Positions 1-64,000 of a DNA stretch of 64,000 nt are shown here, piece by piece. The stretch is from Hellea sp. GTDB taxonomy: Bacteria > Pseudomonadota > Alphaproteobacteria > Caulobacterales > Maricaulaceae. Location: positions 166,167-230,166 of the forward strand of contig JABDKG010000087.1 of NCBI GenBank assembly GCA_013002305.1, given 5' to 3'. The notes below the pieces were generated by a model. That model saw only the letters and a program-made list of their open reading frames with translations, searched no databases and was not told the DNA's origin. The translations under genes were made by a program, and so were the position numbers. Within the stretch, counting starts at the first letter, position 1; every line of letters starts with the position of its first letter.

Positions 1-607
1 AACGATAGGCTTGAAGTAGAGCGGCAGGACCGAGATAGCGATCACCATTCCACCAATAGCTTGGGCAACTGGTGGAACAGGAAGCACACAGAATACACTC
101 GTAAAGGCCGTTGAGCTTCTCACGGTCTTCTGGCGATTGTTTATGTTCGGCTTTGGGCTCTGCTTCAGATGTCTGAAGCCAAGGCTGAATTTCAGCATAT
201 TGGGTATAAAATGTCGAAAGATCAGGCACCAAGTCACGGACCACAGGCATGTGAGGCAGCGGAGAAATTGTGATTGTGCCGCCATCAAGCTCATCAATGC
301 CTTTGGTACAAGCCAGCGTATTGCGCCCCCCAATATTCATAGCGCAAGATCCGCACACACCTTCGCGGCATGACCGGCGAAATGCCAAAGTCGGATCGAT
401 CTCGTTTTTAATTTTGAACAGAGCATCAAGTACCATTGGCCCACATTCATCCAGGTCTATCTTGTAAGTATCCCAGCGCGGCCCCTGCCCGTCAGAAGGA
501 TCAAAACGGTAAATCTTGAAGGTTTTCATATGCGAGCCGGAGCTTGCCGCTGGCCAGCTTGTTCCTTTGGACAATTTGGAATTTTTGGGAAGCGTCAGCT
601 GGACCAT
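1..607 (-). CDS. sdhB: Succinate dehydrogenase iron-sulfur subunit (3' end truncated by window start)
   Basis: Own translation of the minus strand from ATG at 607: [94 protein letters not shown]...[35 protein letters not shown]; both Fe-S cysteine motifs present. Absent from ORF track because it has no stop in the window. Confidence 0.97.
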
Positions 608-703
608 GAAAAGCTCTCTAAGTGATTTGCGCTTTTATAACGGTTTGGCGGCAAATTGCGAAGCTATATTTAGCTCAATTCATCCATTCGAATTGTCGCG
701 GCT

Positions 704-3535
704 CTATTCGTCCGGAACAATATGGTAAGAAACAGCCTTATCGCGCTTGAAAATGGCCGCTGAGACGGATTTAACATCGTCGAGTGACATCGATTGGTAA
801 GCATCATGTCGGCGTCTGTGTCGCTCTACGCGCTCAGGATCTGTTTGAGATTGTGAGATAATACCCATCCAGTAACTATTGCTCTCCAGTGTTTCCTCGA
901 TATTTTCGCGAATTGGCTGGATCGCGCGTTCAAATAGGTCTCGATCCAAGTCACCTGAAGCAAACTCGTTCGCAAGCGCATGAATCCGGGCTTCAGCTTT
1001 GTCGATCTCGTCGGGGGCGACCTCCAAAGAAACACCGAGATATCCATAATTAGGATAAACACGCGGCGCATTGAAAAAGGCTGAAGGCGAATAAGATGCG
1101 CCGAGTTCTTCCCGGATAATCTCTGTCAATCGGAGCTGGAACATAGATTTGGCTACATTGACCCGGCGGAGCATCATGTCATCGCGCCCATCATATGACG
1201 GCCAATAGACGCGTAGCATCGCAGTATTTTCCTCTCCAGCATGTGTAAGGACAGTTGGCCGGGTTTTACCTTCTGGAAATTTAAGGGTCACAGCTTCCTT
1301 AGACGGTAAGGGCATCGTGCGCTCAATTGCCGGTAAAGTCCCGAATGTTCTCGCAACTTCGCTGGTAATAACTTCTAAATCGATATCGCCAACCACTCCA
1401 ATTTCTATTAGCGAGCCTGGAACCGAATTTTCCATCCAAGCGCTGACTTGCGATAATTTGGCGCTCCGAAGAACTTGTTCATCGGGAATACCGAACCTCG
1501 AATCGTTTGATCGGATCAACCGATCAATATCTCGCGACGCGACGCCGCCGGGGGTCGAGTCCAGTGTCGGATAAAATGAGCTAATCAATTTGTCATATCG
1601 CGATTTTGCTTCGTCGCGAAATCCCGGCGCGGTGAAATAGGCCATCATAAGGTTCATTTGCTCACTGAGATCTTCAGGTGTCGTGGAGCCGCTCATGAAC
1701 ATTTGCCGAGTTCCGATGTCGTGTCCCACACCAACTGTTTTTCCCGCCATTAAGGTCGTGATGTCGTCAGCGCTATGGGCTACCAGTCCGCCCAAGGATA
1801 AGGCGTTCCCAATGAGCCATCTGAGGCCCTGCCCATTTTCCGGAAGCTGCAACTCGCCGTTTCCATACGCGATTTGGATCGCCATTGTGCCTTTCCGATA
1901 AGGGGTCTTTTTCATGTTTAGCCGCACACCGTTTTCAAAAACGATTTGCGTAAAATCGATGTCCTCAATCACAGTCTTCGATTCGATTTTACCGGGCTCT
2001 CCGAAATCTATATAAGCAAAGTCCACAATTTCTGATTCAGAATTTCGTGTCAGCTCGACCGTGCGGCTTTTGTCAAAAACTGTGAGTATTTCAGACTCAG
2101 GATCCTCTAATATCGCCGACGTTGAGAGGTATATTTGAGGATTTTCTAAGCCGGTCCAATTGATTTTGAAGGCGTTATGAATTTGCTCGGGTGTGATATC
2201 ATCCGCATAGCGGTTAAAGAGCTCCAGATTGAATGCCGGGCTAGTCTTAGTGTTATCTGCCGTGTAGCTTCCAAGGATTGAGCGGGCCAAACTCGGCGTT
2301 CTGCGCGTTGCGGCGCGTTCGACGGAAACTTCGAGTGCCCTCCGCGAATTGGCTAACTGCTCATTCAGTTCCGCTTGCGTAAAACCAAATTCATAGGCAC
2401 GTCGCAGCTCTTGTTCCGCTGTTATCAAAGCATCGGCCCAACGTTCGGGCTGCGTGCTCATCGTCACTGAAGATATTCGAGCCGCGTCGTAAGCAGTCGA
2501 AGTCGAAGCGCCGCCGGAAATAAAACTCGCTTCTGTCGTTTGGGCCAGTTTGGCCAGTCGACGGGATAAGATACGGTTCCCCAATGCTTCGATATAAAAA
2601 TCTCTGCGGTTTGCTTTGCTATCTCCACGCAAATCAGGTGGGCCGAAAATATTTAGGGACACTGAAGTCTGAATTTCAGGGTCCGAATAATATTCAGCTG
2701 ACTTACCTCTCGCCTTCAATGGTTTGATTTCATAAGATTTTTTGGCAGTTCCCTGACCTTCCCAATCTGCAAAATATTGTGCTATCTTGGCCGCAGCATA
2801 ATCGGTTTCAAAATCTCCAACTAGAACGATGAAGGCATTCTCAGGCCTATAATAGCCGTCATAAAACGCCCGAAATTGGTCAGCCGTCACAGACTGAATG
2901 GTCTCGATTTCTCCTATGGGTAATCTGTCCGGGATTAATGTTCCCTCGAGGAAATAGGACAATTGAGCAATTGACGCGTTGTAAGCGGCATTCGTGCGCG
3001 CTCTTTTCTCCGCTAGAATGACACCGCGCTCTTTGTCGATCGCTTCAGGATCCAAGAGCAGGTTAGAGGCGGTCTCGCGCATTATGAACAAAGCTTCGTC
3101 GATAATCTCATCATTAACTTCGGGAAGCTCGAGTTGGTAATTTGTGTCCTGAAACCCGGTCGAAGCATTGGTGTCCGGCCCAAATGCTAAGCCAAACTTT
3201 TCCAGTCTGGGTATCATTTCCCCTTCTGGAATATTTTTTGAGCCGTTGAAGGCCATATGTTCTAAAAAATGTGCCAACCCGCGTTCCTCATCTGCTTCAT
3301 TAATCGACCCTGTATCAATATGCATTAATAGGCTGGCAGTATTTGAAGGGGTGGCGTTATGCATGACAGCGTAACGCAGGCCGTTATCGAGACGTCCATA
3401 GGCGATAGCCGCCTCTGGTTCCATATCACTAATGTCATGCGGGAAATATGCTTCCTTTTTGCCGGAACATCCGGCCAAGATGAGCATCGCTGCAGCAAGT
3501 AAAAAAGCGGAGATAACCCGCTGAGAATCAAACAT
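704..3535 (-). CDS. M16 family (insulinase-like) metallopeptidase, lipoprotein
   Basis: HFLEHMAFNG (HxxEH) plus second M16 half; lipobox LILAGC. Start chosen at MFDSQRV (3535), since the tracked start at 3589 precedes the signal peptide. Confidence 0.9.
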   Translation of the reverse strand: MFDSQRVISAFLLAAAMLILAGCSGKKEAYFPHDISDMEPEAAIAYGRLDNGLRYAVMHNATPSNTASLLMHIDTGSINEADEERGLAHFLEHMAFNGSKNIPEGEMIPRLEKFGLAFGPDTNASTGFQDTNYQLELPEVNDEIIDEALFIMRETASNLLLDPEAIDKERGVILAEKRARTNAAYNASIAQLSYFLEGTLIPDRLPIGEIETIQSVTADQFRAFYDGYYRPENAFIVLVGDFETDYAAAKIAQYFADWEGQGTAKKSYEIKPLKARGKSAEYYSDPEIQTSVSLNIFGPPDLRGDSKANRRDFYIEALGNRILSRRLAKLAQTTEASFISGGASTSTAYDAARISSVTMSTQPERWADALITAEQELRRAYEFGFTQAELNEQLANSRRALEVSVERAATRRTPSLARSILGSYTADNTKTSPAFNLELFNRYADDITPEQIHNAFKINWTGLENPQIYLSTSAILEDPESEILTVFDKSRTVELTRNSESEIVDFAYIDFGEPGKIESKTVIEDIDFTQIVFENGVRLNMKKTPYRKGTMAIQIAYGNGELQLPENGQGLRWLIGNALSLGGLVAHSADDITTLMAGKTVGVGHDIGTRQMFMSGSTTPEDLSEQMNLMMAYFTAPGFRDEAKSRYDKLISSFYPTLDSTPGGVASRDIDRLIRSNDSRFGIPDEQVLRSAKLSQVSAWMENSVPGSLIEIGVVGDIDLEVITSEVARTFGTLPAIERTMPLPSKEAVTLKFPEGKTRPTVLTHAGEENTAMLRVYWPSYDGRDDMMLRRVNVAKSMFQLRLTEIIREELGASYSPSAFFNAPRVYPNYGYLGVSLEVAPDEIDKAEARIHALANEFASGDLDRDLFERAIQPIRENIEETLESNSYWMGIISQSQTDPERVERHRRRHDAYQSMSLDDVKSVSAAIFKRDKAVSYHIVPDE

Positions 3536-3593
3536 AGTTTCCCCAAAGCAATCCGAACTATCAGTGCCGAATATTTTGCCTATCGACAAGGGT

Positions 3594-6500
3594 CTATTCG
3601 CCGAGATTTAAAAGCGCAGGATCGCCCCCCTGCGCGGTGATATTATTTGTGATTGTCACTTCTGCGGCAAATCGATGGAGGTAATGCGGGCCTCCGGCTT
3701 TGGGGCCGGTACCGGATAGACCTAAACCACCGAAAGGCTGTACACCGACTACGGCACCGATGATATTGCGATTTATATAGATATTTCCTGCCGGCACCGC
3801 TTTTCGAATTTTCTCCGCAAAGCTTTCAAGACGACTATGGACACCTAAGGTCAAGCCAAATCCTTTTCCGGCAAATTCTTTGGCGAGCTTCTCGAGGTTC
3901 TTATGTTTGTAACGGATGACATGGAGAATAGGCCCAAATTGTTCTTTATTGATATGTTTTAACGAATTTGCCTCAATGAGTGTTGGTGCCATGAAAAACC
4001 CGTCATCGCAAAAAGACGGCAAATGGCATTGCTTTAAAAGCCTCATCGATTGCGGAAGATTGCCGACATAGTCTTGGAGACCGTTTAAAGCCTCGGCATC
4101 GATGACAGGGCCGACATCGGTTTCTCTCGCGGCAGGATTGCCGATATGAAGACAATCCATTGCGCCTTTTATACCCTCAATCATATGGTCTGCCGTTTCC
4201 TCAGGCAGAAACAATATGCGCAAGGCCGAGCATCTCTGTCCGGCCGCGTTAAAGGCTGAGGCAACGACATCATCCAGGACCTGTTCACGTAGCGCTGTTG
4301 TATCAACGAACATTCCATTGAGACCGCCAGTTTCTGCAACAAGAATTGGGATTGCACCGTCCTTGGCCGCCAAATTTCGGTTAATTATTTTGGCAACATC
4401 TGTCGATCCTGTAAAACAGACTCCCGCAATATCTGGAAATTTGACCAGCTGGTCGCCAACGATTTCGCCTGATCCCGGCAGCAAGTGAAGGACGTTTTTC
4501 GGCAGGCCGGCTTTGATAAAGAGCTGCACGGCCATGAAGGCCGTCAAAGGCGTCTGCTCGGCAGGTTTAGCCAGCACAGTATTCCCTGCCGCTAAGGCGG
4601 CCATAACTTGTCCTGTGAAAATCGCCAGAGGGAAATTCCAAGGACTAATGCAAACGAACACGCCTCGGCCCATTAGATAAAGGTCGTTTGTTTCACCGGC
4701 AGGGCCTGGCAATCTTTGTCCCTTGTCAAATTCACTTGATGCTTGGGCAGCATAATAACGTATGAAATCAACCGCTTCTCTGACTTCATTAATGCTGTCA
4801 GAGAAGCATTTCCCGGCCTCCAACGCCATCAGGGTGACGAATTCTTCCATTTTTCCTTCAAGAGCATCAGCACATTTGCGAAGGATTTTTGCCCTGCCCG
4901 ATCCGCCCAAATCATTCCATTTAATTTGCGCTTTTACAGCCGATTTGTGCGCCGTTGCAATATCGCTTCCGCTTGCCTCTCTGACGGTCCCTACTTTTTG
5001 GCTGTCAAACGGCGAAAAAACCGCATGACCTTTTGAATTGGAAATTTTACCGTTGACTATAGGGCCAGCCGCAATTGCGAACTGGTTTGAAGCTCTTTTT
5101 TCAAGCGCCATGACATTGCTTTCTTGATAGATATCAATTGAAGTTGAATTTGGGCGTGTTTTGCCAAACATGTCTCTCGGCAACGCAATTTTATCATGCC
5201 GTGCTGGCGTGAAAAAAGCGAAAGGTGATCGCGCCACATGTTCCGGCAGCTCATCATCATCCAAAAATCGATGGACAAATGACGTATTGGCACCGTTTTC
5301 CAGCAATCGCCTGACCAAATAGGGCAAAAGATCTTCATGGGCGCCAACCGGCGCATAAATACGGACGGGTCGCCGCGGGCCCACGGCACGATATAACGCT
5401 TCACCCATACCGTGCAGGCGTTGAAATTCAAATCCTGCTCCCGCGTCGCCTGCCATTGCCTCAATCGCTGCAACTGTGTGAGCATTGTGGGTTGCAAATT
5501 GAGGGTAAACATGGGGACGTGCGTCAAGCAGAAGCCGCGCACAGGCAAGGAAAGACAGATCGGTCGTTGGCTTTCGGGTCCAAACCGGATAATCTGGATG
5601 AGCTTCAATTTGACTGTGTTTAATCTCGCTATCCCAGTACGCCCCCTTGACCAACCTAATCATTAAGCGCCGATTGGTTTTCTTGGCTCTTTCAATCAAT
5701 TTTCGACATACAATCCTAGCGCGTTTTTGGTAGGCTTGGACGGCAAGTCCCAATCCTTGCCAGTCCTTTAGTGTCGGCTCAGTTAATAGTTTATCTAATA
5801 ATTTCAATGAAATAACGAGTCGATCTGCTTCTTCAGCGTCCAGACATAAATTAATGTCTCCGCGCGCTGCCTCCTGACACAGATTGAGCAGTAACGGATA
5901 TAGTTCCGTCATCACAGAGCTTTCATGAAGCACGTCGTACTGAGCATGAAGCGCAGAAAGCTTAACTGAAATCCCGTTTATTCTTTCGGGCCGCGCATCC
6001 TCCATTTTCTCGCCGCCGCGAGCGGCGTTAAGCGCTTCAATTGCGTCTAAATAGGCATTGTAGTATCGAACTGCATCGGACTTGGTTCGCGCACCTTCTC
6101 CGAGCATGTCAAATGAACACAGTCCAGGGATTGATTTATCCAGTCCGAGCTTCTCCGAGCGATGGATAGCGGCATCGATCGTACGTCCGACGACGAATTG
6201 TTCGCCCATAATGCGCATAGCCTGCATCATCGCCGCCCTTATGACCGGTTCACCGAGGCGCCGGGTTATATTGTGCATAAATGTGCCAACATCCGCTTGC
6301 GCAGTCTCATCGACATCCACGATTTTCCCCGTTAACATCAGGCCCAATGTTGAAGCATTAACGAGCCAGCTATCTGATTGACCCTTATGGCTGGCCCACG
6401 CCCCAGAGCTGATCTTCTCAGCGATGAGTTTATCGGCTGTCCGGTTGTCAGGGACGCGCAAAAGTGACTCAGCCAGACACATAAGGGCCAGTCCTTCATT

Positions 6501-6704
6501 GTTAGAAAGACCAAATTCCTCCAAAAAGGTCTCCATCAGACCTTTTTTCTTGGTTTGGGACCGCGCTTTTCGGACGTAAGCGATAGCGGTTTGATCGATT
6601 TCGGACTGCTGGGCGTTTGTTAGCCCTATCAATTTCGGTAGATCGACCGCGGATTCGGCCTCGGGCTCATATTTGATCTGATCAATTTCAGCCCAATAAT
6701 TCAT
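3594..6704 (-). CDS. putA: Bifunctional proline dehydrogenase / L-glutamate-gamma-semialdehyde dehydrogenase
   Basis: 1036 aa; N-terminal PRODH (RLVKGAYWDSEIK) and C-terminal ALDH (FVCISPWNFPLAIFTGQ, AETGGLN, FNAAGQRCSALR). Confidence 0.97.
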   Translation of the reverse strand: MNYWAEIDQIKYEPEAESAVDLPKLIGLTNAQQSEIDQTAIAYVRKARSQTKKKGLMETFLEEFGLSNNEGLALMCLAESLLRVPDNRTADKLIAEKISSGAWASHKGQSDSWLVNASTLGLMLTGKIVDVDETAQADVGTFMHNITRRLGEPVIRAAMMQAMRIMGEQFVVGRTIDAAIHRSEKLGLDKSIPGLCSFDMLGEGARTKSDAVRYYNAYLDAIEALNAARGGEKMEDARPERINGISVKLSALHAQYDVLHESSVMTELYPLLLNLCQEAARGDINLCLDAEEADRLVISLKLLDKLLTEPTLKDWQGLGLAVQAYQKRARIVCRKLIERAKKTNRRLMIRLVKGAYWDSEIKHSQIEAHPDYPVWTRKPTTDLSFLACARLLLDARPHVYPQFATHNAHTVAAIEAMAGDAGAGFEFQRLHGMGEALYRAVGPRRPVRIYAPVGAHEDLLPYLVRRLLENGANTSFVHRFLDDDELPEHVARSPFAFFTPARHDKIALPRDMFGKTRPNSTSIDIYQESNVMALEKRASNQFAIAAGPIVNGKISNSKGHAVFSPFDSQKVGTVREASGSDIATAHKSAVKAQIKWNDLGGSGRAKILRKCADALEGKMEEFVTLMALEAGKCFSDSINEVREAVDFIRYYAAQASSEFDKGQRLPGPAGETNDLYLMGRGVFVCISPWNFPLAIFTGQVMAALAAGNTVLAKPAEQTPLTAFMAVQLFIKAGLPKNVLHLLPGSGEIVGDQLVKFPDIAGVCFTGSTDVAKIINRNLAAKDGAIPILVAETGGLNGMFVDTTALREQVLDDVVASAFNAAGQRCSALRILFLPEETADHMIEGIKGAMDCLHIGNPAARETDVGPVIDAEALNGLQDYVGNLPQSMRLLKQCHLPSFCDDGFFMAPTLIEANSLKHINKEQFGPILHVIRYKHKNLEKLAKEFAGKGFGLTLGVHSRLESFAEKIRKAVPAGNIYINRNIIGAVVGVQPFGGLGLSGTGPKAGGPHYLHRFAAEVTITNNITAQGGDPALLNLGE

Positions 6705-6955
6705 AAAAAATAGATCCGCAAAACTCTATTCCCCATTTAGTATAATTTTGCGCACAATACATTCGTTTTCTATCTATATTATGCGATTTTATTCCCTCAA
6801 ATTAGGCATAGATCGTAAGATACCATTCCAGTCAGCTTTTGTTCACATTAAGAGGCCTACGCGCTTGCCAACAATGAATCATATCTATAATTCGAGACCA
6901 GTTTGAAAATATCGTCCAAATGCAAATTTTCTAACGCCATTGGCGTGAGATCCTA

Positions 6956-7588
6956 ATGTCGCAAAAGTCGGCAGCCCATTTTAATGAGATAATTGTCTTC
7001 GATTTTGATGGCACGATAACTACCCGCGATACATTTGCTTTATTCCTCCGATATTACGCCGGCACAGCGCGCTGGGCGTTTAAAATCCTGCAATTATCGC
7101 CCATTTTCTTAGCTTATGGTCTAAAACTGATTGATCGAAACCGTGTAAAAGCAAAAGTGATCTACAAGTTTTTTAAGGGCGAAAAAGTTGAGGCCGTAGA
7201 AGTAGCAGCCGCAAAGTTTGCAAATGAAGTGATTCCACACCTAATTCGACCCGCAGCTCAGGCCGCTCTCGATGAGGCGAAAAACAAGCCCGAGTCTTTA
7301 TATATATGCAGCGCATCAATAACGCCCTATTTGAAGACATGGTGCGAAAATCAAAACATCCCGAATCTTCTAGCAACTGACTTAGAACAGGAAAACGGTG
7401 TATACACCGGACGAATCAAAGGTTGGAATATTTGGGGTCCGGGCAAAATTCGCCGCATTTTGGCCGAATTTGCTCCATATTCAGTTAGAATCCGAGAAGC
7501 CTATGGCGATAGCAGAGGAGATAAAGAACTATTACACGCGGCAGAGGTGTCTAATTGGCGGCCTTTTCGCCTAATTGCACATCAATGA
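6956..7588 (+). CDS. HAD-IB family hydrolase (phosphoserine phosphatase-like)
   Basis: IIVFDFDGTITTRDTF motif I; YICSASITPYLKTW; AYGDSRGDKELL motif IV. Confidence 0.85.
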   Translation: MSQKSAAHFNEIIVFDFDGTITTRDTFALFLRYYAGTARWAFKILQLSPIFLAYGLKLIDRNRVKAKVIYKFFKGEKVEAVEVAAAKFANEVIPHLIRPAAQAALDEAKNKPESLYICSASITPYLKTWCENQNIPNLLATDLEQENGVYTGRIKGWNIWGPGKIRRILAEFAPYSVRIREAYGDSRGDKELLHAAEVSNWRPFRLIAHQ

Positions 7589-7639
7589 TTGAAATTATAT
7601 TTTAACCGATTAAAGAGAGACCAACGCCTAGCCAAATCA

Positions 7640-7654
7640 TTAAAGATTGGTTAA
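7640..7654. promoter_or_regulatory. Putative CtrA-type binding site (TTAA-N7-TTAA) upstream of the giant repeat gene
   Basis: TTAA AGATTGG TTAA read directly; 63 bp upstream of ATG 7718. A further TTAACC lies at 7602. Confidence 0.45.
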
Positions 7655-7717
7655 GGTGCGAGTAACTGTACCTAACAGTTTGGATTGAACATAAATGAGA
7701 GTTTGGGGGTTTTTTAA

Positions 7718-10700
7718 ATGAAACGTACTCTATTAATGGCCGTAAGTGCCGTGGTGTTAACAGCACCAACCATCGCTCAGGAATTACCACCTGGTAATCC
7801 ATTACCTGGCGAATGCTTTGCCCGCGTTTTAGTGCCGGCAACCTATGAAACATCAACCGAGCAGGTTGTGCAGCGCGCTGCTTCTGAAGAACTCAGAAAA
7901 ATTCCAGCTCGCTATGAAACCGTAACCGAGCGGGTTCTCGTTCAGGAAGAAAGCTATCAGCTCGTTCCTGTTGGAACTTCCGGCTACCGTTATCCGTCGA
8001 ACGTTACCTTTGGTGGCGCGACATACTCTATAGATGCGAACGGAATGGTCCGGACTCAATCTGCAGGGTCCGCAGGTGCCGCAGGCACTGTGATTGGTCG
8101 TGTTGACGCTAATGGCAATGTGGTTGGATCAGATGGTTCAATGCTCGCAAGAAGCGCCGTTCGCGTAACGGCCACAAGCACAGGCAGCCAAACCGGCGCC
8201 TTGTCTCCAACATTCCGGACCGTTACCGAAACTGTCGTCGTTCAAGAAGCGTCAACAGAATTATTTACAGTTCCCGCAGTTTACGGAACGGAAACTGAAA
8301 CAGTTGTCGTAAAGCCTGAGACCGTTGAATATGTTACGGTACCAGCCACTTACGAAACTTATAACGAAACTGTTGTGGTGCAAGAAGCATCGACTGAACT
8401 CGTTACTGTACCCCCTGTATTCGAGACAGTCACAGAAACAGTTGTCGTACAAGATGCTACAACTCAACTCGTAACAATCCCTGCTGAGTATGGAACGGTC
8501 TCCGAGACGGTAGTCGTTCAGCCACAAAGTGTAGACTATGTGACTGTGCCGCCGACATATGAGACTGTAACTGAAACTGTTGTCGTTCAGGACGCTTCGA
8601 CCCAATTGGTCTCTGTTCCTGCAACTTTTGACACCGTAACAGAAACAATGGTGGTCAAAGACGCCTCAACTGAGCTGGTAACTATTCCGGCAACTTTTGA
8701 AACAGTCACTGAGACTGTTGTAGTCCAAGACGCCACGACACAGCTTGTAACCGTCCCGCCTGTATTTGAAACTGTATCTGAAACAGTCGTCGTTCAGCCG
8801 CAAACGGTTACCTATGAAAGCATCCCGGCGACTTACGGAACGGTTACTGAAACAATCGTCGTTCAGGAAGCTTCAACCGAGCTTGTCACTGTCCCAGCTG
8901 TATATGAAACTGTTTCCGAAACAGTTGTCGTTCAGCCACAAACAACTGAACTCGTAACAGTGCCCGCCGTATTTGGTTCGGTTACTGAAACGATCGTTGT
9001 TCAAGACGCTTCAACTGAGCTGGTCACTGTGCCGCCTGTGTTTGGTACCGTTTCTGAAACTGTTGTTGTTCAGCCTCAAACAGTTGAATATGCTGTATTA
9101 CCTGCTGAGTATGAAACCTATAACGAGACTATCGTTGTGCAAGAAGCCTCTACTGAGCTGGCGACTATCCCAGCCGAGTTTGGCACCGTTTCTGAAACAG
9201 TGGTCGTTCAGCCAGCATCTGTCGAATATGTGACAATGCCAGCTGTATTTGAAACTGTGCAAGAAGCTGTTATTGTTCAGGAAGCATCTTCTGAGCTTGT
9301 TACTGTACCACCTGTCTACGAGACAGTCTCTGAAACCGTTGTCGTCCAGCCTCAAACTGTTGAATATGTAACAGTACCGCCGGTTTATGACACTGTTACG
9401 GAAACCGTCGTTGTTCAGGAAGCATCTACAGAACTTGTTACAGTACCGGCCGTTTACGGAACTGTGACTGAAACAGTCGTCGTTCAGCCAGCATCTGTCA
9501 CTTATGAGACAATACCTGCTGTATACGAAACCGTTCAGCGCCCTGTCGTTGTTCAGGAAGCCTCAACAGAGCTCGTAACAATACCGCCAGTCTTTGAGAC
9601 CGTAACTGAGACCGTCGTTGTGACGCCACAAACCGTTACGTACAAAGTCATTCCGGCCGTATATGAAACTGTTCAAGAGGCTGTCGTTGTTCAAGCCGCT
9701 TCAACAGAACTTGTTACAGTGCCGCCTGTTTATGAGACCGTTACTGAAACCGTCATGGTACAAGCACAGTCAGTTGATTATGCGACTATTCCAGCGACAT
9801 ATGAGACCTACAATGAAACAATCGTTGTTCAGGAAGCCTCAAATGAGCTGATCACTGTCCCAGCGACTTTCGAAACTGTTACGGAAACAGTTGTCGTACA
9901 GCCACAATCCGTGACTTACACAACTCTACCGCCAGTATTTGATACTGTGACTGAAACCGTTGTTGTTCAGGAAGCATCTACTGAGTTGGTCATTGTACCG
10001 CCAGTATTTGAAACTGTTTCTGAAACTGTCGTCGTACAGCCGCAGACCGTTGACTATGTCGCTGTTCCAGCGACTTACGAAACCGTTCAGGAAACAGTCA
10101 TTGTCCAGGAAGCGTCCACACAATTGGTCACTGTACCGCCTGTGTTTGAAACAGTGTCGGAAACTGTTGTCGTTCAGCCAGCATCCGTCACCTATACTAC
10201 GGTTCCAGCGGTATTCGAAACCGTCACTGAAACCGTTGTCGTTCAAGAAGCGTCTACAGAGTTGGTAACTGTGCCAGCCAAGTATAAGACTGTTACTGAA
10301 ACCGTTGTTGTTCAAGAAGCATCAACAGAGCTGGTCACGATCCCGGCTGTGTTTGAAACTGTTGAAGAATCGGTTGTGGTTCAGGAAGCATCGACCGAAT
10401 TGGTCACTATGCCACCTGTGTTCGAAACCGTTACAGAAACGGTTGTTGTTCAAGCGCAATCTGTCGACTATGTTACTGTTCCAGCGACATATGAAACTTA
10501 CAATGAAACTGTAGTCGTACAGGAAGCATCAACTGAACTCGTAACTGTGCCAGCCGAATACGGTACGGTGACAGAGACCGTTGTTGTACAAGATGCCTCA
10601 ACGGAGCTGGTAACTATCCCAGCGGAATATGGAACAGTTTCTGAAACAGTCGTTGTTCGCGAAGCCTCAACTGAGCTTGTCAGCGTACCGGCAACGTTCA

Positions 10701-13700
10701 AGACTGTAACTGAAACTGTTGTCGTTCAGCCACAATCTGTCACCTATGAATCAGTGCCAGCAACATATGAAACATATGAAGAAGCTGTTATTGTACAGGA
10801 AGCCAGTTCAGAACTGATCGCCGTTCCAGCGACTTACAAAACCGTCAATGAGACGATTGTTGTCCAGGAAGCGACTACTGAGCTTGTCACTATTCCCGCG
10901 GAATATGAAACTGTCACTGAGACAGTCATTGTTCAGCCCCAAACCGTCGAATACGTCACCACTCCGGCGAAGTTCCAATCGGTACAGCAAACATATGTTG
11001 CTGAAGACGGCGCCGAGCAATTGGTTGTTGTTCCAGCCACTTTTGAAACAGTGACTGAAACGATTGTTGTTCAAGAAGCCTCCATGCGTCTCGAAGTTGT
11101 TCCAGCGACTTATAGAACGGTTACTGAAACCGTCGTTGTTCGTCCTGAGACAACGGATATTGATATTATCCCGGCGACTTACGAAACTCGCTCCGAGCAG
11201 GTCTTGATTACCCCGGCTCGTCAAGAGTGGAAGTCCTCGGCCCAAGCAGTCAATGCAGGTCAATTCCACTCAGGTACGGTCAATTCCAATACTCGTGGTC
11301 AATTCACTGTCTTTGATGGCGTTAATGAGCGCATCGTAGAGTCTACACAAACAACGGTTTCTCAAACTGGCGAAATTCTGTGTCTTGTTCAGATACCGGC
11401 TGTGTACGAAACTATTACCAAGCAGGTTGTAAAGACACCGGCTCGTACAGTTGAAAAACGCATCCCGGCGGTGACGAAAACCATCACACGCCGCGTTGTC
11501 GACACGCCAGCCAGCACACGTGAGATCGCGGTACCGGCAATCACTGATACAATTACACGCCGCGTTGTTAAAACGCCGGCTCGCGTTGTTACTCAGGCAG
11601 CTTCGGGTAGTAAGACAGGCACGTTTACGCGATCAGAAATCGCGCAAGAAGCGCGTATAGCAGAACGTGTCATTCCAGCTGTTACCAAGCAAGTCTCTCG
11701 CCGCGTCGTCAAAACACCGGCCCGGACTGTGGAAAAAGTCGTCCCGGCTGTTACTCAGACAGTAACCCGCCGTGTGGTTGATACGCCTGCGACGACGCGC
11801 CAACGTACCATCCCGGCTGTGACGAAGATGGAAACACGTCGACGTATCAAAACGCCAGCGCGTACAGTTGAGAAGGTCATTCCGGCCGTCACAAAGACTG
11901 TTACCCGCCGTGTGGTTGATAAGCCGGCCGCGACGCAAGAACGCGTTATTCCAGCTGTCACTAAGACCGAAACCCGTCGCGTCGTAAAGACGCCAGCTCG
12001 GACAATGGAAAAAACCATTCCAGCTGTTACTCAGCAAATCACGCGTCGTGTTGTTAAGACACCGGCCCGAACTGTTGAGAAAGTCATTCCGGCTGTCACG
12101 AAAACGGAAACTCGCCGTCGCATCAAGACACCAGCTCGCACTGCCGAGAAGGTGATCCCAGCTGTGACCAAGCAGGTAACCCGTCGTGTCGTTAAGGAAC
12201 CTGCTCGTACCGTCGAAAAGGTCATCCCGGCTGTCACTCGGATGCGTCAGCGTCGTGTTGTTAAAACACCGGCGGCGACTCAAGAGCGCGTTATTCCAGC
12301 AGTAACCAAGCAGGTTACACGCCGCGTTGTTGACGTACCAGCACGGACAATGGAAAAAGTTATCCCAGCGATCACCAAGCAGGAAACACGCCGCGTCGTG
12401 AAAACGCCTGCTCGGACCGTTGAGAAGACTGTCCCGGCTGTAACTAAAACGGTTTCCCGTCGCGTCGTTAAGACACCAGCGGCGACAATGGAAAAAGTTG
12501 TTCCAGCAATCACCAAAGTGGAAACACGCCGTGTGATCAAGGATGCAGCTCGAACCGTTGAGAAGGTTGTTCCTGCGGTAACGAAGACTGTGTCCCGACG
12601 TGTCGTTAAGACTCCGGCTCGGACAATGGAAAAAGTTATCCCAGCTGTAACCAAGCAGGAAACTCGCCGCGTCGTGAAAACGCCAGGCCGGACCGTTGAG
12701 AAGGTTATTCCAGCGGTTACCAAGCAAGTAACTCGCCGTGTGGTGAAAGATCCAGCTCGGACCGTTCAGAAAGCCATCCCGGCGATTACGAAGACTGAAA
12801 CACGTCGTCGCATCAAGACACCAGCTCGCACCGTCGAGAAGGTAATCCCGGCTGTAACTAAGCAGGTAACACGTCGCATCGTGAAAACACCGGCTCGGAC
12901 TGTTGAGAAAGTCATTCCAGCGATTACAAAGATGGAACAGCGCCGCGTGATCAAGACGCCAGCTCGGACTGTCGAACAGGTTATCCCAGCTGTTACCAAG
13001 CAGGTTTCACGTCGCATTGTGAAAACTCCGGCTTCAACCATGGAAAAAGTTATTCCAGCGGTTACGAAGATGGAAACATCACGTGTCGTGAAGACACCGG
13101 CTCGGACTGTTGAGAAAACTGTTCCAGCGGTTACCAAGCAAGTCTCCCGCCGTGTTGTTAAAACGCCTGCTCGCTCTGTCGAGAAGGTTGTTCCAGCGAT
13201 CACTAAGCAGGAAACTCGCCGTATTGTGAAAACTCCGGCGTCAACAATCGAGAAAGTTATCCCAGCTGTGACGAAGACATTGTCTCGCCGCGTTGTGAAA
13301 ACACCAGCTCGTACCGTTGAAAAGGTCATTCCAGCGATTACCAAGATGGAAACCCGCCGTGTTGTGAAGACACCAGCTCGCACCGTCGAGAAGGCTGTCC
13401 CAGCCGTAACTAAGACCGTTACGCGCCGCGTTGTTAAGACACCGGCTCGCACGATGGAAAAAACTATCCCGGCTGTTACGAAAACTGAAACCCGTCGTCG
13501 CATCAAGACGCCAGCTCGCACTGTCGAGAAGGTGGTTCCAGCGGTAACAAAGACAGTTACTCGTCGCGTTGTTAAAGAACCGGCACGATCAGTTGAGAAA
13601 GTCATTCCGGCTATCACAAAAACTGAAACACGCCGTGTTGTGAAAACACCAGCTCGGACCGTTGAGAAGGTCGTACCGGCCATCACTAAAACTGAAACTC

Positions 13701-15220
13701 GCCGAATTGTGAAAACACCGGCGCGGGCAGTAGAAAAAGTGATCCCGGCTATCACCAAGACTGAAACACGCCGCGTCGTGAAGGAACCAGCCCGCACAGT
13801 AGAGCGTGTTGTTCCAGCCGTGACGAAGCAGGTTTCCCGTCGTGTAGTTAAAACGCCAGCTTCAACTGTTGAGAAAGTTATCCCAGCAGTGACTAAGCAG
13901 GTTACACGCCGCGTGGTGAAGGATCCGGCCCGTACAGTTGAGAAAGTAATTCCAGCTGTCACGAAAACCGTGTCTCGCCAGGTTGTTAAGACGCCAGCTC
14001 GTACGATGGAAAAAGTTATTCCAGCCGTTACGCAGCAGGTTCAACGCCGCGTCGTTAAGGAACCAGCCCGGACAGTCGAGAAAGTAATCCCGGCCGTTAC
14101 GAAAACTGTGACCCGTCGCGTTGAGAAGACCCCTGCTCGCTCTGTCGAGAAAGTCATCCCAGCTGTGACCAAGCAAGTTACTCGCCGCGTCGTCAAGACA
14201 CCGGCCAGGACTGTTGAAAAGGTTATTCCAGCAGTGACGAAGACGGAAACTCGTCGTCGGATCAAAACGCCGGCCAGTACCCAACAGCGAGTCATCCCAG
14301 CGGTTACCAAACAGGTTACCCGCCGGGTAGTGAAAACGCCAATGCGGACTGAAGAACGTGTTATTCCAGCTGTGACCAAAACCATCACACGTCGTGTTGT
14401 TGACGGGACACCAGCAATGGAACGCCGCGTCATCCCAGCTGTCTATGATACGATTGAAGTCACCCGACTGGTTGAACCAGCGCGGACTGAGTCAGTCGTA
14501 ACGCCAGCCGCGTACAAAACGGTCGTTAAGGAAACACTGTTAACTCCTGAGAAAATCGAGTGGCGTCAGGTTCTTTGCGAAGCCAACGCGACATCGACCG
14601 TCATAATGGCTATCCAGCGAGCGCTGAAAACGGAAGGATATTACACTCACACGATTGATGGTGTCCTTGGTCAGCAGACATACGCAGCGGTTGAGGCCTA
14701 TCAAAAAGCCAATGGCCTATCCACAGGCGGTGTGACATTGACAACGGTTGAACGTCTCGGCGTCGATTGGAGATCGATGGTCTCACGCCGGTCAGGTGCA
14801 GTCTCTGGAACAGTTGGTTCAGGCGGATTTTCGACAGGAACGTCAACTGGAACCTTCTCAGGCGGACAATCCGTAACGATAGGTTCGGCGACTTACTCCA
14901 TCAATAGCTCAGGCCAAGTCCTGGATGCCGGTGGTGCTGTTATTGGCCGTGTTGACGGAAACGGAAACATTGTGAATGCTTCCGGGCAGATCATCGGACG
15001 TATGTCATCTATGACGACAACGACGACTACCGGTTCAGGAATGGCTTCTGGCGCAACAGGCGGCGGATCATCCATGAGCTTGGGTTCAGCTGGCGGTTAC
15101 ACGCTACGGGCCGATGGCATGGTCGTTAGCTCCTCAGGTGCTGTAATTGGTCGTGTTGACGAAAACGGCAACATCATCAATACTGCCGGTCAGATCATTG
15201 GACGCTGGGTTAGAAACTAA
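7718..15220 (+). CDS. Giant secreted repeat protein: signal peptide, 46-unit acidic 23-aa repeat array, 45-unit basic 23-aa repeat array, peptidoglycan-binding-like domain, C-terminal Gly/Asn-rich motif repeats
   Basis: 2500 aa. Signal peptide MKRTLLMAVSAVVLTAPTIAQ. Acidic consensus PAVYETVTETVVVQEASTELVTV; basic consensus PAVTKTVTRRVVKTPARTVEKVI. PGB_1-like IMAIQRALKTEGYYTHTIDGVLGQQTYAAVEAYQKANGL. Confidence 0.93.
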   Translation: MKRTLLMAVSAVVLTAPTIAQELPPGNPLPGECFARVLVPATYETSTEQVVQRAASEELRKIPARYETVTERVLVQEESYQLVPVGTSGYRYPSNVTFGGATYSIDANGMVRTQSAGSAGAAGTVIGRVDANGNVVGSDGSMLARSAVRVTATSTGSQTGALSPTFRTVTETVVVQEASTELFTVPAVYGTETETVVVKPETVEYVTVPATYETYNETVVVQEASTELVTVPPVFETVTETVVVQDATTQLVTIPAEYGTVSETVVVQPQSVDYVTVPPTYETVTETVVVQDASTQLVSVPATFDTVTETMVVKDASTELVTIPATFETVTETVVVQDATTQLVTVPPVFETVSETVVVQPQTVTYESIPATYGTVTETIVVQEASTELVTVPAVYETVSETVVVQPQTTELVTVPAVFGSVTETIVVQDASTELVTVPPVFGTVSETVVVQPQTVEYAVLPAEYETYNETIVVQEASTELATIPAEFGTVSETVVVQPASVEYVTMPAVFETVQEAVIVQEASSELVTVPPVYETVSETVVVQPQTVEYVTVPPVYDTVTETVVVQEASTELVTVPAVYGTVTETVVVQPASVTYETIPAVYETVQRPVVVQEASTELVTIPPVFETVTETVVVTPQTVTYKVIPAVYETVQEAVVVQAASTELVTVPPVYETVTETVMVQAQSVDYATIPATYETYNETIVVQEASNELITVPATFETVTETVVVQPQSVTYTTLPPVFDTVTETVVVQEASTELVIVPPVFETVSETVVVQPQTVDYVAVPATYETVQETVIVQEASTQLVTVPPVFETVSETVVVQPASVTYTTVPAVFETVTETVVVQEASTELVTVPAKYKTVTETVVVQEASTELVTIPAVFETVEESVVVQEASTELVTMPPVFETVTETVVVQAQSVDYVTVPATYETYNETVVVQEASTELVTVPAEYGTVTETVVVQDASTELVTIPAEYGTVSETVVVREASTELVSVPATFKTVTETVVVQPQSVTYESVPATYETYEEAVIVQEASSELIAVPATYKTVNETIVVQEATTELVTIPAEYETVTETVIVQPQTVEYVTTPAKFQSVQQTYVAEDGAEQLVVVPATFETVTETIVVQEASMRLEVVPATYRTVTETVVVRPETTDIDIIPATYETRSEQVLITPARQEWKSSAQAVNAGQFHSGTVNSNTRGQFTVFDGVNERIVESTQTTVSQTGEILCLVQIPAVYETITKQVVKTPARTVEKRIPAVTKTITRRVVDTPASTREIAVPAITDTITRRVVKTPARVVTQAASGSKTGTFTRSEIAQEARIAERVIPAVTKQVSRRVVKTPARTVEKVVPAVTQTVTRRVVDTPATTRQRTIPAVTKMETRRRIKTPARTVEKVIPAVTKTVTRRVVDKPAATQERVIPAVTKTETRRVVKTPARTMEKTIPAVTQQITRRVVKTPARTVEKVIPAVTKTETRRRIKTPARTAEKVIPAVTKQVTRRVVKEPARTVEKVIPAVTRMRQRRVVKTPAATQERVIPAVTKQVTRRVVDVPARTMEKVIPAITKQETRRVVKTPARTVEKTVPAVTKTVSRRVVKTPAATMEKVVPAITKVETRRVIKDAARTVEKVVPAVTKTVSRRVVKTPARTMEKVIPAVTKQETRRVVKTPGRTVEKVIPAVTKQVTRRVVKDPARTVQKAIPAITKTETRRRIKTPARTVEKVIPAVTKQVTRRIVKTPARTVEKVIPAITKMEQRRVIKTPARTVEQVIPAVTKQVSRRIVKTPASTMEKVIPAVTKMETSRVVKTPARTVEKTVPAVTKQVSRRVVKTPARSVEKVVPAITKQETRRIVKTPASTIEKVIPAVTKTLSRRVVKTPARTVEKVIPAITKMETRRVVKTPARTVEKAVPAVTKTVTRRVVKTPARTMEKTIPAVTKTETRRRIKTPARTVEKVVPAVTKTVTRRVVKEPARSVEKVIPAITKTETRRVVKTPARTVEKVVPAITKTETRRIVKTPARAVEKVIPAITKTETRRVVKEPARTVERVVPAVTKQVSRRVVKTPASTVEKVIPAVTKQVTRRVVKDPARTVEKVIPAVTKTVSRQVVKTPARTMEKVIPAVTQQVQRRVVKEPARTVEKVIPAVTKTVTRRVEKTPARSVEKVIPAVTKQVTRRVVKTPARTVEKVIPAVTKTETRRRIKTPASTQQRVIPAVTKQVTRRVVKTPMRTEERVIPAVTKTITRRVVDGTPAMERRVIPAVYDTIEVTRLVEPARTESVVTPAAYKTVVKETLLTPEKIEWRQVLCEANATSTVIMAIQRALKTEGYYTHTIDGVLGQQTYAAVEAYQKANGLSTGGVTLTTVERLGVDWRSMVSRRSGAVSGTVGSGGFSTGTSTGTFSGGQSVTIGSATYSINSSGQVLDAGGAVIGRVDGNGNIVNASGQIIGRMSSMTTTTTTGSGMASGATGGGSSMSLGSAGGYTLRADGMVVSSSGAVIGRVDENGNIINTAGQIIGRWVRN
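8204..11239 (+). repeat. Coding tandem repeat, acidic array: 44 contiguous 69-bp (23-aa) units
   Basis: Hand parsing gives 44 x 69 = 3036 bp, ending exactly on ...RQEWKSS at 11239. Two more units precede a non-repeat insertion near the N terminus. Confidence 0.95.
11396..14572 (+). repeat. Coding tandem repeat, basic array: 45 units of 69 bp (23 aa) with one 24-aa insertion after unit 3
   Basis: 45 x 69 + 72 = 3177 bp, ending exactly at ...EWRQV (14572); unit starts checked at 11813, 12089, 12779, 13469 and 14228. Confidence 0.95.
14582..14775 (+). other. Peptidoglycan-binding-like (PGB_1) domain within the giant repeat protein
   Basis: ANATSTVIMAIQRALKTEGYYTHTIDGVLGQQTYAAVEAYQKANGLSTGGVTLTTVERLGVDW has the typical IQ.AL...G.Y...IDG..G..T..A...YQ pattern. 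Confidence 0.75.
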
Positions 15221-15242
15221 CCTAATCCCAGTCTAAATTTTT

Positions 15243-15271
15243 AACCCGCGCGTCTCTCGCGCGGGTTTTTT
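15243..15271 (+). terminator. Rho-independent terminator after the giant repeat gene
   Basis: Perfect 10-bp stem AACCCGCGCG-TCTCT-CGCGCGGGTT followed by a T run. Confidence 0.9.
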
Positions 15272-15320
15272 CTTGGGAAATTCTAAGTAAAAAGAATTCT
15301 CAGGAAACATCAAAGCGGCG

Positions 15321-15348
15321 TTGACAAGAAAACGCCCGTCTGTATATA
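15321..15348 (+). promoter_or_regulatory. Sigma70-type promoter for rplU-rpmA
   Basis: TTGACA, 16-nt spacer, TATATA (or TATAAG at 18 nt). Confidence 0.7.
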
Positions 15349-15360
15349 AGCCCTCGAATT

Positions 15361-15430
15361 GGCCGCCATGACTCGCACATGTGAATCAATCTGGGCGGCC
15401 TCAATCTATTTTAAGCGCAGCCGCCCTTAA
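15361..15430 (+). promoter_or_regulatory. Structured rplU 5' leader with mutually exclusive stems
   Basis: GGCCGCC (15361-15367) pairs with GGCGGCC (15394-15400); GGGCGGC (15393-15399) can instead pair with GCCGCCC (15420-15426). Confidence 0.4.
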
Positions 15431-15455
15431 GGTTGCCATTGATAAGGATAAGACC

Positions 15456-15767
15456 ATGTTTGCAGTCATTCAGACAGGCGGTAAACAATACAAAGTTGCC
15501 AAAGACGATATAATTATTGTCGAAAAACTCGATGCCGAAGCCGGTAAATCTGTGTCTTTCAAGGACGTATTGGCCTGTGGTGAAGGCGCCAAAGTTAAAA
15601 TTGGTGAGCCTTTAGTAAAAGGTGCCGAAGTTAAAGGCGAAGTATTGGAACAGCGTAAAGGCGAAAAAGTTATCGTCTTCAAGAAAAAGCGTCGTCAGAC
15701 ATATCGCCGTAAGCGCGGTCATCGTCAAAACGAAACTGTTGTAAAGATTACGTCCATTACGGCCTAA
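15456..15767 (+). CDS. rplU: 50S ribosomal protein L21
   Basis: [25 protein letters not shown]; start at the internal ATG 15456. Confidence 0.97.
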
Positions 15768-15794
15768 GGCCCTGGACTAGAGAAGGAGACTCAA

Positions 15795-16064
15795 ATGGCT
15801 CATAAAAAAGCAGGTGGTTCATCCAATAATGGTCGCGATAGTGCTGGCCGTCGATTAGGCGTTAAGAAATTTGGCGGCGAAGTCGTCATTCCGGGAAATA
15901 TTATTGTTCGTCAACGTGGAACTAAATTTTATCCAGGTGCCAATGTCGGCATGGGTAAAGACCACACTCTTTATGCTTTAACCGAAGGTAAAATTGAATT
16001 TGCGACAAAACGCAATAAGCGCACTTATGTTACTGTAGCTCCTCTGGAAAAAGCAGCAGAATAG
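15795..16064 (+). CDS. rpmA: 50S ribosomal protein L27
   Basis: [29 protein letters not shown]. Confidence 0.98.
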
Positions 16065-16109
16065 CGACCTTTCTGATTATCAGGTCGCCGCGGCGATCTG
16101 AATTTTGTA

Positions 16110-16142
16110 GGGAAATCGGATTGCCGGTTTCCCTTCTTTTTT
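16110..16142 (+). terminator. Rho-independent terminator after rpmA
   Basis: GGGAAATCGG-ATTG-CCGGTTTCCC (one G-U) followed by TTCTTTTTT. Confidence 0.85.
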
Positions 16143-16166
16143 GCCCTGCGTTTGAGGACCGAAGCG

Positions 16167-16748
16167 ATGCGGGACATCATACATTCAGAACGGTTAGTCT
16201 TACGAGACTTAGAACTTAGTGATGCCGAGCGCTTCTCCAAATTCACCAGTGATTGGGAAATTGCCCGCATGACAGGCAGCATCCCTCACCCAATGCCCGT
16301 AATTTCAACCGAGATTAAGATCCTAACGATGCGTTCACAACGACGCCGCGGACTCGCTTACCCTTATGCCATTACGCTCGACGGACGCGATATTATTGGC
16401 GTTATGGACTTGTTTCGTAGATCCGACACGTCCGACCATGAACTCGGGTATTGGGTCGCCCGGCCATATTGGGGCCTTGGGTACGCCAAAGAGGCCGGAC
16501 AAGCGTTTATTCGCGAAGCTGTTAAATCGCTTAAAATTTCAAAAATTGTTGCTGGCGTATTTGCCGACAATCCAGCTTCCATGCGCGTTCTACGAAGTTT
16601 GGGATTCAAAAACATCGGCTCTGAAGGTGACTTTTTTTCCATGGCACGACTTGGTCATATGGAGAGTATCGGTTTTGAACTTGACCTGACTGCGCCCAGC
16701 GCAAAAAGCTTGCATCAGGACGGCGGCAAAGCCATAGAAGCTTGCTAA
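16167..16748 (+). CDS. GNAT family N-acetyltransferase (RimJ/RimL-like)
   Basis: IIHSERLVLRDLELSDAERFSKF...ELGYWVARPYWGLGYAKEAGQAFI...NPASMRVLRSLGF. Confidence 0.88.
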   Translation: MRDIIHSERLVLRDLELSDAERFSKFTSDWEIARMTGSIPHPMPVISTEIKILTMRSQRRRGLAYPYAITLDGRDIIGVMDLFRRSDTSDHELGYWVARPYWGLGYAKEAGQAFIREAVKSLKISKIVAGVFADNPASMRVLRSLGFKNIGSEGDFFSMARLGHMESIGFELDLTAPSAKSLHQDGGKAIEAC

Positions 16749-16754
16749 GGCTAA

Positions 16755-17843
<1,089 letters not shown>

Positions 17844-17854
17844 ATCCGTTTTCG

Positions 17855-18961
17855 ATGACCCGCCGATTAATAATTAAGGTCGGATCTGCCCTTCTTTATG
17901 ATCAGAGCTCTCAAAGCTTTCGCGCAGAGTGGTTGTCTGAATTGGCAAGCGATATTGCTATGCTGCGTGAACACGATATTGACGTGGCAATCGTGTCATC
18001 AGGCGCGATAGCGCTGGGATGTCACCGACTGGGCCTACCGCGGGACAATCTAAGCTTGCCTCAGAAACAAGCCTGCGCGGCAACGGGTCAGGTTATACTT
18101 ACACAGGCCTATGAAGCGGCGTTTGCCGAACATGGGATTCTCAGCGCCCAGATCCTGCTTACACTCAATGATACTGAAAACAGGCGCCGATGGCTCAATG
18201 CCCGCGCTACACTGTCAGAGTTAATAGCCTTGGGAATAGTCCCCATTATCAATGAAAACGACACGGTTGCGACCGATGAAATAAGATATGGCGACAATGA
18301 TCGTTTGGCCGCCCGTACCGCTCAAATGACAGGCGCCGATACGCTCATTTTACTCTCCGATATCAACGGCCTCTATACAGAAGATCCACGCATTGAGAAA
18401 TCGGCGCAGCATATTGAAATTATAAACAAAATCACCCCAGATATCAGTGCAATGGGCGGCGACGCAAATGCCGTTGGCGGTCTCGGGTCGGGCGGAATGG
18501 CAACCAAGCTTATGGCCGCCCAAATTGCGACACAAGCGGGATGCTCTATGTGTATTATGGACGGCCGCGAGAGCCGGCCGATCAAACGGCTTTTAGGCGA
18601 CGAAAAAGCGAGCTGGTTTCAAGCGGCCCGTAACCCCAAAGACGCCAGACGACAATGGATAATGGGCCATCTTGATATAAAAGGCACGATTACAATTGAC
18701 GATGGCGCTCTTACAGCACTTAAAGCAGGGAAAAGCCTATTGGCTGCAGGTATTACCGCGCAACACGGGGAGTTTATCAAAGGCGACACTGTTTCGGTAT
18801 TGTCGCGTGAAAAAGTGGAAGTCGCCCGCGGAATTATAGCCTATAACGCCGCTGAAACAGAAAAAATCGCCGGTCGAAAATCTTCGGAGTTTCAAAGCAT
18901 ATTGGGCTATGACAATGGTATGGCGTTGATCCATAGAGATAATTTGGTGATGACAGGCTAA
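17855..18961 (+). CDS. proB: Glutamate 5-kinase
   Basis: MTRRLIIKVGSALLYD...VAIVSSGAIALGCHRLGL; C-terminal PUA-like region. Confidence 0.95.
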   Translation: MTRRLIIKVGSALLYDQSSQSFRAEWLSELASDIAMLREHDIDVAIVSSGAIALGCHRLGLPRDNLSLPQKQACAATGQVILTQAYEAAFAEHGILSAQILLTLNDTENRRRWLNARATLSELIALGIVPIINENDTVATDEIRYGDNDRLAARTAQMTGADTLILLSDINGLYTEDPRIEKSAQHIEIINKITPDISAMGGDANAVGGLGSGGMATKLMAAQIATQAGCSMCIMDGRESRPIKRLLGDEKASWFQAARNPKDARRQWIMGHLDIKGTITIDDGALTALKAGKSLLAAGITAQHGEFIKGDTVSVLSREKVEVARGIIAYNAAETEKIAGRKSSEFQSILGYDNGMALIHRDNLVMTG

Positions 18962-20232
18962 TGACAACGACACTGACGGATATGATGGCGGACATTGGCC
19001 GCGAGGCGCGGCAGGCCAGCCAAATACTCGCGCTCGCCACCGCATCGCAAAAAAATCAAGCGCTAATCGAGATGGCTCGAAGGTTGCGCCAATCGAGCGA
19101 GGAAATTTGCGAGGCAAACCGGCAAGACGTGACTGCCGCTGCTGAAAAAGGCCTAAGCCCGGCTATGATTGACCGTTTATTGCTATCTGACAATCGAATT
19201 GAATCCATGGCTTCTAGCCTTGAGTCTATATCGGCAATGGACGACCCAGTTGGCAAACTTGAAGCGAGCTGGCAACAGCCAAACGGCCTTAAATTCTCAA
19301 AGGTCAAAATTCCCATAGGCGTAATCGGCATGATCTATGAAAGCCGGCCAAATGTGACGGCTGATGCCGGGGCATTGTGTCTGAAAGCCGGGAACGCCTG
19401 CATTTTAAGAGGCGGGTCAGAAAGTCTAGGTTCCAACAAAGCAATTTACAAAGCCCTGCTTGGTGGGCTTAAGGCCGCGGGCTTGCCCGAGACCTCAATA
19501 CAGCTCATACCAACGTCTGACCGGTCAGCTGTCGGCATGTTGCTCGGCGGACTAAACGACAATGTTGATTTGATCATTCCGCGCGGCGGAAAAGGGCTGA
19601 TCGCGCGCGTGCAAAGCGATGCTCGCGTGCCAGTATTGGCGCATTTAGAAGGGCTGTGCCATAGCTATATTCATCAAGATGCAGATCCCGCCATGGCCCA
19701 GTCCATTGTCGTCAACGCGAAAATGCGGCGCACCGGAGTATGCGGCTCAACTGAAACTCTGTTAATCGACCGCGCGATTGCAGGCTCTGTATTGCCTGAA
19801 ATTGTAGTGGCATTGGTTGATTCGGGGTGTGAAATTAGGGGTGATGACGCTTCCAGAGCTATTGCATCATCAATCACCAAAAGAGCTACGGAAGAAGATT
19901 TTCGGACTGAATATTTAGCTCCGGTTATCAGCGTGAAAATCGTCGAAGGCGTGATTGAGGCTATTGGCCATATAAATAGCTATGGCAGCGGCCACACTGA
20001 TGCGATTATCACTGAAAATCAGGCCATTGCCGATCAGTTTCAGCGCGAGGTGGATAGCTCTATTGTAATGCACAACGCCTCGACACAATTTGCTGATGGC
20101 GGCGAATTTGGGTTTGGCGCCGAGATCGGAATATCGACCGGGCGTCTCCATGCGAGAGGACCTGTTGGTGCTGAGCATCTCACGACGTTTAAATATCTCG
20201 TGCACGGTTCCGGCCAGGTGCGCCCCGAATGA
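18961..20232 (+). CDS. proA: Gamma-glutamyl phosphate reductase
   Basis: IGVIGMIYESRPNVTADAGALCLKAGNACILRGGSES; RRTGVCGSTETLL. Confidence 0.97.
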   Translation: MTTTLTDMMADIGREARQASQILALATASQKNQALIEMARRLRQSSEEICEANRQDVTAAAEKGLSPAMIDRLLLSDNRIESMASSLESISAMDDPVGKLEASWQQPNGLKFSKVKIPIGVIGMIYESRPNVTADAGALCLKAGNACILRGGSESLGSNKAIYKALLGGLKAAGLPETSIQLIPTSDRSAVGMLLGGLNDNVDLIIPRGGKGLIARVQSDARVPVLAHLEGLCHSYIHQDADPAMAQSIVVNAKMRRTGVCGSTETLLIDRAIAGSVLPEIVVALVDSGCEIRGDDASRAIASSITKRATEEDFRTEYLAPVISVKIVEGVIEAIGHINSYGSGHTDAIITENQAIADQFQREVDSSIVMHNASTQFADGGEFGFGAEIGISTGRLHARGPVGAEHLTTFKYLVHGSGQVRPE

Positions 20233-20816
20233 ATTATGAAGGTCTGTCCATCGGCCTTTTTGGCGGCTCGTTTAATCCGGCACATGCAGGACATTTGCAC
20301 GTTGCTCGAACCGGCCTAAGGGCATTGGGACTTGATCAAGTCTGGTGGATGGTCAGCCCGCAAAATCCGTTAAAACCGGCCCAACCTAGCTATGAGAGCC
20401 GCGTTGCGACTGTTGAAGCGTTAGACCTTCCTTACGACATGAAAATTTCTCATATGGAAATGATGTTTGGCACCCAATATACCGTCGACACACTTCGCGC
20501 CGCACGGCAAAAATGGCCGAACGCCAATTTCGTTTTTTTAATGGGCGCGGATAATTTTCTTCAACTTCCAAAATGGAGGTCATGGAAAACCATCATGGAA
20601 ACTGTACCAGTAGCCGTTATCGCCCGCCCCGGAAAAAATCATAGTGCTATTCGTTCTCGCTTGGGCAAAGCAGCTCAGATTTATCGGAATTACCGAATTA
20701 GCGAAAGAGATGCTGATGTTTTGAAATATTATCTGCCTCCCGCCTGGACCTACCTCACGCCGCCAATGAACGCATTATCGTCCACGGCCATTCGCAAGTC
20801 GCGGTCAAAACGGTAG
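20229..20816 (+). CDS. nadD: Nicotinate-nucleotide adenylyltransferase
   Basis: IGLFGGSFNPAHAGHLHVA; MGADNFLQLPKWRSW; SSTAIR. Confidence 0.95.
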   Translation: MNYEGLSIGLFGGSFNPAHAGHLHVARTGLRALGLDQVWWMVSPQNPLKPAQPSYESRVATVEALDLPYDMKISHMEMMFGTQYTVDTLRAARQKWPNANFVFLMGADNFLQLPKWRSWKTIMETVPVAVIARPGKNHSAIRSRLGKAAQIYRNYRISERDADVLKYYLPPAWTYLTPPMNALSSTAIRKSRSKR

Positions 20817-20860
20817 ACCCGTGTGAAGCGCTGTGGTAAAAGATACATACGTCAGAGAAA

Positions 20861-21292
20861 ATGGAGCCTAAGCTGACCCAAAAGAAAATCGCGAGTTCAA
20901 AAAAGAAACTCCCCGAAGCTGATCCTGCAAAGGAAATATCGGACATTGTGCTTGATGTTTTAAATGATAACTCCGCCCAAGACACACTCACCATAGACAT
21001 AAGAGGCAAATCATCAGTCGCAGATATGATGATCGTGACCTGTGGTCGGTCTAACCGCCATGTCGGCGCGCTAGCCGACTACGTCGTAAAAGAGCTCAAG
21101 GAAAAAGATTTTCGTCCGCGTGGCGTTGAAGGCCAAATGGGCAATGATTGGGTCTTGATCGATGTGGGTGATGTTATTGTTCATATCTTCAGACCAGAAG
21201 TTCGCGCCTTCTATAATCTCGAAAAAATATGGTCTGTACCCCTTCCAGACTCTGTGCAAAAAATTAGCGACAGCTCTTACGATCCCGAATGA
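20861..21292 (+). CDS. rsfS: Ribosome silencing factor
   Basis: MMIVTCGRSNRHVGALADYVV...GNDWVLIDVGDVIVHIFRPEVRAFYNLEKIW. Confidence 0.95.
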   Translation: MEPKLTQKKIASSKKKLPEADPAKEISDIVLDVLNDNSAQDTLTIDIRGKSSVADMMIVTCGRSNRHVGALADYVVKELKEKDFRPRGVEGQMGNDWVLIDVGDVIVHIFRPEVRAFYNLEKIWSVPLPDSVQKISDSSYDPE

Positions 21293-21759
21293 AAATTTTC
21301 ATTCGTTGCGGCGGCGTGATTCGCTCAGGGTCTGAGCGGGAACTTATCGACGAATACCTCAAACGCGCTTCTGGATTGGTCCAGAATTGCGGCATTCATT
21401 CAATCGTCGAACAACAGGTGGATTTGCGAAAATTCGATAGCCGCGCCGCCGGGACGCGAAAACTATTCGAAGATATTTCCGCCGGCTCACAAATCATCGC
21501 GATGGATGAACGCGGTAAAGACCTGACGTCCCGAAAAATCAGCCAATTCATTCAGTCCCAAAGCTTGGATGGATGCCCGGCTCTATATTTTGTGATCGGC
21601 GGCGCTGACGGTTTTGACCCTGAGTTTATTCCAAACAATGCCCGCAAATGGTCTTTGGGGTCACAAACATGGCCGCATAAATTGCTGCGGGCGATGCTGT
21701 GCGAACAAATGTATCGAGCGCTGTCAATTTTATCGGGTTCGCCCTATCATCGAGATTGA
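21289..21759 (+). CDS. rlmH: 23S rRNA (pseudouridine1915-N3)-methyltransferase
   Basis: YFVIGGADGFDPEFIPNNARKWSLGSQTWPHKLLRAMLCEQMYRALSILSGSPYHRD. Confidence 0.96.
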   Translation: MKIFIRCGGVIRSGSERELIDEYLKRASGLVQNCGIHSIVEQQVDLRKFDSRAAGTRKLFEDISAGSQIIAMDERGKDLTSRKISQFIQSQSLDGCPALYFVIGGADGFDPEFIPNNARKWSLGSQTWPHKLLRAMLCEQMYRALSILSGSPYHRD

Positions 21760-21777
21760 TCTTGGTCTGGGAATTTC

Positions 21778-22989
21778 ATGTTTCGTTTTTACATATTCAT
21801 TGGGGCTTTACTGGCAATGCCCTCGCTGAGCACGGCTCAGGACATTGATCCTGACAAGCTTGAACAGATCAGCCAGGCCGAGAAGGATCAGAAAGCAATT
21901 GAGCTTGAGCTTTCAAAAAAACGCAACGCCATCAATGCGGAAATCAAATCTATTAGAAGCGATTTAATTGGACTGTCAAAGAACATCAATGATCTTGAAA
22001 ATGAGCAATCAAACTTGTCATCTCAGCTGACAGCCATGGAATTTGAAGAGCAGAATATTCGGCTTAACATCTCACAAGACCGACAATCTCTATCGCAACT
22101 ACTTTCAGCATTGCAGCGGATCGAAAACAATCCTCCGCCCCCATTTTTGGCTGACCCCGATGACGCTGCGAGTGCCGCCCGCGCCGGTCTTTTGATGCAA
22201 AATCTTAGCGCTCAGCTTGATCAACGTGTAAAAAAATTAGTTCTACAATTAGATGCGCTTGACCAGATACGTGCTGAAATTGCCCTCAAGCAGAAAGAAT
22301 TGGCCGACAATCAAAACACAATTCAAAAGCGGCAACAAAATTTGGAGGGTAAAGCTGGTGAAAAAAACAAACTCGAACGCAGCCTGACCCTAGACTATGA
22401 AGCCGCGCAGGCGCGCAGAATGGCACTCGCCCGTGAGGCCGCGACCCTCAAAGAGCTCATCGATAGTTTGGAACGAAGCGGAAATGATATCGTACCGCGT
22501 ATCAAGCCAGACCCCGCTGATCCGAACATCAACGCACCGACGGCAACGTCGTCAACTCCAAGAATGACACAGCCTGTAAAGCTGCCCCCGGGAGCGCTTC
22601 GTTTCGCCAAATCCAAGGGCAAGCTTTATCCACCGGCGTCAGGATCAGTCGTGCAAAAATATAGTACGAGCCATCCCGGCATATCTATCGCCACGACAGA
22701 TCGCGCGCAAATTGCGGCGCCTGCTGCTGGCCGCGTTGAATTTGCAGGCGCATTTAAAAACTATGACAATGTTGTCATTCTGAATGTTGATGACGGCTAT
22801 TTCCTTCTCCTGACGGGCCTAGGGACCCTTTATGTACAAAGCGAGGCCGAAATTAGCGCCGGTGAACCTGTAGGATTAATGCCTGTTAATTCGTCTTCCG
22901 GTGAAAAATTATATATAGAGATCAGGAAAAACGGCTCTACAATTGATCCTATGCCGTGGTTCGGCACTAGTTTTGCAAAACAAAATTAG
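21778..22989 (+). CDS. EnvC-like murein hydrolase activator: coiled coil plus degenerate LytM/M23 domain
   Basis: Signal peptide, long coiled coil, C-terminal LytM-like fold with catalytic His/HxH positions lost (KLYIEIR where HLHFEIR is typical). Confidence 0.85.
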   Translation: MFRFYIFIGALLAMPSLSTAQDIDPDKLEQISQAEKDQKAIELELSKKRNAINAEIKSIRSDLIGLSKNINDLENEQSNLSSQLTAMEFEEQNIRLNISQDRQSLSQLLSALQRIENNPPPPFLADPDDAASAARAGLLMQNLSAQLDQRVKKLVLQLDALDQIRAEIALKQKELADNQNTIQKRQQNLEGKAGEKNKLERSLTLDYEAAQARRMALAREAATLKELIDSLERSGNDIVPRIKPDPADPNINAPTATSSTPRMTQPVKLPPGALRFAKSKGKLYPPASGSVVQKYSTSHPGISIATTDRAQIAAPAAGRVEFAGAFKNYDNVVILNVDDGYFLLLTGLGTLYVQSEAEISAGEPVGLMPVNSSSGEKLYIEIRKNGSTIDPMPWFGTSFAKQN

Positions 22990-23053
22990 GACTAACATTT
23001 TTACTGGTATGGCTATCGGTTCATAGATAAGCTGCACACCTTAGGAGTCATCT

Positions 23054-24364
23054 ATGAAATATATTCTTCCAACTATGGGTGCGGTCGCAGCAGCGGCGTT
23101 GTTTACCTTCTCGACGGTCTCCTTTCCGGCGAGCGCAAAAGAAACATCCAAGAGCGATACGTTCAAACAGCTGGAATTATTTGCAGACGTGATGGCGCGC
23201 GTACGCAATGAATATGTTGTCGATGTCGATGATGTGGAACTGATTGAAGGCGCGCTGAACGGCATGCTTCACAATCTTGACCCCCATTCCAGTTACATCA
23301 ACCCCGAACAATTTAAACGTCTCCAGACAACGACCAGCGGAGAATATGGCGGTCTTGGCATGGAGGTAACCTCCGAATCGGGCGTTGTCAGAGTTGTTGC
23401 CCCGATTGATGAAAGCCCTGCTAAGGAAGCAGGGATTGAGGCTGGTGACTATATCACCGAGATTGACGGTGAGAGCATTATTGGTGTTTCCCTGTCTGAA
23501 GCTGTTGAACAAATGCGCGGCAAACCCGGTGAGCCGATTACAATTACGGTCATTCGCGGCAATGAAGATCCGCTGGAGTTTGATCTGGTTCGCGCCGTAA
23601 TCAAATCCCGCGCGACTAAGTACGAAATAAAAGACGGCGTTGGGTATCTGCGCATCCCGCAATTTAACGAAAAAACCACCGTAACATTAGTCGACGCTGT
23701 CGCGGCGCTTAAGAAAGAGTTTGATGGAAAAATTCCAGGAATGGTTTTAGACCTTCGCGGCAACCCCGGCGGATTGCTAGATGAGTCGATTACTGTCAGC
23801 AGCGTATTTTTGGATGGCGGCGAAGTTGTTTCAACCCGCGGACGTAAAGCTGATGACGTGAAGGATTATTTCGCCAAGAAAGGCCAGCTCGTTAAAGGCG
23901 TTCCATTGGTCGTACTGATTGATGGCGCGTCAGCGTCAGCGTCTGAAATCGTCGCCGGCGCTATTCAGGATCGCGATCGCGGATTGGTGGTTGGCATGAC
24001 CTCATTTGGCAAAGGATCCGTTCAAAGTGTTATACCGCTCCGGGGCGGCCGGGATGGTGCCTTACGCATGACAACTCAGCGCTATTACACGCCATCAGGC
24101 CGCTCTATCCAGGGCACAGGTATTACGCCGGACATTTTCATCGCCGCAAGCCAAGAAGAAGTAAATCGCGACCGTATCAGCGAGTCTGATCTTCCGAATT
24201 CCATTCAAAATGAACTCGCCAATGAGGCGGACAAGAGCGAATTGGACATAGAGACACCGCCAGAGGGTTTTGAAGAAGACGGCGACTATCAATTGAAGCG
24301 CGCTATTGAGATCTTAAAAGATGGCAGCTACACGCAAAAACTTGCAGAAGCCAACGAAGGTTAG
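23054..24364 (+). CDS. ctpA: S41 family C-terminal processing peptidase
   Basis: PDZ region; SASASEIVAGAIQDR and SFGKGSVQSVIPL (catalytic Ser/Lys). Confidence 0.95.
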   Translation: MKYILPTMGAVAAAALFTFSTVSFPASAKETSKSDTFKQLELFADVMARVRNEYVVDVDDVELIEGALNGMLHNLDPHSSYINPEQFKRLQTTTSGEYGGLGMEVTSESGVVRVVAPIDESPAKEAGIEAGDYITEIDGESIIGVSLSEAVEQMRGKPGEPITITVIRGNEDPLEFDLVRAVIKSRATKYEIKDGVGYLRIPQFNEKTTVTLVDAVAALKKEFDGKIPGMVLDLRGNPGGLLDESITVSSVFLDGGEVVSTRGRKADDVKDYFAKKGQLVKGVPLVVLIDGASASASEIVAGAIQDRDRGLVVGMTSFGKGSVQSVIPLRGGRDGALRMTTQRYYTPSGRSIQGTGITPDIFIAASQEEVNRDRISESDLPNSIQNELANEADKSELDIETPPEGFEEDGDYQLKRAIEILKDGSYTQKLAEANEG

Positions 24365-24377
24365 TTTAAGGCCTAAA

Positions 24378-25688
24378 ATGAAAACTCTATTGCGTTTTGG
24401 CTCGGTGTATTTGGTCGCCCTTATGTGCCCAAGTTTGGCAACGGCCGATCAAAAACAGGCAAATCAAGCGACACTTGAGCAGTTAGAATTGTTCGCGGAT
24501 GCTTATTCGATTGTTCGTGAAAATTATATTGAAGACTTGACGGATGCCGAGATTATGGAAGGTGCAATCAATGGGGCGTTGGAATCTCTAGATCCGCACT
24601 CTAGCTACGTACCAGAACAGGCCTATGAGGAGCGCCAGAAAAATGCCCGCCGCGAATATGGCGGGCTGGGCATTGAAGTCACGCTCGAAGATGGCCTCGT
24701 CAAAGTCAATTATGTCATTCCCGGCGGACCGGCGGATAAACAAGGCTTAAAGCGCGGTGAGTTTATTACCGCCGTTGAGGGCGAAGAAATCTTTGGCAAA
24801 ACTTTGGACGAAGCCGTGTCAGGTATGCGCGGCCTCGAAGGTGACCCGATTAATGTGACTGTAAAGGCCGAAGACAGCACAACCCGTGAACTGACAATCG
24901 TGCGTGAAGTCGTTTCGGGGCGCGCCGTTCGGCACCGCGTCGAAGATGGCGTCGGCTATATCTATATCGAAACTTTCAATCATCCGCGTCTGAGCGTCGA
25001 CGTCAAAGCAGCGATTGAAGACCTGAAATCCAATTTTTCAGGCACGCTACCAGGCCTGGTTATTGACGTTCGGTCAAACCCGGGAGGACGGGTTGATCAG
25101 GTTGTCAAAGTAACAGACTATTTCCTCGACGGCGGAGAAGTATTTTCCTCCAGAGCCCGAGATAGGCAAGATACACGGCGCTACCATGCGCAAGATGGTC
25201 AATTGGTCGATGGCGTTCCAATAGTCGTTCTAATCAATAGCCAATCGGCTTCTGCGGCTGAGATTATCGCCGGCGCGCTTCAAGACCGAAATCGTGCCCT
25301 TGTCATCGGACGTCGGTCTTTTGGCAAAGGGTCGGTGCAATCAATTATACAACTGCCGGGCGGCGGCGCGCTTCGCCTAACAACCGAACGCTATTACACG
25401 CCGTCGGGACATTCTATTCAGGGCCTCGGCATTATGCCGGACGTGCTTGTTGCCGGAAGTCCGGAAAGCGACACTATCAAAAAGCGGTTCCGTGAGTCTA
25501 ATTTGCAAAACGCCCTATCCAATCCAAATACGGCGGAAATTGAAGAGGATTTTAGCATCATGGATTTTCCTTCAGAAGAATGGCCTTCTGATGAGGATTA
25601 TCAACTCGCCAAAGCGGTGGAGTTAGTCAAAAGTCCGCTTTATGAAAACCGTCTTGCGCAGAAGAATGTTCCCTTGCGTCTCCCATAA
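24378..25688 (+). CDS. S41 family peptidase, tandem paralogue of the preceding gene
   Basis: Same architecture; SASAAEIIAGALQDR and SFGKGSVQSIIQL. Start at MKTLLRFG (24378), 13 bp after the preceding stop. Confidence 0.93.
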   Translation: MKTLLRFGSVYLVALMCPSLATADQKQANQATLEQLELFADAYSIVRENYIEDLTDAEIMEGAINGALESLDPHSSYVPEQAYEERQKNARREYGGLGIEVTLEDGLVKVNYVIPGGPADKQGLKRGEFITAVEGEEIFGKTLDEAVSGMRGLEGDPINVTVKAEDSTTRELTIVREVVSGRAVRHRVEDGVGYIYIETFNHPRLSVDVKAAIEDLKSNFSGTLPGLVIDVRSNPGGRVDQVVKVTDYFLDGGEVFSSRARDRQDTRRYHAQDGQLVDGVPIVVLINSQSASAAEIIAGALQDRNRALVIGRRSFGKGSVQSIIQLPGGGALRLTTERYYTPSGHSIQGLGIMPDVLVAGSPESDTIKKRFRESNLQNALSNPNTAEIEEDFSIMDFPSEEWPSDEDYQLAKAVELVKSPLYENRLAQKNVPLRLP

Positions 25689-25784
25689 TGCGTCTATCGA
25701 CACCGGATTTACGCGCTATTAGGAGTTTATTAGCTATCCTGCTAATTCTGCGAATCAATTAGGGATTGGGAATCTGCGACATCC

Positions 25785-27050
25785 ATGTCTGATTCATTTC
25801 AAAACAGCTCAGTTAGCTACGCCAGACGGCGGAGTACACGCTTGCCGTCTATGCGCCGCCATTTGCTTGGGGGTTTACTAATTTTGGGCACGGCAGCGGC
25901 CGCAACCGTTTTTAGTTTTCGGTTTTTCGGAAATCCTGACGATGCGATCGCTACGGGAGAAGTCGTGATTGAACCAGCCCCTCTTCCTGCGGCAGCTGAT
26001 ACGCTTAACGCCAATGGTCAGGCACTGCCGGATCTTTTAGACGGACAGGTCCCAATCGGCTCAAATCCGACTGTGAATATTGATGCGCTGGGCAACCCAG
26101 TTCAAGCCGGCAATTCCAGTCAGCTTGCTGGAAGCGAAATTCCGGGCACCCAGCCTCGCGAGACATTGGCCTCTATACAGACTGTCGGACCCAAAACCAT
26201 TTTGATTGACGGTAAGCCCTTAGGGGGCAGCACCGGGTCATTCCCGACCTCTGCGCTTCCGAGAGCGCCCTTTGCCGATATTACACGCAATAACCCATTT
26301 GGGCAGGCCCCGACGGTCTCAAGCGCAGGCAGAAAAGCCGTCACCAGTTATGCTCGCCCATTCACTCCGACGGCAGGCAAAAAACAGGTCTCTATTATCA
26401 TTGGCGGACTGGGAATCGATCGCAATTTAACGCGGCGCATTATCAACGAAACGCCGCCGGAAGTGACGATGTCATTTGCAGCGCACACAAATGGTCTTCA
26501 AACCTGGGTTCACCAGGCGCGGGATCGCGGCCATGAGGTTATCATCGAGCTCCCCATGGAAGGCACAAATTTTAATGCGTCTGAACCTGGCGCCTCGCGA
26601 ACATTAAAGTCCGATGTTAGCGCCGCGGTAAATATTCGAAATCTGGATTGGTTGATGAGCCGCGCCCTAGGATATTTTGCGGTTACAAATTATCAAGGTG
26701 AAAAACTTTTAGCGCGCAATGATGCGGTCGCGCCAATTCTCGATCATTTAAGCGACTCTGGATTGGGACTAATATATGATGGCTCAAGCTTCTCCCAAAC
26801 GATTGCCGCCCAATCACGGGCCGCCGACCTTCCCTATCAAACAGCTTTTAATATCATTGATTCCAATTCTGACATTGCCGTCATCAGCTCTGAACTGTCT
26901 CGACTCGAAACCGCCTCGCTTAGTGGTCCCCCGCAAATCGGATTTGGGTTTGCGCTTCCCGAGACTTTAGTATCCGTAAAACAATGGGTTGCAAGTCTTG
27001 ACGCCAAGGGGCTTGAACTTGCGCCGGCATCGTTTATTCTCAATCAATAG
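25785..27050 (+). CDS. Divergent polysaccharide deacetylase family protein (YibQ-like)
   Basis: KKQVSIIIGGLGIDRNLTRRIINETPPEVTMSFAAH...GHEVIIELPMEG. Confidence 0.88.
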   Translation: MSDSFQNSSVSYARRRSTRLPSMRRHLLGGLLILGTAAAATVFSFRFFGNPDDAIATGEVVIEPAPLPAAADTLNANGQALPDLLDGQVPIGSNPTVNIDALGNPVQAGNSSQLAGSEIPGTQPRETLASIQTVGPKTILIDGKPLGGSTGSFPTSALPRAPFADITRNNPFGQAPTVSSAGRKAVTSYARPFTPTAGKKQVSIIIGGLGIDRNLTRRIINETPPEVTMSFAAHTNGLQTWVHQARDRGHEVIIELPMEGTNFNASEPGASRTLKSDVSAAVNIRNLDWLMSRALGYFAVTNYQGEKLLARNDAVAPILDHLSDSGLGLIYDGSSFSQTIAAQSRAADLPYQTAFNIIDSNSDIAVISSELSRLETASLSGPPQIGFGFALPETLVSVKQWVASLDAKGLELAPASFILNQ

Positions 27051-27052
27051 CG

Positions 27053-27547
27053 ATGAATTCAATATTGAATGATCGTCCATACCGGCCCTGTGTAGGTATG
27101 GTCATTTTCAATTCTGAGGGTCTTGTTTGGCTCGGCCGACGGGCCCGCGAATCTGGCCCCTATGTGTGGCAGTTCCCGCAAGGCGGTGTCGATCCTGGAG
27201 AAACACCGGTATTTGCCGCTATTAGAGAGACAGAAGAAGAAACCGGGATTTCAGTACAGAATCTGGCACCTCTAGGAAGGATCGAAGGTGAGCTCTATTA
27301 CGACTACCCAGCCGATATCGAACAGAATGTTCGAACGCGGCGCTGGCGCGGTCAAAGACAAAGTTGGTTTGCGACGAGGTTTACAGGGGTGGACAGTGAT
27401 GTTGATCTAAACGCACAAACTCCGCCCGAGTTTTCGCAATGGCGTTGGGGCACTTTGGCTGAAACTTTAAACCTCGTGGTACCGTTCAAGCGACGGGTTT
27501 ATAGTCATCTGATCCAGGAATTTTCAATGTTTGCCCATCCTGCCTGA
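27053..27547 (+). CDS. rppH: RNA pyrophosphohydrolase (Nudix)
   Basis: YRPCVGMVIFNSEGLVWLGRR; WQFPQGGVDPGETPVFAAIRETEEETG Nudix box. Confidence 0.95.
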   Translation: MNSILNDRPYRPCVGMVIFNSEGLVWLGRRARESGPYVWQFPQGGVDPGETPVFAAIRETEEETGISVQNLAPLGRIEGELYYDYPADIEQNVRTRRWRGQRQSWFATRFTGVDSDVDLNAQTPPEFSQWRWGTLAETLNLVVPFKRRVYSHLIQEFSMFAHPA

Positions 27548-27563
27548 AGGATAGTAACCACCG

Positions 27564-27593
27564 ATGTAATCACAGACGTACAGATGATTACAT
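27564..27593. terminator. Inverted repeat between convergent genes, possible bidirectional terminator
   Basis: ATGTAATCA (27564-27572) / TGATTACAT (27585-27593), perfect 9-bp arms; no strong T tract. Confidence 0.35.
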
Positions 27594-27603
27594 TATTGAC
27601 GAC

Positions 27604-28137
27604 TTACCCGCGCTTTCTTTTGCCCGTGTAGCCTTTACGGGCCATACGCGCGGCGACGTGTTTTCGTTTTTTAATCGTCCCTTTAACCCCTGCAGCATTC
27701 ACCATCCTGTTCATCATGCAATAGAATGAGCATATTCCAATTGCATGAACCAGAGCCAGTTCACTCCAGCCCGCCTCAAAAACTTTGTCAACATCAGCCT
27801 GTTTCATTGCGCCTGGACGACGAGTCAATTTGTGCACATAGTCCAAAAGGGGCGCAATTCGAGTATCTTCGAGCGTCAGATCTTCTCTGTTAAAAATCTT
27901 ATCAATCACCTGTTGATCCACACCTAATTGGCAGGAAACATCTGCGTGAACATCATGACATAAATCGCAATTATTCAAACGAGAAACATAGGCAATGATC
28001 AGCTCCCGCTCCGCAATAGACAAGGGTGAAGGTCCGCGCATAAGGCTGACGCCATTTGAAATTGAGGGTAAGTCCGGAAAAGTGTTTTTCAAATCTGAAA
28101 TAAACGCATCGTCGTTTAATGATGGTAAAAAAGGCAT
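27604..28137 (-). CDS. Carboxymuconolactone decarboxylase / AhpD-like peroxidase-related protein
   Basis: AERELIIAYVSRLNNCDLCHDVHADV (CxxCH...H). Confidence 0.82.
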   Translation of the reverse strand: MPFLPSLNDDAFISDLKNTFPDLPSISNGVSLMRGPSPLSIAERELIIAYVSRLNNCDLCHDVHADVSCQLGVDQQVIDKIFNREDLTLEDTRIAPLLDYVHKLTRRPGAMKQADVDKVFEAGWSELALVHAIGICSFYCMMNRMVNAAGVKGTIKKRKHVAARMARKGYTGKRKRG

Positions 28138-28272
28138 CCGAACTCTCAGGAAAAATTTATTAATCTATAACTGAAAATCACAAAACTATAAAGACAACAA
28201 TGTTTTGGTTTCGACGGCGCGATCAATCATTTTTTCCTATGCATTTTCAACCTAATACACTAGGCGCATAAT

Positions 28273-29547
28273 ATGGCAAAACCTGAAACTTCCATCAAAG
28301 CAATAGCGTTTGTTTTGATTGCTGTCATGATCAATGCCATAGGTTTTGGCATCATAATTCCCGTTCTGCCGGATCTTGTTCGCGAGTTAATTCCTGATCT
28401 ACCGGAGCATAATCTGGGCCGGTATATGGCCGGTATGACCTTAGTTTTCGCTATCATGCAGTTCATTTTCATGCCGATCATGGGCGCTCTGTCGGACGCT
28501 TATGGCCGGCGACCTGTTATGCTTCTATCGCTCTTGGGTTTGGCAATCGACTATTTTATTCTGGCATTAGCTCCGGTGATCGCCATTGTCTTTTTCGGAC
28601 GAGCCATAGCCGGGACTTTTGGCGCGACTTTTTCAACGGCCAACGCCTATATGGCAGATGTCAGCCCTCCAGAAAAGCGCGCTCAAAACTTCGCGCTTGT
28701 CGGCGCAGCCTTTGGAGTCGGTTTTATGCTCGGCCCTGTTCTAGGCGGTATACTCGGCGATCCCGACGACATTCTCGGAGACCTCGCAAGTCCGAGGTTG
28801 CCTTTTTATGTAGCAGGCGTGATTTCATTCTTGAATGCGGTATTGGGTTTCTTAGTATTGCCGGAAACACTGAAACCCGAAAATCGCCGAGCCTTTAGCT
28901 GGACCAGAGCAAATCCGTTAGGCGCTCTACGGTCACTTAAAAATGTTTCAAATGCCAAGGGATTAATTTTTGTGCTGTTCCTGTTGGCAGCGGCGCACAC
29001 GGTTTACCCAACCACTTATACGATTTCGACAGAAACTAAGCTGGGCTGGACATCTGGCGACGTGGCGTGGTCTTTGGGCGCATTTGGCGTTTCAAGTTTT
29101 ATTGTACAAGCCCTCATCATTCGGGTGGTGATACCGCGAACAGGACTGTTTTGGGCTGCTGTAATAGGCATGGTTTCAACGATTATTGCCTATCTTGGCC
29201 TCGGCCTCGCAACGAACGGATTTATGGTTTACGCGATGGGGCCGTTAGTGGCATTGGCGGGATTTTATAATCCAGCCCTTAATAATATGATGTCGAGCCG
29301 AGTATCCAGTTCTGAACAAGGCGAATTACAAGGCGCCATCGGTGCCGCCCAGGGCCTTGCGCTAATCGCAGGTCCGTTGATCATGGGACCGACTTTTGAG
29401 GTATTTGCCAAAGAGGGCACAGGCTATTACCAGCCCGGCGCACCTTTTATAGCCGCCTTTTCCCTATCTTGCATCGCCATGGCGACGTTCTTTGTTGTGA
29501 CCACTAAAGACGATCGTACTCGCGTTTTACCGACTGCAGCTGAATAG
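28273..29547 (+). CDS. MFS transporter, TetA-like (TCR/Tet) family
   Basis: GFGIIIPVLPDLVREL; GALSDAYGRRPVMLLSLLGLAIDY motif A; 12-TM pattern. Confidence 0.88.
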   Translation: MAKPETSIKAIAFVLIAVMINAIGFGIIIPVLPDLVRELIPDLPEHNLGRYMAGMTLVFAIMQFIFMPIMGALSDAYGRRPVMLLSLLGLAIDYFILALAPVIAIVFFGRAIAGTFGATFSTANAYMADVSPPEKRAQNFALVGAAFGVGFMLGPVLGGILGDPDDILGDLASPRLPFYVAGVISFLNAVLGFLVLPETLKPENRRAFSWTRANPLGALRSLKNVSNAKGLIFVLFLLAAAHTVYPTTYTISTETKLGWTSGDVAWSLGAFGVSSFIVQALIIRVVIPRTGLFWAAVIGMVSTIIAYLGLGLATNGFMVYAMGPLVALAGFYNPALNNMMSSRVSSSEQGELQGAIGAAQGLALIAGPLIMGPTFEVFAKEGTGYYQPGAPFIAAFSLSCIAMATFFVVTTKDDRTRVLPTAAE

Positions 29548-29552
29548 AACAC

Positions 29553-29578
29553 AAAAAAAACCGGGCGTTAGCCCGGTT
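29553..29578 (-). terminator. Rho-independent terminator of the atp operon
   Basis: Plus strand AAAAAAAACCGGGC-GTTA-GCCCGGTT; on the minus strand a GC hairpin followed by a T8 run. Confidence 0.9.
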
Positions 29579-29602
29579 CACTTAATTCAATATTTCACAA
29601 AT

Positions 29603-29992
29603 TTAGCCTGCGATTAATTCGCTTAATCCGTCAATATCCTGCTGGACGATTAATGCGGCTTCACCTTCGAGGTTCTCGATACGGGCTTTCGCGGCATCCA
29701 AGTCAGATTGTAGAGCTTCCTTATCAATGTCGGCCATAAGTGTCGCTTTTTCCGCTAAAACTGTCAGCCCGTCGGGCGTTACATCTGCAAACCCCCCTTG
29801 CACGAAATATTGCGTAGTTTCGCCGCCGTCAAATACGGTAATAGCGCCTGTTCGAATAGCCGCCATGAGGGCAGAGTGATTGGGCAATACACCAAGATCA
29901 CCTTCGGTGCCGGGAATATCAACCTGATCGACCTCGCCAGAAAACAATTCTGCTTCGGGCGATACGAGCGCGAAATGTAGCTTATCAGCCAT
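29603..29992 (-). CDS. atpC: ATP synthase F1 epsilon subunit
   Basis: LHFALVSPEAELFSGEVDQVDIPGTEGDLGVLPNHSALMAAI. Confidence 0.96.
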   Translation of the reverse strand: MADKLHFALVSPEAELFSGEVDQVDIPGTEGDLGVLPNHSALMAAIRTGAITVFDGGETTQYFVQGGFADVTPDGLTVLAEKATLMADIDKEALQSDLDAAKARIENLEGEAALIVQQDIDGLSELIAG

Positions 29993-29997
29993 CTGAT

Positions 29998-31503
<1,506 letters not shown>

Positions 31504-31510
31504 TCAGCTT

Positions 31511-32404
31511 TTAAAGCGCTTCCGCGCCAGAGATAATTTCAATGAGTTCAGATGTAATTTGTGCCTGACGTGTCCGGTTAAAGGTCAGCGTCAACTTATC
31601 GATCATGTCGCCTGCGTTACGTGTCGCATTGTCCATTGCCGTCATTTTAGAACCCATCTCGCCGGCCTGGTTCTCCAAAAGCGCGGTAAAGATTTGGGTA
31701 TTAATATTCCGAGGAAGTAAAACCCTTAGGATTCCCTCTTCGTCGGGCTCGTATGTGTAAAAAGACCCGCCGTTTTCGGCTGCGTCAGCATCGGAACCTT
31801 CTTCAATTCCCGCTGCAGCGGGAATGATGGTTTTGGCAATCGGGTTTTGCGTCATAACATTTTCAAATTCTGAAAAGATCAGCTTACAAACATCAAATTC
31901 ACCGGCTTCAAACATGGCCGTGATTTTTTGCCCTATACCAAGCGCTATGCCGGAATGAATCGTTTTCTCTTCCTTGAGCGATATATATTCAACGATATCG
32001 TCCTCATACAAACGGGACAGCTGTTCCTTGCCTTTTTTGCCGATTAAATAAAGCTTCACAGTCTTGCCGGCCTTTTTAAGAGCAACGATTTCCTCGCGAG
32101 CCTTGCGAACAATATTGGTATTAAATCCGCCGCAAAGTCCTCGATCGGCTGTTGCGACCACCAACAGATATGTTTCGTCCTTACCATTGCCAGTCAGCAT
32201 CGCGGGCGCATCTCCGCCGCCCTGCATAGATTGGGCGAGATTTGCGATTATATTGCTGATACGATCCGAATAAGGCCTCGACTTCTCTGCTGCCTCTTGG
32301 GCCTTACGAAGCTTGGCGGCCGCAACCATTTGCATGGCGCGCGTAATCTTTTGCGTGTTTTTAACGCTTCCGATCCGGTTTTTAAGTTCCTTTAAAGACG
32401 GCAT
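31511..32404 (-). CDS. atpG: ATP synthase F1 gamma subunit
   Basis: MPSLKELKNRIGSVKNTQKITRAMQMVAAAKLRKAQ. Confidence 0.97.
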   Translation of the reverse strand: MPSLKELKNRIGSVKNTQKITRAMQMVAAAKLRKAQEAAEKSRPYSDRISNIIANLAQSMQGGGDAPAMLTGNGKDETYLLVVATADRGLCGGFNTNIVRKAREEIVALKKAGKTVKLYLIGKKGKEQLSRLYEDDIVEYISLKEEKTIHSGIALGIGQKITAMFEAGEFDVCKLIFSEFENVMTQNPIAKTIIPAAAGIEEGSDADAAENGGSFYTYEPDEEGILRVLLPRNINTQIFTALLENQAGEMGSKMTAMDNATRNAGDMIDKLTLTFNRTRQAQITSELIEIISGAEAL

Positions 32405-32425
32405 TGCCGGTTCCCCGTTCCGCTC

Positions 32426-33955
32426 TTAAGCAAAATTCTTGGTGAAATTGTCCAGAGCGGACTTGAGGCGGCCTTCCAAATCGTCAGAAAGTTTCTTTTC
32501 AGACGCAATGTCGGCCAGAATAGAAGAATGTTCAGCATGCAGGTGGGTTAGAAGCTCACTTTCATAGCGGCCGACATTCGTAACAGCGATTCCGTCGAGA
32601 TACCCACGAGTTCCTGCATAAATCACACAAACCTGCTCTTCCACTTGCAACGGAGAATATTGGTCTTGCTTAAGAAGCTCTGTCAGGCGCTCACCACGAG
32701 CCAATAGAGCCTGTGTTGACGCATCAAGGTCTGAACCGAACTGCGCAAAGGCAGCCATTTCCCGGTACTGAGCCAATTCTCCCTTAATCGGGCCAGCAAC
32801 CTGCTTCATTGCTTTAATCTGAGCCGATGATCCAACCCGTGACACGGACAGACCAACGTTCAGCGCCGGACGGATACCTTGGAAGAAAAGATCTGTTTCA
32901 AGGAAAATCTGGCCATCGGTAATTGAAATAACGTTTGTCGGAATAAAGGCCGAAACATCGTTACCTTGAGTTTCGATAATAGGTAGCGCGGTTAATGAAC
33001 CAGCACCCATGTCATCATTCATCTTCGCAGCGCGTTCGAGAAGACGGGAGTGAAGATAGAAAACGTCACCTGGATAAGCTTCGCGGCCCGGAGGACGACG
33101 CAGAAGAAGTGACATTTGACGATATGCAACAGCTTGCTTGGAAAGATCATCATAAATGATCAGGCCATGCATGCCATTGTCGCGGAAGAATTCACCCATT
33201 GCGCAACCGGCAAACGGTGCAAGATATTGAAGCGGCGCCGGTTCAGAGGCTGTTGCGGCGACAATAATGGAGTAGTCCATCGCGCCGTTTTCTTCGAGCG
33301 TTTTTACAAGTTGCGCCACCGTAGAACGCTTCTGCCCGATAACAACATATATACAATAAAGCTTATCATTTTCTCGATCTTCATCAAAAGCGGCCTTCTG
33401 ATTGAGGATCGCATCAACGGCAACGGCGGTTTTACCGGTTTGGCGGTCACCAATGATCAATTCGCGTTGGCCGCGGCCAATTGGGATCAAGGCGTCAATC
33501 GCTTTGATACCAGTCTGCACTGGCTCGTGAACAGATTTGCGCGGGATAATTCCCGGCGCCTTAACATCAACGCGGCGGCGCTCAGTAGATTTGATCGGGC
33601 CTTTGCCGTCAATTGGCTCACCTAGTGGGTTAACAACGCGGCCTAAAAGACCCTTGCCTACAGGAACGTCAACGATCTCGCCAAGGCGCTTAACCGTGTC
33701 GCCTTCCTTAATGCCGCGGTCATCACCAAAAATAACCACACCAACATTGTCGCTTTCCAGATTCAGCGCCATGCCTTTGATCCCGCCTGGAAATTCGACC
33801 ATTTCACCGGCGCGAACATTATCCAAACCGTAAACACGAGCAATACCATCACCAACGGACAGAACTTGGCCGATATCTGAGACTTTGGCTTGCGAATTAA
33901 AGCCTTTGATCTGCTTCTTCAGAATATTGGAAATTTCTGCAGCACGAATATCCAT
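32426..33955 (-). CDS. atpA: ATP synthase F1 alpha subunit
   Basis: [44 protein letters not shown]. Confidence 0.98.
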
Positions 33956-33958
33956 AAC

Positions 33959-34516
33959 TTAAACCTCTTTCAGGGCTAATTTGAGATCTTCAAGTTTTGT
34001 CTTGAGAGAACTATCGTAAAGGCGTGATCCGATTTTGACGACAAAGCCGCCCAATAAAGTAGGATCAACCTGTGTTTCTACCGCAACCGTTTTTCCCAAC
34101 GATTTTTTGAGCTCTGATTTGACTTTTGTCAGCTCAGCAGCGGTTAGTTTTTTGGCGCTAATAACTGTCGCGGTTTCTGAGTCCCGCTTATCGGCCAGCT
34201 GCTCTTCGAAAGAGCGAAGCATTGCGGGAATTTCTGAAGCACGACGATTCTTTGCAGCCGTCCCCATAAATTGAGTGATCAACTTGCCAACTTTTGACTT
34301 CATCGCAACAGATTGAACGACGGCTACTTTATCTTCAGTGGCAAACACCGGGTTGGACAAAGCATCACGAAGTGGCCCGCTTCCAGCAAAGACGGACTTC
34401 ATTTTCGCTACGTCTTTTTCAACTGATTTCAATGACTTAGACTCTTCGGCCAGCTCCAGAAGCGCCTGAGCGTATCGTCCGGGTGCTTTGCCGGTAATTA
34501 GGTCTTGAGTTGACAC
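33959..34516 (-). CDS. atpH: ATP synthase F1 delta subunit
   Basis: GRYAQALLELAEE...PTLLGGFVVKIGSRLYDSSLKTKLEDL. Confidence 0.95.
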   Translation of the reverse strand: MSTQDLITGKAPGRYAQALLELAEESKSLKSVEKDVAKMKSVFAGSGPLRDALSNPVFATEDKVAVVQSVAMKSKVGKLITQFMGTAAKNRRASEIPAMLRSFEEQLADKRDSETATVISAKKLTAAELTKVKSELKKSLGKTVAVETQVDPTLLGGFVVKIGSRLYDSSLKTKLEDLKLALKEV

Positions 34517-34582
34517 AAACTTAGATCCGTATCTTGCGCTGGCGGCTTGAAATTATCTTCATCAACAATTCTCAAACCTGTT

Positions 34583-34610
34583 TAATAGAAATGCCTGTTT
34601 TTTAAGCAAA
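34583..34610 (-). promoter_or_regulatory. Candidate atp operon promoter
   Basis: Minus strand TTGCTT-N16-TATTAA about 65 bp upstream of atpH; weak match only. Confidence 0.3.
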
Positions 34611-34713
34611 TCCCTGACTCGCGGGGGCTATTAGCATGGGTCTATTTTAAATCCAACCCATCATTCCCTGCGACACAATAGCACCGTAAATTGATGTGAA
34701 AATCTGGGTAATA

Positions 34714-36138
34714 TTAACGCGGCGAAACCCGCATTGGCATGGCGTTTTCAGCTTGGAGCGTGATCCGCATGCGTGGCCAGGGTGGCTTATCGCCTGAATA
34801 TTCAAATTGGTGCTTTCTAAGCAGCAGAGTCGCCATGATAACGGCCTCTTGAAGCGCGAATCTCTGCCCGATACAAACGCGGGGTCCAGTCCCGAACGGT
34901 ATATACTGAAATTTGTGAATTTTTCTCCGGTTCTCACCAAAGAAACGATCAGGCACAAATCCATCCGGATTATCCCATAATTCATAGTGACGGTGCAGCG
35001 CCCATAGATTCAATAAGACATTATCGCCCTCGACAAAATTGCGGTCTTTGAATGCCAAATCTTGCGTAAGCTCTCGAGAAATGAATGGCGCGGGCGGATA
35101 GAGGCGCATCGCCTCTTCAAAACAGGCGATTGTCCACGGCAGATGGTCAGCCCACTTATCGATTGGAACAGTATCGATATTCAGCGCGTCAACTTCGGCC
35201 TCGACTTTCTTCCGTGCGCCCTCGTCCTGACTAAGCAAATATATCATCCAAGTCAGGCCATGAGAGGTCGTCTCATGACCTGCTCCAATAAATGTGACCG
35301 CCTGATCCTGAATTTCCTCATGAGAAAGCGGCGCATGCTCATCGTCTCCAGCATTGAGCAGCAATGTCAGAAAATCCGTTGGCAAGTCCTCATCCTTCTC
35401 CTGCTGCGCTTGGCGTGTCTTCAAAGCTTCGCCTACCCGAGACCAAATCCGCGCCAGAGCCCTCTTGCCTTTAACTTTTGTGAGCCGGGGTAAAAACCCG
35501 GGGAAATTTAAAATGTCGAAAGGATCGGGTTTTCCCATATTCAACAAGACGGTTTCAAAATCTTTGACCTGACCATCTTTATCATCATCAATTTCGCCAG
35601 AGAATAACGCGTCCGATAAAACATGGTAAGTCAAATCAAGCATTGTGCGTGTAAGCTTTATCTCCTCTCCGTCTTTGATACTGCGCGGAAATTCCCGTTC
35701 TATCGTTAGGCGCATACCTTCTGAAAAAGTCCGGATATGCCTCGGCGTAAACATTGGAGTCAAAAGATGACGCATTCGCTTCCAGTCATCTCCTTCTGCT
35801 GCAATTAAACCTGACCGTATTAGCGGCACCAATATGCGCTGCCGAACCCTATTCATTTTTAAGTTTTTATGGTTTTTAACAAATATAAACTGAATGAGCT
35901 CGGGATCGGCAATGTTGAAAAATTCCTGACCGAATAATTTTCCCTGAACACATCCTTGTTCTCGCGATAATTTCCCGGTCGTCTCAATGGGATTACGCAC
36001 CAGCGCTTTCATAAGATCTACATTGTCGCGAAATCCCCAATTTTCATTATCAACATCAATTGGGACAGGAGCCGAGGGAACGAAAACACCTTCCTGAAAC
36101 TCGGGTTCGGGACGAAAGGAATAATCGTGTCTTGCCAT
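34714..36138 (-). CDS. Cytochrome P450
   Basis: I-helix GAGHETTSHGLTW, ExxR (EEAMRLYPP), heme loop PFGTGPRVCIGQRFALQEA. Start set at MARHDYSF (36138). Confidence 0.95.
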   Translation of the reverse strand: MARHDYSFRPEPEFQEGVFVPSAPVPIDVDNENWGFRDNVDLMKALVRNPIETTGKLSREQGCVQGKLFGQEFFNIADPELIQFIFVKNHKNLKMNRVRQRILVPLIRSGLIAAEGDDWKRMRHLLTPMFTPRHIRTFSEGMRLTIEREFPRSIKDGEEIKLTRTMLDLTYHVLSDALFSGEIDDDKDGQVKDFETVLLNMGKPDPFDILNFPGFLPRLTKVKGKRALARIWSRVGEALKTRQAQQEKDEDLPTDFLTLLLNAGDDEHAPLSHEEIQDQAVTFIGAGHETTSHGLTWMIYLLSQDEGARKKVEAEVDALNIDTVPIDKWADHLPWTIACFEEAMRLYPPAPFISRELTQDLAFKDRNFVEGDNVLLNLWALHRHYELWDNPDGFVPDRFFGENRRKIHKFQYIPFGTGPRVCIGQRFALQEAVIMATLLLRKHQFEYSGDKPPWPRMRITLQAENAMPMRVSPR

Positions 36139-36203
36139 AAATAATCTCGCTAAGCCTACATATGATAGGAGCACAATGATTAAAAGCCTCAACTGCGCAT
36201 GGC

Positions 36204-38363
36204 TTACATGAAAGATTGAGGGTCTATATCTATCTGCACTTTATATTTGGACGGAGGCCTGATACGGGAGCGCCAGTGCGCCATATAGGCAGACAGGTCG
36301 AGGCTTTGATCTGCCTGCACCAAAATCCGCCGCCGAAATCGTCCACGCAATTTGGCAATCGGCGGTTCGCTTGGGCCTAATATTTCAATGCCTTTGGCTC
36401 TTGGAGCCAAATTTGTAAATTTACGAGCGAGATCTTGCGTTTTATTTTGATCAGGACCTGAAACAATAACGGCAGCCAATCGACCAAATGGTGGCAATCC
36501 CAGCAATTCTCTCATGCCAAGTTCCGCGGCAATAAATCGTTCTCGATCACCCATTGCTAGCGCTTGTAAAGCCTCATGTTCCGGCTGGTGGGTTTGGATG
36601 AGAGCCGTTCCGGGTTTATCCGCACGCCCTGCCCGCCCCGCCACTTGAACCAGGGTTTGAAATGTTCTCTCTCCGGCCCTCGGGTCCCCTCCGACCAGAC
36701 TCAAATCTCCATCCACTACACCGACAAAGGTCAGGCCCGGGAAATTATGGCCTTTAACGACCATTTGCGTTCCTACTAATATGTCAATCTTGCCTTGCTC
36801 CATGCGCTGCATGCGTTCCCGAATTTTCTCCGGATTGCCTGATGTATCTGACGATAAGATTTCAATTTTTGCTTCGGGAAAGTGCCGCCCGGCCTCTTCA
36901 GCTACTCTTTCCACACCCGGACCAACAGACGTCAGGCTGTCTTCGGAATGGCAGGATGGGCATTCTTTTGGCATACGCATCGAAAAACCAGTATGGTGGC
37001 AGATGGCCCTACCGGTTTCCCGATGTTCAACCAACCAGCTATCCGTATCAGGGCTTTTAAGTTTTTCGCCGCAGGCCCGGCATATGATTAATGGCGCATA
37101 ACCTCTACGGTTTAGATAAAGCATGACCTGCTCACCGCGCTCCAAACAGGCTTTCGCCGATTGTATCAGTGGTTCAGATATAAAATCGCCTTTGGCGGGG
37201 GGGTGATCTTTTAAATCGACCAAATCGATATCTGGAAGCGTAACTGCCCCGGGGCGTTCAGGCAGAACCACATGCTCATATCGTCCGTTCCGGGCATTGA
37301 CGAGGCTTTCAAGAGACGGCGTGGCGGATGCTAATATTACTGATGCGTCAGAGAGCTTGGCCCGGACAACCGACATATCACGGGCATTATAAATGACGCC
37401 CTCTTCCTGTTTAAAAGACGTATCATGTTCCTCATCGACCACGATTAGTCCAAGGTTAAGAAACGGCAAATAGAGCGCTGATCGGGCGCCAACCACAAGT
37501 TTGGCGCGGCCATGCGCGACCTCGCGCCAAACACGACGCCGCTCAGCCTCCCCAAGCGCCGAGTGCCAGGGTGCAGGTTCGGCCCCGAAACGGGCCTTGA
37601 ACCTTTTCATGCCCGCTTGCGTAAGGGCAATTTCAGGAACCAGAATTAAAACCTGACGGTTCTGCCGGAGTGCCTGAGCCGCCGCCTCGAAATAAACTTC
37701 TGTTTTACCGGATCCTGTTACGCCGTCGAGAAGCGCGGTCGCAAATTGGTTTCGTTTGACCATCTCAACCAACTTGGCCGCCCCTTCTTTTTGGCTTTGA
37801 GATAATTCGAGGCCGGACAAGTCTGGATCCGGAATATCAAAAGGACCGTCAACGGGTCTTATCTCGGCCCGCAATCCTCCTATATCGGCAAACCCGCGAA
37901 CGACTCCTGCACTGATTGAAGCACGCTCCGCGATCTCGCTGGCGCGAGCCGGGAACGGGCCGCCTTTGTCCATGATAAGTTGCCGGGCCGGAGTTATGCG
38001 CAGGCCCGGTTTTCCCGTCGGAGAAAAATGGGTAACCTCGGGACTGGGATCCAGCGCTTTACGCGCGCTTAAAACCATACGCAAAACCATCCCCATTGGC
38101 GCGCAATTATATCGCGCCGTCCAGGATATAAAATTTAACATTTCCGGCGGCAGCGCACGTGCCGGTTTTTTCTCGGCTACAAATTTAAGCTCTTTGTCGA
38201 AGCCTTTTGCGCCGAGACTGAAGACAACTCCAAGCTTAAACTGCTTACCTATGGGCGCGAAAACAAATTCGCCGGGTTGCAATTCCATGCCGGCTGGCAC
38301 CTCATAATCGAAGGGCTTGTCGACATTGACCGGAAATAAAACTTGTGCGTTTTGCGCAGGCAT
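36204..38363 (-). CDS. priA: Primosomal protein N' (PriA helicase)
   Basis: LLDGVTGSGKTEVYFEAA; DEEHDTSFKQEEG; zinc-binding ICRACG/CPSCHSED. Confidence 0.96.
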   Translation of the reverse strand: MPAQNAQVLFPVNVDKPFDYEVPAGMELQPGEFVFAPIGKQFKLGVVFSLGAKGFDKELKFVAEKKPARALPPEMLNFISWTARYNCAPMGMVLRMVLSARKALDPSPEVTHFSPTGKPGLRITPARQLIMDKGGPFPARASEIAERASISAGVVRGFADIGGLRAEIRPVDGPFDIPDPDLSGLELSQSQKEGAAKLVEMVKRNQFATALLDGVTGSGKTEVYFEAAAQALRQNRQVLILVPEIALTQAGMKRFKARFGAEPAPWHSALGEAERRRVWREVAHGRAKLVVGARSALYLPFLNLGLIVVDEEHDTSFKQEEGVIYNARDMSVVRAKLSDASVILASATPSLESLVNARNGRYEHVVLPERPGAVTLPDIDLVDLKDHPPAKGDFISEPLIQSAKACLERGEQVMLYLNRRGYAPLIICRACGEKLKSPDTDSWLVEHRETGRAICHHTGFSMRMPKECPSCHSEDSLTSVGPGVERVAEEAGRHFPEAKIEILSSDTSGNPEKIRERMQRMEQGKIDILVGTQMVVKGHNFPGLTFVGVVDGDLSLVGGDPRAGERTFQTLVQVAGRAGRADKPGTALIQTHQPEHEALQALAMGDRERFIAAELGMRELLGLPPFGRLAAVIVSGPDQNKTQDLARKFTNLAPRAKGIEILGPSEPPIAKLRGRFRRRILVQADQSLDLSAYMAHWRSRIRPPSKYKVQIDIDPQSFM

Positions 38364-38417
38364 ATTCTGTGTTAGGGCCTTTCCAAACGACTCACCATCC
38401 CAATTCGGAGATACATT

Positions 38418-39071
38418 ATGAAATTTTTTGTCGATAGTGCTGATCTTGATCAGATCGCTGAACTTAATGATATTGGATTGGTAGACGGTGTGACAACCAA
38501 CCCTTCTATTATCGCCAAATCTGGGCGTAAATTTAAAGAAGTCATCAAAGAAATTTGCGACTTGGTCGAAGGTCCGGTCAGCGCCGAAGTGACCGCGACA
38601 GCGGCCGATATGATGATCAAGGAAGGCCGCGAACTTAGAAAGATTGCTGGCAATGTTTGCGTGAAACTACCACTCACTATGGATGGACTCAAAGCCTGTT
38701 CGGTGTTGTCACGCGAAGGCACCCCAATCAATCTCACCCTATGTTTCTCGCCCAATCAGGCTTTGCTTGCAGCCAAATGCGGGGCGACGTTCATTTCGCC
38801 TTTTATTGGGCGGTTAGATGACATCACTTTAGACGGGCTTCAGCTGATAGACGATATCCGGATTATATATGACAATTATGGATATGAGACCGAAATTCTC
38901 GCCGCATCAATCCGAAGTGTTAATCATGTCAAAGATTGCGCGCTTATAGGGGCTGACGTCATGACAGCCCCGCCTGGTGTCATCCGCAATCTGGCAAACC
39001 ATCCCTTGACAGATAAAGGACTCGCAGCTTTCCTCAAAGACTGGGAAGGCACCGGTCAATCCATATTGTAA
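38418..39071 (+). CDS. fsa: Fructose-6-phosphate aldolase / transaldolase-like (FSA-type)
   Basis: [52 protein letters not shown]. Confidence 0.93.
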
Positions 39072-39106
39072 AAAAAACCCCGCCGGAGATCACGTCTCAG
39101 ACGGGG
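39070..39106 (-). terminator. Rho-independent terminator for the 39131-40393 gene
   Basis: Imperfect stem CCCCGCCGGAGA/TCTCAGACGGGG adjoining A8 on the plus strand (T8 on the minus strand). Confidence 0.7.
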
Positions 39107-39130
39107 AAACATCACAGGACGTGATTTGAT

Positions 39131-40393
39131 TTAGCTGCTGTGTTTAAGCCGCGTAACATTCTCTGAATCATCTACGGCTTTGTCTTTGGTAAAGACTTCA
39201 GTCTGTAAAATACTTTGACCTGCACTCACGCCCGTGATCAACGCATATTTCTCGAGCTTGTCACGCATTTGCTGATTCATTTTGCGTAAGATTTCAAAAT
39301 CTTCCAGAGTCTGCGCAAATTTCGTATTTAGCGACTCAAACTCAATTTTAGACTTCGAGACGGCTTTCGCAGAGCGCTCATATTCTTCTGACTTCTGACG
39401 CAGCCTATCTTCAAGAGATTCTGCCCGGTCACGTTCATTGACCAGTGCGTTACGCAGGCTGATAAATTCCTGATCCAAATGGGTCGCCATATTTTCCTTG
39501 ATGCGGATTTGGGTATCGAGCTGATCGATCCGTGTTTTAAGCGCGAGATTCTCCTCATCACGGCGTTTCACAGTGTCATCCGATACATTTTTCTGCGTCT
39601 GAAGTTCATATTTGAGATTTTCAATTTGTCCTGATTGCTCTACAAATCTGGCTTTCAGATCACCATAATCTGCCCGAAGATTTTTAAGTTCAACGGTTGC
39701 TTGATCGCTAAGCGCGGTTTTCTGATTATATTTCTCATTAATCTCATCAAGCGTATTTCGAAGTTCGACAATCTGACGTTCGCGCTGCGCCAATTCAGCT
39801 GTTTGCCCGTCCAAACGATCTTGCATTTTGTCGATCGTATTCTCATTGTGGCTAAGCTTGTCTTCCGCCGTCTGAAACTTTGCCGTCAGCGCCCGTATCG
39901 TACGTTCATGACTGGCGTTCTGCGCAACGATATTGGCTTCTTGATCACGCGCAGCCGCGAGACTTGCCTTGGCTTGTTCTAGATGAGACCGCGTTTCGGC
40001 GTGCCGGCGTTCTAGATCAGCGAGCTTATTTTCCAGCTCGTGGGACCAGCTCGATTTTTGCGCGAATTTGGACTCTATCTCAGCAATGCTTTTACCAAGT
40101 ATCCGATTGTCAGCCTGAACGCGACGTAACGCTTTCAGATCAAGTTCCATTTTTGACAAGGCGCTATTGAGTATCGAGATGCGTTTAATCGCGGAATGCT
40201 GCTTGGCAGCGCTGTCGCGCAGGTCGGCTGCAAAATGTTCCATTGCGGTTCGCGCATATTCCATATCATCGACATCAGGAATGGTTGTGGATATGACGGG
40301 ATTTGTTTCCACGGCTTTTGCTTCTGGAGGCGCAATCCGCTCTAACGTATTAAAATCTCGGGAATCGGTTTTCCCTTTACCAAATAATCCCAT
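39131..40393 (-). CDS. Coiled-coil protein of unknown function
   Basis: 420 aa, almost continuous heptad-rich helix; no catalytic motif recognised. Confidence 0.75.
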   Translation of the reverse strand: MGLFGKGKTDSRDFNTLERIAPPEAKAVETNPVISTTIPDVDDMEYARTAMEHFAADLRDSAAKQHSAIKRISILNSALSKMELDLKALRRVQADNRILGKSIAEIESKFAQKSSWSHELENKLADLERRHAETRSHLEQAKASLAAARDQEANIVAQNASHERTIRALTAKFQTAEDKLSHNENTIDKMQDRLDGQTAELAQRERQIVELRNTLDEINEKYNQKTALSDQATVELKNLRADYGDLKARFVEQSGQIENLKYELQTQKNVSDDTVKRRDEENLALKTRIDQLDTQIRIKENMATHLDQEFISLRNALVNERDRAESLEDRLRQKSEEYERSAKAVSKSKIEFESLNTKFAQTLEDFEILRKMNQQMRDKLEKYALITGVSAGQSILQTEVFTKDKAVDDSENVTRLKHSS

Positions 40394-40576
40394 TCGTAGC
40401 TCCCATTCACCGTCGCCTTTAGTCAGCGACTTAATAAACTCTTAATGAATTCTTAGACTCTGTAATGAGATTCGCAATCAGCTCAAATACAGAAACTAGG
40501 ATAATCCACAACTTCTTGGGTCGGTTTGACTCGAATTCCAGTTGGACTTTTGTACCGACTCGGCTTCGAAAGCCTG

Positions 40577-41353
40577 ATGCCATTTTCAATTATCATGCTG
40601 CTGGCTGCCCTAATTACCGCTTGTATATCCGGAATATTTGGGATGGCGGGCGGCATGGTATTTATGGCCGTTATCACAATATATTTAGGTGTATCGGAAG
40701 CGATGGTGGTTCATGGCGCGGTGCAAAGCATGTCAAATTCTTACCGCTCTTATTTGTTGCATACATTTATCCGCTGGGATGTTCTAGGGTTTCACCTTAT
40801 AGGTGCCCTGCCTGTGATAATCGTGTTGGTTTTTGTATCTTTTGCCCCGGACAAGAGACTTTTATTTGTGGCTTTAGGCCTGCTGCCATTCTTATTGTGG
40901 CTGCCCCGAGGATGGTTTCAGGGCGATGCGGAAAAACCCAGCCACGCAATCCTCTGTGGCTCGATGATTATGACTTTAAATGTGACAGCCGGCGTTGCAG
41001 GTCCAGCGCTTGATTTCTTCTACATCAAAACGAAAATGACCCGACATCAAATCGTTGCAACCAAGGCTGTTACCATGTTTTTGTCCCATATGGTCAAGAT
41101 CGCTTACTTCGGAATCCCACTTATTCTAGCTTGCGGAACAGGCACATTGCCAGCTTGGTGGGTGTTTGCACTGGCCCTGCCCTGCGTCATGATTGGGACA
41201 TTTGGCGGAACACGGGTTTTGCACCGCCTGAATGATATAAATTTTAAATACTACACTAAATATCTGGTAACCGCGGTCGGCATTTATTACTTGTGCAGAG
41301 CCGCTGGATATTTAGGGGGGGTCGGGTCGCTTTTGCGAGAATGCCAGCTATAA
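40577..41353 (+). CDS. Sulfite exporter TauE/SafE (TSUP) family membrane protein
   Basis: Start at MPFSIIMLLAALITACISGIFGMAGGMVFMAV; multi-TM, IFGMAGGM motif. Confidence 0.82.
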   Translation: MPFSIIMLLAALITACISGIFGMAGGMVFMAVITIYLGVSEAMVVHGAVQSMSNSYRSYLLHTFIRWDVLGFHLIGALPVIIVLVFVSFAPDKRLLFVALGLLPFLLWLPRGWFQGDAEKPSHAILCGSMIMTLNVTAGVAGPALDFFYIKTKMTRHQIVATKAVTMFLSHMVKIAYFGIPLILACGTGTLPAWWVFALALPCVMIGTFGGTRVLHRLNDINFKYYTKYLVTAVGIYYLCRAAGYLGGVGSLLRECQL

Positions 41354-42318
41354 AGGCCAATCCCGATCAAAGTCAGTAATGTCCCGAATGCATCATATTT
41401 TCCGAACGGTTCGCCCAGCCACAAAATAGCAAAGATGATGGTTGCAACGGGGGATAATAATCCGAGCGTAGCAGTTGCCTGAGCACCGATCCGGCCAATC
41501 GCAATATTGACTAAGAAGGACGGGATCAAGGTCGACAGAAATGCAAGGGCGATACCTATCATCCAGATACGCAGCGGTAAATTAGACGCTGTCTGAAAAA
41601 CGCCGCTCTCCAAATTCTGAACAGTTAGGTGAGTGAATATTACCATTCCGGCCGCGATCATAGCGCAGCAGGTGAATAGCGTACTGCCGAGCCGGGCGAT
41701 CATCGGTTTAGCCAAGAGTTGAAAAGCAGCGAAGAGAATAGCGCAGGCCAGAAGCATCCCAACTCCCAGCCAGAGATTATCACTTTCAGTAATATCGCCG
41801 CCAGCGAATATCACGATAATTCCCGAATACCCAATGAGGATGAAGACTACTGATAAGAATTTAGGACGAAACCCGAGAAAAACCGCCGACAAAATCAATA
41901 CGAATACAGGATAGGTGAAAAGAATAAGGCGCTCGAGCTGTGCTGTTACATATTTCAGCGCTTCAATATCCAGAAAGGCGCAAATATAATAACCCAATAT
42001 TCCAAGTGCGCCCGCCAAAACCATATCGCTTAGTTTAGGATTCTCTTTGTCTGAGTGCCAGATTCTGCGCAAAACCAAGGCCATGATTAGTAGATAAATC
42101 GGCATAGAAAATCCCAGCCGCATGGCCATAAGCGTAATGGCATCAATCTCATTTTCAGAAATTCCCGACCCCGGTTGATAGGCCACCTTCACGAAAATGG
42201 CTTTCATTGAAAATAGAACGGCGCCCAGTGCGCCGAAAACATATCCCCAATTCGGCCCGGACATGGGCAGCGACGATTGGCCGGTTCCGGCAACATATTC
42301 TCTTAGAGTTGGCCGCAC
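41287..42318 (-). CDS. DMT superfamily (EamA) transporter
   Basis: About 10 TM helices, two EamA halves; convergent 3' overlap with the TSUP gene. Confidence 0.85.
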   Translation of the reverse strand: MRPTLREYVAGTGQSSLPMSGPNWGYVFGALGAVLFSMKAIFVKVAYQPGSGISENEIDAITLMAMRLGFSMPIYLLIMALVLRRIWHSDKENPKLSDMVLAGALGILGYYICAFLDIEALKYVTAQLERLILFTYPVFVLILSAVFLGFRPKFLSVVFILIGYSGIIVIFAGGDITESDNLWLGVGMLLACAILFAAFQLLAKPMIARLGSTLFTCCAMIAAGMVIFTHLTVQNLESGVFQTASNLPLRIWMIGIALAFLSTLIPSFLVNIAIGRIGAQATATLGLLSPVATIIFAILWLGEPFGKYDAFGTLLTLIGIGLYSWHSRKSDPTPPKYPAALHK

Positions 42319-42767
42319 TACCGGCGCGCTTTAAAAAATGACCTGAGTAAATCCCCGCACTCGATTGCGCGGATCCCTGAACTTATATCAGGCCGATGAT
42401 GGCATGCTGGGCTTTCAAAAAACTTTATCCCGCTTTCAACGGCGCCGCCTTTCAGATCGGGCGCCCCAAACACTAGCCTTTTGATCCGTGCATGGCTCAA
42501 AGCCCCGGCACACATAGCACAAGGTTCAAGGGTTACATAAAGGGTCAAATCCGTCAGCCGGTAATTTGCGGCCTGATAAGCAGCGTCCCTGAGCGCCAAA
42601 ATTTCGGCATGAGCTGTCGGATCACTGAGAGCTATCGGTGCGTTGCCTGTTCGCGCGACAATCTCACCTTTGGCGTTGACCAATATCGCGCCGACAGGTA
42701 CCTCCCCGCGGCGGGCTGCGGCCTTTGCTTCGAGAATTGCCTCATGCATAAAGTCTTCATCGGTCAT
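42318..42767 (-). CDS. tadA: tRNA-specific adenosine deaminase
   Basis: PTAHAEILALRDA (HAE); LEPCAMCAGALSHARIKRLVFGA (PCxxC). Confidence 0.94.
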   Translation of the reverse strand: MTDEDFMHEAILEAKAAARRGEVPVGAILVNAKGEIVARTGNAPIALSDPTAHAEILALRDAAYQAANYRLTDLTLYVTLEPCAMCAGALSHARIKRLVFGAPDLKGGAVESGIKFFESPACHHRPDISSGIRAIECGDLLRSFFKARR

Positions 42768-42804
42768 TGTTGCAGTTTGACGGATATGAAATACAGGTCA
42801 AGTA

Positions 42805-43635
42805 ATGAGCGATATGCAAAATAAAGACGGTGAACGTATCGCCAAATTTTTGGCCCGCGCTGGCGTTGCATCGCGGCGTGACTCCGAGAAGCTGATCGAA
42901 GCCGGCCGGATCAAAGTGAACGGCAAAGTTTTGACCACGCCCGCTTTCAAAGTTACCGAAAAAGACGACATTCTTTTTGACGGTAAAAAGGTTGCTAAAC
43001 AGGCGCCTCGTCTCTGGCGATATCACAAGCCGGAAGGATTGATGACAACCCATAAGGACCCGGAAGGCCGCCCGACTGTTTTCGACGCACTACCCAAAGA
43101 ACTTCCTCGGGTCATATCTGTTGGCAGGCTGGATATGAATTCAGAGGGGCTATTGCTTTTAACCAATGACGGCGAGCTAGCCAGGGCTTTGGAACTTCCG
43201 GCAACTGGATGGGTTAGGCGATATCGCGCCCGTGCTTATGGTAAAATTACTCAAGATGATCTGAATGAGTTGCAAAAAGGTATTAAAATAGAAGGTGTCC
43301 CGACCGGCCCAATCGAAGCTGTTCTCGAGCGCCAGCAGCGCGACAATGCTTGGATACAAGTCTCGATCAAAGAAGGGAAAAACCGCGAAGTTCGGCGCGC
43401 TCTTGAGACGGTTGGCTTGAGGGTCAATAGGTTGATCCGCACATCTTACGGGCCTTTTCAACTTAACAATCTAGAAAAAGGGAAAACCGAAGAAATAAGA
43501 AACCGAATTCTCAGAGATCAGGTTGGGCACCTTGTGGACATTCCAAAGATTGAGACGCCAGAAAAAACGCCGCGAAGTAAACCTAAAAAACCCTATGCAG
43601 GCAAACCCTCTAAACAGCATAGGCGGCGCAAATGA
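42805..43635 (+). CDS. rluB: 23S rRNA pseudouridine synthase RluB-type
   Basis: S4 domain RIAKFLARAGVASRRDSEKLIEAGRIKVNGK; SVGRLDMNSEGLLLLTNDGELA; Lys/Arg-rich tail. Confidence 0.92.
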   Translation: MSDMQNKDGERIAKFLARAGVASRRDSEKLIEAGRIKVNGKVLTTPAFKVTEKDDILFDGKKVAKQAPRLWRYHKPEGLMTTHKDPEGRPTVFDALPKELPRVISVGRLDMNSEGLLLLTNDGELARALELPATGWVRRYRARAYGKITQDDLNELQKGIKIEGVPTGPIEAVLERQQRDNAWIQVSIKEGKNREVRRALETVGLRVNRLIRTSYGPFQLNNLEKGKTEEIRNRILRDQVGHLVDIPKIETPEKTPRSKPKKPYAGKPSKQHRRRK

Positions 43636-44198
43636 GGATTGTTTCGGGCCGCCTGAGAGGACGTAATATTTCTTCACCCGGCGGGCGAAATACGCGGCCT
43701 ACCAGCGACCAAACCCGGGAGTCCATATTTAACATTCTCGGCCATGCTGATTGGGCAATGCCTGTTGAAGGCGGCCGCGTCGCCGACATTTTTGCTGGCT
43801 CTGGCGCGCTAGGTCTGGAGGCTATTTCAAGAGGGGCGGAATTCTGCCTGTTCGTCGAGACAGAACCCAAAGCGCGCGCGTCTATCCGGCAAAATATAGA
43901 GAAGATGGATCTGTTTGGCTGTACAAGGCTTCACCGCCAAGACGCAACCAAGTTAAGAGTCGCACCCGGAAATTTAAGGGGTCAATTCACCCATGTCTTT
44001 ATGGACCCGCCTTACAATAAGGGCCTTTGGCGGCCCGTTTTATTTCGGCTTTTACAGCAAGGCTTGATCTCGACAGATAGCGTGATTATTCTTGAAGTCG
44101 GCGCTAAAGAAGAACTTGAAATTAAAGGGTTCGAATGCCTCGACGAGCGGGTATGGGGCGCTGCCAAAGTCGTATTTTTAAGGCCCCGCGCGGCCTAA
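43632..44198 (+). CDS. rsmD: 16S rRNA (guanine966-N2)-methyltransferase
   Basis: MRIVSGRLRGRNISSPGGRNTRPTSDQTRESIFNIL; FMDPPYNKGLW. Confidence 0.94.
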   Translation: MRIVSGRLRGRNISSPGGRNTRPTSDQTRESIFNILGHADWAMPVEGGRVADIFAGSGALGLEAISRGAEFCLFVETEPKARASIRQNIEKMDLFGCTRLHRQDATKLRVAPGNLRGQFTHVFMDPPYNKGLWRPVLFRLLQQGLISTDSVIILEVGAKEELEIKGFECLDERVWGAAKVVFLRPRAA

Positions 44199-46354
44199 GC
44201 GGCGATCAGAAGTTCGCCGGTTTCCTCAACGAAATTCGGCTGCGGAAATTCGATAGTTATGCAGGTTCCGACATTGACTTGACTTTTTATATCAACCCGA
44301 GCGCTAATTTGATCGCAATATTTCATGACGACAGCGAGGCCCAGTCCGGCGCCTTCATGCGCACGATTAAGATTCATGTCGCCTTGTTCAAATGGCCTAA
44401 ATAATTCCGATATTTTTGCCCCGTCCATCCCCTCACCTGTGTCCTTCACCCTGAGAGCAAATCCGGGACCGTCTTTCAGCTCGGAAAGACTGAGTTTGAT
44501 CTCACCTGATTTTGTAAATTTCAAGGCATTATCAAATAGATTCCTAACGATGGCACGGTAAATGACTTTATTGGAAAGGTGTTGAGGCTTGAATTCAGGA
44601 TCCTTGTCTATGCTGACTTTTAAAAACTCCCCGCGCTGCTTTAGTTCGATGTTCCGATTGTTTATCTCAGAAGAAAATTCGCGTAAAATGGTTGCGGCAT
44701 TGTCGACCGCATCGATGATCTCAATATAAGTTTTGGAATGCTCACTGTCAGAGGAAATTGCTAGCATATTTTCAACGATAATGTGAAGTCGTTTACCGGC
44801 ATTTTTGATAGCTTTCAGAAGAGCTCTGTCTTGACGATCGGTTGATTTTTGCTCGAGAATACTGGCCAAATTAATGATCGGATTAAGCGGTGTTCTAAGT
44901 TCATGACCGACGACACCAATGAATTTTTCTTTAGCATCAACGCCGGCAAGTGCTTTTTTGTGAGCTACTTTCAGCTCGCCAAACATGGTATTGAGTTGTT
45001 CGTTGGCTTGATTGAGGTCGCGGTTAGTAATCTTGATCTGTTTATTTAATCCGCGTTCGCGCAAATAACCTCTAAACGCATAAAGTAGCAGTAAAAGAAT
45101 GAAAATGATGGCAGCCAGAGACACCCACAGCAGTAATTCCTGTGCACGTGCTGTTTGCGCGGTTAAAGAGGCTTCATATTCTAGCTTGTCCATTTCGCGC
45201 TTGTTACGCTCGCTCGTAATCTGAAGATTGTTGGAAATCCGCGCCCTATCGGCTGACAGTTCGCGTTCAAACAAGGTTTGGGTTAGGGAATCGATTTTGT
45301 TATCAATTTCCAGTGCCTTGTTAGGCAACCCGTTGAGGATCGCCAGTTCTTTTTCACCCATCAACACGTATTTGCCAAACTCATTATCTAAGCTATCAGC
45401 ATAATCTCGGCGCATTTCCTTGATAAAAAGCAATGCTTTGTTCTTTTCACCTAACTTCGCATATAAGTAAGATGACAATGCCATGCGTGCCATCTTTACA
45501 TCTTTGCGCACATTAATTTGCTCGAGCGCCCCAAAATACTCCTTCGCATGCTTAAAATCACCATTTTCTAGATAATTTCGACCTAAGGCATAGTACATAA
45601 TTTCACGATCATTTTCACTTAGATCTTCAACGAAAGGCTCGACGGTTTCTGTCACTTGGAGTGCTAAAATTGGACCGACTTCTTTGCGAGCTAACGTCGA
45701 GAGATTGTTGATGCTATGATAATAACCTTCCGATATCCCAGCTTTTTGCATGGCTTCTAAATAATATTCACCTGCAGTGACAGTTTCAGAGATATTTCGA
45801 TCAACAACAAATGCCATGAACAAAAGTTCGTAACTTTGAAACCTCGCATACCAATAGTTGCTAGCTTCAGCAGGGATTAGAGCAGACTGCGATACCGCCT
45901 TTTCCGCCCATTCCAGCATACGCGTGTTTTCATGATGTTCATGCCACAAAAATGACAATGATATTGAACATTTATACGCCAGAGCTGGTGCAAAATTTAC
46001 GGCGCAGGATTCCAATGCTTTGTAGCTATCCGAATTTAAATCGATTTTTTCTTCGTATAGAACCGCTGTTGTAAGTTCATAAATGTCCTTCAGGTCACTG
46101 GATATAAGTGGCGACACCAAACTGTGATTCATTCTGTCGAAGTCATAATTTGAAAGTGCTTCGTCGATTTCAAGTTCAATTTCATTGTGAACTAATGCCG
46201 TCTTCTGCGAGTTGGATGCCTCGACAAATTTTTGCGCAAGTGAAACTAAGGGATGGGGTTCGCTGTTAGCGCTTACAGTGTCGTCTGCGTACACGCCGTT
46301 AAAAGCGGAAAGGACCGCGACTATTAATAAGGATATTTTTAGCGCCTTCAACAC
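44195..46354 (-). CDS. Orphan sensor histidine kinase with predicted periplasmic helical/TPR-like region
   Basis: Signal-like N terminus MLKALKISLLIVAVLSAFNGVYA, about 360 aa helical region, TM ELLLWVSLAAIIFILLLLLYAF, H-box FIGVVGHELRTPLNPI, ATPase GEGMDGAKISELFRPFEQGD...GAGLGLAVV. GTG start at 46354; no receiver domain. Confidence 0.88.
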   Translation of the reverse strand: MLKALKISLLIVAVLSAFNGVYADDTVSANSEPHPLVSLAQKFVEASNSQKTALVHNEIELEIDEALSNYDFDRMNHSLVSPLISSDLKDIYELTTAVLYEEKIDLNSDSYKALESCAVNFAPALAYKCSISLSFLWHEHHENTRMLEWAEKAVSQSALIPAEASNYWYARFQSYELLFMAFVVDRNISETVTAGEYYLEAMQKAGISEGYYHSINNLSTLARKEVGPILALQVTETVEPFVEDLSENDREIMYYALGRNYLENGDFKHAKEYFGALEQINVRKDVKMARMALSSYLYAKLGEKNKALLFIKEMRRDYADSLDNEFGKYVLMGEKELAILNGLPNKALEIDNKIDSLTQTLFERELSADRARISNNLQITSERNKREMDKLEYEASLTAQTARAQELLLWVSLAAIIFILLLLLYAFRGYLRERGLNKQIKITNRDLNQANEQLNTMFGELKVAHKKALAGVDAKEKFIGVVGHELRTPLNPIINLASILEQKSTDRQDRALLKAIKNAGKRLHIIVENMLAISSDSEHSKTYIEIIDAVDNAATILREFSSEINNRNIELKQRGEFLKVSIDKDPEFKPQHLSNKVIYRAIVRNLFDNALKFTKSGEIKLSLSELKDGPGFALRVKDTGEGMDGAKISELFRPFEQGDMNLNRAHEGAGLGLAVVMKYCDQISARVDIKSQVNVGTCITIEFPQPNFVEETGELLIAA

Positions 46355-46373
46355 GCCGCCATCTATGGCACAT

Positions 46374-46387
46374 ATTAGTTAACTAAT
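46374..46387. promoter_or_regulatory. Perfect 14-bp palindrome just upstream of the histidine kinase start
   Basis: ATTAGTTAACTAAT read directly. Confidence 0.35.
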
Positions 46388-46397
46388 AGCTAGGAAG

Positions 46398-46422
46398 TGC
46401 AACTCGCGAATCGCGAGTTGCA
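46398..46422 (-). other. Perfect 12-bp-arm hairpin between the peptide gene and the kinase gene
   Basis: TGCAACTCGCGA-A-TCGCGAGTTGCA; no downstream T tract. Confidence 0.8.
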
Positions 46423-46430
46423 TGATGTTA

Positions 46431-46583
46431 CTAGTCTTTCAGGACAACGCCTCTTTCGGCAAGTACTACACCTCTTTCGGCAAGCACTACGCCTCTTTCA
46501 GCAAGCACTACGCCTCTTTCGGCCAGCACTACGCCGCGTCCCCCGACGACTACTTTAGTTTCATCCATTGTGAGTTCACGCAT
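46431..46583 (-). CDS. Small double-glycine-leader precursor peptide with five tandem RGVVL(AE/KD) heptapeptides
   Basis: Own translation: MRELTMDETKVVVGGRGVVLAERGVVLAERGVVLAERGVVLAERGVVLKD*. GGAG Shine-Dalgarno 7 nt before ATG. L(-12), E(-8), V(-4), GG(-2,-1). All nucleotide differences among the first four repeats are synonymous. Missed by the ORF track length cutoff. Confidence 0.82.
   Translation of the reverse strand: MRELTMDETKVVVGGRGVVLAERGVVLAERGVVLAERGVVLAERGVVLKD
46434..46538 (-). repeat. 21-bp coding tandem repeat, 5 copies
   Basis: Units (CGC/AGA)GG(C/T)GTAGT(G/A)CT(G/T)GC(C/T)GAA x4, then AGAGGCGTTGTCCTGAAAGAC. Confidence 0.9.
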
Positions 46584-46818
46584 TGAACAACTCCAATTGG
46601 CTTATGAGCAATATTGCTCTAGTTCAAAATTGACCTATTAAGCCTATAATTGTCAATTGATTAACCATAAAATTCTCGCAATAAAACAGATAAGACAATG
46701 TTATTAAGTAATTTTTTCTCGGTTTGGTTGATTAAAAATGAAATTTTACCATTTATACTGGTAATTGCAATTGGCATTTTATTCGACTGTCAGGCGAGAG
46801 ATCCAAACGTTTAATCAT

Positions 46819-48642
46819 CTATCTCCGCCCAAAAAGCCGTTCAATATCAGCCAATTTCAACTCTACATATGTCGGGCGGCCATGATTACACTGACCGCTA
46901 TGGGGCGTTGACTCCATCTGCCTGAGGAGCGCATTCATTTCGGACGAGTTGAGGCGTCGACCCGCCCGAACCGAACCGTGACACGCCATGGTCCCGCATA
47001 CATCTTCAAATTTTTCTTTAAGGCTCAATGCCTCATCATATGCCGACAGATCATCAGCCAAATCTCTAAGAAGTCCGTGGACGTCCATTTCGCCTAAAAG
47101 TGACGGAGTTTCGCGAACCGCAACGGCGCCCGCGCCAAAAGGCTCAATGATCAGCCCCATTTGCGCAAGCTCATCCGCCCTGGACAAAACGCGTTGCGCA
47201 TCATTTTCGCCTAAATCCACTATGTCGGGAATTAGCAGACTCTGGCGCACAACGCCCTGCCCGCTCATGGCTTGTTTCATCTGTTCATACACGAGGCGCT
47301 CATGGGCGGCGTGCTGATCGACTATGATGATTCCATCTTCGGTTTGCGCCACGATGTAGGTTTCATGAAGCTGCGCCCGGGCAGCGCCGAGCGGATTACT
47401 GGAGATACCCTCGGGACTGGCATGATCAAAAACAGCGTTATCTTCCTCGACCTTGGCCGAAAATCCATCGACCAATTGCTGCATTTGCTGACCGGAGTTT
47501 TGCGGGATATGTGAATAGCCTTGCCTTGGTCGGTAATCGCCTTGCAGCGGAAGCGATGTTCCGCTTTGAATTTTGCCTAATGCAAATTCCGATACCGTTG
47601 TACTGGCCCTGTGTCCGGCTCCGGCCAGCGCGTGACGCAACGCCGAGACAATCAGGCCGCGCACCAGATTGGGATCGCGAAACCGGACTTCAGTTTTGGC
47701 AGGGTGCACATTCACATCAACATGGGTCATCGGCAAGTCTACAAACAAGGCTGCTACCGGATAACGATTACGCGCCAGAAAATCCTGATAGGCGCCCCGT
47801 ATCGCTCCGTGCAGCAGCTTATCTTTAACGGGACGACCATTAACGAACAGGAATTGGTGCAGGCTGTTGCCGCGTGAATAGGTCGGCAAGCCCGCAAATC
47901 CGCTCAATCGAACCGCTTCGCGTTCGGTGTCGACGGACAAGGCATTGTCGCCAAAATCACGTCCTAAAACAGACGCCAGACGGCTCAGATGACCCGGCTG
48001 GTCATCCGATTGCGGCGCCACCCGGAAATTTGTTCGAGCAGAAGTGCCCAGCGTAAATCCTATGGTCGGATTTGCCATGGCCAGACGTTTGACAATATCG
48101 GATATGGCTAGGCTTTCGCTGCGTTCAGACTTTAAAAACTTGAGGCGCGCTGGTGTGGCGTAAAACAGGTCGCGGACTTCAACCCTGGTCCCCGACAGGC
48201 CAAATCTCGGGGCTGGTTTTATCGGCGAAATATCGCCGCCTTCAATATTGATTTGCCAGGCCGAGTCTGAACCAAGGGTTTGGGATGTGATCGACAATCG
48301 CGCCACAGATCCGATTGACGGCAAAGCCTCGCCGCGAAAGCCCATAGTCGCGATATTCAGTAGATCCCAATCACCCGCCTCATTGGGCTTCAGCTTGGAG
48401 GTCGCGTGACGCTCGATGGCGATCGGTAGCTCTTCAGCCGACATGCCTTTGCCATCGTCCATGACCGAGATCAGCGTTCGGCCGCCATCTTCGATGATAA
48501 TATCAATTTGGGACGCACCGGCATCTATCGCATTTTCTGCCAGCTCTTTGACGACACTTGCGGGCCGCTCAACGACTTCACCGGCTGCAATCCGGTTGAT
48601 CGTTTCTGTCGGTAATCGCTGTATGGATAGAATCGCGCTCAT
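46819..48642 (-). CDS. mutL: DNA mismatch repair protein MutL
   Basis: [48 protein letters not shown]-terminal [12 protein letters not shown]. Confidence 0.97.
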
Positions 48643-48651
48643 CGGCCGACT

Positions 48652-50031
48652 TTAGTCAGGCCGGGGCGAAAGGCGAATGATTTTAGACGGCAACGCGACG
48701 TAAATCGCCCCGTCCGGCCCGGTTGTCACATCGCGAATTCGCCCCTCATCGGATAATATTTCGACTTCGCCAATATATTGATCGTCATTAACCTCGATCA
48801 GGCGCAAAGACTGATAAGCCAGTGACCCGGCAAGCAAACGCCCTTTCCAGTCCGGAAATAGATCACCCGTGTAAACATCCAGACCGCAAGCGGCGATCGA
48901 TGGGGTCCAGTGACTGGCCGGCTGCTCCATACCGGGCTTGGCCTGATAAGGCGTGAGTTCGGAGCCATTATAGTTCCGGCCATAGGATATTGCCGGCCAT
49001 CCATAATTTTTACCGGAGCGAATGACATTGATCTCATCCCCGCCTTTGGGACCATGTTCGGTCGACCATAATACACCACTGCCCGGGTGCATAATCAGGC
49101 CCTGCGGATTGCGGTTTCCAAAGCTGTAAATGGACGGATAATCCTTAAACCGAAACGGATTATCTTCGGGAATAGAACCGTCCCGGTTAATCCGGTGGAT
49201 CTTACCATTGGGGACCCCGATATCCTGCGCTTGTTCTTTTTGGCCGCGATCACCTATGGAAAAATAGAGACGCCCCTCCGCGTCAAATGTGATCCGGCTA
49301 CCAAAATGGCGTCCGCCGCTGACATAATGCTGCACCTTTGCCTCGAATAATGTCTCTTCATTAACCCATTGGTTTCCCTCAATTTTTCCGCGCACCAGCT
49401 TGGTCATCGATTTGCCACTCATCCCATGAGAAAATGTCAGATAGATCCAGCCATTTTCGGAATAATCGGGATCAAGTGCGACGTCGAGCAGCCCGCCCTG
49501 GCCTGAAGATTTCACCTCGGGAATACCTTTTATTTCGGTTTTGGTACCACTCGTCTCAACCCGCAGCAGCTTCCCGTCTTTCTCAGTGATCAACAAAGTA
49601 TTTTCGTCCAAAAACACGAAACCCCAAGGCTTGTCCACATCTGTTATATAGTCCGCTATTGTTACCTGGTCAGCCAACGAACCCACTAATTTAACAGCCG
49701 GAGTTTTCTCTAACTTTTTCAACAGGGCCGGAGGGTCTCCGGCCTGAATAAACAGCGCCAACTTAGTAATTTGACCGTCCGTTAGCCCGCCCTCAAACCC
49801 CGGCATGCCGCCATCATCGATACCGTAAGCAATATTGGCCTTTAAAGAATCAAGATTACTGCCATGCATAAGTACACCGTCAAACAGACTAGGCGCGCTC
49901 CCGCCCTCAGGGCCTGTGCCATGGCATGAGGCGCAATTTTCAAGATAGAGCTGCGGCGCGCCAAGCTCGTCGGCCTGAGCGCAGCTGATAATCATGAACG
50001 AAGAAAGAAGGAGCAAGGGTATTGGTTTCAT
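48652..50031 (-). CDS. PQQ-dependent sugar dehydrogenase (Yli/GSDH-like) with N-terminal cytochrome c domain
   Basis: YLENCASCHGTGPEGG heme motif; WGFVFLDENTLLITEKDGKL...FGNRNPQGLIMHPGSGVLWSTEHGPKGGDEINVI. Start at MKPIPLLLL (50031). Confidence 0.9.
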   Translation of the reverse strand: MKPIPLLLLSSFMIISCAQADELGAPQLYLENCASCHGTGPEGGSAPSLFDGVLMHGSNLDSLKANIAYGIDDGGMPGFEGGLTDGQITKLALFIQAGDPPALLKKLEKTPAVKLVGSLADQVTIADYITDVDKPWGFVFLDENTLLITEKDGKLLRVETSGTKTEIKGIPEVKSSGQGGLLDVALDPDYSENGWIYLTFSHGMSGKSMTKLVRGKIEGNQWVNEETLFEAKVQHYVSGGRHFGSRITFDAEGRLYFSIGDRGQKEQAQDIGVPNGKIHRINRDGSIPEDNPFRFKDYPSIYSFGNRNPQGLIMHPGSGVLWSTEHGPKGGDEINVIRSGKNYGWPAISYGRNYNGSELTPYQAKPGMEQPASHWTPSIAACGLDVYTGDLFPDWKGRLLAGSLAYQSLRLIEVNDDQYIGEVEILSDEGRIRDVTTGPDGAIYVALPSKIIRLSPRPD

Positions 50032-50114
50032 AAGCCGACCATAGGGGCTGGTAGGCATCATGTCACGGTTTCTAAATTGACTTGCACCCTATTTAGGCGC
50101 ATTTTTACAGCAGC

Positions 50115-51032
50115 ATGACCGCAAAATATGTTGATATCGATAAATCATTGATCCGAAACCTCAGTAAAAGATCCAATCTCTGGGGATTTTGGCTGACCTT
50201 CCATGTTTGGGCTGTTATTATTACGGCAGGCCTATTGTTTATCCTCTGGCCCAATCCGTTTAGTTTTGTATTGGCCGTAATCATTATCGGATCTCGGCAA
50301 CACGGCCTCGCAATTTTAATGCATGATGCCGCCCATAGTGCCTTGTTTGAAGACCGGAAAATAAACGATTTTGTCGGGAAATGGTTACTGGCCGCGCCAT
50401 ATGGCGGCGATCTCAAAGCCTATCGCAAGTACCACCTTGTTCATCACAAATATACGCAAACCGACAGGGATCCTGACCTTGTCCTTTCAAATAAATTTCC
50501 GGTTACAAAACAAAGTCTTATACGCAAGTTTTTGCGTGATATTTCGGGCATAACATTTCTGCGCATTCAGATCGCAACGTTTAGATTACGGCGCGGTAAA
50601 GACGTGAGTTTAAAGGGCACAGACGCCTTCGAAGCCACCTCGTTCTGGCCGACACTGATCACCAACGCGGTAATATTGGGTACGTTGACATTTGCCGGAT
50701 GTTGGTGGGCCTATTTTGCGCTTTGGCTCTTGCCCCATATGACCGTGTTTTGGGTGGTCCTTCGCCTTAGAAATATCGCAGAACATGCGATGACCGATCA
50801 TAGCGATAATCCGCTGACCCATGCGCGTACGACCAAAACCAACTGGCTGACGCGATCAATTCTTTCGCCCTATTGGGTCAATTACCATGTCGAACATCAT
50901 GCCTATATGTTTGTCCCCTGCTTTAATCTGCCAAAACTTCATAAGGCCTTTGAGGGCGATGGTTATGACAAAAAGATGGATTGTAAGTCTGGATATATCC
51001 AAGTATTAAAGTCCGTCTTGGTACCTGCATGA
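50115..51032 (+). CDS. Fatty acid desaturase family protein
   Basis: Histidine boxes HDAAH, HLVHHKYTQ, HVEHHAY. Confidence 0.92.
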   Translation: MTAKYVDIDKSLIRNLSKRSNLWGFWLTFHVWAVIITAGLLFILWPNPFSFVLAVIIIGSRQHGLAILMHDAAHSALFEDRKINDFVGKWLLAAPYGGDLKAYRKYHLVHHKYTQTDRDPDLVLSNKFPVTKQSLIRKFLRDISGITFLRIQIATFRLRRGKDVSLKGTDAFEATSFWPTLITNAVILGTLTFAGCWWAYFALWLLPHMTVFWVVLRLRNIAEHAMTDHSDNPLTHARTTKTNWLTRSILSPYWVNYHVEHHAYMFVPCFNLPKLHKAFEGDGYDKKMDCKSGYIQVLKSVLVPA

Positions 51033-52399
51033 AAAAATTGATCCTATTTTTGGCCGTTTTAGGCCTGTCGATGAGCCTGTCTGCGACGGCCCAAAGCCAC
51101 GATGTCGCCCCGCCATCGGAGGTTCTGGACATTTATGCCATTGCCGACGCCCCTTCGGCTGACCGGATATACACGGATATCGAGACACTAGCGAATTTTG
51201 GTACCCGCCATACATTGTCGGAAACCGAAAGCGATATACGCGGTATCGGCGCAGCGCGCCGCTGGATATTTGAGGAATTCGAGACCATTAGCGAAGCGTG
51301 CGGCGGCTGCCTTGAAGTGATTTATGTTACGGACACAATATCCGGCGAAACCCGCATCCCCGACCCGACCGAAGTTGTTAGCGTTCTTGCGATACAGCGC
51401 GGCACAATTGACCCTAACCGCTATGTCATGATGAGCGGCGACATTGATAGCCGCGTCACCGATCCGCTTGACGGAACCTCCGACAGTCCGGGCGCCAACG
51501 ACAATGCGTCTGGCATGGCGGGCGTGATAGAAGCGGCCCGGATTTTATCCAAAAACGAATATGCCGGATCGATTATTTATGCGGGTTTGTCGGGCGAAGA
51601 ACAGGGGCTTTTTGGCGGCAAAATTGTTGCCCAGCACGCGCTTGATCAGGGCTGGGAAATCAAGGCCGTCCTCAACAATGATATGATCTCCAATATCACC
51701 GGCGTTGACGGCGTAACGGATAACTCGATCGTCCGCGTTTTCTCTGAAGGGACCCGCGCAACCGAAACCCCGGAAGAGGCCCGGCTGCGGCGTTTTACGG
51801 GCGGCGAAGTCGATAGTCCGTCACGCAACCTTGCCCGTTACGTGAAATCTATGGCGGATCAATATATGGTCAATCTCGATGTCATGATTGTTTACCGGCT
51901 CGATCGCTACCGCCGCGGCGGACATCACCGACCCTTTAACGAAGTTGGCATGCCCGGCGTCCGGATCATGGAAACCCACGAACATTATGACCGCCAACAT
52001 CAGGACCTGCGGACTGAAAATGGTACTGAATATGGTGATACGCTCGAAGGCGTCGATAAACATTACGCCGCCAAATTGACGGCACTCAACGCGATAACGC
52101 TCGCCGGTATGGCGGGCGCGCCGCCCTTCCCGGCCAATGTCGAAGCGAGCGGGGCGGTGAGCGCGTCCGCAACGCTGACATGGGAAACGCCTGAAAAAGC
52201 CGATAATCTTTCAGGATATCGGGTTCATTGGCGCGTCACAACCGCGCCGGAATGGACCCATTCGCGTTTTGTCGGCAAGGTCAATGAATGGACGTTTAAA
52301 AACCTTGTGATTGATAATTACTTTTTTGGCGTATCCGCCATCTCCCATGACGGCTATGAAACGCCCGTCGTATTTCCGGGCCCCGCCGGACGGTTTTAA
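51029..52399 (+). CDS. M28 family zinc peptidase with C-terminal FN3-like domain
   Basis: SPGANDNASGMAGVIEAARIL; AGLSGEEQGLFGG; C-terminal ATLTWETPEKADNLSGYRVHWR. Confidence 0.9.
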   Translation: MKKLILFLAVLGLSMSLSATAQSHDVAPPSEVLDIYAIADAPSADRIYTDIETLANFGTRHTLSETESDIRGIGAARRWIFEEFETISEACGGCLEVIYVTDTISGETRIPDPTEVVSVLAIQRGTIDPNRYVMMSGDIDSRVTDPLDGTSDSPGANDNASGMAGVIEAARILSKNEYAGSIIYAGLSGEEQGLFGGKIVAQHALDQGWEIKAVLNNDMISNITGVDGVTDNSIVRVFSEGTRATETPEEARLRRFTGGEVDSPSRNLARYVKSMADQYMVNLDVMIVYRLDRYRRGGHHRPFNEVGMPGVRIMETHEHYDRQHQDLRTENGTEYGDTLEGVDKHYAAKLTALNAITLAGMAGAPPFPANVEASGAVSASATLTWETPEKADNLSGYRVHWRVTTAPEWTHSRFVGKVNEWTFKNLVIDNYFFGVSAISHDGYETPVVFPGPAGRF

Positions 52400-52484
52400 A
52401 TCATTCTTGATATTCGCCTGATAGGCGAAGCCGCATGACTTTATTCACAAGCCGGATTATTTAATAATTCAAAGGGAGATGCTC

Positions 52485-55400
52485 ATGACATCCACACGTA
52501 AACTCGTACTCGGCGGCGCGGCCGCAGTCGCTATGGCATTCGCACTCGGCGCTTATACATCCGGCCAATTCGAGCTACAAAGCAAGGCTTCGGCCCATCC
52601 ACATAAAAACCTGACCAAAACGGATAAGAACAAAGACAAAGACGTAACAGAAGTCGATAGAGACGACGAGAAATCTGCTTATAATGAGCAGCACGAAGAA
52701 GCACCTTTACCCGAAAACGACGACGATGAATCCGATCAGAATGATGAATCTGAGCCCGGCGCAGCCGGCAAAGCAATTGATTTGGCTCAAGACAATGACG
52801 AGGAAACCGAAGAAACCCAAGAAGAAGAAGAGGAAGAAGAGTCTTGGGATGTCAATGATCAGCCCGGCGACAGAAAGACGGTCAAAATAGACGTCAATGA
52901 AGGCACCTGGATGAGCCTTGATGTCAGTCCTGATGGCGAGACCATCGCGTTTGACCTGCTCGGTGATATTTACACTATGCCGGTTAGCGGCGGCAAAGCT
53001 ACTAATCTGACTTCTGATATGGCTTGGGATATGCAGCCGCGCTTCTCGCCCGATGGATCACAGATAGCCTTTACCTCGGACCGCGCCGGCGGAGACAATA
53101 TCTGGGTTATGGATGTTGACGGCGAGAATAAAGAGCAGGTCACGAAAGAATCCTTCCGGCTGACCAATAATCCGACCTGGAGCCCGGATGGCCGCTTCAT
53201 TGCAGCCAAGAAACATTTCACAACTTCGCGCTCTCTCGGGACCGGCGAAATCTGGCTCTATCACACTAGCGGCGGCAGCGGCGTCCAGCTTGTTAAGCGG
53301 CCATCAGAATCCCATCAAAAAGAGCTGGGTGAACCCATGTTCTCACCGGATGGGCGCTATGTTTATTATACTCAAAATACGACGCCGGGCTCGCAATTTA
53401 TCTATGCTCAGGATTCCAATACCGAGCTGTTTCAAATCAAGCGCTATGATATGGAAACCGGCGACATAATTACGGCCGCTGGCGGTGAAGGCGGAGCCGT
53501 GCGCCCGGCCCCGTCTCCAGACGGGAAATACCTTGCCTATGTCAAGCGTGAGCGAATGCAGTCTATGCTCTATCTACGCGATCTGGAAAGCGGTGAAGAG
53601 ACGCGGATTTACGACAAGCTTGATCGCGATATGCAAGAGACGTGGGGCGTTCAGGGCATGTATCCCAATATGGATTGGTCAGCGGATTCCACAGAGCTTT
53701 ATTTCTGGGCCGGCGGTAAAATCAAAAAGATCAATGTCGCCAACGGTGATGTTGAAACCATTAATTTCCGCGTTCGTGACAGCCGCGACGTCATGACGGC
53801 GCCGCGTCCAGACGTCGAAGTCGCGCCGAGTGAATTTGAAACCAACATGCCGCGCTACGCGCAAGTGTCGCCCAATGGCCGTAAAGTGGTCTATGAAAGC
53901 CTGGGCAAATTATATGTTAGAAATGTCAGCGGCGGCGCGCCCAAGCGGCTGACCCGCCTGCCGGAAAATATCCGCGAATATGACCCGAGCTGGACCCGCG
54001 ACGGGCGGCACCTGACCTTCATATCCTGGAGCGATGAAGGGCTTGGAACCATTCACAGAATCAACGCTTCCGGCGGCGGCCTCACCGATCTGACCGTTAA
54101 GCCTGGACATTATCGCCGGCCAGCTATGGCACCAGACGGAGAATATGTCGTCTATGAGAAAAACAGCGGCGGGTTCCTGACCTCCGATATCTGGTCCAAT
54201 GAACCGGGGCTTTATATTCAAGCTGTTGGCGATGACACACCGCAATTAATCCGGCGTTCCGGCTCCGGCGCGCATTTCGGCTCCAGCAATTTGCGGATCT
54301 ATTTCACCGACAATGTGGATGGAACTACGTCTCTGGTCAGTACCAACCTGCTCGGTGATGATGAACGCGTACATGCGTCATCAGAAATGTCGCAAGGTTT
54401 TTATATCTCCCCGAATGACGAGATGATTGCATTTCGCGAAAATTATAATCTCTATGCCATGCCGGTTTTAGCAGGCCCGCAAAATGTCTCGGCGAGCCGA
54501 AGCGGCAATGCCCTGCCCGTTACAAAGCTCTCGACCAATGGTTCGACCTATCCCAGCTGGAGCGGCGATAGCGATACGGTTTACTGGACGCTCGGCCCTG
54601 ACCTTTATGAAGCATCAATTTCTGAGGCCGTCGAAAATGAGGATTACGAGCAAGAACAGATTGCCAATCTGTCCTGGCAGCATAACGCCGATAAGCCGGA
54701 AGGCTCAATCCTATTAGCCAATGCCCGGATCATTACCATGTCTGATGAGGATGGCGGCGTGATTGAAAATGGCTCAATCTTGATCGAAGGTGACCGTATT
54801 GTTGCAATCGGCGAGGATATCCCGCAGGGCGACGACATTGAAGTCGTTGATCTCAAAGGAAAAACAATCATCCCGGGATTAATCGATGCCCATGCTCACG
54901 GCCCGCAAGGCGTCAGCGATATGACTCCGGAGCAAAACTGGAAAGCTGTTGCGCATCTGGCCCTTGGCGTAACCACAATTTTTGATCCGTCCTCCCAGGC
55001 CAGCGCGATCTTCCCGGCCGCTGAATTTCAGCAAGCCGGCAAAATCCTCGGACCCCGCATTTTCTCCACCGGTGAGGTGATTTACGGTGCCAAAGCGCCG
55101 GGCTTCTTTGCCGCGATTGATAGCGCAGAGGACGCGTCTGAACACGTCACCCGCCTGAATATGCAAGGCGCGCACGGCGTTAAAAACTATAATCAGCCGC
55201 GCCGCGAACAGCGTCAACAGGTTACCCATGCTGCGCGCGAACAGAACATTCTGGTCGTCCCGGAAGGCGGCTCGCTTTATCATATGGACATGTCGCTGGT
55301 TGTCGATGGCAACTCTTCGATCGAGCATAATCTTCCGGTTGGCGAGATATATGACGATGTCATCCAGCTCATGAGCCAGACCAATACAGCCTATGTTCCA

Positions 55401-55937
55401 ACGCTCGTTGTGACCTATGGCGGCGTGCGGGGCGAGGCCTATTACTACCAAAATACAAATGTCTGGGAGCATCCGATCCTGTCCAATCACGTACCGCCGC
55501 GTCAGCTTCAGGCCAGCTCGGTCCGCCGCCAAATGGCGCCGGATGAGGACTATGGCGACGCCGACGCTGCTGCCGTTGCCAAAAAACTTCAGGACGCGGG
55601 TGTGCTGGTGACTATCGGCGCCCATGGCCAGCGCGAAGGCCTGGCAGCGCATTGGGAAATCTGGTCATTTGCCCGCGGCGGAATGGACCCGATTGAAGCG
55701 CTACAAACCGCGACGATCGACCCGGCCAAACATCTCGGATTTTTTGAAGATATCGGCTCAATCGAAGAAGGAAAACTTGCCGATTTGGTCATTCTCGATG
55801 ACAATCCGCTCGATGATATTTACAACACGGATCACATTGACATGGTCATGCAGGGCGGCCGATTATACGACGCCGAAACCATGGATGAGGTCATCACTGG
55901 CGATAAGAAAAGATTGCCTTATTGGTGGGAAAAGTAG
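52485..55937 (+). CDS. Secreted amidohydrolase fused to an N-terminal TolB/PD40 beta-propeller, with acidic linker
   Basis: PD40 repeats (FSPDGSQIAFTSDRAGGDNIWVMD) and amidohydrolase GKTIIPGLIDAHAHGPQG...LADLVILDDNPLDDI. Start at the second Met because of the AAAGGGAG Shine-Dalgarno. Confidence 0.93.
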   Translation: MTSTRKLVLGGAAAVAMAFALGAYTSGQFELQSKASAHPHKNLTKTDKNKDKDVTEVDRDDEKSAYNEQHEEAPLPENDDDESDQNDESEPGAAGKAIDLAQDNDEETEETQEEEEEEESWDVNDQPGDRKTVKIDVNEGTWMSLDVSPDGETIAFDLLGDIYTMPVSGGKATNLTSDMAWDMQPRFSPDGSQIAFTSDRAGGDNIWVMDVDGENKEQVTKESFRLTNNPTWSPDGRFIAAKKHFTTSRSLGTGEIWLYHTSGGSGVQLVKRPSESHQKELGEPMFSPDGRYVYYTQNTTPGSQFIYAQDSNTELFQIKRYDMETGDIITAAGGEGGAVRPAPSPDGKYLAYVKRERMQSMLYLRDLESGEETRIYDKLDRDMQETWGVQGMYPNMDWSADSTELYFWAGGKIKKINVANGDVETINFRVRDSRDVMTAPRPDVEVAPSEFETNMPRYAQVSPNGRKVVYESLGKLYVRNVSGGAPKRLTRLPENIREYDPSWTRDGRHLTFISWSDEGLGTIHRINASGGGLTDLTVKPGHYRRPAMAPDGEYVVYEKNSGGFLTSDIWSNEPGLYIQAVGDDTPQLIRRSGSGAHFGSSNLRIYFTDNVDGTTSLVSTNLLGDDERVHASSEMSQGFYISPNDEMIAFRENYNLYAMPVLAGPQNVSASRSGNALPVTKLSTNGSTYPSWSGDSDTVYWTLGPDLYEASISEAVENEDYEQEQIANLSWQHNADKPEGSILLANARIITMSDEDGGVIENGSILIEGDRIVAIGEDIPQGDDIEVVDLKGKTIIPGLIDAHAHGPQGVSDMTPEQNWKAVAHLALGVTTIFDPSSQASAIFPAAEFQQAGKILGPRIFSTGEVIYGAKAPGFFAAIDSAEDASEHVTRLNMQGAHGVKNYNQPRREQRQQVTHAAREQNILVVPEGGSLYHMDMSLVVDGNSSIEHNLPVGEIYDDVIQLMSQTNTAYVPTLVVTYGGVRGEAYYYQNTNVWEHPILSNHVPPRQLQASSVRRQMAPDEDYGDADAAAVAKKLQDAGVLVTIGAHGQREGLAAHWEIWSFARGGMDPIEALQTATIDPAKHLGFFEDIGSIEEGKLADLVILDDNPLDDIYNTDHIDMVMQGGRLYDAETMDEVITGDKKRLPYWWEK

Positions 55938-56017
55938 GAAAAACACCGATTTTACAGATGATCCCACGTGGAGTGTCCACGCTTTGTCACCTGCTCCACG
56001 CGGCTTATCCGGCGATC

Positions 56018-59000
56018 TTATAAACCCACCATCAAATCTGACAGCTGGGCGTTGACGATCGCAAATTTGGGGACGGTCCAGCCGCCTTTGCGCGACATCG
56101 CCGAGACGGTCTCTTCATAAGCTTTGATATTCGGGACCCGCTCTCTGACCCAATCGGCGATCAGCGTGTCTATATTTTTAGATTTTTGGTCGCCGTTCTT
56201 TTTATGATATTTGGCCGCGCTGCGGGCAAACTGGAACTGGGCTTTGAAAAAATCTTCCTGCAGATGCCGCATCGCCAGCCGTTCCCAATGATCGGATGAA
56301 TCGGTCGAGAGCAGCGCGGCGCGGATGCGGTCAATTTTAAAACGACCGCCTATCTCATAAAATAGCTCGGCCGAGTCCGGCATATCCCAGCCGATGGCGT
56401 TTGACAGTTCCAGAACGTCAAAGCCCGAGGCGCGCGAGCGCAGCAAAGCGACATCGGTCGCGAGCTCTTTGGAAATTCCGGATTTCTTGAACGCCTTGAT
56501 GCGGCCTTCGGCGCGGCGATGGTCATAAGGCGATAGAAGCGCGAGCCAACGATTATCAACCAGAGAGACCAGCTTGTCGCGGCGGGCGATCCGTTTTTCG
56601 ATCGAGCCGCTTTCATTGCGCCGGACCAGCCAGGCAATCACCCGCATCAAAACCCGCGCGATTTCCTGATGAAGTTCGGTCTGCGCTTTTGCGGAAAGTT
56701 TATTGTCGAGTTTGGCAATTTCCTCGCGCAGCTCGGCAACGTTGAGCGTTTCGTAAGCGACGACGAAGGCTTTAGCGATGGCATCAACAGAACCTTGTGT
56801 TTGCTCTTTCTGGCGCATGACAGCCAGCGGGCCGCAAACATCAACGATCTTGTTGACCAGCCTTGACGTAATGATCTCGCGGCGCAGACGATGGCTGCCC
56901 ATGGCCTTTTTAAATTTCTGAAGTTTTTCAGGGAAATAGTCGGCGAGAATCTTCTCCATATATGGATCATCAGCGACGTCGGTATCAATCAAATCGTCGA
57001 ACAAGACGATCTTGGAATAGGCCAGAATAACGGAAATTTCTGGCCGGGTCAGGCCTTTCTTCTCAGCCGCCAAAGCCTGCATCGCTTCTTTGCTCGGCAG
57101 GCCTTCAACCGCCCGGTTCAGCAAATTACGCCGCTCGAGCGATGTCATGAACCGCTCATAAGCATTATGATCGAGCGGCGCCCGCATTTCCGCCAAAGAG
57201 AGCGCGCCGGTCTGGTCGTAATTATGCTGCAGGACCAGCTCACCGACATTATCAGTCATATCGACAAGGAGCTGATTTCTGTTTTTGGCCGCGAGCGCTT
57301 TACGCTCGATCGCGCCGCGCAGCAGGATTTTGATGTTAACCTCATTATCCGAACTGTCCACGCCTGCCGAATTATCGATCGCGTCAGTGTTCAGCCGGCC
57401 GCCTTTTCGGGCAAATTCGATCCGACCCGCTTGGGTCATACCCAGATTAGCGCCCTCGCCGATGACTTTGGCTTTAAGCTGCGCGCCGTTAACGCGAAGA
57501 TTGTCATTGGCTTTGTCGCCAACCTCGGCATGGCTCTCAGAGGTCGCTTTGACGTAGGTTCCGATACCGCCAAACCATAGGAGTTCAGTCTCGGATTTTA
57601 AGAGTGCATGCAGCAGCTCATCCGGCGTCACTTCATCTTTGGTCAGACCGGTCATCTCTTTGATCTCCGGCGTCAGTTCAATTGACTTGTCGGAGCGCGC
57701 AAAGATGCCGCCCCCTTTAGAAATCAGCTTTTTATTATAGTCATCCCATGTCGAGCGCGGCAGTTTGAACATACGGGCGCGCTCTTTGAAGGATTTGGCC
57801 GTATCCGGATCGGGATCTATAAATATATGAAGATGATTAAACGCCGCTAAGAGCTTGATATGTTTAGATAATAACATGCCATTACCAAAGACGTCGCCGG
57901 ACATATCGCCTACACCGATAACGGAGAAATCCTCGCTCTGAATGTCTTTTCCCATCTCGCGGAAATGGCGTTTGACAGCTTCCCAAGCGCCGCGCGCGGT
58001 GATGCCCATGACTTTATGATCATATCCGGCCGATCCGCCAGACGCGAACGCATCATCCAGCCAAAAACCATAATCCTGCGATATCCCGTTGGCGATATCC
58101 GAAAAGGTTGCTGTGCCTTTATCGGCCGCGACAACCAGATAGGGATCCGGGGCATCCCAGCTGATTACGTCTTCCGGCGGTACTGTGCCTTCGCCTTTAT
58201 AGGTGTCGGTTATATCCAATATGCCCGAGATAAATGTCTTATAGGCGGCAATCCCTTCGGCCAGCCACTCATCTCTTGTGCCCGATGTCGGCAATTGTTT
58301 TGGGAAAAACCCGCCTTTGGACCCGACCGGGACGATAACGGCATTTTTGACCTGCTGGGCTTTTACGAGGCCCAATACCTCTGTTCGGAAATCATCGCGC
58401 CTGTCAGACCAGCGAAGGCCGCCGCGCGCGACGGGGCCAAAGCGCAAATGGACGGCTTCGACTCGGGGCGAGCTGACATAGATTTCCCGGTATGGTTTGG
58501 GCGCCGGAAGATCATCAATGGCCTGACTGTTAAACTTGACCGAAATATAGGGCTTGAAATTACCATCCTCATCTGTCTGATAAAAATTCGTCCGCAGAGA
58601 TTTCTCAGCAGCATCCGCGATCCGGCGAATGACCCGATCATGATCAAGCGCCTTTACAGCGTTGAGACCGATTTGAATCTCGCTCATGATTTTTGCGGCA
58701 GCTTTTTTTCGTTCGGTGATTTTTTCAAATAATGAAGGATCAAATTTGACTTTCAAATATTCGATTATCTGACCGGTGAGCTCAGGATATTGTGATAAGG
58801 CCTCGATTTGGGTGGCCTCTGACGGGTCCATCCCGCTTTGACGCCGATAGCGCGCGATCAACCGCAGTAAAGCAATATTGCGCCAATTGGCGCTGAGCGG
58901 CAGGATGAGCCGGTTAAACCGGTCATCTTCGTTCTGTCCATTCCAGGTCGCCAAAAAGGCTTTTTCAAAGACCTGCGCAAGCCGCTCGCCGTCTTCGGCT

Positions 59001-60874
59001 TCGTGGCTAATACGGATTTCGAAATCATGGACCCAAACCGGCTTGCCGGTCTCCCGGACAAGTTCATACCCGGTTTCCTGAACAATATGAGAGGCAAAAT
59101 TATCAAAAACCGGCATGACATTTGACGGTTCTATGCGCTTATCCAGACTATATAATTTTGCCCGGAACTGTACCTCGCCCTTACCGGGCTTATCATACAC
59201 GTCGATCGCGACCGTATTGGTCTCAGACAGGGTTTCCGACATTTGAATATCGCGGACGGCATCTTCCGGTGAATATGCGTTTTGATAAGCGACAGAGAAG
59301 GCATCGGCATAATTTGACACATCAACTTCGACTTCATCCGGCAAATTTTCGGTAGAATAAATAACCCGGTCAAACCAGGGCTGTGCGATTTCGGCAATCC
59401 GCGCTTCAAGTTCGGTTAAGTCGGGTTTGAGCCCTTCATCGGGGTTCATGCCTATAATGAAATGAACCCGGGCCATTGGGGCGTCGCTATATTGCGGATA
59501 AAATGCTGATATGCGGCCGCCAAAAGCCTCCTTTAACTCGTCACCAATACGCATCCGTACCCGCGTATTATAATGCTCGAGAGGCACATAGACCAACACT
59601 GACGCAAACCGGTCAAACGGATCCCGGCGGACAAATATACGGGTGCGGGGCCGGTCAAAGCCTTGTGCAACACCCGTTGCAATCCTTAGGAGCTCGTCTT
59701 CCTCAATTTGAAACAGTTCGTCTCTGGGAAATGTCGACAGAACATAGTCGAGCCTTTTGCGGTTGTGCGAGCCTGAACCGAGCGAAGCGCGCTCCAGAAC
59801 ACGGCTGACTTTCTGGCGGATGAGCGGAACCTGTTGTGGCGCGAGACTATAGGCATCTGAGGTAAACAGACCGACATAACGGGTTTCGCCGATGACATCC
59901 CCGGCCCAGTCATATTGTTTGACCGATATGTAGTCCATCCGAACCCGGCGATGAACCCGGGTAAATATGTTCGATTTGGCTACCGTAACCGTCGGGCTGC
60001 TCTGCATAAAATGCGCAACATTACCGTCAATGACACTGGGTTCACTGCTTTGACGCAGAACGGTGACATCAGAGTTTCGAAGCAGACCCAATTGGCCTTT
60101 TTTATCAACCACGGGATTGGCAAAATCAGGTGTTTTACCGTTTTTTGTCGCGCTTTTGGTAAAATCATATGAGCGGGCACCGAGAAGAACGAAATTACCC
60201 GCGGCAATCCACTCTAGAAACTCGATGCCATCCTGAATATCGTCATTCTTTTCGGCATTAGGCAGACTTCTAAGATCTTCGCAGACCCGCTGCACATCGG
60301 TAATGAGAGCTTTGAAGTCCTGATTGATAATCCGGACTTCTTCCAAAGTTCTTTTAAGCTCAGCCGTGATGTCTCTGGCGGCTTTCTTGCCGAGCGTCGA
60401 AGTCGTCACCAATATGAGCGATTCGTCGATTTCTGTAGCGCCGCCTTGAACCCACTTGCCTTCCTCGTCCCGGCTGCCGGTCACGACCGGATGAAATAGA
60501 CCTGTGACATTGACCCCGAATGAGGAAATCGCGGCGACGATCGAATCGACCAGAAAGGACATATCGTCAAAGGCCATAACAATGACACTGTCCTGACGCG
60601 GCGCACATTTCGGGGCAAAATTCGATATCGTATCTATGTTAAAGAGCAGCTCTCCAACTTTCCGGCGATTAGGAAACATCCAAAAGGCCCGGGCCAGATC
60701 GACCAATTCGGCTATTTCGTAGGAAGCAAAATCACTTTCCGACGCATCACGATAAAAGTCTTTCAGAAATCCTTCCGCGCCGGCTTCGAAACCGTCATCA
60801 CTCAGATTGGTAAAATCCTTTAACTTTGCAGCGGCCTTCAAAAAGGCATCTTCGGTGAATTGCAATTCAGCCAT
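56018..60874 (-). CDS. NAD-specific glutamate dehydrogenase, large (about 180 kDa) type
   Basis: 1618 aa; RGGLRWSDRRDDFRTEVLGLVKAQQVKNAVIVPVGSKGGF; VIGVGDMSGDVFGNGML. Confidence 0.96.
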   Translation of the reverse strand: MAELQFTEDAFLKAAAKLKDFTNLSDDGFEAGAEGFLKDFYRDASESDFASYEIAELVDLARAFWMFPNRRKVGELLFNIDTISNFAPKCAPRQDSVIVMAFDDMSFLVDSIVAAISSFGVNVTGLFHPVVTGSRDEEGKWVQGGATEIDESLILVTTSTLGKKAARDITAELKRTLEEVRIINQDFKALITDVQRVCEDLRSLPNAEKNDDIQDGIEFLEWIAAGNFVLLGARSYDFTKSATKNGKTPDFANPVVDKKGQLGLLRNSDVTVLRQSSEPSVIDGNVAHFMQSSPTVTVAKSNIFTRVHRRVRMDYISVKQYDWAGDVIGETRYVGLFTSDAYSLAPQQVPLIRQKVSRVLERASLGSGSHNRKRLDYVLSTFPRDELFQIEEDELLRIATGVAQGFDRPRTRIFVRRDPFDRFASVLVYVPLEHYNTRVRMRIGDELKEAFGGRISAFYPQYSDAPMARVHFIIGMNPDEGLKPDLTELEARIAEIAQPWFDRVIYSTENLPDEVEVDVSNYADAFSVAYQNAYSPEDAVRDIQMSETLSETNTVAIDVYDKPGKGEVQFRAKLYSLDKRIEPSNVMPVFDNFASHIVQETGYELVRETGKPVWVHDFEIRISHEAEDGERLAQVFEKAFLATWNGQNEDDRFNRLILPLSANWRNIALLRLIARYRRQSGMDPSEATQIEALSQYPELTGQIIEYLKVKFDPSLFEKITERKKAAAKIMSEIQIGLNAVKALDHDRVIRRIADAAEKSLRTNFYQTDEDGNFKPYISVKFNSQAIDDLPAPKPYREIYVSSPRVEAVHLRFGPVARGGLRWSDRRDDFRTEVLGLVKAQQVKNAVIVPVGSKGGFFPKQLPTSGTRDEWLAEGIAAYKTFISGILDITDTYKGEGTVPPEDVISWDAPDPYLVVAADKGTATFSDIANGISQDYGFWLDDAFASGGSAGYDHKVMGITARGAWEAVKRHFREMGKDIQSEDFSVIGVGDMSGDVFGNGMLLSKHIKLLAAFNHLHIFIDPDPDTAKSFKERARMFKLPRSTWDDYNKKLISKGGGIFARSDKSIELTPEIKEMTGLTKDEVTPDELLHALLKSETELLWFGGIGTYVKATSESHAEVGDKANDNLRVNGAQLKAKVIGEGANLGMTQAGRIEFARKGGRLNTDAIDNSAGVDSSDNEVNIKILLRGAIERKALAAKNRNQLLVDMTDNVGELVLQHNYDQTGALSLAEMRAPLDHNAYERFMTSLERRNLLNRAVEGLPSKEAMQALAAEKKGLTRPEISVILAYSKIVLFDDLIDTDVADDPYMEKILADYFPEKLQKFKKAMGSHRLRREIITSRLVNKIVDVCGPLAVMRQKEQTQGSVDAIAKAFVVAYETLNVAELREEIAKLDNKLSAKAQTELHQEIARVLMRVIAWLVRRNESGSIEKRIARRDKLVSLVDNRWLALLSPYDHRRAEGRIKAFKKSGISKELATDVALLRSRASGFDVLELSNAIGWDMPDSAELFYEIGGRFKIDRIRAALLSTDSSDHWERLAMRHLQEDFFKAQFQFARSAAKYHKKNGDQKSKNIDTLIADWVRERVPNIKAYEETVSAMSRKGGWTVPKFAIVNAQLSDLMVGL

Positions 60875-60917
60875 TTATTTCTCCCCGCAATCGATGCGCC
60901 GTTTCATGATCTAAAGA

Positions 60918-61964
60918 TCAATCAGCCGCGTTAATGCGCGCTTGTGCCATTTGATCCGCAATTTCATTCGTCGGACGGTTGTCATTATTAGATATAACAA
61001 ATATCTGAGCTAAAGTATCGGCTAATCCGTCAAGTTTCTGATCGACCCAGCGGGGATCATATTTGCCGGATAATTCCGCCGCGACATTTATAATGCCGCC
61101 GCCATTGATCACATAATCCGGGCAATAGAGGATTTCGCGCCGCATCAATGCATGCCCCATATCACTGGTGTCGAGCTGGTTATTTGCCGCTCCGCCAACA
61201 ATGGAAGCTTTGATCTCTTCAATGGATTCGGAGTTTATCGCGCCGCCGAGCGCGCAAGGGGCAAAAATATCAGCGCGCTGCGCGTGAATGTCTGCCGGAT
61301 CGACTATGGTCGCGCCGAGGTCATGTTCGGCTTTTTTCACAGCGGCCTGATTAATATCGGCGACCCAGAGCTTGGCACCGGCAGCGGCCAGTTTTTCGCA
61401 AAGACTATATCCGACATGGCCAAGTCCCTGCACGGCCACTTTAAGACCGGATAGGCTATCAACGCCAAGCCTGTTCTTTACCGCAACATGCAATCCGCGA
61501 AAAACGCCTTCCGCCGTGACAGGCGACGGGTCACCTGACGCGGCTTTGCCTTGATCAAGTCCGCCAACAAATTTGGTGTGCCGGCTGACATGAGTCATGT
61601 CGGAGGTCGAAACACCCACATCTTCAGCCGTGCAATATATTCCTCCAAGACTATCAATGGCCCGGCCATAGGCCTCAAATAATTGCCGGCGGTTAATTTT
61701 TCCATCCGGATGTATGATGACGCCCTTTCCACCACCAAAGGGAATGTCGGCCATGGCATTTTTATAGCTCATAGCGCGGGACAGATTAAGCGCATCATCA
61801 ATCGCGTCCTGGTCGGTTTGATAGTGCCACATCCTTGTTCCGCCAGCGGCCGGACCGCGCGCCGTACTATGGACGGCGATTACGGCTTTTAGGCCCGATT
61901 CTGGGTCAGAAAATAGATGGACAGATTCATGATCATCAAAATTAGAACTGTCAAAAACAGACAT
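60918..61964 (-). CDS. Glu/Leu/Phe/Val dehydrogenase (leucine dehydrogenase-like)
   Basis: AAGGTRMWHY; MADIPFGGGKGVI; YCTAEDVGVSTSDM; VAVQGLGHVGYSLCEKLAAAGAKLWVADIN. Confidence 0.93.
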   Translation of the reverse strand: MSVFDSSNFDDHESVHLFSDPESGLKAVIAVHSTARGPAAGGTRMWHYQTDQDAIDDALNLSRAMSYKNAMADIPFGGGKGVIIHPDGKINRRQLFEAYGRAIDSLGGIYCTAEDVGVSTSDMTHVSRHTKFVGGLDQGKAASGDPSPVTAEGVFRGLHVAVKNRLGVDSLSGLKVAVQGLGHVGYSLCEKLAAAGAKLWVADINQAAVKKAEHDLGATIVDPADIHAQRADIFAPCALGGAINSESIEEIKASIVGGAANNQLDTSDMGHALMRREILYCPDYVINGGGIINVAAELSGKYDPRWVDQKLDGLADTLAQIFVISNNDNRPTNEIADQMAQARINAAD

Positions 61965-62070
61965 AATAACTCCAGAACGTATATCCCGGTTTAACGATAT
62001 TTATGGGAATAAAAATGCCTATATCTAAATTAATGCACAATATTTGTCTAATAATCACGGATGTTTTAAA

Positions 62071-63048
62071 TCAAACCTGCAAGGCCTTAAGTCCGTGGCA
62101 GGCCGATTGTAAAACTGTCAATGCCAGCGCCGAACCTGTTCCGTCACCGAGGCTACTCCCAAAATCGTGAAACGGTCTCAATCCGATGCGGTCCAGCAGC
62201 GCCTCATGGGCCGGTTCCGAGGTCAATGCACCAGCGCGGCAATGATCAATACCTCTAGGGTCTATGGCGTGAACGATCGCAGCAGCAACGCAGACAATAA
62301 AGCCGTCAAGCAATATCGGAATGGATTGATGGCGCGCCGCAACGATCGCGCCGACCAAGCCAGCAATATCTCTTCCGCCAAATTTTTGTAAATAGTCAAG
62401 CGGCTCACTATGGTCCAATGATTGAGATGAGACCGCCGCTTCGACCGCGGTAATTCGCGATTTGGCCGAATGATCATGGGCCCCGGCCCAATAATCTGCG
62501 GTTCCGCCGTAAAGCGCCAGCGCGATCGACGCGGCTGCCGTTGCAGACCCGGTTCCGGCATTGCCGAGCACGATAATATCGGCGCCCTCGGCGACCACTT
62601 CCATTCCAAAAGCAATTGCGGCAGCGCATTCTGCCGGGCTCAGACTTTCAGCCGTCCGGATATCCGCGACCGGATGTTCAACGCCCATTTCATAGACTTT
62701 GAAGGCCGCGTTCATGCCGCCGGCTATTCCGCGGACCGCGGCCTTATCTTGTGTCAGCCCGTCGACGCGGCGACGCGCAGTCTTGACGATGTCGCCTTCG
62801 GTAAAGGAATCAACAACGCCGTGAGTCCCGGCAAATACGGCCACTAATGGCCTGGAAATATGAGGTAGATCGCGTTTCTGCCACTGCGCCAGCCAGATAA
62901 GCTGCTTTTCAAGACGGCCAAGAACAGGTGTTGGACCGGGAAAGCCTTCAAGGACCGCTCGCGTAGACTGCGCGCAACCTTCGTCGCCGTCTGGCATGGA
63001 CAATATGAGGTTTTTTACGTCCGTTAAAGGGTTAGAATCCGCCGCCAA
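62071..63048 (-). CDS. cobT: Nicotinate-nucleotide--dimethylbenzimidazole phosphoribosyltransferase
   Basis: VLGNAGTGSATAAASIALALYGG; VAVFAGTHGVV; GSSLGDGTGSALAL. Confidence 0.92.
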   Translation of the reverse strand: MAADSNPLTDVKNLILSMPDGDEGCAQSTRAVLEGFPGPTPVLGRLEKQLIWLAQWQKRDLPHISRPLVAVFAGTHGVVDSFTEGDIVKTARRRVDGLTQDKAAVRGIAGGMNAAFKVYEMGVEHPVADIRTAESLSPAECAAAIAFGMEVVAEGADIIVLGNAGTGSATAAASIALALYGGTADYWAGAHDHSAKSRITAVEAAVSSQSLDHSEPLDYLQKFGGRDIAGLVGAIVAARHQSIPILLDGFIVCVAAAIVHAIDPRGIDHCRAGALTSEPAHEALLDRIGLRPFHDFGSSLGDGTGSALALTVLQSACHGLKALQV

Positions 63049-63147
63049 TTTTACCTCACGTTTATCTTATTGTGTTCTATAACGATTCTAATTGGGTACA
63101 TTGTCAATAAAACACGGTTAATAATACCATAATTTCAAGGGTAAGTG

Positions 63148-63717
63148 ATGGGCATGACAGGTAAAGTTTTAAGAGATGCAATTATTATTGGAGGTCTGGC
63201 CTTAGGGATGGCCTATGCGGCCATACATAAAGAAAAAATTTACGACATGATGGGGATCCAAATCACCCGGACAGATACGGAATTAGCTGCCGCTGACCCT
63301 ATGCCGACCCTCAAAACCGACACGACCATGCCCGTAACACTTCAAGGCATGGCGGTCTCTATCCCCAAGTCCAAGTCCGACGGTCAGTTCTGGACACAGG
63401 GCCGCGTTAATAATGGCATGGTAGAGTTTTTGGTTGATACAGGCGCCAGTATCGTCGCCTTGACGCCGGAAGACGCCAGACGGGCCGGTATTCGGCTTGA
63501 ATCTCTTACATATAATTTTCCGATTATGACAGCGGGCGGCCAAAATATTGCCGCTGAAGTCTATCTTGAAACCCTGTCTGTCGGCAGCATCACATTGCGA
63601 GATGTACGCGCGATCGTCGTGCCGGAAGGACTAAATACGTCACTGCTGGGTATGACCTTTTTAGGACAGCTTCAAAAGGTGGAAGCCACGCCGCACGCAC
63701 TGATCCTGCGTTTATAA
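63148..63717 (+). CDS. Retropepsin-like aspartic protease, clan AA (TIGR02281-type)
   Basis: VEFLVDTGASIVALTPEDARRAGI; LLGMTFLGQL. Confidence 0.9.
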   Translation: MGMTGKVLRDAIIIGGLALGMAYAAIHKEKIYDMMGIQITRTDTELAAADPMPTLKTDTTMPVTLQGMAVSIPKSKSDGQFWTQGRVNNGMVEFLVDTGASIVALTPEDARRAGIRLESLTYNFPIMTAGGQNIAAEVYLETLSVGSITLRDVRAIVVPEGLNTSLLGMTFLGQLQKVEATPHALILRL

Positions 63718-64000
63718 AGCGACTTCGCGGATCATATTAGCCGCGACCAGAAACAGAAACACACCGAACACTATCCGCAGCTTGTCCTGACTGAGCCTGT
63801 GCGCGAGCCTGACGCCAAAGGGAACACAGATAATCGTAGCCGCCGCCATAAGCGCAAATCCCATTAAATTGACATAGCCCAGGGAAAAAGGCGGGCGTCC
63901 CGGCACGCTCCATCCTGAAATAATATATCCGATCGTTGCCGGAAGGCCGATGAAAAACCCGATCGCAGCTGCCGTTCCGATTGCGCGGTGAATGGATTTT
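63712..64000 (-). CDS. TSUP (TauE/SafE) family transporter, C-terminal part; gene continues past window end
   Basis: Own extension upstream of the tracked ORF: KSIHRAIGTAAAIGFFIGLPATIGYIISGWSVPGRPPFSLGYVNLMGFALMAAATIICVPFGVRLAHRL... Confidence 0.85.
   Translation of the reverse strand, partial: KSIHRAIGTAAAIGFFIGLPATIGYIISGWSVPGRPPFSLGYVNLMGFALMAAATIICVPFGVRLAHRLSQDKLRIVFGVFLFLVAANMIREVAL

Follow-up and report, generated by a model that had tools for sequence, protein, structure and literature searches.

Peptide quorum sensing is textbook Gram-positive biology. In yeast, the alpha-factor precursor places several pheromone copies, separated by spacers, in tandem behind a leader. The streptococcal pheromones ComC and BlpC are made as precursors with a double-glycine (GG) leader and exported by the peptidase-containing ABC transporters (PCATs) ComAB and BlpAB, and a histidine kinase gene adjoins the peptide gene; the sensor of ComC/ComDE is a polytopic membrane protein. 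GG leader and PCAT are also found in class II bacteriocins and microcins. The RRNPP systems of Firmicutes (Rap-Phr, NprR-NprX, PlcR-PapR) combine a short linear peptide with an adjacent TPR receptor, which is cytosolic and carries an HTH or phosphatase-type N-terminal domain. Their precursors are mostly Sec-exported, those of Rap-Phr can contain the autoinducer in several copies (PMC5199041), and a key Asn anchors the peptide in the receptors (PMC3601992). For Pseudomonadota, a 2023 survey describes signals as typically enzyme-made small molecules (PMC10075063). For the HetC PCAT of Nostoc PCC 7120, a role in bringing a signalling peptide into the periplasm was proposed in a 2024 paper, which also states an absence of evidence for Gram-negative PCAT roles beyond toxin export (PMC10986499).

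The window analysed here is a stretch of 64,000 nucleotides from the alphaproteobacterium Hellea sp. (contig JABDKG010000087.1). On its minus strand, a precursor peptide gene of 50 aa (46431..46583) encodes MRELTMDETKVVVGG, four copies of RGVVLAE, one RGVVLKD and a stop, i.e. a GG leader of 15 residues (46539..46583) and a core of 35 aa (46434..46538). This arrangement of leader and five heptads had been read from the letters in a first-pass annotation and was confirmed by translation; the 21-bp array was recovered independently by TRF (4.2 copies, 91% matches). The annotated Shine-Dalgarno motif GGAG is present 7 nt 5' of the ATG (46591..46594, minus strand). Codon comparison also bore out the claim that copies 1-4 differ synonymously only, and copy 5 has two extra replacements (A to K and E to D), both outside RGVVL. 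For PCAT leaders, the consensus L(-12)xxxE(-8)L(-7)xxxxG(-2)G(-1) was published (PMC6959990), and leader features behind C39 cleavage after GG were also taken from PMC7018657. With L-12, E-8, V-4, G-2 and G-1, the window leader agrees with these features, as the first-pass annotation had proposed with a hydrophobic residue at -4; position -7 is Thr in the window and Ile, Val or Leu in nearly all relatives. Judged by its sequence, the window ORF belongs to the PCAT substrates with GG leader.

The gene order in the window, all on the minus strand, is mutL (46819-48642), the peptide ORF and a sensor histidine kinase gene (44195..46354). The peptide ORF lies downstream of mutL and its stop is located 76 bp upstream of the kinase gene. 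This adjoining gene had been overlooked before; across the family, a sensor kinase of this kind is the peptide's conserved partner. Between peptide stop and kinase start, an 11-bp perfect hairpin was found (46398..46422, minus strand; z = -3.05 for the fold of the surrounding 101 nt), which has no T run and was not named a terminator. Among 31 loci of the family, 28 have an SD-like motif before the peptide, and in 24 a GC-rich stem with a T run is found in the gap between the two genes, against an expectation of 0.05 by mononucleotide shuffling. This suggests that the peptide may form a separate, stronger transcript. Elsewhere in the window (7718-15220, plus strand), an ORF of 2500 aa probably has a signal peptide and comprises a very large number of repeats, about 23 and 46 residues long, of the type TVTETVVVQ.AS.ELVTVPPVYE, with DNA periods of 69 and 138 bp.

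Relatives were searched with the 50-aa sequence, which gave weak yet positional matches with a shared leader, a different core and the same kinase type downstream. The leader is shared, as MRELTxEEIEVVTGG, by more than 30 relatives; the core behind it is hypervariable and usually a single copy of 5-9 residues of the type xPIVIDF. In the window's own genus, the site between mutL and rsmD encodes MRELTMDEVEVVTGG-GTVVVL in G002, where the kinase is only apparently truncated due to an assembly gap, and MRELTMDEVEVVTGG-MPPITE in G004. The peptide-kinase pair was also found in G007 (core SLKVEV) and, on a short contig, in G008 (core NHVPVEI). Within the window's family, about 70 neighbourhoods of C39 (PF03412) transporters were sampled. 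The recurrent gene order is PCAT, a distance of 135-280 bp, a short GG peptide and then a large sensor kinase; typical cores beside PCATs are LPIVIEN, FPIVITD, SPIVIDF, QPVIVEF, APIIVDF, MPIIIDF, RPIIVEW and KVVVDY. Orthologues with a conserved leader, which had been named as a check of the exported peptide, were found and the idea survived; conservation does not extend to the core, which differs in orthologues, and other species have different tandem cores.

An order-wide scan with the leader pattern found the short-core form confined to the window's family, and the reversed-pattern control gave zero matches. A class-wide scan was negative in 385 genomes (0/385), which is weak evidence, since its stricter pattern requires the -7 codon to have T at its second base and does not recognise the leader of the window either; both scans are blind to systems with other leaders. 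No family match above cut-off was obtained for the peptides in Pfam or NCBIfam, and no description of the family was found in the literature searched, mostly without subscription papers. Apparently, the window ORF is one member of an alphaproteobacterial peptide family hitherto undescribed, and the results suggest that this family occurs in a Gram-negative group not known to use such peptide signals. For the window genome no 16S match was obtained, and the 16S of one family member is about 90% identical to records from Alphaproteobacteria. Two peptides deviate. In one triad (PCAT, peptide, kinase), the peptide (L074:6530-6670, minus strand) has a core which is not short but longer and contains Cys (TKSAEKTEKQATESAIPEIDCLNRRRRACGA); at L095:3193-3258 (plus strand), a leader of the triad type ends with Gly-Ala instead of Gly-Gly (MRELTLEEIEVVTGA-GPVIDW).

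Besides the window, tandem cores are present in seven loci: RSIKT x4 (spacers SS/GN/SG), SGPVIIET x3, LPADIEW x4 (spacer ATA), FPIIIG x3, TPIDIEL x3, FPIDIEV x2 and IPVIDF x4 (spacers GKA/EKA/DKA). In all seven, the first unit begins at the GG site and the last one ends at the stop. The strict unit for the window is RGVVL; AE/KD may belong to the unit as well, because both end in an acidic residue. Variable codon columns within the units of the eight precursors were synonymous in 35 of 35 cases with no replacement, whereas the intervening residues had 3 synonymous columns and 8 replacements (Fisher's exact test, 6e-7), a contrast which is favoured by the choice of unit boundaries, picked by eye as the shared stretch. 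Given a neutral expectation of about 27% synonymous columns, the result for the units corresponds to 1.7e-20 if columns were independent, a condition that does not strictly apply; for the window alone, 5/5 variable columns are synonymous (p about 0.005). As read from these codon columns, selection acts on the repeat unit. Spacers in L045, L051, L056, L059 and L084 frequently have small residues both at their end and at -3 (ATA, TSA, ASA, AGS, VSA), which recalls signal-peptidase-like sites.

Two plus-strand frames are also open across the window repeat, so that the openness of the ORF by itself proves little. A chance ORF over a tandem DNA repeat is scarcely credible nevertheless, given the leader conserved at the same site in relatives, the synonymous-only variation of the unit and the Shine-Dalgarno motif; the orthologues have in effect refuted it already. 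Shared leaders of the orthologues, together with the zero matches of the reversed pattern, mean that the ORF is more than chance. RiPPs are known with multicore precursors and with GG leaders, and the precursor might thus have several cores which are modified before export by enzymes encoded elsewhere. This is a very improbable explanation: the cores are mostly devoid of Cys, Ser/Thr-rich stretches or other usual target residues, and no modifying enzyme is encoded at the window locus, where the neighbours are mutL and the kinase (the remaining neighbours and those of the triads were judged by eye).

The window genome (G000) encodes exactly one C39 transporter (C92:194499; L067 3486-5543), unlinked to the peptide. 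A genome-wide search for a C39/PCAT exporter had been set as a refutation test of the exported peptide, which the idea hereby withstood. In a loose genome-wide scan for GG leaders, whose pattern fixes one leader style, the window ORF was the only convincing precursor. Taken with the leaders of the orthologues and the tandem cores of other species, this single C39 transporter leaves the proposed exported repetitive peptide with a C39/PCAT leader well supported. Two arrangements occur in the family: all three genes linked as a triad or, in the split form which the window shows, the peptide-kinase pair away from the PCAT. Among 42 PCAT neighbourhoods complete on both sides, 23 contain peptide and kinase, 19 contain neither and none contains one alone (Fisher's exact test, 2e-12, a p-value inflated by the shared ancestry of the loci); the complete separation is still striking despite this ancestry. 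An HlyD-type fusion protein was found near the PCAT in 0/23 triads, but in 16/19 of the other neighbourhoods (6e-9, for loci which share ancestry). Some split-type relatives have a full fusion protein. In the window genome, a 167-aa fusion-protein homologue (L067:2986-3489, plus strand) is in frame, overlaps the start of the only PCAT and does not contain the middle part of its 406-412-aa relatives.

Longer GG-leader peptides of 56-85 aa were seen near PCATs of the family in L089, L063, L070, L105, L039 and L060; several are accompanied by a fusion protein, and these peptides are candidates for bacteriocin-like products. Whether the window core is itself a bacteriocin or microcin, which kills or inhibits neighbours while the kinase regulates or senses it, was considered in view of these larger peptides and of the GG leader and PCAT common to class II bacteriocins. 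Such a function is quite improbable for cores of mostly 5-9 residues in triads without a fusion protein, with no immunity gene seen and no match to a bacteriocin family above cut-off in Pfam and NCBIfam. Of the three options given in the first-pass annotation, a signal is favoured, and bacteriocin-like agent and RiPP are without support at the locus.

The proposed receptor is a sensor histidine kinase of 719 aa. It has a signal peptide, an extracytoplasmic TPR-like domain of about 380 aa (residues 24-406; 45137..46285), a single transmembrane helix predicted from hydropathy (about residues 407-426; 45077..45136) and a kinase core (44237..44935) with HisKA (474-535) and HATPase_c (600-706), both over the Pfam cut-off; all coordinates refer to the minus strand. 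A receiver domain is added in many relatives, and no response regulator gene adjoins the window kinase. AlphaFold2 predicted an all-helical superhelix for the sensor (pLDDT 89.5), and a second model, seeded on L078, had the same fold (88.0). The best Foldseek matches of both models include the Rap-Phr and NprR-NprX complexes (E 1e-3 to 1e-2) as well as LGN, kinesin light chain and APC6, and none passes E 1e-3. With a sequence profile of the sensor, TPR proteins were matched, among them kinesin light chain (4e-7) and, at a weak level, RapF (0.014). According to the models, the fold of the sensor domain is TPR; its RRNPP-likeness is suggestive only, because Foldseek lists unrelated TPR proteins alongside Rap and NprR. 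One Asn is invariant in the alignment of 32 sensors, and it may correspond to the anchoring Asn of RRNPP receptors. A review of kinase sensors mentions TPR-like sensor regions for VbrK/VxrA only (PMC8534201).

Between G000 and its nearest relatives, identity is 31-33% for the sensor, 63% for the kinase region, 70% for the PCAT and 83-84% for MutL. A contig search with the whole window kinase returned only a generic Paenibacillus kinase, probably because the sensor diverges too fast; in the plasmid collection, the sensor had no match. No excess of core-sensor covariation beyond relatedness was found (partial Mantel test not significant). In G074, a kinase with the same sensor type (L109:5203-7287, minus strand) has no recognisable GG peptide or PCAT alongside and is either an orphan receptor or has a partner peptide with another leader.

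Release of the peptide outside the cell is doubtful, because the triad PCATs have no neighbouring fusion protein, and without it the peptide may get no further than the periplasm. From there, diffusion through porins is conceivable for a peptide of 6-8 residues. It is possible, though rather unlikely, that the peptide enters the periplasm only and serves its own cell's kinase as a report on export capacity, protease activity or the state of the envelope, without cell-cell communication. Variation of the cores between species and rapid divergence of the sensors are more in keeping with signalling specificity than with such self-monitoring, which would agree with an extracytoplasmic sensor, with the absence of a fusion protein beside the PCAT in 23/23 triads and with the incomplete homologue before the PCAT of the window genome; fusion proteins may, however, be encoded elsewhere, and some split-type relatives have a full one.

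With a probability of roughly two thirds, we consider that the ORF encodes, in a polyprotein-like precursor, a linear peptide pheromone which has a receptor of its own. At the sequence level, a leader conserved while cores diverge and the joint occurrence of peptide, kinase and PCAT in relatives suggest such a pheromone; against it stand the unlinked PCAT of the window genome, Thr at -7 of the leader and the missing excess of core-sensor covariation. As a pheromone precursor, the peptide would be cut after GG by the unlinked PCAT, which would also move the 35-residue core over the inner membrane. The core would work whole or after trimming to RGVVL-xx heptapeptides. The adjoining membrane kinase would sense it by the extracytoplasmic TPR domain, which may accommodate a short peptide in extended form, in the manner of RRNPP receptors, and the output of the kinase to a response regulator would change upon peptide binding.

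By analogy, we propose that the system works like a cross of two known types, the ComC-type GG pheromones, which go with a PCAT and a kinase, and the TPR recognition of RRNPP. In comparison with ComC/BlpC, it occurs in Alphaproteobacteria, its core has 5-9 residues or consists of tandem copies, no linked response regulator was found and the PCAT is unlinked in the window genome. The window system is outside the ComC/ComDE type, as its sensor is not polytopic but has one transmembrane helix and a TPR extracytoplasmic domain. With RRNPP, the system would share a short linear peptide, an adjacent (predicted) TPR receptor, a conserved Asn and, in some precursors, several autoinducer copies, but it is outside this group too, since the TPR domain is extracytoplasmic within a kinase instead of cytosolic and export would proceed by GG leader and PCAT instead of Sec. 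HetC likewise is a Gram-negative PCAT without neighbouring fusion protein; it differs by an extra cNMP-binding domain, and no linked kinase is described for it. From class II bacteriocins and microcins, the triads differ in that they have no fusion protein and a kinase as partner, that their cores are very short and that no immunity gene was seen. The likeness to yeast alpha-factor is limited to a leader followed by tandem copies, as there is no homology and export, processing and receptor are different.

The wider reading is that ribosomal linear-peptide quorum sensing exists in Gram-negative bacteria, with GG-leader precursors, some of them tandem like yeast alpha-factor, a PCAT without fusion protein and an extracytoplasmic, RRNPP-like TPR sensor of a (hybrid) histidine kinase; we hold its chances to be a little better than even. 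Within one locus, the family offers a defined peptide together with a transporter and a receptor candidate, which makes Gram-negative peptide signalling and a PCAT role other than toxin export directly testable. It would give polyprotein pheromone precursors a counterpart in bacteria, and its members form a natural series in which the divergence of receptor and ligand specificity can be studied.
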